Source of the DNA: Helicobacteraceae bacterium
GTDB taxonomy: Bacteria; Campylobacterota; Campylobacteria; Campylobacterales; Sulfurimonadaceae
DNA length: 64,000 bases
Reading direction: 5' to 3'
Assembly: GCA_027038835.1 (NCBI GenBank)
Contig: JALWGC010000016.1
Coordinates: 1-64,000 of the forward strand
Made by a program: the position numbers and the translations under genes
Shown: positions 1-64,000 of the stretch, piece after piece
Layout: each line of letters starts with the position of its first letter
Numbering within the stretch: the first letter of the stretch is position 1
The notes under the pieces: model-generated
Told to the model about the DNA's origin: nothing
Databases searched by the model: none
The model's input: only the letters and a program-made list of their open reading frames with translations

Positions 1-62
1 TCGAAATCGATTCAAAAAACGATCAAACGATATTTAGCTACACATTCAAAGGAGAAAGATAA
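1..62 (+). CDS. C-terminal end of a probable sensor histidine kinase (partial)
   Basis: Only the last 19 codons are inside the window, in the frame that begins at base 3 and stops at TAA 60-62. The tail (EIDSKNDQTIFSYTFKGER) resembles the final strand of a histidine-kinase ATPase domain, where a G-x-x-F-x-F type ending is usual. The stop lies four bases before the ATG of the response regulator, which is the usual kinase/regulator spacing. The identity rests on this short tail and on context, so it is inference. Confidence 0.45.
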   Translation, partial: EIDSKNDQTIFSYTFKGER

Positions 63-65
63 ACT

Positions 66-662
66 ATGCATATATTTTTACTTGAAGATGACATCGCCTT
101 GCAAAGCTCTATAAAAATGTTTTTAGAGTCAAAAGGCTTTCATGTCGATACCTTTTATGATGGAGAAGTCGCGCTCGAATCGATCGACAAACATGCCTAC
201 GATCTCTATCTGCTCGATATCAATGTCCCCGGTATAAGTGGTTTGCAACTCCTTGAACTCATCCACAATTTCAACAAAAACGCGAAACTCCTCATCATCA
301 GTGCCAGCAACGATATAGATACAATAAAACAAGCATATAAAAACGGCGCTATCGACTACATCAAAAAACCTTTCTTTTTAGATGAGCTCTACTACAAGAT
401 CAACATTTTTGCTCCAAAAGCTCAAGAAAAAAGTCTCCCAACATCAGAGCATCTTACAAAAAAAGAGCGTCAACTCCTCAAGCTGCTCTTGGAAAATGAA
501 GCAAAAGCAATAGAGTATACACAGATAGAGGAGCATCTCTATCCCGAATCCACTATGTCTTTAGATGCCATAAGAGGTTTAGTAAAAAGACTAAGAAAAA
601 AACTAAAATCACACACCATCAAAACCATCTCAGGGGTAGGCTACAAACTAGAAAAAATCTAA
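66..662 (+). CDS. OmpR/PhoB-type response regulator
   Basis: Two-component response regulator of 198 residues. The N-terminal receiver domain shows the acidic pocket (E7, D8, D9), the phospho-acceptor D51 (LLDINVPG), S79 at the switch position and K101 in KKPF. Residues about 125-198 form a winged-helix DNA-binding domain ending in the typical SGVGYKLE. It is a short version of the family, with a linker of only a few residues. The ATG at 66 is preceded by AAAGGAG at normal spacing. It follows the kinase tail directly, so the two are probably co-transcribed. The target genes cannot be read from the sequence. Confidence 0.9.
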   Translation: MHIFLLEDDIALQSSIKMFLESKGFHVDTFYDGEVALESIDKHAYDLYLLDINVPGISGLQLLELIHNFNKNAKLLIISASNDIDTIKQAYKNGAIDYIKKPFFLDELYYKINIFAPKAQEKSLPTSEHLTKKERQLLKLLLENEAKAIEYTQIEEHLYPESTMSLDAIRGLVKRLRKKLKSHTIKTISGVGYKLEKI

Positions 663-702
663 AAATCACCCCGCAAAAAGAGCCTTTCGCGCCATTTTCT
701 TA

Positions 703-1770
703 TCACTTCCATATCCTCCTTGGGTATCTCGGCGTTGAACTTGCCTTTGGCTTTGGTCGCTCAAACGCTTCCTGCGCTTTTTCGTATATCTGAGGGTTGG
801 CGCTTAGGAGCGAGACGGTATCGAGAAAAAGATTGAGTCTGGAGGTGGATGTGAGCTCATAGAAGTAAGCCACTATCTGCTTCTGGCTGTAGTGCGTGAG
901 CAAAAACTCCACAAACTCTTTTGCAGCTTCATAGTTGTAAGCGCGGATTAGCTCTTTTTTCAGCAACGGATGGAGTGCGTAGAGCTTTTTGAGATGATCG
1001 TCGTTGGTGATAAGCCTCGAGAAAAGATAATCCACCAAAGGGTTGTAGCTTTTTATACTCTCCATAGTGTGCAGATAGTTTGTAAAGAGCGCCTTTTTGA
1101 CCCCTTTTTTGGTGCTATTGGCTACAAACTCCAAAAGCTCCTTTTGAGTTGTGGCATTTGGCAGCGAAAACTCAAAAAACTCCCTGTTCCAAAAAAAGAG
1201 CTCCAACTCCCTAAAGCCGGTAACGAAAAAGAAGTGCAGAATTTCAAGCTGTTTTTGAAACGAAGATGACTTATAAAGCTCACTTCTTCTCACCCACTCC
1301 AAAGAGGGCTTTTGTCGCAATAGATGCTCTATAAGCAGTTTGCACGCTTTGTCTTCAAGGAGTTTGGCAAGCTGAAGCACCCTCCCCTCTCCTTGATAGA
1401 TGGCGTAGGAGTAGCTTTTGTTATCGAGATAGGTTTTATCGAAAGCAAAACGATTCTCCTTAGGAAGGATCATCTGCAAATAGCGCCGCTTTTGAAGCTC
1501 TCTCCCCTCCTTATTTGGCACGACCGCGTAAAAATCGACAAAGAAGCCATCTGCATCTTCGCCGACTGCATCAAGTGTGAGAAACTCTTTCCATATCTTT
1601 TGAGGCTTTTCGTCATAGTCGCTGTAGTCATCACTCCCGCAAACCGGGCAGAGGAAGCCATCCACGCTTCCCTCTATATCCACAACGGCCCCGCAGACGC
1701 AAAAGAAGGTGTGCGTGTTGTTTTGGTGGTGGGTTAGCCAGCTTTGTAAGGGAGTTAGCGGGGATTGCAT
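703..1770 (-). CDS. Hypothetical protein with N-terminal zinc ribbon
   Basis: 355 residues that I do not recognise as a named family. The N-terminus has a CxC (C24, C26) and a CPVCG (C41, C44) arrangement that should bind one zinc ion. The rest is a mostly helical, leucine-rich body with many aromatic residues and a basic, proline-rich C-terminus. No signal peptide or membrane segment is visible, so it is probably cytoplasmic. It converges on the response regulator gene and lies immediately downstream of the MazF-type toxin on the same strand (9 bases apart), so it could be read through from that module. The function is unknown. Confidence 0.6.
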   Translation of the reverse strand: MQSPLTPLQSWLTHHQNNTHTFFCVCGAVVDIEGSVDGFLCPVCGSDDYSDYDEKPQKIWKEFLTLDAVGEDADGFFVDFYAVVPNKEGRELQKRRYLQMILPKENRFAFDKTYLDNKSYSYAIYQGEGRVLQLAKLLEDKACKLLIEHLLRQKPSLEWVRRSELYKSSSFQKQLEILHFFFVTGFRELELFFWNREFFEFSLPNATTQKELLEFVANSTKKGVKKALFTNYLHTMESIKSYNPLVDYLFSRLITNDDHLKKLYALHPLLKKELIRAYNYEAAKEFVEFLLTHYSQKQIVAYFYELTSTSRLNLFLDTVSLLSANPQIYEKAQEAFERPKPKASSTPRYPRRIWK

Positions 1771-1779
1771 GAAAACTTT

Positions 1780-2118
1780 TTAGATAAAATTTTTACAAAG
1801 CATATCTATCACAAACATATACTCATCTTCGGTTATAGAAGCTATCTTTTCACCTATACGCTGTTTGGAAAGTGTTCGTATCTGGTTTATCAATACATCG
1901 GAATCGTGTTTGAGCTTTTGTCGTTTTTGTATTCTCACTCTGTATGGAGTCATATCGTCGATCAAGTCGGTTGAAAGCGGCATAAGGATCACGGTATCGA
2001 GTATCTTGTTTTCATCATCGCCGGAGATGATGAGTGCGGGTCTGATCTTGCCGACCTCATGCCCTTTTTTTGGGTTGAGATTGACTACGACTATATCGCC
2101 TCTTTTATACTCCATCAT
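1780..2118 (-). CDS. mazF: MazF/PemK-family toxin (endoribonuclease)
   Basis: Type II toxin of about 112 residues. The N-terminal sequence EYKRGDIVVVNLNPKKGHEVGKIRPALIIS is split here only for description. It carries the RGDIV..L.P..G.E....RP.L/V signature of MazF/PemK ribonucleases, and the QIRTLSK stretch further on is the second conserved family block. MazF toxins cut mRNA at short specific sequences and so stop growth. I place the start at ATG 2118 because GGAGG lies nine bases upstream. A longer version begins at 2136 but has no ribosome site. The gene overlaps the 3' end of the antitoxin by 14 bases, which implies translational coupling. Confidence 0.85.
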   Translation of the reverse strand: MMEYKRGDIVVVNLNPKKGHEVGKIRPALIISGDDENKILDTVILMPLSTDLIDDMTPYRVRIQKRQKLKHDSDVLINQIRTLSKQRIGEKIASITEDEYMFVIDMLCKNFI

Positions 2119-2350
2119 CGACACCGACCTCCACAAACTCCATATCTTGATGGTTTTTGAGCCGTTTGAGCTTGGCGAGTTTCTCCTCTTTGTCGATCTT
2201 CTCTATAACGGGACGGATGAGTTTTTCATATTTTGCCGATATGAAGTACCCAAGCGTGATATGCTTTCGTTTATCTACAATCTCACCTATATCCATAGAC
2301 TTTATAAGTGAAGGTTTTGTTTGAATATCACTCACTCCATATCTTGTCAT
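2105..2350 (-). CDS. Antitoxin of the MazF-type module
   Basis: 81-residue partner of the MazF-type toxin. It sits immediately upstream, overlaps it by 14 bases, and is rich in charged residues (KIDKEEKLAKLKRLKNHQ), as expected of a toxin-wrapping antitoxin tail. I see no clear classical MazE AbrB motif, so its DNA-binding class is unassigned. The start has AAAGG upstream. Its first codons (MTRYGV) and the leader before them recur as remnants around 4147-4172, and in part at 2613-2629. This shows that the locus was duplicated around the HipA/HipB module. Confidence 0.7.
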   Translation of the reverse strand: MTRYGVSDIQTKPSLIKSMDIGEIVDKRKHITLGYFISAKYEKLIRPVIEKIDKEEKLAKLKRLKNHQDMEFVEVGVDDGV

Positions 2351-2365
2351 CGAAAAACCTTTGTT

Positions 2366-2608
2366 TTAATCTATGTGTATTATATCATATATATTGAAAA
2401 CGGATAAACTCTCACTATACTCCCATATCTCTACACTTTCTGGGATAAGATGGCTGTAAGTAGCGATGTAGTACTCCGCCAGCGTGCACCCTCTTTTGTC
2501 GCTAAAATCCCGCAAAACGAAAAATATCTTCTTGAAGTTCTTCGGTGCAAGAGCGAAGTAGTACATCGCCTCGTTCCAAACCGTCATCTTCGCACTTGTG
2601 ACATTGCC
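2366..2608 (-). pseudogene. 5'-truncated copy of the PD-(D/E)XK-like gene at 4159-4512
   Basis: Bases 2417-2608 match 4195-4386 with six mismatches in 192 positions. The reading frame encodes the same MTVWNEAMYYFALAPKNF block but has lost the N-terminal part with the putative nuclease residues. Upstream it is fused to a short antitoxin-leader repeat and then to the end of hipB. Its C-terminus diverges into unrelated sequence before the stop. This is a duplication scar rather than a working gene. Confidence 0.75.
2379..2384 (-). promoter_or_regulatory. -10 box of the MazF-type toxin-antitoxin operon
   Basis: On the minus strand TATAAT is read at 2384-2379, about 30 bases before the antitoxin ATG, in a very AT-rich stretch. 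There is no good TTGACA upstream, which is common for sigma70 promoters of Campylobacterota. Confidence 0.45.
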
Positions 2609-2637
2609 CCCTTTGTCATCGAAAAACCTCGTATGTT

Positions 2638-2871
2638 TTAGCCATCGAGTACCGGCAGTCCAAAACCGCTTTTTGTCTTTAACTCTATCTCATACCCCAA
2701 GGCATTGACGATAAGATCAAGCGTTTTCACGCTCACGCTCCCAAAATGCCCCCTCTCTATCTTCCCAAGCGTAACACGGCTGATCCCCGCTAGAGATGCC
2801 AGCTCCTCTTGCGTTATCTTTTGCTCTTTACGGAGCGTTTTGATCCTATTTCCAAGTTCGTATAAGTTCAT
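2638..2871 (-). CDS. hipB: HipB-like antitoxin (XRE helix-turn-helix)
   Basis: 77-residue HTH_XRE protein. The helix-turn-helix is clear (KITQEELASLAGISRVTLGKIERG), followed by the LDLIVNALGYEIEL block typical of HipB-like antitoxins. It should bind and neutralise the adjacent HipA kinase and repress the operon. It starts inside the last codons of hipA (26-base overlap), so here the toxin gene comes first, the reverse of the E. coli hipBA order. It ends just where the duplicated leader repeat begins. Confidence 0.85.
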   Translation of the reverse strand: MNLYELGNRIKTLRKEQKITQEELASLAGISRVTLGKIERGHFGSVSVKTLDLIVNALGYEIELKTKSGFGLPVLDG

Positions 2872-4054
2872 CGCTCAGCTCCTTGTAGGTTTGCTCATCG
2901 AGTGAAAGTTTGAAAGTATCTACCATCTTTGAGCCGATGTTTTGGAACTCACTATTTGTTTGCAAGTACGCTTCCATCTTATCGATAGTCTCTTTCAAGC
3001 TTACCAAGCACTTCTCATAAATCTCTTCCGCCTCTTTTTTGCTTAGGTAACACTCCTGCACTCCGAACTTCACCAGCTCCTTTTTCCCAAACCACACCTT
3101 CTTGCCAAACATCGTCAGAGCCGGTCTGTCTTTGTAGTGATACACCACCGTATTGACGATGTCATAAGCCGGAGCGAGATATATCTTTTTAAAATCGTTG
3201 GTGTAGAGTATCCCGAAGTTTTTCAAGTGTGCATCACCGTTTTTGAGTAAGTAGTTCATAACCGTAACGGTAAAAAAGCTTTTCATCGACTCAAGCTTGT
3301 TTGTCGTGACACTATAGATGGTTCTTGCAACACTCTCGTACGATCCGCTGTATTTCTCCTCTTTGTTCTTTCCAAGGAGCGTTAAAATCTCCTCAAAGCC
3401 TAAAAATTCATCTTTTTCTCTATCGTAGTTGAAGCGCTCCACCACCAAAAAGCGGTTATTTTTCGAGAGTTGCACATTTGCTATCGATACACCGGCTTTT
3501 TCTACGGCTTTGAGGCAAAAATACTCATTGAGTGCCAACTGACTATACTCCTCTCCCCATGTTTTTACGATGTACTCTTTGGTTGAAAGGGACCCTTTGT
3601 CTGTAAGAAGTGCGAGCGATTTTGGCTGTATCCCGCTGATGGCGTTTTTGCTTAGGTAAGTTCGAACGAGTTTTGAGAAAGTATCTTGCGAGTCGTCGTT
3701 TAAAATCTCGTCGAGATGGAAACTCACTACCTCACTTTTTGCACACCAACTCTCATAAGTAAGTCTACTTTGGATATTTGGGCACAGATAGGAAAATGTC
3801 AAAAAGTCGTCGATATATCCATACTCTTTGGCGATATACTGTTTGAGTATCTCAAAAAGATAGCCCTCTGGCATATTCATATCGAAGATCGGATGAAGCT
3901 TGTTTTTCCACACATAGGAAGAAACCCGATACGGCATTATCAAAGAGATAGGAGCACTTTTTTGGATGTAGTTAAACACAAAACGATTACGCTCTTTTTC
4001 ATAAAAGAGTTCTCCTGTCGTTTCATTGACAACTTTGACTACGATTTTTTTCAT
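2846..4054 (-). CDS. hipA: HipA-type serine/threonine kinase toxin
   Basis: 402-residue HipA family protein. Visible family blocks are MPEGYLFEIL (about 61-70), SGIQPKSLALL (140-150, the phosphate-binding region), NGDAHLKNFGIL (272-283, catalytic Asp/Asn motif) and LAPAYDIV (293-300, metal-binding Asp). HipA kinases phosphorylate translation factors such as glutamyl-tRNA synthetase and cause growth arrest. The target here is unknown. All catalytic landmarks are present, so it is probably active. The 3' end overlaps hipB. An operator-like inverted repeat lies at the promoter. Confidence 0.85.
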   Translation of the reverse strand: MKKIVVKVVNETTGELFYEKERNRFVFNYIQKSAPISLIMPYRVSSYVWKNKLHPIFDMNMPEGYLFEILKQYIAKEYGYIDDFLTFSYLCPNIQSRLTYESWCAKSEVVSFHLDEILNDDSQDTFSKLVRTYLSKNAISGIQPKSLALLTDKGSLSTKEYIVKTWGEEYSQLALNEYFCLKAVEKAGVSIANVQLSKNNRFLVVERFNYDREKDEFLGFEEILTLLGKNKEEKYSGSYESVARTIYSVTTNKLESMKSFFTVTVMNYLLKNGDAHLKNFGILYTNDFKKIYLAPAYDIVNTVVYHYKDRPALTMFGKKVWFGKKELVKFGVQECYLSKKEAEEIYEKCLVSLKETIDKMEAYLQTNSEFQNIGSKMVDTFKLSLDEQTYKELSDELIRTWK

Positions 4055-4065
4055 ACATAATGCCT

Positions 4066-4114
4066 AAATGATAATTTTACTTATCATTATAGCCTTATAA
4101 TCAAAAAATGTAAA
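4066..4114 (-). promoter_or_regulatory. hipA promoter with overlapping operator-like inverted repeat
   Basis: On the minus strand TTTACA (4114-4109), a 17-base spacer and TATAAT (4091-4086) form a good sigma70 promoter. An inverted repeat AATGATAA/TTATCATT (4067-4074 and 4081-4088) overlaps the -10 and the expected transcription start. That is where an autoregulatory HipB-HipA complex would bind. The repeat and promoter are read directly. The binding is inferred. Confidence 0.7.
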
Positions 4115-4146
4115 GTAATACAATCATAAATCCTAACTTCCACTAA

Positions 4147-4386
4147 CTCCATATCTTGTCATCGAAAAATCTTTACCCTCTCTTCACTCTCATCATACTC
4201 CCATATCTCTACACTTTCTGGGATAAGATGGCTGCAAGTGGCGATGTAGTACTCCGCCAGCGTACACCCTCTTTTGTCGCTAAAATCCCGCAAAACGAAA
4301 AATATCTTCTTGAAGTTCTTCGGCGCAAGAGCGAAGTAGTACATCGCCTCATTCCAAACCGTCATCTTCGCACTTGGGACATTGCC
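4147..4386. repeat. Duplicated segment, copy B
   Basis: The partner of copy A. Bases 4195-4386 match 2417-2608, and 4147-4172 match 2336-2361 (26 bases, one mismatch). On the minus strand the stop codon of the nuclease-like gene overlaps an orphan ATG followed by six codons of the antitoxin (MTRYGV) before homology is lost. Copy B therefore preserves the ancestral gene junction: nuclease-like gene, then antitoxin. Confidence 0.85.
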
Positions 4387-4512
4387 AGCCTTTGTCCACT
4401 TGTGCGTTTTGCACTCCACCAAGACACGCTCATTACCCAAGTCGAAACGATGCGCTTTTTTCGCTCTACCTCCAACACCTATAGCGACACTATAGGGTTG
4501 CTGTAGTTGCAC
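4159..4512 (-). CDS. PD-(D/E)XK-like nuclease-related protein, possibly 5'-shortened
   Basis: 117 residues from a GTG at 4512. The sequence RFDLGNERVLVECKTHKW contains a D...xECK arrangement like the core of the PD-(D/E)XK nuclease fold, followed by the conserved NVPSAKMTVWNEAMYYF block. I know the pattern as an uncharacterised bacterial family, so nuclease activity is inference. The frame stays open upstream of the GTG (about ten more lysine-rich codons) with no better start. The real N-terminus may have been cut by the junction with the AT-rich operon at about 4.54 kb. No other domain is visible. Confidence 0.55.
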   Translation of the reverse strand: MQLQQPYSVAIGVGGRAKKAHRFDLGNERVLVECKTHKWTKAGNVPSAKMTVWNEAMYYFALAPKNFKKIFFVLRDFSDKRGCTLAEYYIATCSHLIPESVEIWEYDESEERVKIFR

Positions 4513-4545
4513 TTTTAGCTTATGCTCTACTATTTTTTAATTTTA

Positions 4546-4932
4546 TCAGTTTTTTAGAGCTTTTTTTATCATATCTACTAAGTCAGGAAACTCTTCTTTT
4601 AAAGAATATGAGTTTCTCAACATATCTTCTAATGTTTCCCAATCCTGCTCTTGTATTGCATCCTCTATTATAGATTTATTTATCTCGTATTGATAATTTT
4701 TATCTGATAATTTATCTAAAGCTTTTTGTGCCGACTTGCTTTTTTGTCTCTTATTTAAATTGGACCGAACTATCAACACTAAAAAACCAATTGTAAAAAA
4801 AACAGTTATACTTATAATCCAATAGTTACTAAATGCAAAACTGCCAATTTTATCGATATTTTTATCTACACCAATGATTTCAATATTAGTTGTATTGATA
4901 CTATTTTTATTCTTTACATTTGAATTTTTCAT
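4546..4932 (-). CDS. One-membrane-segment protein, downstream half of a frameshifted gene
   Basis: 128 residues counted from ATG 4932. An asparagine-rich N-terminus precedes one membrane segment (YWIISITVFFTIGFLVLIV, about 38-56) and a charged, helical cytoplasmic tail with EDAIQEQDWETLEDML. There is no ribosome site before ATG 4932, and the frame stays open upstream through 22 codons of similar Asn/Ile-rich composition back to the A7 tract at 4991-4997. This suggests that it is the second part of one protein begun at 5150. It is the last gene of the HerA/toxin/dynamin operon. The function is unknown. Confidence 0.5.
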   Translation of the reverse strand: MKNSNVKNKNSINTTNIEIIGVDKNIDKIGSFAFSNYWIISITVFFTIGFLVLIVRSNLNKRQKSKSAQKALDKLSDKNYQYEINKSIIEDAIQEQDWETLEDMLRNSYSLKEEFPDLVDMIKKALKN

Positions 4933-4949
4933 ATCATATATATTTACAT

Positions 4950-5150
4950 CTATTGAGATGTTAGCTTCTTTTTGTGTTTGATTGGTGTCATTTTTTTCCC
5001 AACAGGCCCGATATATGACTTTTTGTCATCAATTAGTTTACTTGTGTTTGTATTTATATCTCGTGAAAATTGATCATTTCGATAATACAGAAAATCATAC
5101 TTACTGTTAGCATTTGTACCAGAATTGACTTGATTATCATTGATGAGCAC
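4950..5150 (-). CDS. Asn-rich N-terminal half of the frameshifted membrane protein
   Basis: 66 codons from GTG 5150, with AAAGGA at good spacing, five bases after the dynamin-like gene. The product is rich in Asn, Asp, Ser and Lys and has no recognised domain. At GGG-AAA-AAA-ATG (5000-4989) a -1 shift would leave this frame and continue as NDTNQTQKEANISIDVN into the membrane protein at 4546-4932. Without a shift the frame ends after a short Lys-rich tail. Programmed frameshift, slippage at the A7 run, a recent mutation, or a sequencing error are all possible. Confidence 0.45.
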   Translation of the reverse strand: MLINDNQVNSGTNANSKYDFLYYRNDQFSRDINTNTSKLIDDKKSYIGPVGKKMTPIKHKKKLTSQ

Positions 5151-5153
5151 TAT

Positions 5154-7232
5154 TTATCCTTTTATCGATTTTTTAAAATCATTATATCTACTTTCAATTT
5201 TTGATAAGTTTTGTTTAGTTTTATTAATTTTTTCTTGAAGCTCTTCTATTTGTGCTTGTTTTGCATCTCCAAAATCCTTAAAAATATCATTGCAGCCTTT
5301 TAAATAATCTTTAATTTTTTCTTTATGCGCCGGAATGTCTTTTTTCAAAATCTCCTTCCTTCTATTTATGTTGTTTTTAATAGATTCTTCTATTTCTTTT
5401 GGATAAATATTCAATATATGTTCTTCATTATTTGTTTTCTTTGTTTTACTTTTTTTTGACGAGGAAAACGGAAGTTCCCATGTAAAGGGATTCCACCATT
5501 TAAAAGGAGTTTTCTTTTTATATTCAGTTTCTTTAAAATTGTATTCCATTGCACTATTAGGTATCTCTATATTAAAACTAATTATCGCATTTTCATCATC
5601 AAGTTTTAAATTTTTGACTGTTATATTTAAATGAGATGATAAAGTTTTTTCCAATTCTTTTTTATACTTATTAGTTATTTTTTTAGATTCTTTTTGAAAT
5701 TCTTTATATTCTTGTTTTATTCTCGCTTTATTATCTAAATAATTTCTTTTTGAATCCTCAATCTTATCATTGATATATCTTCGCATTTCTTGTTGTATAT
5801 CTTTAATATCAATTTTATATTTCAATCTGATTTCTAATTTTTTTGTGTCTAATTTAATTTTATTTTTTTCTTTTTCTGCTTTTTTCTTAGCAAGCAAAAT
5901 GCTATCTCCATCAGCATAAAATTTTGCAAATGCTATAGCTTGTTTTGCTATATCTTCTGCATTGTTAAAATTTTTTTCAATTGCGTTATTTATAATTTTT
6001 TGTATTTTTTCAATATACTTTTTTTCAATTTTATCTGTTTCTTCTTTCATTTTATTTTGTAAATTTTTTGCTTCATTATCTAAAAAACTTTGAGCATCTT
6101 GCAAAGCTTTTTGAGCATCTTCTTGGGGTTTTTGCAATGTTTGAAGCTCGGTATCTAAAAAACTTTCTTCTTCCTTTATTATTTCATCCAGTTCATTATT
6201 AAGATTACTAAAAATTTTATCTATAACAGTGGTGTTAATATATTTGTTTATACCATTTTCAAGCTGATTAATTCCCATATAGTTTATATATTCTTCTTCC
6301 CACTTTTCTTCAAAAAACTTTTTAAATTTATTTTGAAAACTCTCCAAAGGGTTGTCCCAAAAAGAAACATTATCTCTATGCAATAACTGAAATTTAGATG
6401 AAATAGAAAAAACTTTTGGCTCTTTTATACCATGTTTTTTTGCTGCTTCTTTTAATTTTTCTTTTGCTTTTTTTTCATGTTTTAACCAATTTTTTTTAGC
6501 TTCATTTACACTTTTTACATTTTTAAAATTATCCTCAAAAGCAGCGTCAATTTTGTTTAACAAAAAAAAGATATCAAAATCTTTGTCTTTTCCATACCTT
6601 GTTTTAATTGTGTTCCATAATCCTTGTTCATCACTACTTAAATTTGCATCTAATTGAGTATAATCAAACATAAACAATGCCAGATTAGCTTCATTTAAAA
6701 CTTTTCTACTTTGGTCTTTATGTTTTTGACTAAATTCATCTGTATTATTTGGACCGGGTGTATCTATAAATATTATTTCTAAATCTTGTAAATCTGAAGT
6801 TTGAATATTTTTAAATGGATAATATAGTTCTATCATATTTACATTATGATATTTAGAATCCTCATCTTTTTCATCTTTTTTTGCATATTTTTTTATTTCT
6901 TCTTCTAAATTTTCAGTTATTTCTATAGGATTTTTATTGTCATCAAAATATATTATGGCTTTTGGTTCAATATCAGGCTTAGGATATATAAATACAGCGC
7001 AATCAGTAGTAGCTTCGTTATATGAAGGCAAAACATCTTTACCAAATAGCGCATTTATAAAAGTTGATTTTCCAGCACTCATATTAGCAACTATGGCTAT
7101 TTTAAATTTTTGATTTTTCAGTTTTTGTTTTAAATTTTGTAATTTTTCTTTTTTTTCTTCATTTTTATATTTATTAAAATATTCTATTAAATTATCTATT
7201 TTGTCAACTATTATATTCTTTGAAAGTGCCAT
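5154..7232 (-). CDS. Dynamin-like GTPase
   Basis: 692-residue bacterial dynamin-like protein. G1 is ANMSAGKST (about 49-57), G2 is around the TT of ATTDC (75-76), G3 is DTPG (157-160) and G4 is NKID (226-229). Residues about 340-600 are long lysine/glutamate-rich coiled coils. A tryptophan/phenylalanine patch (FKWWNPFTWELPF, about 570-585) could act as a membrane-inserting paddle, and a further coiled coil ends the protein. Dynamin-like proteins remodel or fuse membranes and some act in phage defence. Here it follows the immunity gene by 14 bases and belongs to the same AT-rich operon. Its role with the toxin and ATPase is inference. Confidence 0.8.
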   Translation of the reverse strand: MALSKNIIVDKIDNLIEYFNKYKNEEKKEKLQNLKQKLKNQKFKIAIVANMSAGKSTFINALFGKDVLPSYNEATTDCAVFIYPKPDIEPKAIIYFDDNKNPIEITENLEEEIKKYAKKDEKDEDSKYHNVNMIELYYPFKNIQTSDLQDLEIIFIDTPGPNNTDEFSQKHKDQSRKVLNEANLALFMFDYTQLDANLSSDEQGLWNTIKTRYGKDKDFDIFFLLNKIDAAFEDNFKNVKSVNEAKKNWLKHEKKAKEKLKEAAKKHGIKEPKVFSISSKFQLLHRDNVSFWDNPLESFQNKFKKFFEEKWEEEYINYMGINQLENGINKYINTTVIDKIFSNLNNELDEIIKEEESFLDTELQTLQKPQEDAQKALQDAQSFLDNEAKNLQNKMKEETDKIEKKYIEKIQKIINNAIEKNFNNAEDIAKQAIAFAKFYADGDSILLAKKKAEKEKNKIKLDTKKLEIRLKYKIDIKDIQQEMRRYINDKIEDSKRNYLDNKARIKQEYKEFQKESKKITNKYKKELEKTLSSHLNITVKNLKLDDENAIISFNIEIPNSAMEYNFKETEYKKKTPFKWWNPFTWELPFSSSKKSKTKKTNNEEHILNIYPKEIEESIKNNINRRKEILKKDIPAHKEKIKDYLKGCNDIFKDFGDAKQAQIEELQEKINKTKQNLSKIESRYNDFKKSIKG

Positions 7233-7246
7233 ATTATGTTTTCCTT

Positions 7247-7657
7247 TTATAAGAATAAATCTTGTGGTCCAATTTTTATTTGATTGTTTATTACAAATAA
7301 GGCAACACCATTTTCTATATCATAATCTGTATCAAATAATATACCCCACGAACCATCTCTTTCAAAAATAATTGTTTTTGGAATTAAACATTTTTCCAAT
7401 GGAACATTATCAACATTATATGTAGTTTCACAATACTGAATTAATTTTTTCATAATTTCATCTTTATGTTCTTCAATATATCTTTTATAATTTAAATAAT
7501 TTTCTCGCTGAGATTCTAATATCTTATCATTTTTATATGCTTGTGCAACTATATCTACGACATATGCTTTATCTAAAAAAAGAAAACTATCTTTTTTAAC
7601 CCAAGAATGTTTATATTCCATTTCACCAAAAACTTTATCTTTAATTTTTTCTGTCAT
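7247..7657 (-). CDS. Probable immunity protein for the WHH-type nuclease
   Basis: 136 residues, no signal peptide, acidic. It overlaps the toxin stop by one base (TAATG), the standard layout of a toxin-immunity pair. The pattern FGEMEYKHSWVKKDSF..LFLDKAYVVDIVAQAYKNDKI resembles small alpha/beta immunity-type domains found beside polymorphic toxins, but I cannot name the family with confidence. It is expected to bind the nuclease and protect the producer. The assignment is mainly positional. Catalysis looks unlikely because no conserved active-site motif is apparent. Confidence 0.55.
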   Translation of the reverse strand: MTEKIKDKVFGEMEYKHSWVKKDSFLFLDKAYVVDIVAQAYKNDKILESQRENYLNYKRYIEEHKDEIMKKLIQYCETTYNVDNVPLEKCLIPKTIIFERDGSWGILFDTDYDIENGVALFVINNQIKIGPQDLFL

Positions 7658-8298
7658 TACGAATCCTTTAATTGGTTTTTCTTTTCAGAAATGCCACCTG
7701 AATGAGGCACATTACCATGAATTTCTTGTGGAACTAAATCCATTGTTTTCATATCGCTTCTTTCATGCCATGTCAAATTGTTTTCTTTTCTGTATTGTTT
7801 AATATCTTGCGGAGTCCATTCTTTTCCATTTTTTCCTTCTATAGTCCATTGTTGGGCAAGCTTTTCATCTGCTTGAGTGAAATTTGCATATCTATCTTCT
7901 GTAAAATCATCTATTTCTACAGTTCCCTCTGCAAAAGGTGAAAAATCTGGTTTTTCATCTATAAATTCAATACCTTCTTTACCGTATGGTTCTAAAATCT
8001 CTTCCCAAGTTTTTTCATTTCCTGGTGGTTTTTTAGGTATTTCTTTTGGATCTGGTTTCCAAACAGAATCACCTTTTTCCCTTAACCACTCTCCACCATT
8101 TTCTGGAAGTAGAGTTTTTATTTCATATTCTTGTAACTCCATTTTTATATCAAATATCTCATCTTTATTAGCAATGATTTCTTTAGCAATATTTTTAACT
8201 ACTGCTTCTTCTGGAAAAAGATAATCTGCACTCTTTTCTAAAACATCAAAGCTTTTATCAACGATATTTGTTTCTATATTTTTAGTTATTTTATCCAT
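7657..8298 (-). CDS. Standalone WHH-type HNH/Endonuclease VII-fold toxin
   Basis: 213 residues. The C-terminal half contains the signature region of WHH nucleases from polymorphic toxins: PDFSPFAEGTVEI (118-130), the FTEDRYANFTQADEKLA helix (132-148), then LTWHERSDMKTMDLVPQEIHGNVPHSGG (175-202, broken here only by mention). The family usually reads W-H-H. Here it is WHE (177-179), while H194 and H199 are kept. The N-terminal half lacks a secretion domain, repeats or signal peptide, unlike classic polymorphic toxins. It is therefore probably a cargo-size effector. DNA or RNA cleavage is inferred from the family. It lies 14 bases after the HerA-like ATPase gene. Confidence 0.75.
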   Translation of the reverse strand: MDKITKNIETNIVDKSFDVLEKSADYLFPEEAVVKNIAKEIIANKDEIFDIKMELQEYEIKTLLPENGGEWLREKGDSVWKPDPKEIPKKPPGNEKTWEEILEPYGKEGIEFIDEKPDFSPFAEGTVEIDDFTEDRYANFTQADEKLAQQWTIEGKNGKEWTPQDIKQYRKENNLTWHERSDMKTMDLVPQEIHGNVPHSGGISEKKNQLKDS

Positions 8299-8312
8299 TT
8301 TTTATCCTCGCT

Positions 8313-11300
8313 CTATTTTAATATCTTAGTAAAATTAATCTCTTCCATACCAACTCTAATTGCTGCTAATGAATACTTTGCTTCAAAAGATGTTGTTTTA
8401 AATTTTTTTATTAATATTTTATCTAATTTGGATTTTAAAGGCAACTTTTCATTCATAACGAAATTTATAGAGTTTTTAAAACCCATATCCAGACTTATGT
8501 TCTCTAAGATTAATAATGTATAATCAATATTCTCATTATCATAATATTTCATCGAAGGGAAGTATTGTTTAATATTTTTATGTTTGAAAGATTTTTTGAA
8601 TTTTTGTATTGATTTATCAATATTTTTGTTTTCTATTAAAGATTTTATTAATACAAGAAAAGATCTATATACCTGTAAATAGCTATCTATATCATTATAA
8701 TGTTTTATATTTGATATACTTTTGAATTGGTTAAATGCTCTTATAGCTAAATAAAAATAAATATTTTCATTTTCAACTTTTATATCTGTCTTAAACTTAT
8801 CCCATTTTGTTGTAGTATTTTTTTCATCAAAAAACACTGAATTTATAATATCTAATATTAGTTTTTGCAATCTATAATTGTTTATATCTTTTAGTTTTGT
8901 TAATTCGCTATTTGGAACATAAAAATCTTTTTCGTAGATTATTTCATATTTATATTTATCATTCCTTTCTAAAAAGTTTTGATAGAATTTATCAATTTGA
9001 CTATCTTCGATATTTTTAAAATTATATTCATCAATTTTAACCATAAAAGCTTGATGTATATCTTTGTTGTGAACTATGGCTTCACCAGGTTTCAATTCTG
9101 CTATATCCAATATCTGATCTTCATTTAGATTAATAGAATTTCCTACCAATTCTCTATCTTCTTTATCCATAGTTCTTTGAATAATTTTAATATTTGTATT
9201 TTTTACAACATCTGGATGTAGCTTTGAAGCAATTTGGTCAGCTATAATTATACCTTCACCATATGCCCTAATTTCTGCTAAAATATTTGTAAAGGTTTCA
9301 ACAGCTTTTGCTTTTGAATTGGCTTCTTCTAAACCTCTATCTTTAACATTTGGCAATAATCTATGAGCTTCTTCTATAACCGTAACATGTTGCAAGTTGT
9401 TAAACAAACCTTTTTCTTCTCGGTATTGATATAGTTTATTAAAAATCAATCCCATCAAAAAAGCTTTTTCTTCATCATCTACAATACTTGATAACTCAAT
9501 AATAGTAGGTTTTTCAAATAATATATCTGAACTAAAAGCATGCCTTGAATTAAATATTTTACCTTTTGCACCAATTGTTAAATTTTTTATCCTTGTTTTA
9601 AGTGCAGCTTTTAAATTACTATCTAATTCCCCTGCATAGCCTGATTCTTCTACAACGCTTTCTATTTTATTTTTTAAATCCTCCATATTTGGAAAAAGTA
9701 AACTTTGTCTATCGTAATCTGCTTCTTTTGAATCGGTAAAATATGGATTATCTTCTGTTTCAAAATCCCAGCCTCTATCTTCATATATTTTATATATAGC
9801 TTCTTCAAGAATATAAGGCATAGGTCCATACATTGGGAAAGCTGAACTAAATACTGTTTTTAACATATCTACATGTTTTGTTAATGTTACACTTTTGTTT
9901 TTTCTACTGTGTTCAAATATAAAAGGATTAAATTTAAAAATATCATCTTTAGTTCCAGGTCTAAAAATCTGTAAGTTTGAAATATTTGCTAAAAGATGTT
10001 TATATTCACTTTTTGCTGGTTCTATAACTAAAAATGGAATTTTTTTATCAAGTTTGTCAGATTGTAATTTAGTCAAAATAGTTTTAATAGTATTTGATTT
10101 TCCACTTCCAGTAATTCCTGAAACAAATAAATGTGAATTTAACGATTCAAATGAGATTTTAAATCTTTGTTTTGTAGATTTCTTTTTAATTAAAACATTG
10201 CCTATATCGATTGATTTATATTTGTCTATATTTTTTGATTGAGTTGAGCCAAAACTTGATGTTTTTGAAACGCTTATTCCATCAACATCATTATTTGGTA
10301 AAGTAGCCAATAAAGATAATTCTTCTGTATTTATAGCTGTTGTAAATCCGCTAAATGATGGGTGAATTGGATGTTTAAGAAATTTATCATCCAAATACAA
10401 CATAGGAAATTTTTTTTCTATATTAAACTTATCTTTTAAATCATATGTAAATCTTATAGATTCATAAAATGTTTCATCACCGCTGTAAACACTTTTTAAA
10501 GTATGTTCTAACTGATTTAAAATAACACCATCATTTGCTTGTATATAAAGTGCACAGTTCCACATACCATGATTTAAACCTTTTTGAAATCTTTCAATAT
10601 ATTTGTCTATTAGCTCTTCACAATATTTGGCTGATTTGTTTATTTCTTCAAAAGTGATACCCTGAAGTTGTGTAAATGTATCGCTTTCATTTGCAGAATG
10701 TGTTTGAGTTGTGCTATTGGTTCTTGTTTTTGTTTCGGTTGTGCTATTGGTTCTTGTTTTTGTTTCGGTTGTGCTACTGCTTAATGTTGGTCCAAATAAC
10801 ATTCCAAGCATTGCTCCACTACTTAAACCAATAGCTCCACCTAAAAGTGGTCCTAATATTGTATCAGCTCCCGCTTCAGCCATTTCTCCAATTTGATCAT
10901 AATCATCAAATATATTACTCCATTCTGCTTTTATATCTTCCCATAAATCTCCAAATTCACCTGTGCCTACAGCTTCAATTCTACTATATGAAGAACCAAT
11001 TGATGGAAAAACTTCATGCAATATTGCCGCCAACTTTGAACCTATTTCGCTATTGCTCCCAGCTAACGTTCCAACACTACCTAATCCTATCATAGGTAGT
11101 AGTACACCTTTTAAAGCTTTTATAGTACTATTTTGTGTTTTTGCTGTGGATTCGCTTGAACCTTTAGTTTTCGCCAAAGATTTGCTTGAACCTTTGGTTT
11201 TTGCCAAAGATTCGCTTGTTCCTTTAGTATTAGCTTGACTTTCTTGTATGTTTTTAGTTATCTTTACAAACTTATGAAGTTCATCACCTAATGATTGATA

Positions 11301-11867
11301 ATTTGATATTATTTCTTGTATAGTTTCTAATCTATATGATTCTGCAACAAGTGTTATACTAAATTCTTTTCCCAACATTGGAAAAAGAATTTTTTCTAAA
11401 TACTGTTTGAACGATTTATCAGAATCTCTCTTTAAAGAAGGTATTCCAAGCATCGCTTTTGTATGTTTATAATTATTTGGTTCAACGGTTTTAACAATAT
11501 TTGTTTTTGAACCTGAATATATACCTTCAAAAGTATCTTTTAAAAATTTGCCATCAGTAGACCCAATATATAAATCAATCCCTTCTAATGTCCCTTCAAT
11601 TTTATAAATGAACTTACCAGAATAAGATGATATCGCACTTAATATTTGCTGAAAATCTATTAAATGTAAATCGCTATCTTCTTTTGATCTATCATAAAAA
11701 ATATGAGATATTTTGATGAATTCTAAATCGCTATTATTTTCTATTACTATCTTTTCGACATCAAAAATCTCATAATTTCTCCGTTCTAAAAAATTTTGAA
11801 TTGCTCTATCAAGTTTAATTTCCAAAATATCTAAATTTTGCTTTGAAATTCTTTGACTTTGACGCAT
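8313..11867 (-). CDS. HerA/VirB4-like ATPase with inserted hydrophobic glycine-rich segments
   Basis: 1184 residues. The motor is at about 560-960: Walker A GITGSGKS (about 584-591), FLVIEPAKSEY, Walker B VIEEAHRLLP, then IIADQ and NTNIKIIQRT, the HerA/FtsK-superfamily pattern. The N-terminal 200 residues are unrecognised. Two glycine-rich hydrophobic stretches (about 254-270 and 335-360, GGAIGLSSGAMLGMLFG) are embedded in S/T-rich linkers with ten-residue repeats (about 212-247 and 364-390). They look like a membrane hairpin or glycine zipper inserted before the motor. The C-terminal 220 residues are helical and unassigned. AAAGGAAAGG precedes ATG 11867. It heads the operon with the nuclease, immunity and dynamin genes, so protein translocation is plausible but unproven. 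Confidence 0.8.
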   Translation of the reverse strand: MRQSQRISKQNLDILEIKLDRAIQNFLERRNYEIFDVEKIVIENNSDLEFIKISHIFYDRSKEDSDLHLIDFQQILSAISSYSGKFIYKIEGTLEGIDLYIGSTDGKFLKDTFEGIYSGSKTNIVKTVEPNNYKHTKAMLGIPSLKRDSDKSFKQYLEKILFPMLGKEFSITLVAESYRLETIQEIISNYQSLGDELHKFVKITKNIQESQANTKGTSESLAKTKGSSKSLAKTKGSSESTAKTQNSTIKALKGVLLPMIGLGSVGTLAGSNSEIGSKLAAILHEVFPSIGSSYSRIEAVGTGEFGDLWEDIKAEWSNIFDDYDQIGEMAEAGADTILGPLLGGAIGLSSGAMLGMLFGPTLSSSTTETKTRTNSTTETKTRTNSTTQTHSANESDTFTQLQGITFEEINKSAKYCEELIDKYIERFQKGLNHGMWNCALYIQANDGVILNQLEHTLKSVYSGDETFYESIRFTYDLKDKFNIEKKFPMLYLDDKFLKHPIHPSFSGFTTAINTEELSLLATLPNNDVDGISVSKTSSFGSTQSKNIDKYKSIDIGNVLIKKKSTKQRFKISFESLNSHLFVSGITGSGKSNTIKTILTKLQSDKLDKKIPFLVIEPAKSEYKHLLANISNLQIFRPGTKDDIFKFNPFIFEHSRKNKSVTLTKHVDMLKTVFSSAFPMYGPMPYILEEAIYKIYEDRGWDFETEDNPYFTDSKEADYDRQSLLFPNMEDLKNKIESVVEESGYAGELDSNLKAALKTRIKNLTIGAKGKIFNSRHAFSSDILFEKPTIIELSSIVDDEEKAFLMGLIFNKLYQYREEKGLFNNLQHVTVIEEAHRLLPNVKDRGLEEANSKAKAVETFTNILAEIRAYGEGIIIADQIASKLHPDVVKNTNIKIIQRTMDKEDRELVGNSINLNEDQILDIAELKPGEAIVHNKDIHQAFMVKIDEYNFKNIEDSQIDKFYQNFLERNDKYKYEIIYEKDFYVPNSELTKLKDINNYRLQKLILDIINSVFFDEKNTTTKWDKFKTDIKVENENIYFYLAIRAFNQFKSISNIKHYNDIDSYLQVYRSFLVLIKSLIENKNIDKSIQKFKKSFKHKNIKQYFPSMKYYDNENIDYTLLILENISLDMGFKNSINFVMNEKLPLKSKLDKILIKKFKTTSFEAKYSLAAIRVGMEEINFTKILK
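10708..10767. repeat. Two perfect 30-base tandem units inside the HerA-like gene
   Basis: The 30-base unit encodes the ten-residue linker STTETKTRTN. Units run 10708-10737 and 10738-10767, followed by a decayed third. Because the period is ten codons, copy-number change would keep the frame and only alter linker length. Confidence 0.8.
11131..11250. repeat. Degenerate 30-base tandem repeats inside the HerA-like gene
   Basis: About four units of 30 bases encode variants of (K/T)TKGSSESLA. They form the S/K/T-rich linker just before the first hydrophobic glycine-rich segment. The two middle units (11161-11190 and 11191-11220) are the most alike. Confidence 0.7.
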
Positions 11868-11938
11868 AGCCTTTCCTTTATCTTAAAAACTACAACAAAT
11901 TTATTTGTTTATTTTAATTTTTTCTGAAATCAGATCTT

Positions 11939-13063
11939 TCATAATAACTGTCCAGAAAAACCACCTACCAACCCACACAAAACTCCACTACGTCCGATCC
12001 CTATCAGTTCATCGCGCAACTGTTTACACTCTTCAAACGCGATCCGCTCTCCATGTGCCGCTTCGTTTCGTACAGGTTGAACCAGCTTGATAGCTTGGGG
12101 GATCGTCTTTAGGATGAAGTGGCGCAGAGCTGGGTCTTGGACTTGAGCGTAGATCGCATCTTTTATATCTTTGTAAAAAAGCAGATACTTGTTCGTTCCT
12201 AAGTTTGGCTTGTTGGTTGCGTAGTCACCCAAAGTAAAACTATGTCCTTGGACGGTATATGCTATCTGTGAAAGCTCTGAGTTTTGCTCCATCAAGAGAA
12301 CAAACAGTTTTCTTAAAAACAGATACACCTCTTTCTCAAACGCTTTGGAGAGCTTTATAGCTACGGCGGTGAAGTCGTAAAGCAGGTCTTTTTCGTTCTC
12401 TTCAAACTCTATCTCCGCTGAAACAAGCGCTTCTTGGGTGTTTGGGTGAAATGCGTAAAAGATATCTTCACCGAACCGATACCGTATAAGCGCCTTTTTC
12501 ACTTCAAGAGTTTTTTTGCTTTTAAAGATCTCCGTGAAGTAGCGAAACTCTTCATTGTCGGTTTCAAAATACTCAATCTCCTCATCCATCTCCACAACAA
12601 GTGGATAAACATACTTGTTTCCATACACGGCGTAGTGGTGGTTGTCAAAGTTCGGTGTAGTAAAGTTGGCAAGCACTTTATCTCGAACAAATTCGAAATC
12701 GTTTTGAGCGATGGAGCGGATATCGCTGATGATAAACCACTCCTCCACTTCGAGGGATTTCTCTTTATAATACGCCGGAGCTTCGTTTGAGCGATCTTCA
12801 TTGGTAACTTCTACCACTTTTGCGACATATAGGTTGGAGTAGTCCGTCAAAAAGAGCTGCAGATAGTTTTGCGGCGATACACTGTCATAAATCTCTTGAA
12901 GCCTCTCTTTGAAAGGATGTTCATAATCTCGCAACTTCGATCGCACTTTGCCAAATGCAACCCTTGCTTTCGTTTGTTCATCGTGATTTAACAAGATATC
13001 AACATGCTGTTGGATCACATCTTTTTCGTAGTATGGGTTATATAGCACAAGTAGATTATTCAT
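11939..13063 (-). CDS. HEPN-motif protein, candidate RNase
   Basis: 374 residues without signal peptide. The C-terminal part contains RNEAAH (R332-H337), a clean R-N-x3-H form of the catalytic RX4-6H motif of HEPN ribonucleases. An upstream helix (LSKAFEKEVYLFLRKL, about 238-253) fits the first HEPN helix. The first 220 residues are unrecognised. It overlaps the zinc-ribbon gene by one base (TAATG) and is transcribed toward the HerA-like operon, 71 bases upstream of it. Base composition is closer to the core genome than that of the operon. HEPN proteins often act as toxins or defence effectors. That role here is inference. Confidence 0.55.
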   Translation of the reverse strand: MNNLLVLYNPYYEKDVIQQHVDILLNHDEQTKARVAFGKVRSKLRDYEHPFKERLQEIYDSVSPQNYLQLFLTDYSNLYVAKVVEVTNEDRSNEAPAYYKEKSLEVEEWFIISDIRSIAQNDFEFVRDKVLANFTTPNFDNHHYAVYGNKYVYPLVVEMDEEIEYFETDNEEFRYFTEIFKSKKTLEVKKALIRYRFGEDIFYAFHPNTQEALVSAEIEFEENEKDLLYDFTAVAIKLSKAFEKEVYLFLRKLFVLLMEQNSELSQIAYTVQGHSFTLGDYATNKPNLGTNKYLLFYKDIKDAIYAQVQDPALRHFILKTIPQAIKLVQPVRNEAAHGERIAFEECKQLRDELIGIGRSGVLCGLVGGFSGQLL

Positions 13064-13260
13064 TAAATCTTATCTCTCCAGCAGCTATCTTTCCCAAACC
13101 ACCTATACAAAAACCTATCCCAAATATTCGCTCTCTTCAGCCTTTCACCGCATACCGGGCAAGTTGGAAAGAAATCTTCCATCTTCATGGCATCACCCAT
13201 CATTCGCACCTCTTTATGACCGCATTTTGGACATTTGTAGAGCCTTGGAGTAGCAAACAT
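13063..13260 (-). CDS. Small zinc-ribbon protein, partner of the HEPN protein
   Basis: 65 residues with two CPxCG knuckles (CPKCGHKE near residue 10 and CPVCGERL near residue 34), so a rubredoxin-like zinc ribbon. It is basic at the C-terminus. It is translationally coupled to the HEPN gene that follows (TAATG overlap), suggesting a joint role, perhaps a nucleic-acid or protein-binding cofactor. No other domain is visible. Confidence 0.6.
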   Translation of the reverse strand: MFATPRLYKCPKCGHKEVRMMGDAMKMEDFFPTCPVCGERLKRANIWDRFLYRWFGKDSCWRDKI

Positions 13261-13395
13261 CGACAGCCTTTTGCATCTTTGTCTAAATAGTATAAAAAAA
13301 AGATGTCAAAATCATGTCAAAATGAATATAACGTAAAAGTATTTTTATGAGTGCAACTTTTTTATCTGCATAATGCTACTCATAAAAAAAGCGAA

Positions 13396-13424
13396 TTTTT
13401 ACAATTTTGCTATAATTGTAAAAA
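13396..13424 (+). promoter_or_regulatory. Promoter/operator of the first RelE/ParE-type module
   Basis: TATAAT at 13411-13416 lies inside an 11-base perfect inverted repeat, TTTTTACAATT (13396-13406) and AATTGTAAAAA (13414-13424). The antitoxin ATG is 26 bases after the -10, with AGTAAGG before it. An inverted repeat over a -10 in front of a toxin-antitoxin pair is the standard layout for autorepression. Confidence 0.65.
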
Positions 13425-13442
13425 AGTAGTAAGGTCTGTTCT

Positions 13443-13682
13443 ATGCATACATTGACGCTACAACTGAACGACTCTGTTTACGATAAACTCCTTTCTTATC
13501 TAGAACAGTTTCAAAAAGAGGATATCCAAATCCTTGAAGATAGAGAAAAAAAAGAGTATGAGCTCTCTTCGAGAGAAGAGGTACAAGCAAGAGTACTACA
13601 AGCGGAAAAAAACGGTAATTACATCTCTATAGATGAGTTTTTTACACAGATAGATAAAAAGATAGAAGAACTCCAAACTTGA
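13443..13682 (+). CDS. Antitoxin of a RelE/ParE-type module
   Basis: 79 residues. The first strand (MHTLTLQLNDSVYDKLLSYL) resembles ribbon-helix-helix-like antitoxin N-termini. The remainder is highly charged and ends in an ISIDEFFTQIDKKIEEL segment typical of RelE/ParE-binding tails. It overlaps the toxin start by four bases (TTGA), so the two are coupled. It probably also represses through the inverted repeat at 13396-13424. Confidence 0.75.
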   Translation: MHTLTLQLNDSVYDKLLSYLEQFQKEDIQILEDREKKEYELSSREEVQARVLQAEKNGNYISIDEFFTQIDKKIEELQT

Positions 13683-13951
13683 AGATAGTTATCGAACACA
13701 GCTTTTCACAACCGCTCTTACAGATTCTCTCCACTATCGCTGAAGATAAAAAATCAGCCGCTATCAAGTTTAACAAAGAGCTCAAGGAGAAACTAAATCT
13801 TTTAAAAAACTCTCCTTATATGTGTAGAAAATCACTTTACTTTGAAGATGACAGATACAGAGATCTGATCTTCAAAGGCTACACAATCATCTACAAAGTA
13901 GAAGATGACATGATCAAAGTTTTAGATATCTTCAAGTGGCAGGAACGCTGA
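13679..13951 (+). CDS. RelE/ParE-superfamily toxin
   Basis: 90 residues beginning at TTG 13679, which overlaps the antitoxin stop. The pattern FNKELKEKLNLLKNSPYMCRKSLYF....YRDLIFKGYTIIYKVEDDMIKVLDIF is the classic RelE/ParE fold: two N-terminal helices, then the beta-sheet with the R-D-L and Y-x-I-x-Y-x-V blocks. Such toxins either cleave mRNA on the ribosome or poison gyrase. The residues seen do not decide which. Confidence 0.8.
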   Translation: MKIVIEHSFSQPLLQILSTIAEDKKSAAIKFNKELKEKLNLLKNSPYMCRKSLYFEDDRYRDLIFKGYTIIYKVEDDMIKVLDIFKWQER

Positions 13952-13983
13952 CTTTTCAGGTAGCCATCTCACAGCCATTCTTT

Positions 13984-14009
13984 AAAAAAACACCCATTTA
14001 GCTATAATT
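13984..14009 (+). promoter_or_regulatory. 26-base direct repeat copy 1, carrying the promoter of the second module
   Basis: A run of seven A followed by CACCCATTTAGCTATAATT, identical to 14592-14617 in front of uvrB. The -10 is TATAAT 14003-14008. The antitoxin ATG follows at 14041 with AGGGAGAGG as ribosome site. Downstream of the -10 the sequence instead resembles the promoter at 13411 (15 shared bases from 14001), so this promoter looks like a hybrid. Confidence 0.75.
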
Positions 14010-14040
14010 GTAAAAGTAAAAAAGGGAGAGGAAGTAGGCT

Positions 14041-14259
14041 ATGGCTGTTCTTAAACTAGAAGAAATGACAACTTCACAAAAGCTTATGGCTATGGAGGAG
14101 TTGTGGGAAGATATGAGTAAAAATTTGGATGATGAGATACTCACTCCAAAATGGCACAAAACCGTTCTTGCCGAAAGAGAAAACCAGCTAGAAAACGGTG
14201 AAACAACTTTTGAAAATTTTGACACCGCCAAAGAAGAGTTACTGAAAAAGTTTGCATAA
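14041..14259 (+). CDS. Addiction-module antitoxin
   Basis: 72 residues of the unstable addiction-module antitoxin family: a short leucine-rich N-terminus, then MAMEELWEDMSKN and PKWHKTVLAERENQLENGE, with W and H in the usual places, and a C-terminal tail that would wrap the toxin. It lies three bases before the toxin gene. A good ribosome site (AGGGAGAGG) precedes ATG 14041. Confidence 0.85.
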   Translation: MAVLKLEEMTTSQKLMAMEELWEDMSKNLDDEILTPKWHKTVLAERENQLENGETTFENFDTAKEELLKKFA

Positions 14260-14262
14260 TCA

Positions 14263-14553
14263 ATGAACATTCAGATCCTCACTCCTGCAAAAATCGACAT
14301 CTCAAACGGAGCCGATTTTTACGAACACCAAGAAAATGGGCTGGGAAAATATTTTTTAGAAAGTATTTTTGCAGATATCGAGTCCCTTCGGATTTATCGT
14401 GGTGTACACATCAAAGTCAATGACTACTATCAGCTTTTAGCGAAGCGTTTTCCTTATGCGATCTATTACAAATATAATGAAAAAACAATTTTCATCTACG
14501 CCATTTTAGATACACGGAGCAATCCAACCCACATAAAAAAGCGATTGAAATAA
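14263..14553 (+). CDS. ParE/RelE-type toxin
   Basis: 96 residues. The pattern A..D...GADFYEHQENGLGKYFLESIFADIESLR, then LLAKRFPYAIYYKYNEKTIFIYAILDTRSNP, is typical of the ParE/RelE toxins that pair with addiction-module antitoxins. The closing D-x-R-x-x-P is a family hallmark. It is coupled to the preceding antitoxin gene and lies just upstream of the uvrB promoter, in the same direction. Confidence 0.85.
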   Translation: MNIQILTPAKIDISNGADFYEHQENGLGKYFLESIFADIESLRIYRGVHIKVNDYYQLLAKRFPYAIYYKYNEKTIFIYAILDTRSNPTHIKKRLK

Positions 14554-14591
14554 TTTAAGTTTACGATAAGTATCTTACGACTATTTTTCCA

Positions 14592-14617
14592 AAAAAAACA
14601 CCCATTTAGCTATAATT
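14592..14617 (+). promoter_or_regulatory. 26-base direct repeat copy 2: uvrB promoter
   Basis: Same 26 bases as 13984-14009. TATAAT is at 14611-14616, and the uvrB ATG begins at 14624, only seven bases later. The expected transcription start falls at or next to the start codon. No Shine-Dalgarno sequence lies between them. Confidence 0.7.
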
Positions 14618-14623
14618 CGTCTC

Positions 14624-16606
14624 ATGAAGAAAAAAGCGAATTTTCAAGTAGTATCGGACTATGAACCTGCAGGCGATCAGCCTGAGGCCATAGAGAAACT
14701 CTCTAAAAGTATCTTGGATGGCAACCGCTACCAAACACTTGAGGGGGTGACGGGCAGCGGAAAAACCCACACTATGGCGCGGGTTATCGAGAAGGTGGGG
14801 CGACCGACTATTATTATGACACACAACAAAACTTTGGCGGCTCAGCTTTACAGCGAATTTCGGCAGTTTTTTCCAAACAATCATGTGGAGTATTTTGTAT
14901 CGTATTATGATTATTATCAGCCAGAAGCGTACATCCCACGGCAAGACTTGTTCATCGAAAAGGACAGCTCCATCAATGATGAACTGGAGCGGCTGCGTCT
15001 AAGTGCAACGGCGAACTTGCTGAGCTATGACGATGTGATTGTTATCGCTTCGGTTTCGGCAAACTATGGTTTGGGTGATCCCGAGGAGTTCGAGAGTATG
15101 GTCCAAGCCCTTGAAGTGGGTGATGAAATCAGCCAGCGCGAACTGCTGCTTCGCCTTGTCGATATGGGCTATACCCGAAACGATGCGTTTTTCGACAGCG
15201 GAAACATCCGCGTAAACGGCGAGACAATCGATGTTTATCCGGTCTATATGGAAGGTGAGGCCTTGCGCATCGAGTTTTTCGGCGATGAGATCGAGGCTAT
15301 CTACACATTCGATGTACTGGAGAACAAAAAGATAGAAGAGCATAAAAAGTTTACCATTTTTTCTACCAGCAACTTTACCGTAACCAAAGATCGACTCGCA
15401 CGCGCGATAGATTCGATAGAAAAGGAACTCTCAGAGCGTCTTGAGTACTTCCAAAAAGAGGGGAAATTAGTCGAGTATCAACGCCTGAAGCAGCGCGTGG
15501 AGTTCGACTTGGAGATGCTTGAGACCACTGGAAGCTGCAAAGGAATCGAGAACTACTCTCGTCACTTAACAGGCAAAAAACCCGGCGAAGCGCCCTATAC
15601 TTTGCTTGATTATTTTGAACTCCATCATAAGGACTATCTCGTCATCGTCGATGAGAGTCATGTGAGTTTGCCGCAGTTTCGCGGGATGTATGCGGGCGAT
15701 AGAGCCAGAAAAGAGGTGCTTGTGGAGTATGGATTTCGCCTCCCCTCAGCGCTTGACAACCGACCGCTGAAGCTCGAAGAGTACATCGTCAAAGCGCCAC
15801 ACTACCTTTTCGTCTCCGCTACGCCAAACGAGTATGAACTGAACTTAAGCGCAACTGTAGCCAAGCAGATTATCCGACCAACAGGTCTGCTTGACCCAAA
15901 AGTCGAAGTGCGCCCTATCAAAAATCAGGTCGAAGATATCCACGACGAAATCAAAAAGACGGTCGAAAAAGGGGAAAAAGTTCTTATAACCGTACTTACG
16001 AAGAAGATGGCGGAAGCCCTTACGCAATACCTCGCTGATCTTGGTATAAAGGTGCAGTATATGCACTCCGATATCGACACGATAGAGCGCAACCAGCTAA
16101 TACGCGGACTGCGCCTTGGGGAGTTCGATGTCTTAGTTGGCATCAACTTGCTTCGTGAAGGGCTTGACCTGCCTGAAGTGAGCCTTGTTGGCATCCTCGA
16201 TGCGGACAAAGAGGGGTTTTTGCGCAGTAAAACGGCACTTATCCAGACCATCGGCCGGGCTGCACGTAACGAAAACGGTCGTGTTATCCTCTACGCCGAC
16301 AAAATGACAGGTTCAATGAAAGCAGCGATCGACATTACAAATGAGCGTCGCGCACTCCAAGAAGCCTACAACAAAAAGCATGGCATCACCCCAAAAACGA
16401 CCAAAAGAGCGCTCGATGAGAATCTCAAACTCGAAGAGCACGGCGGCATCTACTCCAAAAAAGAAAAACTCGACAAACTCCCAAAAAGCGAGAAAAAAGC
16501 GATCGTCAAAGAGCTTACACTCAAGATGAAACAAGCCGCGAAAGAACTCAACTTCGAAGAAGCCGCACGTCTGCGAGACGAAATAGCGAAGATAAAACGG
16601 ATGTAG
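14624..16606 (+). CDS. uvrB: Excinuclease ABC subunit B (UvrB)
   Basis: 660-residue nucleotide-excision repair helicase that loads damaged DNA for UvrC incision after UvrA hand-over. Visible are the N-terminal [14 protein letters not shown] block, Walker A GVTGSGKT (about 44-51), the beta-hairpin region [12 protein letters not shown], Walker B VIVDESHV, helicase motifs [15 protein letters not shown] and QTIGRAARN, and a C-terminal UVR motif ([13 protein letters not shown]) for UvrC contact. The length is normal. ATG 14624 is the only start that keeps the conserved N-terminus. It has no ribosome site and lies immediately after the -10, implying a leaderless mRNA. Confidence 0.97.
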
Positions 16607-16638
16607 TATCCATCGCAAACGTTACGGCAAAATTGGTT

Positions 16639-16654
16639 CAGCTTGAAAAAGCTG
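16639..16654 (+). terminator. Weak hairpin after uvrB
   Basis: CAGCTT (16639-16644) pairs with AAGCTG (16649-16654). A T-rich stretch follows about 12 bases later. A modest candidate for transcription termination after uvrB, which ends at 16606. Confidence 0.3.
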
Positions 16655-16687
16655 CATATTCACATTTTTTCATTTCAACAAAAATTT

Positions 16688-16716
16688 TTGACATTTAATT
16701 CTGTTTGTAGTATAAT
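16688..16716 (+). promoter_or_regulatory. Consensus sigma70 promoter
   Basis: TTGACA (16688-16693), a 17-base spacer and TATAAT (16711-16716): exact consensus hexamers at ideal spacing, the strongest promoter I see in the window. Transcription should begin near 16723, giving a leader of about 180 bases before the lipoprotein ATG. The leader contains the riboswitch-like fold. Confidence 0.85.
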
Positions 16717-16727
16717 TTTCGTATCGA

Positions 16728-16812
16728 TAAAGGAGAAAAAGCCAAACTCGCCGCGAGGCGGGAACGGAAAGTCATGGGTCTTTGTGCGAAGATTGCCAGA
16801 CTGCCTCTTTGC
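16728..16812 (+). ncRNA. GEMM-like (cyclic-dinucleotide) riboswitch aptamer
   Basis: The leader follows the layout of the GEMM-I aptamer. GCCAAAC is followed by a six-pair stem (16747-16752 with 16757-16762) capped by the GNRA tetraloop GCGA, then AACGGAAAG, where the family reads GACGCAAAG. The second helix is closed by GUC (16771-16773) with GAC (16799-16801) and contains GGUCUU/AAGAUU. The 3' GCCAGACUGCC matches the family's GCCGGGUUGCC. GUC/GAC in place of the usual GCC/GGU is a compensatory change. Several normally fixed bases differ, so the ligand (c-di-GMP, cGAMP, or none) is uncertain. It sits just after a consensus promoter and before an exported lipoprotein. Confidence 0.7.
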
Positions 16813-16844
16813 TATAGAGTTTTTTCTATGCGTCTCCTTTAAAT

Positions 16845-16877
16845 CCGAATATTGCATTGGGAATTTGCAATATCCGG
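16845..16877 (+). promoter_or_regulatory. Hairpin between aptamer and lipoprotein start
   Basis: CCGAATATTGCA (16845-16856) pairs with TGCAATATCCGG (16866-16877) with one mismatch and a nine-base loop. It could be the expression platform of the riboswitch. No T-run follows, so simple intrinsic termination is not obvious. The ribosome site AAAGGACG (16891-16898) lies 13 bases further on. Confidence 0.55.
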
Positions 16878-16903
16878 CTCAAACAACCATAAAGGACGAC
16901 TTC

Positions 16904-18343
16904 ATGCGCACTTTCACATCTTATCTACTCAGAGCACTTTTTGTTTTTTTCATCTCGTTCGGGCTTGCTGGATGCGGCGGCGGTCAAAACGACAACGCAT
17001 ACCAAGACGCTACAAATGAACAAAACGGTAACGGCGACTTCACAAACTACCAACAACCGACAGTTTATTCAGGAAAGTTCATCGACGCACCGGTTAAAGG
17101 TCTTAGGTACAAAACAGCGACACAAAGCGGATACACCGACAAAAAAGGAACATTCAAGTATGAACGAAACGAGTATATTTCGTTCTATCTTGGAAACCTC
17201 TTTTTGGGAAAAGTTCGCGCCAAATCGCTCATAACTCCTTATACGCTTGGAAGGAGCACCCCGTCGGCACCAAACGACAAAACCGTAAATATCGCCGTTT
17301 TGCTGCAAAACTGTAACGGCAACAAAAACGCTACCTACCTCGATGTAAGCGGTTATAGCCACTACAACTTCACGGATGTGGCGCTTGACGATTCTCCACA
17401 AGATTTCATCAACGAACTTGAAAACGCGGGTATTCGCGTAACTATAAACAAAGAAGCGGCACTGAAAAACCTCAACGACGCTTTAGGCTACTCGACCCCA
17501 GACAACGGAAACAACGGAAACAACGGAAACAACGGAAACAACGGAAACAACGGAAACAACGGAAACAACGGAAACAACGGAAACAACGGAAACAACGGAG
17601 ACAACGGAGACAACGGAGACAACGGAGACAACGGAGACAACGGAGACAACGGAGACAACGGAGACAACGGAGACAACGGAGACAACGGAGACAACGGAGA
17701 CAACGGAGACAACGGAGACAACGGAAACAACGGAAACAACGGAAACAACGGAAACAACGGAAACAACGGAAACAACGGAGACAACGGAGATAACGGAGAT
17801 AACGGAGATAACGGGCAAACCGCCTCGGGTGGAGACACCATAGCCGGTATCACCATCCCGCCTATCTCTGCAAAACAGAAAAAAGAGTTTTTAGATGCCG
17901 TCAATGCCGCAAGAGCACAACGACAAGACTGCGGAGTTTACGGTATAAAAGAGCCGGTACCCGCTTTGAAATGGAGCGACAAACTCTACAAAGCCGCTTA
18001 CATCTACAACTACGATATGGTACACGGAGGTGCATGGAACCATGTAGGCTCGAACACCAAATACGACATCGTCGCAAAAGAGAAAAACCTTGGTAAAGGG
18101 AGTAGCATGAGCGATAGAATAAAATTTGTCGGCTACGATTATCGCTATGCGGGTGAAAACATAGCCAAAGGGCAAAGAAGCGTCAAAGAGGTTGTAGATG
18201 GATGGATAGATAGCGATGGACACTGCAAAAATCTAATGAATCCGAATTTTACCGAAATCGGTATGTCTCTGCTTGTAAGCGACGACCCTAACGACAGATA
18301 CCGCAACTACTGGACACAAGATTTCGGTCAGCCTATGCACTAA
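16904..18343 (+). CDS. CAP-domain lipoprotein with Asn-Gly-Asn/Asp repeat stalk
   Basis: 479-residue exported lipoprotein. The signal peptide ends in the lipobox LAGC (Cys24). Residues about 45-110 form a small domain with GKFIDAPVKGLRYKT and SGYTDKKGTFKY, a pattern common in surface proteins of marine bacteria. Residues 201-302 are 34 tripeptides NGN or NGD, a flexible and possibly calcium-binding stalk. Residues about 320-479 are a CAP/SCP domain (LDAVNAARAQRQDCG, then AGENIAKGQRSVKEVVDGWIDSDGHCKNLMNPNFTEIGM). I chose ATG 16904 because AAAGGACG precedes it and the signal peptide starts there. An open frame from 16643 runs through the riboswitch and is not credible. Confidence 0.85.
   Translation: MRTFTSYLLRALFVFFISFGLAGCGGGQNDNAYQDATNEQNGNGDFTNYQQPTVYSGKFIDAPVKGLRYKTATQSGYTDKKGTFKYERNEYISFYLGNLFLGKVRAKSLITPYTLGRSTPSAPNDKTVNIAVLLQNCNGNKNATYLDVSGYSHYNFTDVALDDSPQDFINELENAGIRVTINKEAALKNLNDALGYSTPDNGNNGNNGNNGNNGNNGNNGNNGNNGNNGNNGDNGDNGDNGDNGDNGDNGDNGDNGDNGDNGDNGDNGDNGDNGNNGNNGNNGNNGNNGNNGDNGDNGDNGDNGQTASGGDTIAGITIPPISAKQKKEFLDAVNAARAQRQDCGVYGIKEPVPALKWSDKLYKAAYIYNYDMVHGGAWNHVGSNTKYDIVAKEKNLGKGSSMSDRIKFVGYDYRYAGENIAKGQRSVKEVVDGWIDSDGHCKNLMNPNFTEIGMSLLVSDDPNDRYRNYWTQDFGQPMH
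17504..17809 (+). repeat. 34 tandem nine-base repeats within the CAP lipoprotein gene
   Basis: Unit AACGGAAAC (Asn-Gly-Asn) or AACGGAGAC/AACGGAGAT (Asn-Gly-Asp). The order is one block of GNN type, a long GDN block, a second GNN block and a last GDN block. This pattern points to block duplications. The nine-base period keeps the frame, so copy number can change without inactivating the gene. Confidence 0.97.
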
Positions 18344-18355
18344 ACCCCAAGGGCT

Positions 18356-20893
18356 TTAGCCTAGCGCACTCTCGACCGCGTCGATAATCTCGGCGTAGTT
18401 GAGCTGTTCGCTCATCTCAGAAAGCATGTAGTACAAGCGGGCGTCTTGTTGGCGAATTTTTTCCAAAACCTCTTGCATATCCTCGGCATTTAAAAGCACC
18501 GCTTTGCTTTTTAGCTCTTGCAAAAGCGCTGCATCCAAACGTGCAAGCCTCGTTTCCAACTCTTTTTTATCGACCGATTTTTGTTTGTCGATTTTTTGTT
18601 CGGCATACCGGTAATCAAGTTTGAAAAATCGCCAAAGCAGGTCGTACACCTCATACGCCTGATACGGTTTGACAAGATAAGCATTGACTCCCACTTCTTT
18701 GAGCATCTTTTCGTCTTTTTCCGAAATGCTGGCACTAACGGCGATAATGACGACGTTTTTGTCAAATTCTCTAATCTGTCTGGAAGCTTCTATGCCGTCA
18801 AGTTTCGGCATTTTGATATCCATGAAAACGACATCGAACCTATTTGAGCGAGCGAGCTTAACCCCCTCTTCCCCATCGTATGCGACCATAGCTTTGAATC
18901 CAAGGACATTGAGTATCTCTTGTAGCAGTTTGACGTTGTCTTCTTTGTCTTCGACTATCAAAATACGAAGCTCTTTTGGACGACTTGCAAGCCCTACGAC
19001 CTCTTGCCTTTTCTCTTTCAAAAGGTGCACGCTATCTTGGGTCATACTCTCATCGCACGTTTCGTACGGCAGCTTCACCCAAAACAGACTTCCCTTCCCT
19101 TCTTCGCTTTCTACACCGACACTTCCCCCCATCGCTTCTGCGAACTGTTTGGTTATGGTCAGACCGAGTCCCGTACCCGTAACGGCTGAAGCGCTTCCTA
19201 CTTGCACGAACGGCTCGAAGATTATCTGTTTGTCTTTTTGCGATATCCCTTCCCCTTCGTCTTTGACTTCGATAGCGAACTCTTTTTCATCGAATTCGAC
19301 GGTTATCTCCACGTTACCGAATTTGGAATACTTGATGGCGTTGGAGACGTAGTTCATCAAAATCTGGCGCACTTTTTTCTCATCTATCACTATACACTTT
19401 GGAAGCTCTTTTGGGATGTTGGTCACTATGCTCATCCCCTTCGCTTCGGCTCTGGCGTTGAGAATCGAGACTATCTCGTCCACTACGAACGAAATATTGG
19501 TAGGAACCGGTTCTATGGTGATTTTCCCCGCTTCTATCTTGGCGATATTGAGAATATCGTTGATTAGACTCAACAAAAACGTACCGCTGTTGTAGATGGT
19601 ACGCAAAATCTTCCGCTCGGAGTTCGAAAACGTCTCGTTTTTCATCAACAGTTCCGAGAAACCCAAAATGGCATTGAGCGGAGTTCGTAATTCATGCGAC
19701 ATATTCGCCAAAAAGACCGACTTGGAGCGGTTTGCGTATTCGGCTTCCTCTTTTGCCGCGGCAAGCTCGTCGCTAAGGCGTTTGAACTTTTTCTCATGGA
19801 TATAGAAATAGATAGCGAACAGCAACAGTAAAAGCGCTATTAGCAACGTCAAAAACAGCGTTATTCGCTGCCGCTCGAGCTGAATTTTCTGCTCTTTGGC
19901 TATCGCTTCGGCTTGTTCGATTTTGCGTGTGAGTTCGTGGTATTTCGAAAGTTTCTCTTCAAGCAGGCGATTGTTCTCTTTAATGCGCTCTTTTTGCGCT
20001 CGCAGCATCTCTTGACTCTCTTGGAGTTTCTTTCTCAAAGCTTCGGACTGCTTTTGTAGCGCTTCCTCCTCTTGCGCTTTTTTTTCCAACGCTATTTTGA
20101 GCTCTTCCAAGTTTTGTTTGATGTTTTCTATCTTTTTCTTTTGCTTGGCGAACTCTTTGTTCTTTTGGTTTATCTTTTGTCGCATATGCGCCAAAGAACT
20201 TTTGACTTGTTTGTACTCGTTCTTTTTCTTGCGAATCTCGCTTTGGAGCTTCTCTACCGTTTTTTTGTGCCGTTGCAGCTCTACAAGAAGCTCTCTGTTG
20301 AGTTTTCTGTAACGTTGAAATTTCTTCGCTTCCCGTTTTATCTCCTCGAGCGTGCTTTTATACAGCTTACTCACGCTCACTCCAGACCCCCCGACCAACA
20401 AGATTTCGTCATCGACTTGCAGATGATGCCATCTGATGTTGGCGTCGTTAAGACGTATTTTCACTCTGTGGACTTCATCTTCGTACAAATCGATCATCGC
20501 ATAACGCATACTCGGCGCTTCTATCGTTATAAGTAGCTTTTTATCGGGGAGGGTTTTGTAGATACGTTTCAAATCGTTTTTGTACCCCTCTCCCACCAGC
20601 AGTATGTCGAAAGTTCTGTTTTGGATATCGCCGATACTTGAAAATTTCACAACCTGCAAAGCTCGCTCGCGAATCTCGAGCCCTTTGAGTTTCCTTTTGA
20701 GCGCATCGTAGATTTCGTCGTTTTTGGCCAACACGGCGATAATGAAGTCTCTGTTTCTTTCTTTCGCGCTTTCTTCCCATCGGATATGTTTGCTAAGAAG
20801 ATATGTATATGCGGTTATCACCTCTATTTTGGCGTTTGTATAGGAAAATAGAGTCGAAACGAAAAGAAAAATCAAGAAAAACAAGACGCGCAT
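18356..20893 (-). CDS. Hybrid histidine kinase with periplasmic YfiR-like sensor and receiver domain
   Basis: 845 residues. After a signal peptide, residues about 20-185 resemble the YfiR/DUF4154 family (AYTYLLSKHIRW, DILLVGEG, MIDLYEDEVHRVKIRLNDANIRW, DEILLVGGS), a periplasmic sensor module. A long coiled coil (about 190-340) and one membrane helix (about 348-368) follow. Then come HisKA with phospho-His in FLANMSHELRTPLNAI, an HATPase with DEGEGISQKD and GTGLGLTI, and a receiver domain (VVFMDIKMPKLDG, K in VKPYQ). Start ATG 20893 is preferred because AAAGGG precedes it. ATG 20908 has no ribosome site. The receiver output is probably phosphorelay to another regulator, such as the nearby HD-GYP protein, by inference. 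Confidence 0.88.
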   Translation of the reverse strand: MRVLFFLIFLFVSTLFSYTNAKIEVITAYTYLLSKHIRWEESAKERNRDFIIAVLAKNDEIYDALKRKLKGLEIRERALQVVKFSSIGDIQNRTFDILLVGEGYKNDLKRIYKTLPDKKLLITIEAPSMRYAMIDLYEDEVHRVKIRLNDANIRWHHLQVDDEILLVGGSGVSVSKLYKSTLEEIKREAKKFQRYRKLNRELLVELQRHKKTVEKLQSEIRKKKNEYKQVKSSLAHMRQKINQKNKEFAKQKKKIENIKQNLEELKIALEKKAQEEEALQKQSEALRKKLQESQEMLRAQKERIKENNRLLEEKLSKYHELTRKIEQAEAIAKEQKIQLERQRITLFLTLLIALLLLLFAIYFYIHEKKFKRLSDELAAAKEEAEYANRSKSVFLANMSHELRTPLNAILGFSELLMKNETFSNSERKILRTIYNSGTFLLSLINDILNIAKIEAGKITIEPVPTNISFVVDEIVSILNARAEAKGMSIVTNIPKELPKCIVIDEKKVRQILMNYVSNAIKYSKFGNVEITVEFDEKEFAIEVKDEGEGISQKDKQIIFEPFVQVGSASAVTGTGLGLTITKQFAEAMGGSVGVESEEGKGSLFWVKLPYETCDESMTQDSVHLLKEKRQEVVGLASRPKELRILIVEDKEDNVKLLQEILNVLGFKAMVAYDGEEGVKLARSNRFDVVFMDIKMPKLDGIEASRQIREFDKNVVIIAVSASISEKDEKMLKEVGVNAYLVKPYQAYEVYDLLWRFFKLDYRYAEQKIDKQKSVDKKELETRLARLDAALLQELKSKAVLLNAEDMQEVLEKIRQQDARLYYMLSEMSEQLNYAEIIDAVESALG

Positions 20894-20921
20894 CAACAAC
20901 CCTTTCATCGGTAATGGATCA

Positions 20922-20967
20922 ATTATACACGGTAGTGCTTTTAAATTAAATTAAAATGCGCTATAAT
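20922..20967. promoter_or_regulatory. Divergent -10 boxes between the hybrid kinase and TonB receptor genes
   Basis: Minus-strand TATAAT at 20927-20922 serves the kinase. Plus-strand TATAAT at 20962-20967 serves the receptor. They are 34 bases apart, so the two genes could be co-regulated by one bound factor. No clear -35 elements are visible. Confidence 0.6.
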
Positions 20968-20993
20968 GTATCGAAAACGAACGAAAGGGTACG

Positions 20994-23108
20994 ATGCAAA
21001 AAGGTGTGCTTGGCATCTTGTTGGCTTCATTGCAAATAGTGAGTTTGAACGCGCAGGAGGACTTGCTCAGTCTCGATTTGGAAGACCTTGCGCAAATAAA
21101 GACCGCTAAAGCGTACTCCACCCTTATACGGATCGATAAAAAGTACTCCCCATCGACCATCACCACCATCACCCAAAAGCAGATTCAAGAATCGGGTGCG
21201 AGAACGCTTGACGAACTGCTTGAAATCTACGCGCCCGACATCGCCTACATGTACAAAGTGGAGGGAAATCAACTCGGTATAAACGGTATCATCAGCGACA
21301 GAAACAACAAAGTTCTTATGGTCGTAAACGGCAGAATGCTCAATGTCAAAAGTAGAGACGGCGGTGCCATCACCGAAAGGTTTTTCCCACTTCTTGGCGA
21401 CATCGAAGAGGTGCAAGTCCTAAGCGGTCCGGGTGCTGTCATCTACGGCCCGGGAGCGATTGCGGGGGTTGTTAGCATAACCACTTTCGATGCGAACACG
21501 TTCGAGGGGCTGCAAACCAACGCCGCCGTTGGAGAGGGGGAAGAGTACGGTTATGTCGATATGAAATACGCGCAAAAACTTCTCGATGACATAGGGGTTT
21601 TCGTTTATGCCGGTATCGACAAATACAACGGCATAGACGCCAAAAGAGTAAAAAACAGATTCGCCTTTGACTACCCCGACAAAGATATCCAATCCGATCG
21701 AAATTTTCCTCACCCCACGGTCAATCTCAACGGCTGGTTCAACAAAGGAACGAGAAAGAAACTCCATCTTCAAATCGAAAAAGGGGATTTGGAATTTTGG
21801 AGCAGATTCAGCCAAGATTCACTCGCTACACCGACATACCAGCACTTCTACACTTCCGACAACACTCCTGCAAAACTCCAACATACGGGGATGGAGAGCG
21901 ACCAATGGTGTAGTGTGCTCAACTACAAACAAAGGTTTTCCAAGCTCACTATCGATTATTCGGCGAGCTATCTTCTCTCCGAACTTGAAAAAGACATCAT
22001 CTACTCCGACGAAGGGGTGAAAAAAATCAACGAAGAAAACCTCAACCTAAAAGTGCTACTTACTTACAACCACTCCCATGATATCAGCTACGCTACGGGA
22101 ATCGAGTACACGAAAAACCGCTTTAAAAACTACCAAAACGACATTATGGCTATTTTCAACGCCCCAAAAAGCTGGAATAGCGAGCTCGCTTCGGCGTACG
22201 GGGAAGCGCAAATCGTGTTTTCGGAGCGCTTCATCACCATTTTTGACGGTAGAATCGACAAACACACCTACACCGACCCTCTTTTTTCCGGCAGAATCGC
22301 AGCCATTTACAAAACGACTCAAGAAGAGACCCTAAAACTCAACTTCTCTCGCTCCAACAGACATATAGACGAGGTGGACCTTTATCAGCAAGTCAACGAG
22401 TTTCACAAAACGCCCGACACCGAGTCGATAGAGAGGATGGAGTTCATTTACGACCGAAGCGATACCGAATGGAAAGGCAGCTTCAAAACGACCTACAACA
22501 TCGAAAACGTCGTCGCGTACAATCAGGCGATCAACTCAAGCGAGCTTATAGGCAAAGCGAAGTTCTACACCCTTGAAGGCTCCCTTGGCTATCACGACTC
22601 GAAATTCGACTTCACCCTCTCCCATCTCTACACCAAGCTTGTCGATTTCTCCCTCGCACATGAGCAAATTCCCATCCAAAACGTCTCCGCGAACCCTTAT
22701 GGTTATGGAAACAATCTTGCCAACTGGAACACCAACATCACGAAACTACGCTTCGACTACCAAATCGATAGAAAATGGAAATTTATCAGCTCTTTGAGAG
22801 TTTTTTGGGGATTGGAAGGTGCAAAAGATATGGCAAACTACAACAAAAGCACCCACCAAAGCGACACTTCAGCGCGCTACAAACTCCCCTACTACGACAC
22901 CGGCACCAAAGCGTTTGGAACGAGTGCTTATTTGAATCTTTCACTTAAATACCGGCTCGATGAAAAAACCGTTTTCTATCTACACGGCTACAATCTGCTC
23001 GGACTTGTCGATGAAGAGCTCAACAAACGCAACTATTTCCAAACCTCAAGCAACTACTTCATAGACGAACCCGCCGTTTCGTTTTCTCTAAACTACAAGT
23101 TCTTCTAA
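20994..23108 (+). CDS. TonB-dependent outer-membrane receptor
   Basis: 704 residues: signal peptide, then a TonB-box-like N-terminus (EDLLSLDLEDLAQIKTAKAY), a plug domain (STITTITQKQIQESGARTLDELLEIYAPDI, VMVVNGRMLN, IEEVQVLSGPGAVIYGPGAIAGVVSI) and a beta-barrel ending in the aromatic SLNYKFF. Such receptors import siderophores, cobalamin or other scarce ligands using TonB energy. The substrate is not evident. AAAGGG precedes ATG 20994. It lies between a sensor kinase and an HD-GYP regulator, suggesting that ligand uptake and signalling may be linked. Its 3' end overlaps the HD-GYP gene by four bases on the opposite strand. Confidence 0.9.
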   Translation: MQKGVLGILLASLQIVSLNAQEDLLSLDLEDLAQIKTAKAYSTLIRIDKKYSPSTITTITQKQIQESGARTLDELLEIYAPDIAYMYKVEGNQLGINGIISDRNNKVLMVVNGRMLNVKSRDGGAITERFFPLLGDIEEVQVLSGPGAVIYGPGAIAGVVSITTFDANTFEGLQTNAAVGEGEEYGYVDMKYAQKLLDDIGVFVYAGIDKYNGIDAKRVKNRFAFDYPDKDIQSDRNFPHPTVNLNGWFNKGTRKKLHLQIEKGDLEFWSRFSQDSLATPTYQHFYTSDNTPAKLQHTGMESDQWCSVLNYKQRFSKLTIDYSASYLLSELEKDIIYSDEGVKKINEENLNLKVLLTYNHSHDISYATGIEYTKNRFKNYQNDIMAIFNAPKSWNSELASAYGEAQIVFSERFITIFDGRIDKHTYTDPLFSGRIAAIYKTTQEETLKLNFSRSNRHIDEVDLYQQVNEFHKTPDTESIERMEFIYDRSDTEWKGSFKTTYNIENVVAYNQAINSSELIGKAKFYTLEGSLGYHDSKFDFTLSHLYTKLVDFSLAHEQIPIQNVSANPYGYGNNLANWNTNITKLRFDYQIDRKWKFISSLRVFWGLEGAKDMANYNKSTHQSDTSARYKLPYYDTGTKAFGTSAYLNLSLKYRLDEKTVFYLHGYNLLGLVDEELNKRNYFQTSSNYFIDEPAVSFSLNYKFF

Positions 23109-24145
23109 TCGTCTTTGAGTTTTTCGTAGGTGTTTTGGAACTTTTCGAGATTCGCTTCGAAAAGCTCTATGAGTTTTGGATCGAACATAATCCCTTTTTG
23201 GGAAATTATATACTCAACGGCTTCATCGAAGCTCCACGCTTCCTTGTAGGACCTTTTGTTCGTCAAAGCGTCCAAAACATCCGCTATACACACAATCCGC
23301 CCCTCTATGCTGATCTCTTCCTCTTTGAGCCCATAAGGGTATCCGCTACCGTCCCAGTGTTCGTGGTGCTCTTTTGCGATCACGCCGCACAAACGCAACA
23401 AAGGTTGCTTCGTTTTACTAAAAATCTTGTACCCTATCTCGGCATGGGTTTGCATGATTTTCCATTCTTCCTCGTCAAGTTGCGTCGGCTTGTTCAAGAT
23501 GGCATCGGGAATGGCGACTTTTCCGGCATCGTGAAACGGTGCCGCTTTGTAGATCATCTCCACTTGTTCCTCTTCCAAACCATAAAGTTCGGCAAGTGTT
23601 TTCGCATACGTCGCCACTCGCAAAACGTGCCTTCCGGTGTCGTCATCGCGCGTTTCCATGATTTTACCCAACGTAAGCACCATCTCCTCTTGCGTGGTTT
23701 GTAGTTCGCTGTTGAGCTGTTTTATTTGCGAAACCGCTTCATCGACCCGCTCTTCGAGGCTATGTTGATAGTCGGCTAAGTCGAGATGGTTTTTCACCCG
23801 CGCTATCACCTCTTCGTTGGCGAAGGGTTTTGCTATGAAATCGACTCCACCTTTTCGAAACGCTTCCACTTTCGCTTCGGTATCGCTGTGAGCGCTTATG
23901 AAAATGATGGGAATCGAAGCGCTTTTTTCGTTTCGTTTGAGCCTTGCGGCCACTTCATAGCCACTCATCCCCGGCATCTCGATATCCAGAAGTATCAAAT
24001 CGGGCTTTTTCGCTTCGACGGACGCGAGAGCTATCTCACCGCTCATCGCCATACGTGTTTTATACCCCTTCTTTTTCAAAAAACTGTCTAAAAGTTCCAG
24101 ATTCTCTTTTCGATCATCTACCAATAAAATCTCTTTGTTGTGCAT
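23105..24145 (-). CDS. Response regulator with HD-GYP phosphodiesterase domain
   Basis: 346 residues. The receiver domain has D10/D11, phospho-acceptor D54 (LILLDIEMPG) and K in AKPFAN. A short coiled linker leads to an HD-GYP domain: FHDAGKVAIPDAIL (HD pair with the lid), then EHHEHWDGSGYPYGLKEEEIS, the intact HHExxDGxGYP signature. HD-GYP enzymes hydrolyse c-di-GMP. Receiver phosphorylation probably controls activity. The hybrid kinase at 18.4-20.9 kb is a candidate partner. Because a cyclic-dinucleotide riboswitch lies 6 kb away, the enzyme may change expression of the CAP lipoprotein. That link is inference. Confidence 0.92.
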   Translation of the reverse strand: MHNKEILLVDDRKENLELLDSFLKKKGYKTRMAMSGEIALASVEAKKPDLILLDIEMPGMSGYEVAARLKRNEKSASIPIIFISAHSDTEAKVEAFRKGGVDFIAKPFANEEVIARVKNHLDLADYQHSLEERVDEAVSQIKQLNSELQTTQEEMVLTLGKIMETRDDDTGRHVLRVATYAKTLAELYGLEEEQVEMIYKAAPFHDAGKVAIPDAILNKPTQLDEEEWKIMQTHAEIGYKIFSKTKQPLLRLCGVIAKEHHEHWDGSGYPYGLKEEEISIEGRIVCIADVLDALTNKRSYKEAWSFDEAVEYIISQKGIMFDPKLIELFEANLEKFQNTYEKLKDD

Positions 24146-24246
24146 GCTAAAAAACCTCTACAATATGTGTGTTATTGTAAACCATTTACATAGAAAAGTC
24201 AATACGACTGTGTTATAATTCTAACAAATTTAAAAAAAGAACGGCC

Positions 24247-24807
24247 GTGGAAGATATTTTCAACAATTTAAGCACATACGGGTACATAGCACTTTTTCTC
24301 TACTCCCTTGGTGGCGGATTTATCGGCATTGTCGCCGCAGGTGTTTTGAGCTATATGGGGAAGATGGATTTATGGACGAGCATCGCCGTCGCATTTGCCG
24401 CAAACGCGCTTGGAGACGTTATGCTTTTTTGGCTCACGCGGTATCAAAAATCGATGATGATGGAGAGCTTGCGAAAACATCGGCGCAAACTCGCGCTTTC
24501 TCACATTTTGATGAAAAAACATGGGGACTGGGTGATTTTCATCCAAAAATTTATCTACGGTCTAAAGACTATCGTCCCTATCGCCATAGCCCTGACGAAA
24601 TACGACTTCAAAAAGTTCACCCTTTTGAACATCGCCGCCGCCGCCGTATGGGCTCTTGCTTTCGGTCTTGCGAGTTATTTTTTCGGCGCGCCGTTAAAAG
24701 CGTTCGCGCTTTTCATACTCCACAACAAATGGCTCGCACCGGTGATACTGGCTCTCTTGGGTGGACTGACATGGTGGTATCTACACCATTTTACGAAAAA
24801 ACGCTAA
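24247..24807 (+). CDS. DedA-family membrane protein
   Basis: 186 residues with several membrane helices and the DedA/SNARE-associated pattern: GGGFIGIVAAGVLSYMG, NALGDVMLFWLTRY, then FIQKFIYGLKTIVPIAIALTKYDFKKF. DedA proteins act in lipid (undecaprenyl phosphate or phospholipid) flipping and envelope stability. The start is GTG 24247, about 28 bases after a TATAAT at 24214-24219. The following ATPase gene begins 12 bases downstream, so they probably share a transcript. Confidence 0.8.
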   Translation: MEDIFNNLSTYGYIALFLYSLGGGFIGIVAAGVLSYMGKMDLWTSIAVAFAANALGDVMLFWLTRYQKSMMMESLRKHRRKLALSHILMKKHGDWVIFIQKFIYGLKTIVPIAIALTKYDFKKFTLLNIAAAAVWALAFGLASYFFGAPLKAFALFILHNKWLAPVILALLGGLTWWYLHHFTKKR

Positions 24808-24819
24808 AAAAGGTATAAA

Positions 24820-27186
24820 ATGGAAAATGCCCAAATTTTCGAAAAACTCGACCTTTTCTATCTTGGCAAAAAGGTAGATGCAACCACCAAGGAAACGACC
24901 CAAGAACCGCTTTTGGCGAAAAACAAGAACTTCACCACCCACAGCGCCATCATAGGGATGACGGGAAGCGGTAAAACCGGACTTGGTATCGGCATCATCG
25001 AAGAAGCGGTTTTGGACAAAATCCCCTGTATCGTCATCGACCCAAAAGGGGACATGGGCAACCTTTTGCTAGCGTTTGACGATTTCGATTTCAAAAAATT
25101 CCTCCCATGGGTCGATGAAAACGTCGCCGCTCAAAAAGGTCTAAGCAAAGAGGAGTTCGCAAAAAAAACAGCCCAAACTTGGAAAAAGGGGCTGGCATCG
25201 TTCTCTCAAGACGGCAAACGCGTCAAACGGTTCAAAGAGGGAGCCGAGTTCACCATCTACACCCCCGGAAGCAGTAGCGGTGTGGGTATCTCGATTCTCG
25301 ATTCTTTCAAAGCCCCAAGCCAAGAGGTCATAGAAGACATCGACACCTACAACTACCTTCTAAGCGCAACGACATCTTCCGTTCTCGCACTTATCGCCAA
25401 AGAGGATTCCATCAACTCCAAAGAGGCCATATTGCTTTCGAACATCTTCAACTACGCTTGGAAAAAAGGGATAGATTTGAGTCTCGAGGAGCTCATAGGT
25501 TTCATCGCTTCGCCCCCGTTTAAAAAAATCGGCGTGATGCAGCTCAAAGAGTTCTACCCCCAAAACGAAAGGATGCGTCTTGCTTTCGCACTGAACAACA
25601 TCGTCGCTTCGCCTACGTTCGCATCATGGCTAAAGGGTGTCGAGCTCGATATAGACAAACTCCTTTACACAAAAGATGCAAAACCAAAAGTCTCCATCCT
25701 CAATATCGCGCACCTCAACGACAATGAACGGATGTTCTTCATCACCCTCTTTCTCAACAAATACATAAGCTGGATGCGAACGCAAGGGGGAAGCTCCTCG
25801 CTAAGGACACTTTTGTACATGGACGAGATATACGGCTATTTCCCCTCCACCTCCAACCCCCCGAGCAAAGCTCCTATGCTTTTGCTGCTCAAACAGGCAA
25901 GGGCGTTTGGAGTGGGCGTCGTCCTCTCGACGCAAAATCCGGTCGATTTGGACTACAAAGGGCTCTCGAATATCGGGAACTGGTTCATAGGCAGATTGCA
26001 GACAAAACAAGATATTGATAGAGTCGCCGGCGGGCTTATGAAGTCGGGTTCGGTGATGAGCAAAAGCGTTATCGAAGAGCTACTTGCAAATCTGCCAAAA
26101 AGGGTGTTTCTCTTCAAATCCGCCCATAGGGACGACATAGAGCTTTTTACGACAAGATGGGTGCTGAGTTACCTCAAAGGACCGCTGACAAAAGAGGAAA
26201 TCAAACACCTTATGCAGGAGAAAAAATCGCTGCTTACAAACCAAAGCGGTAAAAAACAAATGCCCAAACAAGGGGAAAAGACTACGACAAAACCGCCTGT
26301 TAGCGAGGATATACAAGAGTATTTCTACATCAGCGACGTGACCGACCCCGCTCCAAGATTACACCCTTGTCTTGTCGCCAACGCCACCGTTTTCTACCAC
26401 GACGGTAGAAGAAACATCGACGCTACGAAAACCTTTGCCTACAAATACCGACTTGGGAAAAACGACACGAAAATAGCTTGGGAGGAGGAAGAGGAAAACG
26501 AAGACGATTTCGACCTTTACAGCACCAAATACCCCACAAACGCCGAGTTTATGCAACTTCCGGAATTTTTCAAAGAGATAAAAAACGCCAAAACACTGCA
26601 AAAAGCGTTTGTAGAGCATCTCTACCGCACAAAAAAACTCACACTTTACAAAGCCCCCAAATACAAACTCGAATCGACACCCCATGAAAGCCTCGAAGCG
26701 TTCAAAATACGCCTACTTGCGCTTCTAAGGGCGAAAAAAGAGGAAGAAACGGAGAAACTAAGAGCGAAATTCGCCAAAAAAGAAGCGGTGTTGCAAAGAC
26801 GCCTTCAACGAGCCCTAAGCAAACTCGAAAAAGAGCAAGAGGAGTTGAAAGAACAAACCACATCGACCCTTTTTAATTTCGGTATGACCATACTCGATGC
26901 TTTTTTGGGAACCAAACGAACCAAAAGAAGCACCATCACAAAAGCCGGCACCACTTTGAAAAAAGCCGGAAAAATTTACGGTGAAAAAAACGACGTAGAA
27001 CGAGCGCAAAAGGCGCTCGAAGCGGTGCAAGAAGAGATAGAAGCTCTCCAAGAGAGTCTCGAAGAAGCCGTTTTGGCACTCGATGAACAATTCGACATCG
27101 ATACCGTCGAAATCAAGGAGTTTTTTATCAAACCGAAAAAATCCAACATCACAGACGTACAGCTCGCCCTGTTGTGGGAGGAGTGA
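24820..27186 (+). CDS. HerA-type ATP-binding protein at the head of a Bat operon
   Basis: 788 residues. Walker A GMTGSGKTG (about 46-54), IDPKGDMGN, a Walker B region TLLYMDEIYGYFP, and the QARAFGVGVVLSTQNPVDLDYKGL stretch match large HerA/YjgR-like ATPases (DUF87/DUF853 type). A C-terminal coiled coil spans about 640-780. No membrane segment is visible. Its stop overlaps the start region of the BatA-like gene, so it belongs to that operon. The role is unknown. It occupies the place where a MoxR-type AAA+ ATPase usually sits in Bat operons. Confidence 0.8.
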   Translation: MENAQIFEKLDLFYLGKKVDATTKETTQEPLLAKNKNFTTHSAIIGMTGSGKTGLGIGIIEEAVLDKIPCIVIDPKGDMGNLLLAFDDFDFKKFLPWVDENVAAQKGLSKEEFAKKTAQTWKKGLASFSQDGKRVKRFKEGAEFTIYTPGSSSGVGISILDSFKAPSQEVIEDIDTYNYLLSATTSSVLALIAKEDSINSKEAILLSNIFNYAWKKGIDLSLEELIGFIASPPFKKIGVMQLKEFYPQNERMRLAFALNNIVASPTFASWLKGVELDIDKLLYTKDAKPKVSILNIAHLNDNERMFFITLFLNKYISWMRTQGGSSSLRTLLYMDEIYGYFPSTSNPPSKAPMLLLLKQARAFGVGVVLSTQNPVDLDYKGLSNIGNWFIGRLQTKQDIDRVAGGLMKSGSVMSKSVIEELLANLPKRVFLFKSAHRDDIELFTTRWVLSYLKGPLTKEEIKHLMQEKKSLLTNQSGKKQMPKQGEKTTTKPPVSEDIQEYFYISDVTDPAPRLHPCLVANATVFYHDGRRNIDATKTFAYKYRLGKNDTKIAWEEEEENEDDFDLYSTKYPTNAEFMQLPEFFKEIKNAKTLQKAFVEHLYRTKKLTLYKAPKYKLESTPHESLEAFKIRLLALLRAKKEEETEKLRAKFAKKEAVLQRRLQRALSKLEKEQEELKEQTTSTLFNFGMTILDAFLGTKRTKRSTITKAGTTLKKAGKIYGEKNDVERAQKALEAVQEEIEALQESLEEAVLALDEQFDIDTVEIKEFFIKPKKSNITDVQLALLWEE

Positions 27187-28103
27187 GAGAGGATATTTTG
27201 AGCCACTTCGAATTCGAGCATCTTTCCTTTTTCGCATTGCTCCCGCTTGTGATTTGTTTTTACAAATGCCCAAGCGTCATCAAAAAAACCATCTTCCCCC
27301 ACACCCGTTTTTTCGGCAAACGTACTTCACTCATAAACAAGGAGAAACTGCTTAATTCTCTCATTTTCACGCTGCTTCTTAGCGCTCTTGCCAAGCCCGT
27401 GAGTTACGATGCCAAAATAGCCAACAACCGCAAAGGGCGCGACCTCGTATTCGTACTCGATACCAGCGGCTCTATGAACGAAAGCGGGTACAGCAAAGAG
27501 GAAAACGACCTTGGCAAATTCGACATTCTCAAAAACCTCATCGGCGCTTTCATCACCAAACGCCACGACGACAATGTCGGTGTTTGCGTTTTTGGGACAT
27601 TCGCTTTTTGCAGCGTACCGCTGACATACGACACGGAAGCGGTGCGGTTTTTACTGCGGTTTTTGGAAGTGGGTATAGCCGGAGAGAGTACCGCCATAGG
27701 GGACGGGCTGTGGAGCGCACTCGATTCGCTCGCAAAAGGAGATGCCAAAGAAAAAGTGATTCTCCTTCTAACCGATGGATACCAAAACAGCGGTGCACAC
27801 TCCATCGCCCAAGCGGTAGAGCGAGCCAAGAAGACAAAAACGAAAATCTACACCGTCGGCATAGGGGAAAAAAGCGATTACGATGCGAACCTTTTGGACA
27901 AAATAGCCCAACAGACCCATGCCAAAAGTTTTCAAGCCAAAAACGCCAAAGAGCTCGAAGCGGTTTACGAAGAGCTCGACACCCTCGAACCAAGCCCCAT
28001 CCGCTCCCAAGGGTATCTCAACCGGCACGAGCTCTTTACTTTCGCACTTGCTGCGGCGTTTTTGCTGCTGTTGTTTCTACTGCATAAAAAGGCGCGAACA
28101 TGA
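27183..28103 (+). CDS. BatA-like von Willebrand A membrane protein
   Basis: About 307 residues with membrane segments near both ends and a VWA domain between them. The metal-binding MIDAS is intact: DTSGSMNE, T in GESTAIGDGLWSAL, and D in LLTDGYQNSG. Family members are inner-membrane proteins of Bacteroides aerotolerance-type operons and are thought to form envelope complexes. The true start is uncertain: GTG 27174, GTG 27183 or a TTG near 27197 are all in frame, and the last has the best-placed AGAGGA. It overlaps the next gene by four bases. Confidence 0.82.
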   Translation: MREDILSHFEFEHLSFFALLPLVICFYKCPSVIKKTIFPHTRFFGKRTSLINKEKLLNSLIFTLLLSALAKPVSYDAKIANNRKGRDLVFVLDTSGSMNESGYSKEENDLGKFDILKNLIGAFITKRHDDNVGVCVFGTFAFCSVPLTYDTEAVRFLLRFLEVGIAGESTAIGDGLWSALDSLAKGDAKEKVILLLTDGYQNSGAHSIAQAVERAKKTKTKIYTVGIGEKSDYDANLLDKIAQQTHAKSFQAKNAKELEAVYEELDTLEPSPIRSQGYLNRHELFTFALAAAFLLLLFLLHKKART

Positions 28104-29644
28104 CGTTTTTGAACCTTTGGGCACTTTTTGCGCTTTTGCCGTTGTGGCTACTTTATCGCCGACAAGCCAAAAACACGACCAAGCAGATACGCCTTTTGTT
28201 TTTGACGCTGTTTTTCATAGTTATCGCGCTCGCTCGTCCGGCACTCCAAAACGAACCGACAAAACGAAGCTTCTATTCGCAAGATTTCATCATAGCGCTG
28301 GATGCCTCTTACTCCATGATGGCAGACGACATAAAACCGACACGTTTTCTCGCAGCGAAAAAAGCGATAAAAAAACTGTTGCGACTCCATCCAAAAGACC
28401 GTTTCACTTTGTTTCTCTTCACCTCCAACGCGCTACTTGTCTCGCCTCCGACAACCGATACCGAAATAGCCTACAACGCTCTCGATGCACTCAACCCGGA
28501 ATATATCCTGACTAAAAGCACGAGCCTTGAAAACCTCTTTTTGAGTCTTGCGAAGGTGTCCAACGCACCCAAAAAGCTCATCCTCTTCACCGACGGTGGA
28601 GAAGAAAGCGACATCACCAAACTTGTCGCCGTTTTGAAAAACGCACACATCACCCCCTACATCGTCGCGACCGCTACACACAAAGGCGCTCCTCTGCGCA
28701 AAGATGGAGGCTATTTGAAAAACGATTCTGGGATGTTGGTCGTCTCACGTATCAACCCTGCACTCGAAGAGATAGCCGCACTTACCAAAGGCAAATACTA
28801 CGAATTAAGCACTCTGGATGTCGTAAACGAACTCTCAAACGACATTACCGACACTTCGAAAAAAAAACGAAACGAATTCGAAGTGCGCGGCTACACGGAG
28901 CTTTATAGCTACTTTCTCTTTGTAGCTACGGTGCTTTTTTTTCTCGCGACGACGAAATTTCACCAAGCGTTGCCGTTACTCTCGCTTACGCTTCTCCCGT
29001 ATGTGGCAAAAGCGGGAGTGCTCGATTTTCACTACCTCGACAAAGCCAACAGCGCCATCGAAGCGAAAAACTACGAAAAAGCGCTTAGCTACTATGCCAA
29101 AATAACCCAAACACCCCAAAGCCGCTACAACTCGGCAAACCTCTACTACCGTCTTGGAAAATACCGCGACGCTCTTAGGCTCTATGCAAGCATCAAAACA
29201 CCCAATCGCAAACTCAAAGCCGCCATTTTTTTCAACATGGGCAACTGTGCGGCGAAAATGAAAAAATACGACATCGCCAGACGCTACTACCGCTACACGC
29301 TCGCTCTTACGCCAAACGACGAACAAGCACTTGAGAATCTCCACACCCTCCAACGCCTACATCTACATGACCAAAGAACGAAACGTCCAAAACTCCAACA
29401 AAGAGGCGATGCGAAACGGCAAAACCGGCGAACCAAGTCCAACACAAATACGAACAACAAAAACAAAAACGGCTCTTCGAACCGCTCCGCTTCCCAAAGT
29501 ACCGGTGGCGGCGGTGCGAAAAAGAGCAAACGACAAAACGGCACCATAGTACATACACGCAACAAAAACAACAACTTTAGATTCGGCTACAAAGCCTACG
29601 AGCTTATAAACAAAGGATACGCAGATGAAAAACGACCTTGGTAG
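28100..29644 (+). CDS. BatB/BatC-like fusion: VWA plus TPR membrane protein
   Basis: 514 residues. The N-terminus has two membrane helices and a VWA domain (IIALDASYSMMADDIKPTR, FLFTS, LILFTDGGEE). A third membrane region (about 275-310) leads to a TPR part (AIEAKNYEKALSYYAKI, FNMGNCAAKMKKYDIARRYYRYTLALTPND) and a basic Asn/Lys-rich tail. In other bacteria the VWA and TPR parts are separate BatB and BatC proteins. Here they are one chain. It overlaps both neighbours, which indicates strict co-translation. Confidence 0.85.
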   Translation: MTFLNLWALFALLPLWLLYRRQAKNTTKQIRLLFLTLFFIVIALARPALQNEPTKRSFYSQDFIIALDASYSMMADDIKPTRFLAAKKAIKKLLRLHPKDRFTLFLFTSNALLVSPPTTDTEIAYNALDALNPEYILTKSTSLENLFLSLAKVSNAPKKLILFTDGGEESDITKLVAVLKNAHITPYIVATATHKGAPLRKDGGYLKNDSGMLVVSRINPALEEIAALTKGKYYELSTLDVVNELSNDITDTSKKKRNEFEVRGYTELYSYFLFVATVLFFLATTKFHQALPLLSLTLLPYVAKAGVLDFHYLDKANSAIEAKNYEKALSYYAKITQTPQSRYNSANLYYRLGKYRDALRLYASIKTPNRKLKAAIFFNMGNCAAKMKKYDIARRYYRYTLALTPNDEQALENLHTLQRLHLHDQRTKRPKLQQRGDAKRQNRRTKSNTNTNNKNKNGSSNRSASQSTGGGGAKKSKRQNGTIVHTRNKNNNFRFGYKAYELINKGYADEKRPW

Positions 29645-30896
29645 AGCTATCTTCTTTTTACTTTCTTTTCTCCCCCTTGCGGCTTTTGGCGACCCTTTGG
29701 CCACTTACGAACTACAAGCAAGCAACCAAAACCCATACCTCAAAGAGGCGGTGGAAGTAACCATTACCACCCGGCAAACAGACCACACTCATGTGATGTT
29801 CTTTTTCGTAAAACCGAAAAAAAGCGACGCATACAAGGCGATTTTTTTAAACAAGGAGATTCAAGACAAGGGATACCACGACTCAAGTGCCGTTTTTCGT
29901 TTCGTAATCTTTCCTTTACAACCAAAAAAAGCTCTGGAAGTGAAGTTCGACTTCACCGTCAAAACCGCAAGCGACGACGCGGTCGCCAAAGCTTATGTCG
30001 AAGACCATGACGATAGTGTCGGCATCGACCTCCAAGCGACCCCAATTGCCATAAATCCTCTTGTGCTGGAGGTAAAACCCCTGCAAAAACCGGTATCGCT
30101 CGTTGGGGATTTCACCCTCACACCCGCCATAGACACCCAAACGATCAACCAATACCAAAGCGTGAACCTGCGCTACAAACTCCAAGGAAAAGGGTACTTC
30201 GAACACTTACCGTTTTTCGACTCCATCGAAGGTGCGAGCGTTTTCAAAGATGTGATCACGCTGAAAAACCGCCTCACCCCAAAAGGGTACGAGATAGAGC
30301 GAGAATACCTCTACGCAATCAGCGCGAAAAAAAGTTTTACGATACCTCATATAAAAATAGAAGCGTTCAATCCGCATACCCAAAAATATTACACGCTTAG
30401 CGCTCCTTCTTTTACCGTTGACGTCCAACCCATAGACACATCAAAACTGCTCGATAACGAAGAGGTTCCAAAAAACGAACCGCTTGTGCGCATAGAAACG
30501 CTACAAACCCTTTTTGGCTACGCTTTGGTTTTTTTCCTTGGCTACTACAGCGCCAAACTCCGCGCCGACAAAGAACCAAGACCGAAACGGATCGCACTTG
30601 GTGAAAAACTGCAAAACGCTAAAACGCCAAAAGAGCTGATGCTTCTTTTGCTCAGCGACTACCAAGACCACCCAAAAACCAAAGAGTTCGTCGATACACT
30701 CGAAGTGATGATACATGACAAAACCACCAAAAACTTCGACACCCTCAAAAAAAAGGTTCTAAAATCACTCGCACCGCAACAAGAAGAGATAGTGAAAAAA
30801 AGGCGTTTTGATGTCGCAGCGAGCGTAGTGGTAAAAACAGGGGAGATTGTACGAAAAATATGGCGTTTACGACCCCGCAAACGGGAGTCGCGTTAG
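29625..30896 (+). CDS. BatD-like membrane protein
   Basis: 423 residues: signal peptide (to AFGDP), repeated beta-sandwich modules (ELQASNQNPYLKEAVEVTI, VNLRYKLQGKGYFEHLPFF) as in BatD, one membrane helix at about 295-312 (FGYALVFFLGYYSAKL) and a basic cytoplasmic tail. It overlaps the BatB/C fusion by 20 bases and completes the operon. The porin gene on the opposite strand ends within its last codons. Confidence 0.8.
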   Translation: MKNDLGRAIFFLLSFLPLAAFGDPLATYELQASNQNPYLKEAVEVTITTRQTDHTHVMFFFVKPKKSDAYKAIFLNKEIQDKGYHDSSAVFRFVIFPLQPKKALEVKFDFTVKTASDDAVAKAYVEDHDDSVGIDLQATPIAINPLVLEVKPLQKPVSLVGDFTLTPAIDTQTINQYQSVNLRYKLQGKGYFEHLPFFDSIEGASVFKDVITLKNRLTPKGYEIEREYLYAISAKKSFTIPHIKIEAFNPHTQKYYTLSAPSFTVDVQPIDTSKLLDNEEVPKNEPLVRIETLQTLFGYALVFFLGYYSAKLRADKEPRPKRIALGEKLQNAKTPKELMLLLLSDYQDHPKTKEFVDTLEVMIHDKTTKNFDTLKKKVLKSLAPQQEEIVKKRRFDVAASVVVKTGEIVRKIWRLRPRKRESR

Positions 30897-32329
30897 AAGT
30901 TGTACGAAAGCAGAACCCTTAGGTTTTTGTTGTTGAAATCCGAACTTGAGCCATCTTCTTTGTTTTTGTCTATAACATAGATGACACCAAGTGTAAACTC
31001 TTCGTTTGGAGTGTATTGCGCTCCTATGTTTTGCTCTACGATATGCGCTTCTTGTGAGCTTGCATCCTCTTCGCCGCTAAAATCTCCATAAGCGTACAAA
31101 AAGCCAAAACCGCTCCATTCGTACACAAAACCGGCAACTACCGCTTGGGCATCTCTGTCATGGGTGATTTCATCGAGTATCATCGCATCCATATTCGTAA
31201 AGAGCGTTCCGCCGCCATAACCGCTGAAACTGTGCTTACCCTCTTGTTTTTGCGCTTTGTTGTAAGCGACGTTGAGCCCAAGACCACCTATGACCAACTC
31301 GCCCATCACACCGTAGATACTCGCTTCGACACCGCTGTTATCCAGCTCTTTTTGTATGAGATACTGCGCACCGCCGTGGAGTTCCACACCCTCTTCCAAA
31401 ACGTACTTTCCAATCGCGTCGATATAAAAAGACTCGTTTCCGTTCGCATCGGCGCCGTTTGCAATGTCGGCTTTGGAAGCGTTGGAAAAACGATAATACC
31501 AAACATTCGCATCGAGATAATCGCTCCCATAAGCGATACCGGCAAAACCGACACCGTCCTTACCGGTTTTTACCCATGCCTCCTCACTGTCAAGACCGGC
31601 ATCCTCCCCTTGCCACTTCGTCAAATACCCCGCCTCTACAAAAACACTCTCGTTTTCGTAACTCGCGACATAAGCTTCGAAGGTATTGGGTATCATCCTT
31701 ATATCGTCGCTATCGGCCAAAGGGGTGTCTATAAGCTGACGACCGGCTCGAAAATCGAACTTGCCGTACCCGTAGTCGATGTAAGCTTGAGTCAATTCGG
31801 TGTACGCACCTTGTGCGCTTGAAAGCTCGTCGTTTCTTTTCCCTTCGTCTGTGTCGCCGCTTGCGAAGCTCAAGTCTTGCGACGTTCTAAAAGCGAAACC
31901 GGCGTTGAACCCTTTGTACTTCGCCAGCTCGTACTTTATCTGCCCGCCAAGTGCCGTGGCATAAGTGTTGGTTTCGTTGTCGTTGTCATAAAGAGAGTAC
32001 ATAGAACGGATGTTTCCACTTACCGTACCGTCTTTGAACATATGTTTGAAACTCTCGACTATATCGAGCGCTTTCTCCTCTTGCTTCGTAACGCTTTGAA
32101 TAGCCTCTCTTACCGAAGCGTTTCTCGAGCGAGCGTCCTTGTCGTTTCGTCCCTCTTTTTGGAGATTTCGCTTGGAAGCATCTACCGTTTTTGGCTCTTT
32201 TTGCACCTCTTTTGCGACACTTTCTATGGCATCTCTTACCGAAGTTTCCCTTTGTTGCGGTGCTTGCGCATACGCACAACTACTCAAAACCGCTATTGCC
32301 GCCAAACTCGTTTGCACGCTTTTTACCAT
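30893..32329 (-). CDS. Outer-membrane porin, OprD-like of Campylobacterota type
   Basis: 478 residues. A signal peptide (ending SSCAYA) is followed by an unusual charged helical prefix with two related segments (ETSVRDAIESVAKEVQ and NASVREAIQSVTKQEE), then a beta-barrel with SGNIRSMYSLYDND, GGQIKYELAKYKGFNAGFAFRTS, FDFRAGRQLIDTPLAD and the closing LLSYNF. This fits the OprD-like porins common in the phylum, used for small solute uptake. The duplicated helical prefix may be a periplasmic coiled-coil anchor. Confidence 0.82.
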   Translation of the reverse strand: MVKSVQTSLAAIAVLSSCAYAQAPQQRETSVRDAIESVAKEVQKEPKTVDASKRNLQKEGRNDKDARSRNASVREAIQSVTKQEEKALDIVESFKHMFKDGTVSGNIRSMYSLYDNDNETNTYATALGGQIKYELAKYKGFNAGFAFRTSQDLSFASGDTDEGKRNDELSSAQGAYTELTQAYIDYGYGKFDFRAGRQLIDTPLADSDDIRMIPNTFEAYVASYENESVFVEAGYLTKWQGEDAGLDSEEAWVKTGKDGVGFAGIAYGSDYLDANVWYYRFSNASKADIANGADANGNESFYIDAIGKYVLEEGVELHGGAQYLIQKELDNSGVEASIYGVMGELVIGGLGLNVAYNKAQKQEGKHSFSGYGGGTLFTNMDAMILDEITHDRDAQAVVAGFVYEWSGFGFLYAYGDFSGEEDASSQEAHIVEQNIGAQYTPNEEFTLGVIYVIDKNKEDGSSSDFNNKNLRVLLSYNF

Positions 32330-32415
32330 ACCTTTTCCTCTATAAATATTTCCGGAATGATACCTTAGAAAAGCTTATTTTTTATTGATAGTGATTATTA
32401 TTTACATAGTATTAT

Positions 32416-32874
32416 TTACATAGTAAAGAAGTCTTCATACACTTTATGAAGGTATTTTTTCGCTTTTTCGGCTTTGTCTATCTTGGTTTGGAATATCTCT
32501 TTGGTCGATGGATATTTCTCCATAAATTCTCTGTAGGTATCGCATTTGGCATCTATGAGTTCCGAAAATACCCCTATCACTTTTTGCATATCTTCAGGCG
32601 TGGCTATCCACTGCATGAACTTTTGAAACATCCGTTCTCGAACATCTATGGCGAACGATTCATCGAGCTGTGAAGCCATATTTTTGAGATCCCATCTCGA
32701 AAAGTAGATGCCGCTTTTTACAGGGGGCATTATCTCGGCGTAAATCGCTTTGAGGTAGTCGGGGTAGTCCTCGTATTCATCCTCGACACAACTTCCGTCA
32801 CTACACTCCATCAAGGTTTGTTGTCTGAGTGCTTCGAATTCGTTTCTAAACTCGTTGATATCTTGTGGTGTCAT
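32416..32874 (-). CDS. Hypothetical accessory protein of the molybdoenzyme operon
   Basis: 152 residues, acidic, all-helical in appearance, with SGIYFSRWDLKNMASQLD in the middle. I do not recognise the family. It overlaps the preceding gene by four bases and is the last gene of the cluster containing TorD-like, ferredoxin and molybdopterin genes. It may be a maturation factor or an unrecognised chaperone. That is positional inference only. Confidence 0.55.
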   Translation of the reverse strand: MTPQDINEFRNEFEALRQQTLMECSDGSCVEDEYEDYPDYLKAIYAEIMPPVKSGIYFSRWDLKNMASQLDESFAIDVRERMFQKFMQWIATPEDMQKVIGVFSELIDAKCDTYREFMEKYPSTKEIFQTKIDKAEKAKKYLHKVYEDFFTM

Positions 32875-33296
32875 TTTGCATCCTTTATAAAATCGTTATA
32901 CAGTATCTGCGCCAACTCTTCAACCGAGCCGACATCGTTTCTCTCGGCAAAGAAACCTTTGAGTCTCTCTCCGTCTCGCACGACGAAATCGCACTTGCCG
33001 TACGCCTCGACAAACTCGTCTTTCTCATCGAGCAACTCGATAACCGCTTCTTGGTACTCCTTGGCTATATACGCACCGCTTACTTTCGATTTTTTCATAT
33101 TGGCGATAGTAAAGTAGAAATCATCACTTCGGATATTCATCGGTATCATCATCGCTTCAGGTTTTATCAACTTGTTCAGCACCGCAAACAGACGGTTTTT
33201 CATCGCCTCTTCGGCGATAAGACCGTAGAGTTTGGTCTCGCTTGTAATACTATCGTCCCCGTTCATCGTTTGGGGCGCATCTAGACCTATACCCAT
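32871..33296 (-). CDS. Small protein resembling the substrate-binding half of shikimate dehydrogenase
   Basis: 141 residues from ATG 33296, which has AAAGGAG upstream and overlaps the previous stop. A longer frame from 33329 lacks a ribosome site. The run KLYGLIAEEAMKNRLFAVLNKLI...VSGAYIAKEYQEAVIELLDE...YGKCDFVVRDGERLKGF follows the AroE N-terminal domain block by block. The G-x-N-V-T-x-P-x-K catalytic stretch has become GAYIAKEYQ, so the catalytic Lys is Gln, and there is no NADP domain. It is probably not an enzyme. It may be a structural or ligand-sensing member of the operon. Confidence 0.5.
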   Translation of the reverse strand: MGIGLDAPQTMNGDDSITSETKLYGLIAEEAMKNRLFAVLNKLIKPEAMMIPMNIRSDDFYFTIANMKKSKVSGAYIAKEYQEAVIELLDEKDEFVEAYGKCDFVVRDGERLKGFFAERNDVGSVEELAQILYNDFIKDAK

Positions 33297-34408
33297 CACA
33301 TACTCCTTTGTTCGGGGCTTATTCCCCAAAGTTCCATCACCTCTTCATCTTCGATGCGACACCTTTGACACATCACCTCACCCCCTCTGTAAACAAACGG
33401 TACGCCACATTCGTTGCATCGCTTCATCGTAAACTTCGCCAAAGTCTCCCTTTGTGGCTCGAACAACTCCTGCAAATCGAAAACACTTCTCAAAGTCAAA
33501 GAGTTCGGCTCGCAAACATCGTGGCAACTCGCACACTTTATACACGCTACAGCATCGAAAAAGATGGTGGAGTTGAGTCTATCGGAACTCAGTGCACCTG
33601 TTGGACAGATGCGGTAGCACATCTGGCAGTTGGTACAACTTTCCTCATCCAAAATCTTTTGGGAGACAAAACTTACATCACCTTCGGCAAGCTTGTGATA
33701 AACACTCGGTTTTTGCGTTTTTTTCAGCGCCATCATCAAAAGCTTACGCCTATCTGGGACATCTTTGCTCTCTCTTAGGCGTTTGATATCTTCGACGCTT
33801 AGTGCGTGGTTTTTCTCTTCTTGGCTTCTCGCTTCAACTTCATTTTCGAACTTTTGCTTCGCTTTTATCGCCTCTTTGATGTTGAGTTTGGACAAAAATG
33901 CACGTCTATCCTGCTCTTTTTGCTCTACACTCAAGTTGACGCTTGCAAAAACGACCCTTTTTTCACTCTCTATCGCTTCTAAAAAGAAGTTCGCCTCTTC
34001 GACTCTTGCTGCTATAAGGGGTTCGTTTATTTTGGCTATCTCACACTCTGCGCAGTATGCCCGATCGAATGTCAAGTTTTTTGGATGTAACAGCACCAAA
34101 GAGATTATCTCTTCCACGCTCAACGCGGCCAGACAAGGGATGCTCTCTTTACAGCTAAGCACCTCCCTTTGTTGTTCCAAAATCGAAAAGATGTAGTTGA
34201 TGGAACTAAAATCATCGAGTTTGTACGCCGCGTCGGGACATGCCGACATACATCCGCCACACCCGACACAGTCGTTTGGCACAAACGACGGAAGCTGCTC
34301 GTCGATTTTTATCGTCTCTACCGGACACGCCTCGACACACGCTTCGCAGGTGGAGAACTTGTTTGTAGAGCGAACACATTTTACGGCATCAAAAAGCAGT
34401 AAACTCAT
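33296..34408 (-). CDS. Multi-cluster 4Fe-4S ferredoxin-type protein
   Basis: 370 residues without signal peptide. Cys motifs at the N-terminus (CEACVEACP, CVGCGGCMSACP), in the centre (CTNCQMCYRICP, CIKCASCHDVCEP) and a C-terminal zinc-ribbon-like CNECG...CQRC suggest about four iron-sulfur clusters plus a zinc site. It is cytoplasmic by prediction. It overlaps the TorD-like gene by four bases. It probably supplies electrons during assembly of the molybdoenzyme, as such proteins do in related operons, rather than being part of the exported complex. That role is inferred. Confidence 0.8.
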   Translation of the reverse strand: MSLLLFDAVKCVRSTNKFSTCEACVEACPVETIKIDEQLPSFVPNDCVGCGGCMSACPDAAYKLDDFSSINYIFSILEQQREVLSCKESIPCLAALSVEEIISLVLLHPKNLTFDRAYCAECEIAKINEPLIAARVEEANFFLEAIESEKRVVFASVNLSVEQKEQDRRAFLSKLNIKEAIKAKQKFENEVEARSQEEKNHALSVEDIKRLRESKDVPDRRKLLMMALKKTQKPSVYHKLAEGDVSFVSQKILDEESCTNCQMCYRICPTGALSSDRLNSTIFFDAVACIKCASCHDVCEPNSLTLRSVFDLQELFEPQRETLAKFTMKRCNECGVPFVYRGGEVMCQRCRIEDEEVMELWGISPEQRSM

Positions 34409-35058
34409 GCGGTATAATCACCCTTGTTTTGAACAATCAGCTTGTTGAGATACTCGAAATCACTCAGCATAAACTCCAAAGTCAAATCGGCAACATCGAA
34501 ATAAAACGCCGTACCCGCTTCGTTTTTGACGTTCATCAAAAACATCGGTGCCCACTCAAGCAGATGCTCTTTCAAAAAGTCGTACTCTATCTTGGCTATC
34601 TCGGCTGCCGCTTTGTAGTCTTCGGCTTCGAGCGCTTTTTTCTCCGACTCGCATAGCTTGTACATAAACTCGAGCTCCACCCCTATATGGTCACCGCCAA
34701 CCACTCTTGCCTTATCGAGTTCAACTCGGAAGTCGTACTCGTTGTAAAGCTGTATAACCGGATTTTCCCCTCCGGTTTCCATCATCTGGTCTTCACGCAT
34801 GTAAAACGACTCGTAGGGAATGAGATGGAGCAAAAAAAGGTTAGCAAAATCAACATCGAGATACCGCTCTATCAGTTTTTTTCTCTCAAGCTTTTTTCTT
34901 TTGTCCCATTTTTTATATGTTGGAAAAAAAGCGAGCATGTTTTCATCTTCTTCTATTGTTTTTAATAACCCTTCATCCACTTCGCTCATCGTCAATCTCG
35001 AAGTAAGCGCATAAAGGTTTACACGTGCGTTTTGGTGTTGTAAAATATCGTTATTCAT
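34405..35058 (-). CDS. TorD/DmsD-family chaperone for the molybdoenzyme
   Basis: 217-residue all-helical protein with TorD-family landmarks: ARVNLYALTSRL at the start, HLIPYESFYM (the LxPYESxY motif) and DHIGVELEFM (D-H-x-x-x-E-L). These chaperones bind the twin-arginine signal and assist cofactor insertion before export. The client is almost certainly the catalytic subunit at 35310-38603, whose signal peptide carries RRTFLK. It is separated from that gene by a 250-base palindromic stretch. AAAAAGG precedes the ATG. Confidence 0.85.
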   Translation of the reverse strand: MNNDILQHQNARVNLYALTSRLTMSEVDEGLLKTIEEDENMLAFFPTYKKWDKRKKLERKKLIERYLDVDFANLFLLHLIPYESFYMREDQMMETGGENPVIQLYNEYDFRVELDKARVVGGDHIGVELEFMYKLCESEKKALEAEDYKAAAEIAKIEYDFLKEHLLEWAPMFLMNVKNEAGTAFYFDVADLTLEFMLSDFEYLNKLIVQNKGDYTA

Positions 35059-35102
35059 TACTGTTATAAGCCTTTTTATAGGGTATTGCTTTTGGAAGTA
35101 TT

Positions 35103-35270
35103 ATCCCGGATTTTGCATTAGAGTTTGATAAAAGATACGCCGATGCTTTGCACAAGGGGTGTTTAGAGAATTTGCAGCGGCTACCTTTTTGGTAGTCCAA
35201 AAATTCTATGAATGCCCATTGTGCAAATGATCGATGTAGGTTTACAAATTTCTAATGCAAAATCCGGGAT
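35103..35270. repeat. 168-base palindromic element between molybdoenzyme and chaperone genes
   Basis: The ends are a perfect 20-base inverted repeat, ATCCCGGATTTTGCATTAGA (35103-35122) and its complement at 35251-35270. Inside are TTTGCACAA (35147-35155) with TTGTGCAAA (35219-35227), AGAATTT with AAATTCT, and an apical GCTACC/GGTAGT hairpin. The whole stretch can fold into one long, interrupted stem. No reading frame is evident. Confidence 0.8.
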
Positions 35271-35273
35271 TAT

Positions 35274-35301
35274 GTAAAGCCCTACTTGAAGTAGGCTTTA
35301 C
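35274..35301 (-). terminator. Strong hairpin after the catalytic subunit gene
   Basis: GTAAAGC(C)CTACTT pairs with AAGTAGGCTTTAC with one bulged base. It lies nine bases after the stop of the catalytic subunit gene. No T-run follows on the minus strand, so it may stabilise the upstream mRNA or pause polymerase rather than terminate fully. Confidence 0.5.
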
Positions 35302-35309
35302 TTGCGAGA

Positions 35310-38300
35310 TTATACGTCTTTAATCTCGACTTGGTACGCTTTGAAGCTTGGTTTGACCGGTCGTTTGATGAAGTACGGTCGTCTAAGTTTGTCACCCGGT
35401 GCAAGCGGCCTTGTAAGTTTATCTCTCCACGCCTGATACACTTTGAAGTTGTTTTCGTAATTGACGTGAATATCACCGATTTTATCGTTCGCACCCGCTT
35501 TTTCGATGATAACTTTTTGGTGCCATCCATGGTTACCGGCAATCGGGTCAGGATGTGAAGGCGCGACCGCGTTTTGCCACGAACCGCTAAGTCCGTCCCA
35601 CCAGATATTGTCAAGGTCTTTGTTGAACTCTTTGAACTGCCATACAGGCGCTTTGACATACCCCTCTTGGATGCTTCCTTTTGGTTTGAGTGTTCCCACT
35701 TTACCATCCATTGTCATCTCATAAAGCGGTGTACCGACTCTCATAATACCAAGTTGATGCTCAAATCCCGGAATCGTAACACCATCTTTGAGTCGCCATC
35801 TACCTGCGTGGTGAGAACAAGCAAGAACACCCGGGCGTGTTGCTTCTGTTGGAACGGCCATGGCGATGAAATAACCACTCTCCAAACCGCTTACGGTATC
35901 GACTATTCTCACTTTTATCGCATCACCACGCTTGATACCAAGACGTTTTGCATCTTCGGTATAAATCCATACCGGGTTGTGGTTTTGCGAAATCTCCATA
36001 AGGTGTTTGGAGTTGACCGAACGCGTATGGATGTTGTACGGCAATCTGTAAATCGTGTTGAGCGCGAATTCGTTTTTACCTTTCATGAAGTCGTGATGCA
36101 CCTGCGTAACGAGTTGCGGCATCTTTCTTCGCTCCGCTTCGTTTCTCGGATAGAAAGGAATAGCGTATTCAGGCCATTTCCACTCCTCTGCAAGCCACTC
36201 GGAGAAGAACTCGAGTTTTTTACTTCTCGTGTGGAAACCTTCATACAATTCACCGTCAATTTCGATACCGATAGGAGTATGGTTGGTTCTGTCTTTCCCT
36301 TTGACCCACAACGCTCCAAACTCATCTTTTTCTATCTCGTCTTTATGGTACTTGTGCCCATGAGCGTGATAGTACGTACCGTCAAATTCGAGTTCCTCTT
36401 CTTGCGGTTTGTAAACATCGGTTTTCTCCGTCCACGCACCATGGTCTCTGATGTATGAATAGACCGGATACTCTTCGTTAGGGTAGAGCTTTTGTGCCGT
36501 TTCTTTGAGTTTTGGAAGAAGGCTAAGAGCCGTATCGAAATACTCAGGAACCGTTACGGCACGAGATGGGTCTTTTTTGCTAGCCCAGTATTTTTTGACA
36601 CCCAAGCTACCGTCTGGGTCGATGTAGTGAACCATAATGTTTGGCCAAAATTCACTCTCTTCCCACACTTCACCAAGACCGAATTTCATGTGCGCTTCGA
36701 GTGTAGCGCGTGTTGGGTCTTTTGGTTTCCATCCAGCTTTTTCCGCCGCAACTCTAAGAACGGCTTGTCTGAACTCGATACGTTGCTCAGGCTTTGAAGG
36801 TGTTGACTGTTGGTCGTTTCTCTCACCCGCCAAACCTACCGGAAGAACGAAATCACAATACCAGTTCGTCTCAGACCATGTCGGAGAGAGGTTGAACGAA
36901 AGTTCCACTTTATCTTCACGCTTGAGCATCTCTATCCATCTAAATCCATCCGGGTTGATCCAAACAGGGTTGTACATACGAGGCATATACACCGCGATCG
37001 ATTTAGGGATTTTCAATCCTCTTTTCGTCCATTTCGCGTGCCATTCGTCATCCATCATAATATGTGGAAGGATATGACTCATCTCATAGGTAGAGATAGG
37101 ATATTCAGGTGGCCAAGCGAGTTCGTTCCAAACATCCGCTTTTTTCGGGTGTTCTCCGGCAACTGTCGCTTTGTCCCCTTTACCGGCGACGGAAATCTCA
37201 TGCCAGTGGTGGAACGATGTGCCACCGATATCCCCGCTTAGTGCACCGCGAAGCGCAAGTGGAAGGAAACCGGCTCTTGTGTTCATCCAACCGCCTCTAT
37301 GCCCAATCGGCCCTGCACGCCAAAGATACGTAGCGATTTTGCTGCCTGCCGGTACGAAAAGTTCCCAAAGCTCATCGAGCTTGTGCTCCATCCCTTCTAA
37401 GCGGCACTCTTTGACGACGAACTCTTTTGTATAAGGTGCATAGAGCTCTTTGAGTAGTTCGATGAAATCTTCGTAGCTCTCCCCTTTTGGTGCAGATTTG
37501 ATGTAACCATACTCGACAAGTTTGTTCAAGTACTCTTTGTTCTTCATCAATCTATCCCAATTGACCCAGTTCTTGACGAACTCATGCTTGACAAGGTCTT
37601 CACCGTCTTTATCTTTTTCATGGACGATTCTGTTTACAAGGTAAAGGTACAGTGCCGCTTCGGTTCCCGGCCATGCCGGAATCCAAAGATCCGCCATACC
37701 GGCTGAGTTGGACATACGAGGGTCTATAACGACCATCTTCGCACCCGCTTTTCTCGCATCGGCTATGAGACCGGCTGACTGCTGGAAGTAGTGCCCGGCA
37801 TCCGCAGCGTGGGAAGACTGCAAGAAGATAAGTTTCGCATTCGCCCAGTCCGGTGAGTTTCTGTCGTCGTTCGCCCACTGGATCGTACCCTCACGCGCAC
37901 CTGCGGAACAGATATTGGTGTGGGAGTTGTAACCATCGATCCCAAGAGACTGCGGTACACGAGGACCAAAACCGTTCTCGTTTGGACGACCAACATGATA
38001 CATGATCTGCTTTTTGGAGATTTCGTCACCTTTTTTCAAGGTATCGTGCATCTTCTGCCCGATCTCTTTCATAGCTTCGTCCCAAGTTACACGAACCCAT
38101 TTCCCCTCGCCTCTTTTCGAACCCGGAGCACGTTTGATAGGGAACGGAATACGATCTGGATCGTACATTTGTGAAAGAACCGCATACCCTTTGGCACAGT
38201 TTCTACCACGTGAACCGGTGTGGAGCGGGTTACCCATATACTTTCTAACCGTCATCGTCTTTTTGTCAACCCATGCGGTCAAACCACATCCCGCTTCACA

Positions 38301-38603
38301 GTTCGAACATACGGTCGGAACGATTGTGTAGTCGTTTACTTGAATACCGTCTGGATTGGATTCGCTTCTTACACCATGGCGCTCGATACCGCCTCTTTTC
38401 CAATCAGCCCCATCAAGCTCTTTGAAGCTATCCCACTCGGAATGGTCAGGATAGAACGAAAGCGAGCTTGGTGTGTTTGTAAATTTACTCTCCGCTACGG
38501 ATTCCGCCGCGGCATCGGTTGCGAATACACCTTTAGCTATAGCGGCACCCGCAACTGTAAATGCGGCGCCTTTTAAAAACGTTCTTCTACTTTCTAAATA
38601 CAT
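35310..38603 (-). CDS. Tat-exported molybdopterin (bis-MGD) oxidoreductase, catalytic subunit
   Basis: 1097 residues. The N-terminus has a twin-arginine signal (RRTFLKGAAFTVAGAAIA). A 4Fe-4S site CSNCEAGC...RNCAKG starts near residue 98. The NICSAG cysteine is the probable Mo/W ligand. DPRMSNSAGMADLWIPAWPGTEAAL binds the dinucleotide, and the C-terminal cap domain contains LACSHHAGRWR. It is a CISM-type complex enzyme with the FeS and NrfD subunits encoded just upstream. Polysulfide, thiosulfate, tetrathionate or arsenate-type reductases all use this plan. The chain is longer than typical PsrA/PhsA, and I cannot assign the substrate. It should work in the periplasm as a respiratory enzyme. 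Confidence 0.85.
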   Translation of the reverse strand: MYLESRRTFLKGAAFTVAGAAIAKGVFATDAAAESVAESKFTNTPSSLSFYPDHSEWDSFKELDGADWKRGGIERHGVRSESNPDGIQVNDYTIVPTVCSNCEAGCGLTAWVDKKTMTVRKYMGNPLHTGSRGRNCAKGYAVLSQMYDPDRIPFPIKRAPGSKRGEGKWVRVTWDEAMKEIGQKMHDTLKKGDEISKKQIMYHVGRPNENGFGPRVPQSLGIDGYNSHTNICSAGAREGTIQWANDDRNSPDWANAKLIFLQSSHAADAGHYFQQSAGLIADARKAGAKMVVIDPRMSNSAGMADLWIPAWPGTEAALYLYLVNRIVHEKDKDGEDLVKHEFVKNWVNWDRLMKNKEYLNKLVEYGYIKSAPKGESYEDFIELLKELYAPYTKEFVVKECRLEGMEHKLDELWELFVPAGSKIATYLWRAGPIGHRGGWMNTRAGFLPLALRGALSGDIGGTSFHHWHEISVAGKGDKATVAGEHPKKADVWNELAWPPEYPISTYEMSHILPHIMMDDEWHAKWTKRGLKIPKSIAVYMPRMYNPVWINPDGFRWIEMLKREDKVELSFNLSPTWSETNWYCDFVLPVGLAGERNDQQSTPSKPEQRIEFRQAVLRVAAEKAGWKPKDPTRATLEAHMKFGLGEVWEESEFWPNIMVHYIDPDGSLGVKKYWASKKDPSRAVTVPEYFDTALSLLPKLKETAQKLYPNEEYPVYSYIRDHGAWTEKTDVYKPQEEELEFDGTYYHAHGHKYHKDEIEKDEFGALWVKGKDRTNHTPIGIEIDGELYEGFHTRSKKLEFFSEWLAEEWKWPEYAIPFYPRNEAERRKMPQLVTQVHHDFMKGKNEFALNTIYRLPYNIHTRSVNSKHLMEISQNHNPVWIYTEDAKRLGIKRGDAIKVRIVDTVSGLESGYFIAMAVPTEATRPGVLACSHHAGRWRLKDGVTIPGFEHQLGIMRVGTPLYEMTMDGKVGTLKPKGSIQEGYVKAPVWQFKEFNKDLDNIWWDGLSGSWQNAVAPSHPDPIAGNHGWHQKVIIEKAGANDKIGDIHVNYENNFKVYQAWRDKLTRPLAPGDKLRRPYFIKRPVKPSFKAYQVEIKDV

Positions 38604-38615
38604 ATCTATCCTCTC

Positions 38616-39521
38616 CTAACTAAGTGGTAATAATTGTGGAATCACAAGCCATACATGTTTGACTACCCAAAGTCCGCCAATCGCCATTAGCGATGCAAGA
38701 CTCAATATAGCACTGCTTTTACTCACTCTATAAAGTGCGACAAGCAACATCGGGATGATATACGCCACCCATTGACCTACCCAGAACATTGTGGAGTACT
38801 CGCCGTCACCTTTTACATAACTGAGAATAGCAGCGACCTCTTCGGCTTTCATCGCTCCAAAAACATACTCCGACATATAGACGATAAACGCCATAAGCGC
38901 GCTCAGTCCCAAGATGTTCGCCAAAAACGACTTCGTTTCGTCGCTAAATCTACTACCGCCAAGCAACAACATAACGGCTGAACCCGACAACGTAGCCGCT
39001 AAAACCATCTGTACCGCTTCGGTTGGCATCTGCCACAACTCTCTCGCAGTCGCTTCGGCCATGATACCCGCAGTATAAAGCGTAACCGGAATAGCAAGAA
39101 GCGTTACCCAAAAAAGGAGTTTGTCAAACGCTTCTACCCCTTTTTTGGCGAGCATAATCAAAATCATAATCGATTCCAAACCGACAAATACCGTCGCCAT
39201 CCAAGCCCCGACCGTAATCGCCGAAGTGAAATGCGGATAGAAGAATATATGCCACATTCTAAACGGCTGATGCAAATCCGCCAAAGTGAAAAGCAAAAAC
39301 ACGTTCATAAAAACGAACGACACTATCAACGTCTTGGTTCTAAGCCCTTCGTCCACCTCGTTCGGGTTTTTTCTAAGGAGCAAAAAGAGCATGAAAATCA
39401 AACCCGTTCCTATACTCTTCGCCCACATATTCATCGTCACGTACCAGCCCCAGAAAACATCCGGAAGCGCCACATCCAAAGTTACCACGGCATTTGTCGC
39501 CGCTATCGATTCATGTACCAT
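38616..39521 (-). CDS. NrfD/PsrC-family membrane anchor and quinone-reactive subunit
   Basis: 301 residues with about eight membrane helices and NrfD/PsrC-family features (DVFWGWYVTMNMWAKSIGTG, LADLHQPFRMWHIFFYPHFTSAITVGAW). This subunit anchors the periplasmic FeS and Mo subunits and exchanges electrons with the quinone pool. It overlaps the FeS gene by one base. The catalytic gene begins 12 bases downstream. Confidence 0.88.
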   Translation of the reverse strand: MVHESIAATNAVVTLDVALPDVFWGWYVTMNMWAKSIGTGLIFMLFLLLRKNPNEVDEGLRTKTLIVSFVFMNVFLLFTLADLHQPFRMWHIFFYPHFTSAITVGAWMATVFVGLESIMILIMLAKKGVEAFDKLLFWVTLLAIPVTLYTAGIMAEATARELWQMPTEAVQMVLAATLSGSAVMLLLGGSRFSDETKSFLANILGLSALMAFIVYMSEYVFGAMKAEEVAAILSYVKGDGEYSTMFWVGQWVAYIIPMLLVALYRVSKSSAILSLASLMAIGGLWVVKHVWLVIPQLLPLS

Positions 39522-40156
39522 TAGTGATGCCCTCCTAGTGGAAGTTTAGTTATCTTGTTGAAGAGGTTGTAACCTTCTTCTCTTTCGGAGGCAAGTGGGT
39601 TGAGGTGCACTTGGCTCGCTCCTACGTAGAAGTGGTGCGGGTTGGTTCCTTTTTCCGGCTTACGCACCTGTACGTCTCTGTGTGCTTGGATATACTTCGA
39701 GATGTTCGAAGTCGGATCGTCCAAGTCGCCGAAAATGTTCGCTTCCACCGGACACGCCACGACACAAGCAGGCATCATCGACGAAGCGACACGGTGCGCG
39801 CAGTAGGTACATTTGTCCGCCGTTTGCGTTTCAGGGTCTATGTAGATAGCACCGTATGGACACGCCATGACACATCCCGCACATCCGATACATCGCTCTC
39901 TGTCGATATTGACGATACCGTTTTCTATGTAGTGAAGCGCACTTACCGGACAAATACGCTCACACGGCGCATTTTCACAGTGGTTACATCTAAGCGGCGT
40001 GAACGTTCTTTTGGTTTCTGGGAACGTTCCCACATCGACATACTTCACGCGAAGTCGCCAAGTACTAAGTGGAACCTCGTTTTCCACTTTACATGCGATT
40101 TCACACCCTTTACATCCCATACAAAGATGCAAATCAACCAGGAAACCTAATTGCAT
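39521..40156 (-). CDS. PsrB/DmsB-type four-cluster ferredoxin subunit
   Basis: 211 residues with four CxxCxxCxxxC-type clusters: CMGCKGCEIACK, CNHCENAPCERICP, CIGCAGCVMACPYGAIYI and CTYCAHRV...CVVACP. It should pass electrons between the NrfD anchor and the Mo subunit. There is no signal peptide, so it is exported with the Tat-directed subunit. It is the first gene of the operon and has AAAGGAG before ATG 40156, with a long leader upstream. Confidence 0.9.
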   Translation of the reverse strand: MQLGFLVDLHLCMGCKGCEIACKVENEVPLSTWRLRVKYVDVGTFPETKRTFTPLRCNHCENAPCERICPVSALHYIENGIVNIDRERCIGCAGCVMACPYGAIYIDPETQTADKCTYCAHRVASSMMPACVVACPVEANIFGDLDDPTSNISKYIQAHRDVQVRKPEKGTNPHHFYVGASQVHLNPLASEREEGYNLFNKITKLPLGGHH

Positions 40157-40189
40157 TTATTCTCCTTTGGCCCAATGGCAAAATTATCT

Positions 40190-40255
40190 TTATGGCTTCA
40201 TAATCTCAAGCGAATCGCCTTTTGCTATTTGCCATAAGTACATCAAATACTCCAT
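40190..40255 (-). CDS. Possible 21-codon leader peptide
   Basis: A small open frame MEYLMYLWQIAKGDSLEIMKP ends 34 bases before the FeS subunit ATG. AAGG lies about nine bases before its start. An ATGGCAAA/TTTGCCAT inverted repeat partly overlaps it and its downstream spacer. It may be a regulatory leader or chance. Confidence 0.25.
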   Translation of the reverse strand: MEYLMYLWQIAKGDSLEIMKP

Positions 40256-40509
40256 AAAAGAAAACCTTATATCTTAAGGATTTTCTTTACTGTAATGATG
40301 ATATCTAAGAAACCTTAAAGATTTTATAAACGGTGATGTTTTTTTGATAATTTTTTTTGATATGTGAAAATATAGAAATATAAGTATGTTTTATATAAAT
40401 GCTAGTTATGATACTCTTGAGTTGAAATTATAATTCCCAAAAAACAAGAAAATACAACTTTTTCATCACGAAATATCACTGCGATTTATCCAAATACAAA
40501 AGCTTAAAT

Positions 40510-40526
40510 CGGGGCTTTGCGCCCCG
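40510..40526 (-). terminator. GC-rich hairpin after hisD
   Basis: CGGGGC pairs with GCCCCG around a five-base loop, about 45 bases after the hisD stop. On the minus strand ATTTAAGCTTTTG follows, an imperfect T-tract. Likely intrinsic terminator of the aroK-thioredoxin-hisD transcript. Confidence 0.55.
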
Positions 40527-40570
40527 TCGAAAGTAGAAAAAATTGAGAAATTGAAGAGGAGGTATAAAAG

Positions 40571-41869
40571 TTATTGTTTATTTTTCATGCGTACCAAAAC
40601 GGAGGCTTCATGGGCGCCAAGCCCTTCTGTTTTGGCTATTATCGCACATTCGCTCCCTATCTCCTCTATCCCTTTTTGGCTAAAAGCGATAATGGAGCTT
40701 TTTTTCATGAAATTCTCGACCCCAAGCGGAGAGTAGAACTTCGCCGTACCGCCTGTCGGGAGAGTGTGGTTCGGTCCTGCTATGTAGTCCCCTATCGCTT
40801 CTGGAGTGTTATGTCCCAAGAAAATCGCACCGGCGTGTTTGATGTAAGGCAAAAGCTCGAACGGACTCTTCGTCGCTACTTCCAAATGCTCCGGCGCGAT
40901 CTCGTTCATCAGCTTTACCGCTTCATCCATATCTTTCGTGACGATTATCGCCCCTCGCTCCTCGATCGACTTACGTGCTATCGGTTCGCGCTCGAGTTTA
41001 TCGAGCCAACCTTGTATCTCTTTCTCGACCTCTTTTGCGAGTCTCTCGTCGGGAGTTATCAAAATGGAACTTGCCATCTCGTCATGTTCGGCTTGAGAGA
41101 GCAAATCGATCGCTATATGGTTGGGGTTCGCACTTTCATCGGCAAGAACACCGATTTCGCTCGGACCTGCAATCATATCGATATTGACTTCCCCAAAAAC
41201 GAGTTTTTTCGCCGTTGCGACGAAAATGTTCCCCGGTCCGGTTATCACATCGACTTTTGGAATCGTTTGTGTACCGTACGCCATCGCACCGATCGCGCTC
41301 GCTCCGCCGACTTTGAACACCTTTTCCACGCCGCACAAATGGCATGCCGCAAGCAACAGTTCGTTGGGTTCGTTATTTGGTGTCGGAGTACACACCACTA
41401 TCTCTTCGACTCCCGCCACTTGAGCGGGAATGACGTTCATCAAAAGCGAACTTGGATACGCCGCTTTACCGCCGGGAATGTACAACCCCGCACTATCGAC
41501 GGGAGTCGCCTTTTGTCCGAGAATCGTACCGTTATCTTCGGTTGTCAGCCAGCTTGTCGGTTTTTGCTTTTCATGGTAGGCTTTGATGCGCTCATACGCC
41601 AAATGGAGTGCATCTTTGAGTTTTGGCTCGAGTTTGTCGTACGCCGCTTTCATCGTAGCGACATCGATTTGTAGCTCGCTATCCTCTTTTGGCTCCCAAG
41701 CGTCGAATTTGGCTATATGCTTCTTCAACGCTTCGTTACCGTCGTTTTTTATCTCATCGAGGATTTTTCCCACTATCGAAGAAACGCCGGCGATATCGAC
41801 TTTTCCCCGCCCAAGCAGGCTGTCGAAATTCGCTTGAAAATCGGCATCGCTCGTTTTGAGAACCATCAT
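40571..41869 (-). CDS. hisD: Histidinol dehydrogenase
   Basis: 432 residues, normal length. It catalyses the last two steps of histidine synthesis (histidinol to histidine with 2 NAD+). Family blocks seen: PVDSAGLYIPGGKAAYPSSLLMN, VEEIVVCTPTP, GGASAIGAMAYGTQTIPKVDVITGPGN, DMIAGPSEIGVLAD, LLSQAEHDEMASSIL (zinc-binding Gln/His), and IAPEHLEV with NHTLPTGGTAKFYSPLGVENF. The gene overlaps the thioredoxin-like gene by four bases. No other his gene is present, so the pathway is scattered, as usual in the phylum. Confidence 0.97.
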   Translation of the reverse strand: MMVLKTSDADFQANFDSLLGRGKVDIAGVSSIVGKILDEIKNDGNEALKKHIAKFDAWEPKEDSELQIDVATMKAAYDKLEPKLKDALHLAYERIKAYHEKQKPTSWLTTEDNGTILGQKATPVDSAGLYIPGGKAAYPSSLLMNVIPAQVAGVEEIVVCTPTPNNEPNELLLAACHLCGVEKVFKVGGASAIGAMAYGTQTIPKVDVITGPGNIFVATAKKLVFGEVNIDMIAGPSEIGVLADESANPNHIAIDLLSQAEHDEMASSILITPDERLAKEVEKEIQGWLDKLEREPIARKSIEERGAIIVTKDMDEAVKLMNEIAPEHLEVATKSPFELLPYIKHAGAIFLGHNTPEAIGDYIAGPNHTLPTGGTAKFYSPLGVENFMKKSSIIAFSQKGIEEIGSECAIIAKTEGLGAHEASVLVRMKNKQ

Positions 41870-42324
41870 TTCGCACTACCCTTTTTCGAAGCTTTCGTTT
41901 TTTTCAAATACTCTTTATAAGTCGTAGCGACAACATCCAAAGCCTCTTTGAAATCTTTCGCTTTCATGTAACCGCCGATTGGCTGAAAAAGCGCTTTTCC
42001 ATGCCCGTCCAAAAACCAAACGGTCGGAAAACCTTTCGTATAAACGGCGAGCATATACGGCATCGTCGCTCCCTCTTCGTCGGTAACGACCATCACGTTC
42101 ACGAACTCTTTGTTGAGTTTCTTGACAATCTGCGGGTCTTTGAAAGTGGTGTTTTTCAGCATAGTACAGTACTTGCAATCGCTTTTGGTAGCGACGTATA
42201 TGATAGGCTTATGCTCTTTTTTCGAAAGTTCCAACGCCTTTTTATAATCGTTCACCCAATGAATCTCACCCGCGAACAAACTCACACCCATCAACAACGC
42301 TACCGCTAAGAACAGTTTTTTCAT
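41866..42324 (-). CDS. Exported thioredoxin-fold protein with CKYC motif
   Basis: 152 residues: signal peptide (MKKLFLAVALLMGVSLFA), then a thioredoxin fold with the redox pair in SDCKYCTMLK (DUF255/SoxW-like arrangement), cis-proline in KGFPTVWFLDGHG, and a basic Lys/Ser tail. It probably works in the periplasm as a thiol reductase for other proteins. It lies directly after aroK and overlaps hisD, a context that does not reveal the target. Confidence 0.8.
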   Translation of the reverse strand: MKKLFLAVALLMGVSLFAGEIHWVNDYKKALELSKKEHKPIIYVATKSDCKYCTMLKNTTFKDPQIVKKLNKEFVNVMVVTDEEGATMPYMLAVYTKGFPTVWFLDGHGKALFQPIGGYMKAKDFKEALDVVATTYKEYLKKTKASKKGSAK

Positions 42325-42837
42325 CTATTTTACCTTTTTTAGTATTTCTTTGGCTATTTTTTTAAGCGGTTTGTCGGTTACGTCTATAACCAAATCCGCA
42401 ACTTCGAGATACTCCGGTCGTCTCGACTCATAAAGCGCTTTGGCTTTTTCCAAATCTTGCAAAAGAGGACGTTTGGCTAACTTTTTCTTCGCGTTTGGAT
42501 GGTTCTGTATGCGCTTTAAAATCTTTTCAAACGGTGCATCGAGAAGCACAATTGTACCTATTTTTTTTAAATTTTCTACCTTATAGAAACCGCCGCCTGT
42601 CGAAACGAGTGTGTTTTTCACACTTTTTTCCAACCACAACGCGACATCTTTTTCCAATTTTCGAAAATGTTTCTCCCCCTCTTCTTCGAAAATCTTTTTG
42701 ATTTTTTTGTTCGTCAAGCTCTCTATAAGGTCGTCGGTATCGACCGCCATATAATCAGAAAGCCGTGCTATCTCTCTGGCGACGCTTCCCTTGCCTACCC
42801 CCATGAAACCTATTAGTACGATATTTTTCAACGACAT
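42325..42837 (-). CDS. aroK: Shikimate kinase
   Basis: 170 residues, normal length. It phosphorylates shikimate at the 3-position in aromatic amino acid synthesis. Walker A is GFMGVGKGS, D-x-D is VDTDDLIE (substrate-binding Asp), the GGG of STGGGFY contacts shikimate, and the LID region RPLL carries the catalytic Arg. It starts at ATG 42837, divergent from ctpA with 79 bases between them. Confidence 0.95.
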   Translation of the reverse strand: MSLKNIVLIGFMGVGKGSVAREIARLSDYMAVDTDDLIESLTNKKIKKIFEEEGEKHFRKLEKDVALWLEKSVKNTLVSTGGGFYKVENLKKIGTIVLLDAPFEKILKRIQNHPNAKKKLAKRPLLQDLEKAKALYESRRPEYLEVADLVIDVTDKPLKKIAKEILKKVK

Positions 42838-42873
42838 CTCCGTTTTTTGTTTGGTATTTTACCATCTTTTTAC

Positions 42874-42879
42874 TATAAT
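42874..42879 (+). promoter_or_regulatory. -10 box for the ctpA-pur operon
   Basis: TATAAT lies 37 bases before the ctpA ATG at 42917, in the short divergent region with aroK. It probably drives ctpA and the following purC, purS, purQ, SH3 and plsC genes. Confidence 0.6.
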
Positions 42880-42916
42880 TAGCTCTCAAAAATCACGATA
42901 GTCGAAAAAGGTTCTT

Positions 42917-44242
42917 ATGAAAAATATCCGTTTTATCGCATTTGGTTTTCTTCTGACTGCCGCTATGCTCGTTTTTGGCAACTCGGCGTTGCTTGCAAAA
43001 GAGAGTAAAAAAGAGCAAACGCAAAAGAAAAAAGAGGTCTCCCGCCTCGAAGCGCTTGCAAAATTCACAAAAGTTATCAGCATCGTCGAGAAATACGATG
43101 TGGATGAAGTTACCATCGAAGAGCTCATAGACAAAGCCCTCAAAGGGATGATGAGCAATCTCGATGCCCATTCGGCATACTTAAGCGAAAAAGACTTCAA
43201 CGACCTCAAAGTCCAAACCGACGGAGAGTTCGGCGGTCTTGGAATAACCGTCGGTATGCGTGAGGGCGCACTTACCGTCATAGCGCCTATAGAAGGAACG
43301 CCTGCGGACAAAGCGGGACTCAAAGCGGGTGATATCATCCTCAAAATCAACGATAAGTCGACATTGAACATGACCATAGACGAAGCTGTTTCGATTATGC
43401 GTGGAAAAGTCGGCACGCCGATCGATCTCACCATCGTCAGAGAGGGAGAGAGCAAACCGCTACAAGTGCATATCGTCCGTGGGATTATCAAAATCGACTC
43501 CGTTTACGAAAAGCGTATAGGGGATGATATCCTCTACATCCGTATCACGAGCTTCGATAAAAAAGTGGTCAAAGGGGTCAAAAAAGCGATCAAAAACGCT
43601 TCATGGGCAAAAGGGATCATCATCGACCTTAGAAACAACCCGGGCGGACTGCTCGATCAAGCCGTAGGCACTGTCGATCTCTTCGTCGATAACGGTGTTG
43701 TCGTTTCCCAAAAAGGGCGTTACAAACAAGACGACAAAGTGTACAAAGCAAGCACCAATGCTACCATAACCCACAAGCCGCTTGTCGTTTTGGTCAACGG
43801 AGGCAGTGCGAGTGCGAGCGAAATCGTCAGTGGCGCGCTCCAAGACCACAAACGCGCTATTCTTGTAGGGGAAAAAACGTTCGGTAAAGGAAGTGTTCAA
43901 GTAATCCTCCCCGTAACCAAAAAAGAGGCTATCAAACTGACAATAGCACGATACTACCTGCCAAGCGGTAGAACCATCCAAGCCGTAGGCGTAACGCCTG
44001 ATATCACCGTTTTGCCGGGTGAAGTCAAAACCCATAAAAACGAATTCATGCTCAAAGAAGCGGAACTCAAACAGCACCTCAAAACCGAACTTGAAAAAAT
44101 AGACGGCAAAAAGAAAAACACTAAAAACAAAAAAGAGAAAAAAGAGAAAATCATCACCCAAGAGCAGCTTCAAAAAGACCTGCAACTCAAAGAGGGGGTT
44201 GACATTATCAAAGCACTTATCATCACCCAAGGAGCGAAATAG
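42917..44242 (+). CDS. ctpA: Carboxy-terminal processing protease (S41 family)
   Basis: 441 residues. Signal peptide, then an N-terminal helical domain (SNLDAHSAYLSEKDF), a PDZ domain (GGLGITVGMREGALTVIAPIEGTPADKAGLKAGDIILKIND) and the S41 protease core with the Ser/Lys dyad in NGGSASASEIVSGALQ and GEKTFGKGSVQ. It cleaves C-terminal tails of periplasmic proteins. The lysine-rich C-terminus (KKKNTKNKKEKKEK) is a common tail variant. It is immediately followed by purC with no gap. Confidence 0.95.
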   Translation: MKNIRFIAFGFLLTAAMLVFGNSALLAKESKKEQTQKKKEVSRLEALAKFTKVISIVEKYDVDEVTIEELIDKALKGMMSNLDAHSAYLSEKDFNDLKVQTDGEFGGLGITVGMREGALTVIAPIEGTPADKAGLKAGDIILKINDKSTLNMTIDEAVSIMRGKVGTPIDLTIVREGESKPLQVHIVRGIIKIDSVYEKRIGDDILYIRITSFDKKVVKGVKKAIKNASWAKGIIIDLRNNPGGLLDQAVGTVDLFVDNGVVVSQKGRYKQDDKVYKASTNATITHKPLVVLVNGGSASASEIVSGALQDHKRAILVGEKTFGKGSVQVILPVTKKEAIKLTIARYYLPSGRTIQAVGVTPDITVLPGEVKTHKNEFMLKEAELKQHLKTELEKIDGKKKNTKNKKEKKEKIITQEQLQKDLQLKEGVDIIKALIITQGAK

Positions 44243-44953
44243 ATGGAAAAAAAAGAACTACTCTACGAAGGGAAAGCGAAAAAAATTTGGACGACGGAAG
44301 ATGACAACCTCCTCATCTCCGAGTTCAAAGACGACCTGACCGCATTCAACGGTGAAAAAAAATCGAGCGAAACGGGTAAAGGTGCACTCAACAACCGCAT
44401 CTCCACCATCTTGTTCGAATACCTCAACGACAAAGGTATCCCGACTCACTTTGTCAAAATGCTCGATGAAAACCATATGTTGCACAAGCGAGCGGATGTG
44501 ATTCTCATCGAGGTCATAGTGCGGAATATCGCAACAGGAAGCCTTAGTCGCAACCTCGGTATCGAAGACGGGAAGGTGCTTCCCTTTACGTTAGTGGAAT
44601 TCGATTACAAAAACGACGAATTGGGTGATCCCAAACTCAACGACCAACACTGCCTTATCTTGGAGCTTGTCAAGGACCAAAGCGAGCTTGAGTACATCCG
44701 CTACATGGCACGCAAAATAAACAACTTCCTAAGCGACTTCTACGCCGAAGCGGGTCTCAAACTCGTCGATTTCAAACTCGAGTTCGGACGCGACAACAAC
44801 GGAAACATCATCCTCATCGACGAACTCAGCCCAGACAACTTCAGACTGTGGGATGCCAAAACGAACGAAAAAATGGACAAAGACCGTTTCCGTCAAGGGC
44901 TTGGCGGACTGATAGAAGCGTACGAAGAAGTACTCAAAAGAATTCAAAAGTAA
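44243..44953 (+). CDS. purC: SAICAR synthase (PurC)
   Basis: 236 residues, normal length. It makes SAICAR from CAIR, aspartate and ATP in purine synthesis. The typical [11 protein letters not shown] start, [30 protein letters not shown] and [14 protein letters not shown] (metal and ATP binding) are all present. Translation follows directly on ctpA. purS comes eight bases later. Confidence 0.98.
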
Positions 44954-44961
44954 GGAAAGAC

Positions 44962-45204
44962 ATGAAAGCGATCGTAAACGTATTTTTAAAACCGGGAGTT
45001 CTCGATTCTCAAGGAAAGGCGGTGCACCATGCACTCTCTTCACTCCATTTCGACAATGTCAAAGATGTACGTGTAGGTAAGCAAATCGTCCTGCAACTTG
45101 ACGAAAACGATGCGCAAAAAGCGCAAGAAGATGTAGAAACGATGTGCGAGGAGCTTCTTGCCAACACCGTTATCGAAGACTACACAGTAGAGATAGTTCA
45201 ATGA
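44962..45204 (+). CDS. purS: FGAM synthase subunit PurS
   Basis: 80 residues. PurS bridges PurQ and PurL in the three-subunit formylglycinamidine ribonucleotide synthase. VFLKPGVLDSQGKAVHHALSSL and VRVGKQIVLQLD are typical. ATG 44962 has AAGGAAAG upstream. A longer frame from 44848 overlaps purC and is not credible. It overlaps purQ by four bases. purL is not in the window. Confidence 0.95.
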   Translation: MKAIVNVFLKPGVLDSQGKAVHHALSSLHFDNVKDVRVGKQIVLQLDENDAQKAQEDVETMCEELLANTVIEDYTVEIVQ

Positions 45205-45872
45205 GAGTAGGTGTTTTACAATTTCCCGGTACGAACTGTGAGTACGACACGCAGTACGCGTTTGAAAAACTCGGTGCCGAGGTCGAAATCATCTGGCACA
45301 AAGACACAGCCATCGCAAAAGACACCGACCTTGTCGTAGTGGCAGGCGGTTTTAGCTACGGAGACTATCTTCGAAGCGGGGCTATCGCGAAGTTTTCGCC
45401 CATTATGAAAGCTATTGGCGAATACGCTTCGAAGGGGGGTAGAGTGCTTGGTATTTGTAACGGATTTCAAATCCTTACCGAAAGTCGATTGCTTCCGGGG
45501 GCTTTGAAGCGTAACGAACATTTACACTTCATCTCCAAACACCATCATCTAAAAGTACAAAACAACGACAACGACTTCTTGAAACTGCTTGAAGTCGGTG
45601 AGATAGTCAATATCCCCATCGCTCACCATGACGGCAACTACTACATCGATGAAGACGGTTTGAAGTCGCTCCAAGACAACAACCAGATACTCCTTACCTA
45701 CTGCGACGAAAACGGTAACGAGTCCAACCCAAACGGAAGTGTCGCGAGCATCGCCGGAGTTTGCAACGAAAACAAGAACGTCTTCGGTCTTATGCCTCAC
45801 CCCGAACGCGCTATGGAAAAGCTTCTTGGAAGCGATGACGGCGTGAAAATGTTAGAAGGATTCCTTGCGTAG
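45201..45872 (+). CDS. purQ: FGAM synthase glutaminase subunit PurQ
   Basis: 223 residues. It supplies ammonia from glutamine to PurL. The class I glutaminase nucleophile is the Cys in RVLGICNGFQIL. The later His-x-Glu is in MPHPERAME. ATG 45201 shares bases with the purS stop (ATGA), so translation is coupled. The stop overlaps the next gene by one base (TAGTG). Confidence 0.97.
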   Translation: MRVGVLQFPGTNCEYDTQYAFEKLGAEVEIIWHKDTAIAKDTDLVVVAGGFSYGDYLRSGAIAKFSPIMKAIGEYASKGGRVLGICNGFQILTESRLLPGALKRNEHLHFISKHHHLKVQNNDNDFLKLLEVGEIVNIPIAHHDGNYYIDEDGLKSLQDNNQILLTYCDENGNESNPNGSVASIAGVCNENKNVFGLMPHPERAMEKLLGSDDGVKMLEGFLA

Positions 45873-46984
45873 TGGTACGTTTTTTTCTCGCTCTTCTTCT
45901 TTGGTCTGTAGCACTGTTTGGATTCGAAGAGGACATGAACACGACCACACAAGAGGAGCAAGAAACAGCACCTGTTGTCCAAAAGGTGCTCTACCTCTCC
46001 TACGTCGATGTCCCAAAACGGGTTATCAAAGGGGAGCTTTTCTCCATCACGATCAAAACTTTCTCCGTCATTCAAGATTTCGACAATATCGAGTACTCTT
46101 TTAGTGGTGAAAAAGGTGTCGAAATCCTCAACGACGGTATCCCAAAAAGTGAAATAGAGGGGCACGCCTACCTCGATACGTTCTATTTCAAAGCGACATC
46201 GGACAATATCAGACTTCCCGATATAACCGCCACGCTCAACGACGCTTCTGGAAACATCTACCCCCAAGCCACGCTCAAAGCCGTTCCCATAGAAGCCATA
46301 GCACTCAACCCACGAAAAGACTTCTGCAATATCGTCGCCAAAACGTTCGCCATCAAGCACTACAAAACGACCTCCTACGACGCGACACACAACATAGTAG
46401 TCTTTTCGGCAACCGCCATACAAACTTTTTTGAAAGATTTTCATCTAAACGGTGTGGCATCGCAAGGGTTCGAGTCGCTGGACGATACGATCGAATCTTC
46501 AAAGATGATATACTACGCGGTTATCGACAAAAAACAAGAAAACCTGCCGTTTTCTTACTTCAACACCATCAAAAACGATTATATCAAACTCAACATTCCC
46601 ATCATCGTCGAAGAGGACAGCGTCGTTACCCAAAGCGACCTCAAACCCAAAGACAACTCCAAAAAACAGATAAAGCTTTTCATCGCTTTAAGCGTAATCC
46701 TCTTTGGAGTGGTGATGCTTCTTTGGAGGCAACGCTACTTCTACATCGTATTTATCGCTTTTCCCGCCATCTACGTCGCAATTCTCCTGATGCCGGAAAA
46801 AAAGGTCTGCGTCAAAGAGGATTCGAAAATCCGCATACTGCCGCTTGAAAACGGCACCGTCTTCGAAGTGACGACAAGTAGAATTAAACTTGAAAAAATC
46901 GGAAAAACCAAAGGGTTTGTCAAAGTGGAACTTCCCAACAAAAAAATAGGATGGGTCAAAGATGAAGATACTTGCTCATATTAG
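45872..46984 (+). CDS. Membrane protein with BatD-like N-terminus and bacterial SH3 domain
   Basis: 370 residues from GTG 45872. Signal peptide, then a beta-rich region with DVPKRVIKGELFSITIKTF and similar segments reminiscent of BatD. Two membrane helices follow (about 268-286 and 292-310), then a C-terminal SH3b-like domain (DSKIRILPLENGTVFEV...VKVELPNKKIGWVKDED). The SH3b part may bind peptidoglycan or a protein partner. It sits between purQ and plsC in one operon with overlaps at both ends. I do not know a named family. A broader role in envelope maintenance is inference. Confidence 0.6.
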   Translation: MVRFFLALLLWSVALFGFEEDMNTTTQEEQETAPVVQKVLYLSYVDVPKRVIKGELFSITIKTFSVIQDFDNIEYSFSGEKGVEILNDGIPKSEIEGHAYLDTFYFKATSDNIRLPDITATLNDASGNIYPQATLKAVPIEAIALNPRKDFCNIVAKTFAIKHYKTTSYDATHNIVVFSATAIQTFLKDFHLNGVASQGFESLDDTIESSKMIYYAVIDKKQENLPFSYFNTIKNDYIKLNIPIIVEEDSVVTQSDLKPKDNSKKQIKLFIALSVILFGVVMLLWRQRYFYIVFIAFPAIYVAILLMPEKKVCVKEDSKIRILPLENGTVFEVTTSRIKLEKIGKTKGFVKVELPNKKIGWVKDEDTCSY

Positions 46985-47648
46985 ATGGGCGTACGTTACG
47001 CTTGTCATTTTTGTCGCATTGGCGATATCTATTATTATCTTTCCCATCTTCAAAGCACCCCGCTCACAAAAAATAGCCGCGAAATTCATCCAAATCCTCA
47101 CCGGTATCAAAACCGACATCAAGGGGGAGGAAGACCCAAACGCACAGATGTTTTTGATGAACCACCAAAGCGATCTCGATATAGAAATCATGGAGATAAC
47201 AAGCGACAAACCGCTTGCATGGGTTGCGAAAAAAGAGCTGTTCGAAGTGCCGTTTTTCGGTTTGGCACTCAAACTTCCCGAGGACATAGCCGTCGATAGA
47301 GAAGATAAAAAATCGCTTTTAAAACTCCTCAAAGACGCCAAAGACCGTCTAGACAAAGGGAAAACCCTCGCGATTTTCCCAGAAGGTACGAGAAGCCGCA
47401 GCGAAAAGATGCTACCGTTTAAAAGCGGTGCGAAACTCATAGCCGACAAATACCGTCTAAGAGTCCAGCCCGTCGTTTTGATAGAAACGAGAAAATACTA
47501 CGACATCAAAAAGTTCTGGGCGAAATCGGGAACGGTGCGTGTCGTGTTTCTCCCCTCTTTCGTAGCCGATAGCTCGAACCCCGACTGGCTTAAAGAACTG
47601 CGCAAAGAGATGCAGCGGGTTTACGACGAAGAAACGAAAAAAGCCTAA
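46962..47648 (+). CDS. plsC: 1-acyl-sn-glycerol-3-phosphate acyltransferase
   Basis: 228 residues. It transfers the second acyl chain to make phosphatidic acid. The N-terminal membrane helix is followed by NHQSDLDI (catalytic H-x4-D) and FPEGTRSRSE (glycerol-phosphate binding). It overlaps the SH3 gene by 23 bases. The next gene is on the opposite strand and overlaps the stop. Confidence 0.93.
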   Translation: MKILAHIRWAYVTLVIFVALAISIIIFPIFKAPRSQKIAAKFIQILTGIKTDIKGEEDPNAQMFLMNHQSDLDIEIMEITSDKPLAWVAKKELFEVPFFGLALKLPEDIAVDREDKKSLLKLLKDAKDRLDKGKTLAIFPEGTRSRSEKMLPFKSGAKLIADKYRLRVQPVVLIETRKYYDIKKFWAKSGTVRVVFLPSFVADSSNPDWLKELRKEMQRVYDEETKKA

Positions 47649-47827
47649 CTTTTTTTGCAGTTTTCCTTCTTACCGAAGATGCAGTCTTTGTACTTCGCCA
47701 TTCTATAGACGAACACTCCAAATATCGCTCCCCCGATAACGAACGAGACTGCTGCCTGAGTGGCATCCCCTTTCGTATAAAAAACAAAACCCGCGACCAA
47801 AATCGAAAGGGAGACTATGAAACACAT
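47645..47827 (-). CDS. Small two-helix membrane protein
   Basis: 60 residues: two hydrophobic stretches (LSILVAGFVFY and VSFVIGGAIFGVFVY) and a short basic Cys-containing tail (CIFGKKENCKKS). It overlaps the end of aat by 13 bases, so it is co-translated in the clpS-clpA-aat operon. The function is unknown. Confidence 0.6.
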   Translation of the reverse strand: MCFIVSLSILVAGFVFYTKGDATQAAVSFVIGGAIFGVFVYRMAKYKDCIFGKKENCKKS

Positions 47828-48534
47828 TTTCCAAACACCTTTTGCATCACTCTATCCTCTATGCCCCATGTGTGTTGCATCTTCTCGAACCGTACTTTGT
47901 AGAGCCTTTGCAAGTAGGTCTCGCGACTTATCTCTTTGGCTCCCAAAGAGCGTAAATGCTCTGTGGGTACTTGGCAATCGACCATATCGTACCCCCAATG
48001 CTTCAAATGGCGCACCAAAACATAATACGCCGCTTTGGAAGCGTCGCTTTTTTTGGCAAACATACTCTCCCCACAAAAGATACCGCCGATGGCGACACCG
48101 TAAAGCCCTCCGACTAGCTCCCCTTCATAATAACTCTCTATACTGTGCGCTACTCCTAAAGAATGGAGAGTTTCATACGCTTCTACCATCTCCGGTACCA
48201 ACCACGTACCGTTTTGCCCTTCTCTTGGAACCGACGCGCACATGCGGATAACCGCTCCAAAAGCGGAGTCGATTTTGTAGGTGAATTTTTTCAACGACTT
48301 TTTGAGACTGCGTCTAAGCTTGAACTCATCGAGTTCCATTACGAACCTTGGGTCTGGACTCCACCACAAAATAGGGTCTTGACTCGAATACCACGGAAAA
48401 ATCCCCTCCTGATACGCACGGATAACCCGACTTGGGCTCAAATCCCCTCCCCAAGCGACTATCCCCTCTTCGTTCGCATCGCGGGGGTTTGGAAATTCGA
48501 GTTTGTACTTATCGATTTGCGGTATGATAATCAT
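47815..48534 (-). CDS. aat: Leucyl/phenylalanyl-tRNA-protein transferase
   Basis: 239 residues. It adds Leu or Phe to N-terminal Arg/Lys, creating degrons for ClpS-ClpAP. Family blocks are FPNPRDANEEGIVAWGGDLSP, FPWYSSQDPILWWSPDPRFV, and GGLYGVAIGGIFCGESMFAKKSDASKAA. It overlaps the end of clpA by 26 bases, so the whole N-degron pathway is one operon. Confidence 0.97.
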   Translation of the reverse strand: MIIIPQIDKYKLEFPNPRDANEEGIVAWGGDLSPSRVIRAYQEGIFPWYSSQDPILWWSPDPRFVMELDEFKLRRSLKKSLKKFTYKIDSAFGAVIRMCASVPREGQNGTWLVPEMVEAYETLHSLGVAHSIESYYEGELVGGLYGVAIGGIFCGESMFAKKSDASKAAYYVLVRHLKHWGYDMVDCQVPTEHLRSLGAKEISRETYLQRLYKVRFEKMQHTWGIEDRVMQKVFGKCVS

Positions 48535-50740
48535 CGGCCACTATCAAATCATCGAGTGAAACGTAAAAGAGTTTGAGCTCTTTTTCATCTGCGTCCACTT
48601 GTACTTTTCCGCCGTTTTTCAGCTCACCGAATAAAATAGCGTCACTCAAACGGTTGGTTATATTGTCTTGAATGTAGCGCTTGATAGGGCGTGCACCCAT
48701 ATTTTGTTTCTGTGCTTCTTTGGCGATGAAAGTCGTTGCCGCAGGGCTTAGTTCGACGGTGATTTTTTTCTTTTTCAAATCATTGTTGAGCTCTTTGATG
48801 AATTTCTTCACCACCCCTTGAAGCACTTCCAAATCAAGCGGCTTGAACGCGACGATCGCATCGAGTCGGTTTCGAAACTCCGGCGTGAAAAAATCTTTGA
48901 GTTCCTCGTCGGCACTAAGGGAACTATCGGAATTGAACCCCATGACACTTCGTGCGTTCGCACCGATGTTGGAGGTCAGTATAAGCACGACGTTTTGGAA
49001 ATCCGCCTTGTAACCGTTGTTGTCGGTCAAACTCGCACTATCCATGATTTGCAGCAAAATGTTGGCGATGTCGGGGTGTGCTTTTTCTATCTCGTCAAGC
49101 AGCAACACCGTATAAGGGTGTTTTCGTATCGCTTCGGTAAGCAGTCCCCCCTGCTCGAATCCAACATACCCCGGAGGTGCTCCCACAAGGCGGGAAACGG
49201 AGTGTTTTTCCATATATTCGCTCATATCGAAACGCTCGAAATGGATCCCCAGCGTTTGACTCAAAGCCTTGGCAAGCTCGGTTTTTCCCACCCCCGTCGG
49301 CCCGCTAAAGAGAAACGAAGCTATAGGGCGGTTTTTAGGCGTGAGCCCCGCTTTGGAGATTTTTATCGCTTTTGCGACTATCTCCACCGCTTCGTCTTGA
49401 CCGATAACGCGCTCTTTGAGTTTCTCTTGAAGATTTTGCAACAGCTCGGTGTCGCTTTTTTTGAGTTTCGCGCTTGGGCGACCGATGATTTTGGAGATCG
49501 TTTTTTCTATATCGACCGCTTTGACCTGCTCTTTTTTGTTCGATTTGAGGTGGAAAGACGCCGCCGTTTCATCGAGGATGTCTATCGCTTTATCAGGTAA
49601 AAATCTGTCGGTAATGTAACGCTTCGAAAGCTCCACGGCACTTTTAAGCGCTCCTTCGCTGAAAGTAAGGTTGTGGTGCTCTTCGTATTTGCCTTTCAAT
49701 CCGCGCAAAATTTTCAGCGTCGTTTTTTTGCTCGGTTCATCCACATCCACCTTGCTAAAACGGCGGCTAAGCGCTTTGTCCTTTTCAAAAGCCCCTCTAT
49801 ACTCCGCAAAGGTGGTCGCACCCATACATTTGAGTTCTCCCGAAGCCAAAGCCGGTTTTAGCTGGTTTGCGGCATCCATGCTCCCGCTTGTGCTCCCGGC
49901 ACCCACAAGCGTGTGAATTTCGTCGATGAACAAAATGGCGTTTTTGACCTTTTTGAGTTCGTCTATCACCCCTTTTAGCCGTTTTTCGAAATCCCCCCGA
50001 TATTTCGTTCCGGCAATCAACGAACCCATATCGAGTGCATACAGCTGTGCGTCTTGAATGATTGCAGGTACTTCCCCAGATGCGATTTTAAGTGCCAACC
50101 CTTCGGCTATGGCGGTTTTACCCACTCCCGGTTCACCGACCAAGATAGGATTGTTTTTCTTTCTACGGCACAAAATCTGCATCACGCGCTCTATCTCACT
50201 ATCACGCCCGATGACGGGATCGATTTTGCCCTCTTTGGCTTTTTTGAGCAGATCGATGGCGTACTTTTCAAGGTAACTTTGCTTTTTCTTCGTTTGGTTT
50301 TCCTGAATTTCGGTTACGTCTTTGTGAGAAATCACTTCCAAAATATCGAGTCTGCTAATATCTTGCTCCAAAAGCACGGCGTATGCGTAAGAGTGTTTTT
50401 CATCGTAGATGGCCACGAGAAAATCCCCTATGTCCGCGCTTCGCTGCCCCGCACTTTGGATATGTTTTATCATACTGTCAATCGCCCTTGAGAGTGCGAC
50501 GCTTTCGTACGGGTCGGCACTGATATCTCTTGGAAGCGGCTCGATCTCTTTCGTGATGTAATAATACATCCTCTGTTGCATCACCTTGATATCGCCTCCG
50601 GCTTCTTCGATAATCTCCATCCCTTCGGGGGTCGAGATAGCAAGGTAGAAGACATGCTCAAGCGTCAGCACTTCATGTCGCAGCTCTCGTGCTAACTGAA
50701 CCGACTTTTGAAATATTGTGTTTAAGGTATTGCTAATCAT
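48509..50740 (-). CDS. clpA: ATP-dependent Clp protease ATP-binding subunit ClpA
   Basis: 743-residue two-ring AAA+ unfoldase that feeds ClpP. An N-terminal repeat domain precedes Walker A1 [15 protein letters not shown] with Walker B1 [14 protein letters not shown], and Walker A2 [15 protein letters not shown] with [14 protein letters not shown]. The pore loops and the C-terminal D2-small domain are present. It overlaps clpS by four bases. Confidence 0.97.
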
Positions 50741-51036
50741 TCTTCCTCCATGTAGGCTTTTAGGGGAAAGCCGTTTTCACGCGCACGCTTATGCACCTGC
50801 GCTACTTTCGTCTCGGCTATCTCGTACGTGTAAACCCCGCACAATCCGCGCTCTTTTTTATGAATCTCGAGCATAATCCGCTCCGCCTCTTCGTAACTTT
50901 TATGAAAAATTCTCATCAAAATATCGACTACGAAATCCATCGTCGTATAATCGTCGTTCAAAAGAAACACTTTGTACTTTTTCGGTTTTTCAAGCTCCAA
51001 ATCGGATTCGAGCTCGAACTCAAACTGTGTCGCCAC
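50737..51036 (-). CDS. clpS: ClpS adaptor
   Basis: 99 residues. It delivers N-degron substrates to ClpA. The core is [21 protein letters not shown], with the acidic NDD that binds the N-terminal amine, and [28 protein letters not shown]. First gene of the clpS-clpA-aat operon, divergent from bioD. Confidence 0.97.
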
Positions 51037-51120
51037 CTATACGCTCCATATATACATTTTCTATTTTATCTTTTTAGCTATTATATCAAAAACATATCAA
51101 ACAGGTTTTAAACAAGAAAT

Positions 51121-51771
51121 ATGAAAAAAATCTTTATAACCGCGACCAACACCGACATCGGCAAAACCTACACCACTATCGAGTTGACGAAATCTTTTGC
51201 CAAACTCGGCTACAAAGTCGCTTGCTTCAAGCCCATAGAAACCGGTGTAACGGACAAAGCACCCGATGGAGAAAAACTTTTTTCTATCTCCAAACGTTTC
51301 AACCCAAAAATCGCCACTTTGAGCATCGACGACATCGTCGCGATCACACTCCCAAAACCCGCTGCACCTTTTATAGCCGCAGAGGGTGAAGAGATCGCAC
51401 TTGAAGCTGTTTTCGAAGCGCTCAAACGGTTTGAGAACAGATGCGACATCTTGCTCATCGAAGGAGCGGGAGGGTTGTTCGTCCCGATAGAAAAAGAGTA
51501 CTTCGTCATAGACCTCATCGAAGATTTGCACGTCGATGCCACCCTTTTGGTAACCCACTGCTCTTTAGGGTGTATCAACGACACGCTTCTTAGCCAAAAC
51601 GCTCTAAAAGAGAGAAATCTCCCCTTTGTTACCGCTTTTAACTGTAAAGGGGAAGAAGCCGCTTTTGCAACGACCTCCAAGCCCTATTTCGACGCCGTAG
51701 GGGAAAAAATCTACATCGTGGACAAAAACGGCGAAGAGCTGGCAAAGGCATTGCTCGACTTATCGCTATAA
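51121..51771 (+). CDS. bioD: Dethiobiotin synthetase
   Basis: 216 residues. It closes the ureido ring of biotin using CO2 and [16 protein letters not shown] is the P-loop variant typical of Bio[10 protein letters not shown] and [10 protein letters not shown] carry the other substrate-binding residues. Downstream [12 protein letters not shown] is also family-typical. It runs divergently from clpS. No other bio gene is in the window. Confidence 0.95.
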
Positions 51772-51827
51772 GTCTCCATTTAACCCTCATGTTGTACAAT
51801 ATCGCATCAAATTCGAAGAGAGTTCCT

Positions 51828-52718
51828 ATGGCACATACCAACCATCTTATCCGTACCGATGACTTTTCCAAAGAGGAGATTGAAGCACTTCTTCAAGACG
51901 CCAAACGCTTTAGCGACGGCAGATTCGAACCGCTTTTGCAAAACAAGCTCATAATCACCCTCTTTTTCGAAAACTCCACAAGAACGCGCAGTTCGTTCGA
52001 AGTGGCGGCAAAAAGGCTCGGCGCGGAAGTCGTTCACCTCGATGTCGCAAAAAGTTCCACCAAAAAAGGGGAAACCCTTGTCGATACCGCTATGAACCTA
52101 GACGCTATGGGTCCTGATGCCATCATCGTACGCCATAAAGACGCAGGTGTTCCAAAAATCCTCTCCGCTCACACCAACGCCGCCATACTCAACGCCGGTG
52201 ACGGCGCGCATGCCCACCCTTCCCAAGCCTTGCTCGATCTTTTCACGCTCAAAGAGCATTTTGGAAACGTTGATGGGAAGAAAATCGCCATCGTCGGAGA
52301 TATCAAAAATTCACGCGTCGCCAACTCCAACATCGAACTACTAAGCCGTTTCGGTATGGAAGTGATTCTTGTCGCGCCGCCGCAATTTCTGCCAAAAAGC
52401 TCCCTTCGCTCCACTTATTACATCCGCGATATTATCGACGAAGTGGATGCGATAATGAGCTTGCGTACCCAAACCGAACGCCATTCCTCCCAAAGCTACG
52501 CAAGTCTCAAAGACTACGCAAGCGACTTTTGCATCACCAAAGAGCTTGTAGGCGAGCGCGACATCGTCCTTTTGCACCCCGGACCCGTACACAGAAACAT
52601 CGACATCAGCGACGAGATGCTCGAAGACCCAAGATGCAAGGTGCTCCAACAGGTCAAAAACGGCGTAAGCGTGCGTATGGCGATTTTGAAAAAACTCATC
52701 CATGACCAAAATAGATAA
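51828..52718 (+). CDS. pyrB: Aspartate carbamoyltransferase catalytic subunit
   Basis: 296 residues from ATG 51828, which has GAAGAGAG upstream. The longer frame from 51789 is not needed. It makes carbamoyl aspartate in pyrimidine synthesis. The carbamoyl-phosphate site is in [20 protein letters not shown], with [23 protein letters not shown], and [11 protein letters not shown] near the C-terminus. A TACAAT -10 lies near 51795. It overlaps pabB by 17 bases. Confidence 0.97.
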
Positions 52719-53634
52719 GCTCTGCGCCTCTTCGACTCCGTTTATCTTCCTTTGTGACTGGCTTGGAGAAAAAACGGAGGTTTACACCCTCGATGAAGCC
52801 AAAAAGGAGGGGATAGAGTTTCAAATAGCACATGACTACGTACCCAAAAAACACACCCTTTCTCTTACCAAACACCCCATTACGCTCGGTAGATACAAAA
52901 AAAAGTTCGACAAAGTCATAGAGGAGATAAAAAACGGCAACACCTACTTGCTCAACCTCACCCAACCGACTCAAGTATCTTGCGATGCGAATCTCGAACA
53001 TATCTACAAAAACGCCAACGCCCCGTACAAAATCAAATACAAAAACAAGTTCGTCTGTTTCTCTCCCGAAACTTTCATCACCATACGAAACGACTCCATC
53101 GCCACTTTCCCCATGAAAGGCACCATCGATGCCGCCATCCCAAACGCCAAAGAGAAGATTCTTTCCAACGAAAAGGAGATGGCTGAACATGTGATGGTGG
53201 TCGATCTGCTTAGAAACGATCTCGGTATCGTCGCCGATACCGTTCGAGTCGATAATTTTCGTTACATAACGAAAATCGATTCCGGAGAAAAGTCACTTTT
53301 GCAAGTCAGTTCGAAAATCACCGCGAAACTACCAAAAGAGTGGCGATCCAACTTCGCGCAAATCCTTTACAAACTCCTACCTGCAGGGAGTATCAGCGGT
53401 ACGCCGAAAAAAAGTACGGTAGAGATCATACAACGGATAGAAGGGTACGAAAGGGGGTATTTCAGCGGAATTTTCGGCTACTTCGATGGAAAAAATTTCG
53501 ATAGTTGTGTTATGATACGTTTTTTGGAAAACACAAAAGAGGGCTACATCTACAAAAGCGGCGGCGGGATAACACTCCAAAGCGACGCCGCTTCGGAGTA
53601 TCAAGAGATGCTTGACAAGGTGTATATACCTTAA
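52702..53634 (+). CDS. pabB: Aminodeoxychorismate synthase component I
   Basis: 310 residues, a short chorismate-binding enzyme without the N-terminal half of the E. coli form, as usual in this phylum. It makes 4-amino-4-deoxychorismate for folate. Motifs: [58 protein letters not shown] and [19 protein letters not shown], including the KGT and SGxPK blocks. It overlaps pyrB. Confidence 0.9.
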
Positions 53635-53650
53635 ACAAGGAGTATATGGA

Positions 53651-54628
53651 ATGTATATAGAAGATATGAAATTTTCACTTTGGGCGGACTTTATAGAGCG
53701 TGATTATCTCGATGGGGAGTTCAAAGAGCTTATAAGTAAAAAGATTATCAACGGTGCGACAAGCAACCCGGCGATTTTCAAAAACGCCATCTTGAATTCA
53801 CCTGCTTACAAAGAGCAGCTCAAAAGCCTAAGCGGCGATGCCAAAACGAAGTACGAAGCGTTGGCTGTCTATGACATCCAAAAAGCGGCAGACATCCTCA
53901 AACCGCTTTACGACAAAGGCGACGACGGATATGTAAGTATCGAAGTCGATCCGAATCTATGTGACGACGCGCAAGGCACTATAGAGGAGGGAAAACGCCT
54001 TTTTGCAACCATAGGCAAAGAGAACGTCATGATCAAAGTACCCGCAACCCCTGCCGGTTACGAAGCGATGGAGGAGCTAAGCGCCTCTTCGATACCTGTA
54101 AACGCAACGCTCGTTTTCAAAAAAGAGCAAGCTATAGAGTGTGCCAAAGCGTTTGCAAAGGGAGCGTCGCGCGCTGAAAAAACAATCGATTCCGTCATAA
54201 GCGTTTTTGTCAGCCGAATCGATCGAGCGCTCGATGAAAAACTGAAACAAAACGGTATAGAAACGGGACTTACAGGCATCTACAACGCTTCGCTCATCTA
54301 CGAAGCGATAGAGGAACTCCAAGTTCCAAAATGCCGAACGCTCTTTGCCAGTACCGGTGTCAAAGGGGATAGTTTCCCGCCACACTACTACGTCGAAAAG
54401 CTTTTGGCGCATAACAGCGTCAATACCGCTCCGGTAGATACCATCAAGGAGTATGTCGCAAACGGAGGTAAAAATAAAGCACTTCCGATCAATAAAGAAA
54501 AAATCAATCTCCATTTCGATAAAATAGCCAAATTAGGGATCGAACTCGAAAAAGAGCTCGATAAACAAATAGCAGACGGCCTTGAAGCGTTCAAGGTCGC
54601 ATTCAAGGATATATTGGAGGCATTATGA
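53651..54628 (+). CDS. tal: Transaldolase
   Basis: 325 residues from ATG 53651. AAGGAG lies eight bases upstream. The frame from 53612 has no ribosome site. Pentose phosphate pathway enzyme. FSLWADFIERDYL, NGATSNPAIFKNAI, the Schiff-base lysine in VMIKVPATPAGYEA, and NATLVFK are all family-typical. It overlaps pilT by four bases. Confidence 0.95.
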   Translation: MYIEDMKFSLWADFIERDYLDGEFKELISKKIINGATSNPAIFKNAILNSPAYKEQLKSLSGDAKTKYEALAVYDIQKAADILKPLYDKGDDGYVSIEVDPNLCDDAQGTIEEGKRLFATIGKENVMIKVPATPAGYEAMEELSASSIPVNATLVFKKEQAIECAKAFAKGASRAEKTIDSVISVFVSRIDRALDEKLKQNGIETGLTGIYNASLIYEAIEELQVPKCRTLFASTGVKGDSFPPHYYVEKLLAHNSVNTAPVDTIKEYVANGGKNKALPINKEKINLHFDKIAKLGIELEKELDKQIADGLEAFKVAFKDILEAL

Positions 54629-55815
54629 ATTCACAAAACAAAATCGATACGAACGAGCTCACATTCGAGCAGCTCAACCGTGTTCGCGCTTACCTCAAAA
54701 AGATGATAGAAGTGGGCGGGAGTGACTTGCACATCAAAGCCAACTCCACCGTCAGAGTCAGAATAAACGGAAAAATCACCCCGTTTTCGGGTGGATTTTT
54801 CTCCAAAGAGGACGCTTTGACCTTCGCAAAAGAGCTTTTACGCGGAGAATTCGCCAAATTTGTCGAACAAAAAGAGCTCGACACTACCTACGTGTATGAT
54901 GAAAAAAGCCGTTTTCGTGTCAACATTTTCTTCCAGATGGACGGAGTTTCGGCGGTATTTCGTATAATCCCTATGAAAATACCGCTATTGCATGAGCTTC
55001 ATTTTCCAAAAGTGGTCGAGAGTTTCGTACACCTCGAGCGTGGACTTGTACTCGTAACGGGTGTCACCGGTAGTGGTAAATCGACTACACTTGCAGCGAT
55101 CATCAACGAAATCAACCACATCTACCCAAAACATATCATCACCATCGAAGACCCGATCGAGTTCGTCCACAAAGATAGAAAATGTATCGTCAACCAGCGT
55201 TCGGTCGGTCACGACACGCTCTCTTTCACCAACGCGCTTCGCGGTGCGTTGCGGGAAGACCCCGATATTATCCTCGTTGGTGAGATGCGGGATTTGGAAA
55301 CGATGAAACTCGCCCTTCATGCGGCAGATACGGGACACTTGGTTTTTTCCACCTTGCACACCCTCGATGCGAAAGAGACCATCAACCGTATCATTTCACA
55401 ATTCCCTACCGATGAGCAAAACTCGGTACGTCTGTCGTTGGCGGGTATCTTGCAGGGGATCATTTCGCAACGTTTGGTGCCTACGACCGATGGCAAACGG
55501 CGCGCGGCGATGGAAGTACTCGTTCGAACATCGACCATCGAGAAACTGATTATGGAAAACCGCGACTTCGAAATCAAAGACGCGATCGAAAAAGGGAAAA
55601 GCGTTTACCATTCGCAAAGTTTCGACCAACACCTCTTCGATATGTACAACGAAGGGATTATCGACAAGAAAACCGCACTCGATTATGCAACGAGCGCGAG
55701 CGATATGGAACTTCGCATCAGCGGTATCGGTGATGGTGCGGCAACAGGCGGAGCCGACGACGATGCTTCACCTCAAGAGTTCAGCGAAGATGAAATCTTC
55801 GATCTAAAGGATTGA
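54625..55815 (+). CDS. pilT: PilT-type retraction ATPase
   Basis: 396-residue type IV pilus/T2SS ATPase. N-terminal PAS-like domain with VGGSDLHIKANSTVRVRINGKI, Walker A GVTGSGKSTTLAAII, Asp box ITIEDPIEFVH, Walker B DIILVGEMRDLETM, His box ADTGHLVFSTLHTLDAKETINRII. PilT (and not PilB) fits because of the DLHI start and the GEMRD-LET block. The C-terminal Asp/Ala-rich tail is unusual. No other pilus gene is in the window. Confidence 0.92.
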   Translation: MNSQNKIDTNELTFEQLNRVRAYLKKMIEVGGSDLHIKANSTVRVRINGKITPFSGGFFSKEDALTFAKELLRGEFAKFVEQKELDTTYVYDEKSRFRVNIFFQMDGVSAVFRIIPMKIPLLHELHFPKVVESFVHLERGLVLVTGVTGSGKSTTLAAIINEINHIYPKHIITIEDPIEFVHKDRKCIVNQRSVGHDTLSFTNALRGALREDPDIILVGEMRDLETMKLALHAADTGHLVFSTLHTLDAKETINRIISQFPTDEQNSVRLSLAGILQGIISQRLVPTTDGKRRAAMEVLVRTSTIEKLIMENRDFEIKDAIEKGKSVYHSQSFDQHLFDMYNEGIIDKKTALDYATSASDMELRISGIGDGAATGGADDDASPQEFSEDEIFDLKD

Positions 55816-55831
55816 TTAAACGTAATTTCGG

Positions 55832-55837
55832 TATAAT
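55832..55837 (+). promoter_or_regulatory. -10 box of rplY
   Basis: TATAAT 31 bases before the rplY ATG at 55868, with TAAGGACG as ribosome site. It lies just after the pilT stop, so rplY and pth have their own start. Confidence 0.6.
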
Positions 55838-55867
55838 TCCGTCCATTTTTAAATTTAAGGACGAAAT

Positions 55868-56404
55868 ATGTTAGAAGGCATCGTTAGAGAGAGTACCGGT
55901 AAGAGTGCTACAAAAGCGCTTAGAAGGGATGGTTATCTAATAGCCAATATCTACGGAAAAGGGCTAGAGAACATCAATGCGGCGTTCAAAGAGAACGAAT
56001 ACATCAAAACTGTTAGAAGAAAAGAAGGTCTTGCGTTCCCTGTAAAAGTGGACGGAAAAGAGATGAACGTAGTCGTTCAGTCTTACGAGTCTCACCCGAT
56101 CACGGGAAAACTTCTTCATGTCGATTTGATGGTCGCACAGCCCGGCGTAGTTACACACTACTATATTCCGGTAGAGCCTGTAGGGGAAGCTATCGGTCTT
56201 AAAAACAAAGGGATGGTTTTCGTCTCAAAACCGCGTATTCGAGTCAAAGCGAAAATCGAAGACGTTCCAAGCAAAATCGAAATCGACGTTTCTCCTATGG
56301 ATGTAGGTGATTCGAAAATGATTCGCGATCTTCCGGAGATTCCAAACGTTACATATACCGACGCCGACAGAGTTGCGGTACTAAGCGTTATCAAAGCGAA
56401 GTAA
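55868..56404 (+). CDS. rplY: Ribosomal protein bL25 (CTC form)
   Basis: 178 residues. The N-terminal RNA-binding domain (VRESTGKSATKALRRDGYLIANIYGKG) binds 5S rRNA. The C-terminal CTC domain (HYYIPVEPVGEAIGLKNKGM...) is the longer form found outside enterobacteria. Its stop shares one base with the pth start (TAATG), so the two are coupled, a common order in bacteria. Confidence 0.96.
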   Translation: MLEGIVRESTGKSATKALRRDGYLIANIYGKGLENINAAFKENEYIKTVRRKEGLAFPVKVDGKEMNVVVQSYESHPITGKLLHVDLMVAQPGVVTHYYIPVEPVGEAIGLKNKGMVFVSKPRIRVKAKIEDVPSKIEIDVSPMDVGDSKMIRDLPEIPNVTYTDADRVAVLSVIKAK

Positions 56405-56967
56405 TGCTCGTAGCGGGTCTTGGAAATCCGGGTCCCAAATACGCCAAAACCCGGCACAATGTCGGGTTTATGGTTATAGACAACCTCATAGAGGAACTTT
56501 CCCCCACAAAACTTTCTTCTTCAAACTTCGAAGGTGAACTTTTCAAAACTGCGAACCATTTTTTACTCAAACCGGCAACTTACATGAACCTCTCTGGTGA
56601 ATCGCTCGCCAAAGTATGCCGTTTTTACAAAATCGACACCCAAGACGTCGTTGTCGTACATGATGACCTCGACCTCCCCTTCGGTGCGCTTCGCTTCAAA
56701 CGAGGCGGCGGTCATGGAGGGCACAACGGACTCAAGTCGGTAGATGCGCACATAGGGAAAGATTACATCCGTATTCGCATCGGCATCGGAAAACCTGAAC
56801 ATAAAACCGAAGTCGCTTCGTATGTACTCTCCGACTTCTCCCAAGAGGAGCTAAAACACCTAAACGACATCCTCTCCCAAGCGACGGATGCGGCGAAAGA
56901 TTTGCTTCGAGGGGAAGATTTGGAGAGTGTCGCAACGAAATATACGATAAAAAAACCGAAATTTTAG
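56404..56967 (+). CDS. pth: Peptidyl-tRNA hydrolase
   Basis: 187 residues. It frees tRNA from dropped-off peptidyl-tRNA. LVAGLGNPGPKYAKTRHNVGFM contains catalytic His. LLKPATYMNLSGES and VVHDDLDLPFGALRFKRGGGHGGHNGLKS are the other family blocks. It is coupled to rplY. Confidence 0.97.
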   Translation: MLVAGLGNPGPKYAKTRHNVGFMVIDNLIEELSPTKLSSSNFEGELFKTANHFLLKPATYMNLSGESLAKVCRFYKIDTQDVVVVHDDLDLPFGALRFKRGGGHGGHNGLKSVDAHIGKDYIRIRIGIGKPEHKTEVASYVLSDFSQEELKHLNDILSQATDAAKDLLRGEDLESVATKYTIKKPKF

Positions 56968-57026
56968 TTCAATTTCGATACAATCTCGACAAAGATACTT
57001 TAATAAAATTTCAATAAGGTTTTTCG

Positions 57027-58094
57027 TTGCTTGCTTTTCGATACGTTTCGCTACATTATCTCAAATATTTCGTCGTCATTTTAGGAGCTTTGAGTCTCTT
57101 TTTCGTCGGATTCGACTACATGAGTAACGCTTCGAGAATTTCCAGCTCCGCCAACCTCGTTCTTATCTATCTTGTTTACAAAAGCTTCTTCGCTATCGAT
57201 ATGCTTTTACCGCTTTCGCTGGTTTTTGCCATGATAAGCACGAAAATCAGCCTCATACGCTCAAACGCACTCGTTGCGCTTTATTCCTTGGGTTATAGCA
57301 AACTCGACATCCTCAAGCCTTTCGTCGTCGTTTCGATATCGTTTATACTTTTTTTCATCTATTTGCACACCCTTCCCAAATTCGCCAAAGCCAACGATAT
57401 GGCAGAAAGCATCAAGAAAAACTCCGAATACCTAAGCCCCACAAGGGACTTGTTCTTTATCTACGAGAACCGCTACATCTATTTCAAGCAGCTGCTTCCC
57501 TTACAACAACAAGCCCTTGGGGTTCGTATTTTCACCCTTAAAGATAAACATCTCAACCAAGTGCTTGTCGCCAAAAAGGCATATTACAAAGAGGGAGCGT
57601 GGCACATCCAAAATGCGGACATCATCACAAAACCGAAAGATTTTTCATTCGCTTCTACCGGTATAACCGTAACGAAAGAAAAAGAACTCTCGCTACTTAA
57701 AGGGTTTCGACCGAAAATTCTCGACCAAGTGTATGAAGGCAAAGCCAACTACACGATTCTCGATGCATTCGAAGCGCTCAAGCTTCTGCATGGACAAAAC
57801 ATCAACATAGACAAAGTCAAAACCGCCATCTACAAAAACCTCATCTACCCTTTCTATGCACCGCTTCTTGTGATCATCATCTTCTTTTTCGTTCCCGTAA
57901 GCGCAAGGTTTCTAAACGTTTCGGTCTTTAGCTTCATAGCCATAGTTTCGACACTTCTTGTTTGGGGTGTTTTGTTTATGTTGATGGAGCTTTCGAAAAA
58001 CAAGACCATTCCAAGCGAAGCAGGAATCATCTTGCCTATCGTCGTTTTGTTCATACTCGCACTTAGACAGATTATGCGAAACAAAACCGCCTAG
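57027..58094 (+). CDS. LptF/LptG-family lipopolysaccharide transport permease
   Basis: 355 residues from TTG 57027, with AAGG upstream. Six membrane helices in the 3 + periplasmic beta domain + 3 layout (YkfK/YjgP family): LPLSLVFAMISTKISLIRSNALVALYSLGYSKLDILKPF, then the jellyroll-like middle (about 140-245), then FFFVPVSARFLNVSVFSF. It extracts LPS or lipid-linked glycans from the inner membrane with LptB. F versus G cannot be told. Its stop overlaps corA on the opposite strand by four bases. Confidence 0.88.
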   Translation: MLAFRYVSLHYLKYFVVILGALSLFFVGFDYMSNASRISSSANLVLIYLVYKSFFAIDMLLPLSLVFAMISTKISLIRSNALVALYSLGYSKLDILKPFVVVSISFILFFIYLHTLPKFAKANDMAESIKKNSEYLSPTRDLFFIYENRYIYFKQLLPLQQQALGVRIFTLKDKHLNQVLVAKKAYYKEGAWHIQNADIITKPKDFSFASTGITVTKEKELSLLKGFRPKILDQVYEGKANYTILDAFEALKLLHGQNINIDKVKTAIYKNLIYPFYAPLLVIIIFFFVPVSARFLNVSVFSFIAIVSTLLVWGVLFMLMELSKNKTIPSEAGIILPIVVLFILALRQIMRNKTA

Positions 58095-58885
58095 CGTTTT
58101 CTTTGGAAGCGTTTTATTTTTCCGCTGTTTAGCAAAAAAAGCGGTAGTACCATCACCACCTCGAGTACAACGGCTACAAGTACCGCTTTGAGTGTTCCCT
58201 CTGCATCGTCCATCCAAGGTAAACCGCCGGTATTCATACCGAAAAAGCCGGTAATAAGCGTCAATGGAAGAAATATACCGGAGATGAGGGTCAAATAATA
58301 GACGTTTTTGTTCATCCTCTCATCCACTTTGGCTCTGTAAAAATCGTAAAGATTGTCCAATTTTTCCAAAGCCGCTTTGGCAAGGTCGCGAATGCGACTT
58401 ATATGTTCGGCTATATCTTCGAAAGAAAGGGATTCTTTACCTATTTTATTCATGTACATCTCATACGCCAACGACGCATGAAACATTACACGATGAATCA
58501 AAGAAAGGTCTTTTTTGTATCGCAGCCACTCTTGCATGAAAACATCCGAAACGTTTTCGTCAAACAGCGATTCCTCCAACATTTCTATATCGTAATGGTA
58601 CAATTGCACCTCTTTTAGCAATCTGTCGATTTTTGGATTCAAAAACTCGACAAGACTCGCTATTTTTCCCATCGGTTCAAGCTGATTTTTTTCTCTATCA
58701 AATACACTCAACTCTTTACCGTCGAAAACGAAAGCGTACGAAAACACCTCTACCCCTTCGCTATGAACTTCTGGCAGACGCAAAATAAGTACGGCATATT
58801 CCTCCTGCCAAATAAACTCAGATGGGTGGTTCGGGTTTTCTATATCCTTGATAATCAAAGGGTCGATAGCGTCAAGATTGAACAT
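58091..58885 (-). CDS. CorA-type magnesium/divalent-cation channel
   Basis: 264 residues, shorter than E. coli CorA. The signature GMN is in GFFGMNTGGLPWMD. Two C-terminal membrane helices (about 203-222 and 236-256) and a charged basic end are present. The helical cytoplasmic funnel is acidic. It overlaps the APC permease gene by 14 bases. Confidence 0.88.
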   Translation of the reverse strand: MFNLDAIDPLIIKDIENPNHPSEFIWQEEYAVLILRLPEVHSEGVEVFSYAFVFDGKELSVFDREKNQLEPMGKIASLVEFLNPKIDRLLKEVQLYHYDIEMLEESLFDENVSDVFMQEWLRYKKDLSLIHRVMFHASLAYEMYMNKIGKESLSFEDIAEHISRIRDLAKAALEKLDNLYDFYRAKVDERMNKNVYYLTLISGIFLPLTLITGFFGMNTGGLPWMDDAEGTLKAVLVAVVLEVVMVLPLFLLNSGKIKRFQRKR

Positions 58886-60200
58886 TTTTTTCCTCGTCTT
58901 CTTGTAAATTTTTATCTATGAACGTACTCAAAGTGTTTCCTTTTTTCACGACATAATACAACACGACAAAAAGCGCAACCGCTACTATGGCGATACCGCT
59001 TGTCTGCAACGCCTTTGGAGAATGGAGCGCATTGTACCACACCAAAACACCCACCGCCGTGATACTGAGCAAAAAGCCAAACCCAGAAATTATCCGACAA
59101 CCGCCGGTTTGCTTATACAGTCTGAAATTGGCGAGATTGACAAGAGCGAAAATGATCAAAAACCCTATACTACCGGCGACGGAGATGTTTTCTATATCGA
59201 ACGACAAAGCGAAAATGATAGAAAGCAGTGCCAAGATTATCATCCCCTCGAAGCCGTTTTCGATTTTCTTCTCGAACGTCCTTGGCAGCTCACCGAGTTT
59301 GGCTACCAAAAATGCGACCCGACCGCTTCCGTATATCGTCGCGTTGATAGCCGAAGCGGTAGAGAGTAGTGCGGCAATCCCGATAAAAATGAACCCGGCA
59401 TGCCCGAAAAACGGCTCCGCAGCTATGGCCAGAACATAATCTTGCGCTTTTTTAGCCTCTTCGAAGCTTACGTTCCCTATAGTAACGACCGCTATAAGTA
59501 CATAAAGCGCGATAACGAAAATAACGGCCGAATAATACGCAAGCGGAAGGTTTCGTTGCGGGTTTTCCACATCACGCGCCGTATTGGCGATAAGCTCGAA
59601 CCCCTCGTACGCCAAAAAGATGATAAGCCCTCCCGTCACGATAGAGGGAACACTTTCGTAATATTGCGGCGATAGGCGAGTCGTATCGATAGTGAAAAAA
59701 CCGACACCTGCAAACACAAGCAAAATGAAGATTTTCAAAAAAACCATAATATCTTCCGCTTTGCCGGTCATGTACGCGCCTAAAAGATTGATGAAGGTAA
59801 ATACCAAAATGACGCTTACGGAGAGGAGTTTGTGCAACCACGGGATGTCGCCACCGGTAAAAAGTGCCGAACCGTAACTCCCAAACGCCGAAGCGTAAAG
59901 CGCTATCATTATCACGTAGCTGACAAGCATCAGCGTATTGATAAAGGAGCTAAAGAGCCCGTTTCCAAACGCTTGGACTATAAACTCTATCGTCCCCCCT
60001 TCACTCGGATAACGCAAAGAGAGTTTGACGTACGAATACACCGTAACCAGCGCTATGAAACCGGCAATCGCGAACGAAATGGGAGCGGCCCCCTTGGCAA
60101 GGTCGATAGTCAAACCAAGTACGGCGAAAATCCCTCCGCCGACCATACCACCGACCCCTATGCTAAAAGCTTCCAAAAACCCTATTTTCTTCATTTGCAT
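58872..60200 (-). CDS. APC-family amino acid permease
   Basis: 442 residues, about 12 membrane helices. The consensus start KKIGFLEAFSIGVGGMVGGGIFAVLGLT has the APC G-x-G-x-G-I-F motif. FLAYEGFELIANTARDVENPQRNLPLAYYSAV matches the EGFE...ENP-RN-P block. The substrate is not readable. It lies between mtfA (8 bases upstream) and corA. Confidence 0.88.
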   Translation of the reverse strand: MQMKKIGFLEAFSIGVGGMVGGGIFAVLGLTIDLAKGAAPISFAIAGFIALVTVYSYVKLSLRYPSEGGTIEFIVQAFGNGLFSSFINTLMLVSYVIMIALYASAFGSYGSALFTGGDIPWLHKLLSVSVILVFTFINLLGAYMTGKAEDIMVFLKIFILLVFAGVGFFTIDTTRLSPQYYESVPSIVTGGLIIFLAYEGFELIANTARDVENPQRNLPLAYYSAVIFVIALYVLIAVVTIGNVSFEEAKKAQDYVLAIAAEPFFGHAGFIFIGIAALLSTASAINATIYGSGRVAFLVAKLGELPRTFEKKIENGFEGMIILALLSIIFALSFDIENISVAGSIGFLIIFALVNLANFRLYKQTGGCRIISGFGFLLSITAVGVLVWYNALHSPKALQTSGIAIVAVALFVVLYYVVKKGNTLSTFIDKNLQEDEEKNVQS

Positions 60201-60208
60201 ACACTTCC

Positions 60209-61045
60209 CTACCGTTTCGTCAGTCTTACGGGATCGATGCCGTAAAGCTCTTTCAACTCTTTGTACAGATTTGGAAAATGTTTTTTCAAACTGTTAGGCG
60301 AGGAGAAAAAGCGTTCACTCGCCACGGCGAAAAATTCCGCTTCGTTGGTAGCGGCATACTCGCCAAGCAGCTTGTATTTTCCCAAATCTCTGTTTTTATA
60401 AAAAACGTCTTGCAATTTATCGAATTCTTTGAAAACCGTTTGAGCCCATTCGTGGTATTTTGATTTTTCTATCGGCGGAACACCGTCGACAGCACCCTCC
60501 ATGTAGTCCATTTCATGGGCGAATTCATGGATGATGACGTTTTGGTGTCGCGGGTGGTACGCTTCTTTTTTGGCATCATGCCAAACGATCACCACCGTGT
60601 CGTCTGCGGACTGTCCGTCTATCAAAAAACGCTCTTTGGCAAAAATCCCGCCATTGTTACGAATATTTTCCACAGCGACGGCGTTAGGGTAGATGATAAC
60701 CGTTTTAAGCCTATCGTAACAGCCTCGTATCTTCGTATGAAGCAAAAGCAAACAGGCATGAAACGCTATGAGAAGTTTCATCTCCATCGTAACGTCCATT
60801 CCGACTCCGAGGAACTCTTTGGTAAAGACGAAATAGACGATACTTCTTTCTATTTTCTCTTTATCCTCTTTTGGAAGGTTTCTATAAAGCTCGATTCGGC
60901 GCAAAACCTCCCGCCACTCCTCTTGAAACGGTTGCGAAAGCAGCTTGTTCTTTTTTTCGTCCTGTATGACTCTATAGAGCAAATATCCACCCAATACGGC
61001 GACTCCAAGCCCGCCAAAAAGGTACAACAGCACTAGATTATACAC
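60209..61045 (-). CDS. MtfA-like zinc metallopeptidase
   Basis: 278 residues. One N-terminal membrane helix, then VIIHEFAHEMDYMEGAVDGVPP with the HExxH zinc site, and NEAEFFAVASERFF supplying the third ligand (E-x-x-E-F-F-A-x-x-x-E). It resembles MtfA/DUF980 proteins. The added membrane anchor, missing in E. coli MtfA, is the chief difference. It lies just upstream of the APC permease gene on the same strand. Confidence 0.85.
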   Translation of the reverse strand: MYNLVLLYLFGGLGVAVLGGYLLYRVIQDEKKNKLLSQPFQEEWREVLRRIELYRNLPKEDKEKIERSIVYFVFTKEFLGVGMDVTMEMKLLIAFHACLLLLHTKIRGCYDRLKTVIIYPNAVAVENIRNNGGIFAKERFLIDGQSADDTVVIVWHDAKKEAYHPRHQNVIIHEFAHEMDYMEGAVDGVPPIEKSKYHEWAQTVFKEFDKLQDVFYKNRDLGKYKLLGEYAATNEAEFFAVASERFFSSPNSLKKHFPNLYKELKELYGIDPVRLTKR

Positions 61046-61047
61046 TC

Positions 61048-61281
61048 CTACTCCCCTTTCTCAGGACATTTTATCGTCTCGATAGATTCTATCTTCTTAA
61101 GACGCTGAAGAATATCATCGAGTTGTTTCATTTTCTTTTCGTATTCCTCTTTGAGCTTTTCTTTTTCGAGTTCGATTTTGGCTATCTGGTACTCCACTTC
61201 CTCTTTGGGAACGGCACACTCACGTGCGAGTTCTTCTTCTTTTTCCAACAGCCAGTTCGTAATTTTTTCCACTATCGACAT
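61048..61281 (-). CDS. Small coiled-coil protein
   Basis: 77 residues from ATG 61281, which has AAGGGA about six bases upstream. A longer frame from 61302 lacks a ribosome site. Almost the whole chain is one charged helix (YQIAKIELEKEKLKEEYEKKMKQLDDILQRLKKIE), ending with a single Cys. It is two bases upstream of the mtfA-like gene. The function is unknown. Confidence 0.6.
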   Translation of the reverse strand: MSIVEKITNWLLEKEEELARECAVPKEEVEYQIAKIELEKEKLKEEYEKKMKQLDDILQRLKKIESIETIKCPEKGE

Positions 61282-61386
61282 TTTTCTTCCCTTGTATTTC
61301 AAATATTTTTCGCATCTCTTTGGCGTTTCAACCCGTTTTTTTGATTTTTGAACAACAACGTCGCGCTATCGTAAAAAATGGTGTCT

Positions 61387-61722
61387 TTACTTAGCCAAGT
61401 CCAAAGCGATGAAACCGCCGTTGGCACTTTTTTTGTTTTGCAGCAGGTTCATAACGAACACATGAACGACGGCGAAGGTTACCAACACCACTTGCATATA
61501 CAAAAAGGTAGAAAGGAAAATAGCACCGCTTGAGCGTATGAAAGAAAACGGTACGAGCTCTATCAAATAGGAGCTAAAACGTACCAGCTCGCCCCAAAAC
61601 ACAAATCCGACGACTCCCCATACCAAAACGACGAACAAACCTACGACAAGTGCGCGTTGCATAATGTAGCTTTTGGTCAGCTGTTCATACGCAAAAACGA
61701 GTGATTCGAAAAAATCTTGCAT
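61387..61722 (-). CDS. Small three-helix membrane protein
   Basis: 111 residues with three hydrophobic segments (ALVVGLFVVLVWGVVGFVF, LIELVPFSFIRSSGAIFL and YMQVVLVTFAVVHVFVM). I do not recognise the family. It resembles the start of EI24/CysZ-like proteins but is less than half their length, so it may be truncated. AAAAGAGG precedes the ATG. A perfect hairpin lies just upstream. Confidence 0.45.
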   Translation of the reverse strand: MQDFFESLVFAYEQLTKSYIMQRALVVGLFVVLVWGVVGFVFWGELVRFSSYLIELVPFSFIRSSGAIFLSTFLYMQVVLVTFAVVHVFVMNLLQNKKSANGGFIALDLAK

Positions 61723-61742
61723 AACGACCTCTTTTGTTTTAT

Positions 61743-61789
61743 TAACTGACCTTACGCTCAGTATGTGATATGGTGCGTAAGGTCAGTTA
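61743..61789. repeat. Perfect 15-base inverted repeat upstream of the small membrane protein
   Basis: TAACTGACCTTACGC (61743-61757) and its complement (61775-61789) are separated by 17 bases. It lies between the AAA+ ATPase stop and the ribosome site of the small membrane protein gene. There is no T-run, so an operator or mRNA-processing structure is as likely as a terminator. A smaller GCTACC/GGTAGC hairpin overlaps the end of the ATPase gene at 61834-61847. Confidence 0.75.
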
Positions 61790-61846
61790 TTAATGAGTTC
61801 CATTATTGTAAAACAAATTCGATTAACCGTTATGCTACCGAGGTAG

Positions 61847-63589
61847 CTATTTAGCCAAGAAGCCCATCGATTTTTCGGTATTGAAATCCCCGCTTTTTTC
61901 TTTTTCTATCTCTTCGATGAAATCCTCCATCGTGAAAATGGCATCTTCTCTGACGGCGACTTTGTACGCGGTGTTTTTTACAATCAAGTTTATCTGCCCG
62001 CCGCTTAGGTCGTACGAAGCGAGTCTTTCTATGTCGAAATCGGCTTCGTAATCCGCTTCTTCAGGCAACATCAACTGCCACAATCGAAGACGCTGTTGTT
62101 TGTTCGGGCGTTTGAACTCTATCTTGTAATTAAAACGTCTCGAAAACGCTTTGTCGATATTTTCAAGCAAGTTGGTCGTGGCTATGAGCATCCCTTTGAA
62201 GTTTTCTATCTGCTCCAAAAAGATGTTTTGCATTTGGTTGTGCATCTGGTCGGCACTACTGCCTATACCGCTGCTTCGTGAGCTTAGAAACTGATCCGCT
62301 TCGTTTAGAAGCAAAATCGGCTCACTTTTGGTTTTTTTCGCCAAATCGTAATAGGTGTCGAAGATTTTACGCACGTTCTTCTCACTCTCTCCGACATACA
62401 TCGAAAGGATTTTCGAACAGTCAAACGCCAATATCTGCTTTTTGAGCGACTTCGCAAGCGAATGTGCCGTCAAGGTTTTCCCCGTCCCCGGAGGTCCGTA
62501 AAAAATGATGCGCGCATCGATACCGCTTCGTTTTTCCTTTATCCCCCATTTGACAAGGCGGTTTATCACCTCTTTATCGACTTGCTTGAGTAGGTTTTGA
62601 AGCGTTTTTTCGGTTTGCGGATTGAGCACAACATCCTCGAGCGAAGTGCTTGGCTCGACAAGTTCGAAAACGTCTTGTTCCTCTATAAGGGCGTTGAGTT
62701 TGAGCCGTTTGACTTTTTTGCTCTTTTGGGGGTGCATGATGTTTTGTAACACCTCATCGACGAGGTAGAACGCTCGGCTAATCCCCCCAAAAGGGTTGAG
62801 CATCTCTTCATAATCGATAATCCCTTCGGTGATAAGCCTGCTGCCTTCTTCGAGCAAACTTCTGTTTTTTATCCGTTCGTATTCATCGAAACTTATCAGG
62901 TCTATGAGGTTGTTCATCTCCCTCAAACTCGCATCGGTCGCACTATACTCCTCGCGCAGAAGTGCGATGAAAATCACCTGCTCTTTATCGCTGAGTTTCT
63001 TTTGTTTGAAAAATTTGTCCAAAACGAGCGATTCTTTATCCTCGGTTTTTTCTATACGTTCTTCAATCCGCTTTTCCAAAAGTTCGAGCTTTTCATGTAA
63101 ACGGTCGATTCCAAGAGAATGTTCATGGACGTTTTGGCGAATCGCACTCATTTTCTGATACAACTCAATGCGGAAAAACTGATCTTGCAGATATTCCAGA
63201 TGATCGCTATAGGGCTTGATTTCCGGCAGTTCCACTTCGAACGAACCGTCTTGAAACAGCTTCAAAAGCGAAGGAGTGGGACTCACCGCGGCATTGAGCA
63301 GCTCAAGCGGCGTTACGTCGGCTATCTTGACGGGGTTGAAACTTTGATGGGAGAGCCACCCAAGCTCCAAAAGAGTTTTGACCTCCTGCAAATGATGCAA
63401 GTAAGAAAACTCCTTTTGCCCGAACAACTCTTGAAGGATATCTATAACATACACATCCTCACGCCCCGATACATATTTCGAAGCGACTTGACGCAAAATC
63501 TTCGCCTCGTTCTCGCTACATTTGAGATGAGGGAAAATCTCTGTTTTGGTTATATCCTCACGCTCTAAAAACTCTATTAGTACTTTCAA
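61847..63589 (-). CDS. AAA+ ATPase of unknown role
   Basis: 580 residues. The first 330 are helical and unassigned. The AAA+ module has Walker A GPPGTGKT (about 367-374), a Walker B that reads LLLNEADQF (Asn where Asp is usual), sensor 1 ATTN, and arginine-finger region RRFNYKIEFKRP (FtsH/ARC-like). A C-terminal lid ends with MGFLAK. The D-to-N change may be natural for this family. A role in unfolding or remodelling is likely, but the substrate is unknown. Confidence 0.75.
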   Translation of the reverse strand: MKVLIEFLEREDITKTEIFPHLKCSENEAKILRQVASKYVSGREDVYVIDILQELFGQKEFSYLHHLQEVKTLLELGWLSHQSFNPVKIADVTPLELLNAAVSPTPSLLKLFQDGSFEVELPEIKPYSDHLEYLQDQFFRIELYQKMSAIRQNVHEHSLGIDRLHEKLELLEKRIEERIEKTEDKESLVLDKFFKQKKLSDKEQVIFIALLREEYSATDASLREMNNLIDLISFDEYERIKNRSLLEEGSRLITEGIIDYEEMLNPFGGISRAFYLVDEVLQNIMHPQKSKKVKRLKLNALIEEQDVFELVEPSTSLEDVVLNPQTEKTLQNLLKQVDKEVINRLVKWGIKEKRSGIDARIIFYGPPGTGKTLTAHSLAKSLKKQILAFDCSKILSMYVGESEKNVRKIFDTYYDLAKKTKSEPILLLNEADQFLSSRSSGIGSSADQMHNQMQNIFLEQIENFKGMLIATTNLLENIDKAFSRRFNYKIEFKRPNKQQRLRLWQLMLPEEADYEADFDIERLASYDLSGGQINLIVKNTAYKVAVREDAIFTMEDFIEEIEKEKSGDFNTEKSMGFLAK

Positions 63590-63597
63590 ATTACTCC

Positions 63598-64000
63598 TTA
63601 AAATTTATACTCGACACTAGCCGAAATAAGATATGATTTCGAGTTACTAAACTCACCGTTCAATACTGTATTGTGCACTTTTCTATCTTTATAGATAGCC
63701 ATCAAACCAGCCAAACCAAACTCAAAATTCTCATCATACTTGTATTTTCCACCCAAAGAAAAAATATTTCCATTAGAAGATGGAAGCTCGTATCCTAAAG
63801 TTTCACTTGGAACAGGAGATTCATCATACGCATACCCAACCATTGCAGTTAAATTGTCCATTTTATGCGTTATACCAAATCTAAATACAGAGCTATCCGA
63901 CCAATTTTTTGGAATTGCAGACCCCAAATTTGCTTCATTTACTGGATTGGAAAAATCAAAATCAAGATTTTTATACGATGACCAAAAATCTCTTTCTATT
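63598..64000 (-). CDS. FadL-family outer-membrane transporter (3' end only)
   Basis: The gene continues past the right edge. Visible residues, read from base 64000 leftward, include ERDFWSSYKNLDFDFSNP (typical FadL strand with W and F), KNWSDSSVFRFGITHKM, and a C-terminal barrel with SYLISASVEYKF. FadL proteins import hydrophobic compounds such as fatty acids and aromatic hydrocarbons. An apparent internal TTG start at 63927 is not the true start because homology continues upstream. Confidence 0.75.
   Translation of the reverse strand, partial: IERDFWSSYKNLDFDFSNPVNEANLGSAIPKNWSDSSVFRFGITHKMDNLTAMVGYAYDESPVPSETLGYELPSSNGNIFSLGGKYKYDENFEFGLAGLMAIYKDRKVHNTVLNGEFSNSKSYLISASVEYKF

Follow-up and report, generated by a model that had tools for sequence, protein, structure and literature searches.

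The leader of a CAP-domain lipoprotein gene in a Helicobacteraceae bacterium (Campylobacterota) probably holds a class I c-di-GMP (GEMM-I) riboswitch of canonical pocket, belonging to a subtype with a C21-G46 base pair and tuning expression of the gene to cellular c-di-GMP; we put the probability of this reading at about 0.9. The aptamer lies on the forward strand at 16732-16809 of the window, the 64,000-nucleotide stretch of DNA that was analysed. It is an additional member of a known riboswitch class, and we infer from its sequence that the ligand is c-di-GMP. A fuller statement, in which the same riboswitch tunes the lipoprotein gene by a translational OFF mechanism, stands at about even odds.

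The leader opens with a sigma-70 promoter (16688-16716, forward strand) that agrees with TTGACA-17-TATAAT at 12 of 12 positions, just as a first-pass annotation of the sequence had claimed, and the aptamer starts 15 bases downstream of the -10 box. The same annotation described a GEMM-like riboswitch with two helices, a GNRA loop and covarying pairs, and proposed a covariance-model search of the leader. The Rfam search bore out this identification: the aptamer scored 64.7 bits with RF03167 (threshold 59) and 56.1 bits with RF01051 (gathering threshold 35), and its E value was 5.3e-13 in the 64-kb window and 4e-15 in the 501-base leader region. No second match at or above any Rfam threshold was found within the 64-kb window. 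The GEMM two-helix arrangement is present together with a GCGA tetraloop. Covariation also supports the assignment, as 97.8% of cells were paired and 17 of 20 pairs had changed on both sides among 107 Campylobacterota matches, a level reached by none of 500 shuffles. Seven class I c-di-GMP aptamer copies occur in the host genome, the window copy included, and all seven exceed the threshold of RF03167, the top-scoring model in the clan.

Ligand recognition in class I aptamers involves G20, A47, A48 and C92, and the conserved set in Vc2 numbering comprises G20, C22, G42, C44, G45, A47-A49 and C92 among others, with positions 21 and 46 excluded (PMC3764141). A model built from the seven genome copies and run on fetched loci gave 188 aligned matches, the window included (171 distinct ones once places fetched twice are removed). 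G20 (16741) and A47 (16768) were invariant across all 188, and C92 (16804) was C in 184; the window copy also has canonical C22, C44, G45, A48 and A49. The first-pass annotation had listed departures at several conserved bases, among them ACGG and a GCCAAAC in place of GCAAAC. The canonical string is in fact GGCAAAC, with no base inserted in the window, and both departures resolve into one compensatory pair swap outside the conserved set, in which G21 has become C (16742) and C46 has become G (16767). What stood of the claim is the replacement of conserved G42 by A (16763), which was seen in the window copy only (1/188). The 21-46 pair was C-G in 184 and G-C in four of the 188 matches, frequencies biased by a sampling that favours C21-G46: the Campylobacterota loci were drawn with an RF03167 search, and the named loci by an exact pattern demanding C21, G46 and A47. 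The C21-G46 subtype is not restricted to the host lineage, with further examples in records named as Desulfovibrio, Methylomonas, Nitrosospira, Thiomicrorhabdus and Sulfurovum.

The departing bases had been taken to suggest a different ligand or an altered affinity. A true ligand variant, either of the Rfam 'GGC' type or cGAMP-like, could account for the loss of conserved G42 and for the fact that the best-scoring Rfam model is RF03167 (c-di-GMP-I-GGC). However, at the A47 column and at pair 21-46, where the window has A and C-G, the RF03167 consensus reads G and G-C. G47 as the mark of the 'GGC' variant is our reading of that model consensus; the column held A in the window and in 188/188 matches, and a search for G47 aptamers in 277 genomes of one class and in viral contigs yielded none that was convincing. 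The cGAMP-sensing GEMM-I variants of Geobacter share the overall fold of c-di-GMP-I aptamers and carry A at position 20, whereas the window and all 188 aligned matches have G20. A new ligand is not indicated because the contact bases G20, A47 and C92 are canonical and the 21/46 swap is compensatory at non-conserved positions; on the pocket bases the different-ligand reading was rejected, and we regard it as highly improbable. Judged by its pocket, the window copy is an ordinary c-di-GMP-I aptamer despite its 'GGC' label, and it matches RF03167 because Rfam membership goes by score. It shares with the RF01051 type example, V. cholerae Vc2, the P2/P3 layout, the GNRA tetraloop, G20/A47/A48/A49/C92, C44, the bulged G83 and a promoter-proximal leader, and differs in having C21-G46 and A42 where Vc2-type aptamers have G21-C46 and the conserved G42. 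A42 concerns a single conserved non-contact base among many, and we do not treat it as excluding RF01051 membership. More broadly, the score-based 'GGC' label of Rfam need not by itself signify an altered pocket.

The enzymes encoded in the host genome point the same way. There are 31 GGDEF and 16 EAL matches, and the specificity position is Asp in the 16 GGDEF domains whose full motif could be read; two divergent GGDEF domains (L293 and L294) have Asn there. Synthases of cGAMP carry Ser or Thr at this position, and neither residue was found in the GGDEF domains read, which argues further against a ligand variant. The Asp residues and the abundance of GGDEF and EAL domains support c-di-GMP as the probable ligand but do not prove it.

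Altered affinity is a different matter, and stays conceivable because only the window copy has A in place of conserved G42; A42 may weaken ligand binding. The same base, and an RF01051 score that is the lowest among the seven genome copies, would also fit a decayed or low-affinity copy that responds poorly to c-di-GMP. We consider this reading unlikely, as the aptamer helices are intact with covariation of the lineage type, the promoter is perfect, and P1 is a contiguous 6-bp helix, compared with 0-3 pairs in the other six copies under the same counting rule.

If the canonical-pocket riboswitch acts through its leader, the anatomy suggests how. The predicted P1 pairs AAGGAG (16730-16735) with CUCUUU (16805-16810). 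Downstream lie a candidate switching strand, GUCUCCUUUA (16832-16841), a stable hairpin (16845-16877, -11.7 kcal/mol) and the Shine-Dalgarno region UAAAGGACGAC (16890-16900), which has AUAAAGGA in common with the P1 5′ strand; all are on the forward strand. A separate 12-base hairpin had earlier been proposed as the switch. This hairpin exists at 16845-16877, but as a switch it was rejected, being unchanged between the two predicted folding states, and structure prediction instead singles out the strand just 5′ of it as the candidate. The last nine bases of that strand (16833-16841) are complementary to 16728-16736, around the P1 5′ strand, while its UCCUUUA is complementary to 16890-16896 in the Shine-Dalgarno region and its GUC pairs with 16898-16900. 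The joint chance of both complementarities in overlap was 0.0046 when the intervening sequence was shuffled, an optimistic figure given that the nine-base and seven-base cut-offs were post hoc.

These pairings suggest a translational OFF switch. Bound ligand would hold P1 together, and with P1 formed the switching strand would be available to cover the Shine-Dalgarno site. When no ligand is bound, the strand could pair with the P1 5′ strand at 16728-16736, and the resulting alternative helix would leave the Shine-Dalgarno site freer. Sequential folding of the growing RNA predicted P1 first, then the helix 16728-16736/16833-16841, and finally P1 together with 16832-16841/16890-16900. In predicted ensembles, the unpaired probability of the Shine-Dalgarno site was 0.00 with the aptamer forced and 0.43 with the alternative helix forced. 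The covered state is the predicted minimum even in the absence of ligand, and a kinetic switch must therefore be assumed. Taken by itself, the window leader reached only p = 0.08 in a duplex-energy test with shuffled controls, and 0.068 when foreign 5′ strands served as the comparison. On these predictions, translational OFF control is evenly poised between being right and wrong.

Other modes of control by a c-di-GMP aptamer would be an ON switch, or transcription termination or Rho, and together we hold these to be possible, with the balance somewhat against them. In V. cholerae, Vc1 lies upstream of gbpA, which encodes a surface-binding protein, and is an ON switch (PMC4744006). Like the window aptamer, Vc1 is a class I c-di-GMP riboswitch with a secreted or surface protein as its target, but its sense is ON where that of the window leader is predicted to be OFF; the modelled leader anatomy favours a covered Shine-Dalgarno site once P1 has formed. 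Termination could make use of a U6 run at 16820-16825. However, only about four pairs can be counted by eye in the hairpin preceding this run, and no terminator-like site was found on the forward strand of the leader.

Across the lineage, the Shine-Dalgarno effect in 68 leaders (0.104) was no larger than in shuffled leaders (0.081 +/- 0.029), and for this reason the covering mechanism is proposed, with modest confidence, for the window copy alone. Complementarity to P1 was significant overall in a swap control (z = -4.8), but the signal was subset-driven, as the best 5% held 16% of copies. A lineage-wide anti-Shine-Dalgarno switch was rejected on both counts. More speculatively, the P1 5′ strand might serve in the host genome as a Shine-Dalgarno mimic, one pyrimidine-rich strand toggling between aptamer and ribosome site, with c-di-GMP switching collagen-like CAP lipoproteins and A42 retuning the affinity of the window copy; as a whole this picture is rather doubtful.

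The target gene (16904-18343, forward strand) is, as first annotated, that of a CAP-domain lipoprotein (PF00188, E 9e-18), and is the sole CAP match in the host genome. Its 479-residue product has a lipobox, an N-terminal domain, a collagen-like NGN/NGD tract and a C-terminal CAP domain (residues 330-474). The N-terminal domain is common to another aptamer-linked lipoprotein (31% identity). The collagen-like tract is encoded by 35 copies of a 9-bp tandem repeat (17500-17814, 98% match); 9 being a multiple of 3, tract length could vary without frameshift. The lipoprotein of a sister copy (L001) is likewise collagen-like. Genes with possible c-di-GMP links adjoin the target at 18356-24145: a YfiR/HmsC-like hybrid histidine kinase (18356-20908, reverse strand), a TonB-plug receptor (20994-23108, forward strand) and a response regulator whose HD domain is similar to HD-GYP (23105-24145, reverse strand). 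Elsewhere in the window, the ORF at 13679-13951 matches a toxin-antitoxin toxin family, ParE (PF05016, E 1.7e-11).

By UvrB, the host has its kin among Campylobacterota: the protein shares 83% identity with its counterpart in a genome from the same family, 70-71% with those in two Sulfurovum records and 67% with that of a Helicobacter. CAP genes were found in 21 of the 30 aptamer-bearing relatives searched. Among 30 CAP loci from these relatives, seven CAP genes in seven genomes lie immediately downstream of an aptamer, and one further locus does no more than overlap one of these clusters. The relatives' aptamers precede other surface, pilus and chemotaxis genes as well: downstream of 98 aptamer matches, with gene starts set by an uncurated scoring rule, the genes encoded PAS (9), CAP (8), PilJ (7), cadherin-like and Ig-like domains. 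Tandem same-strand aptamers, at most about 200 bases apart, occur in several relatives, at loci L019, L024, L037, L173, L187, L189, L203, L252 and L265, and a divergent pair about 170 bases apart occurs at L018:1247-1593, one member of which reads toward a CAP lipoprotein. No description of these riboswitches in Campylobacterota was found in the literature searched. The present analysis makes it likely that c-di-GMP controls a collagen-like CAP lipoprotein in this phylum, and in several relatives it ties CAP proteins to the regulon of c-di-GMP.
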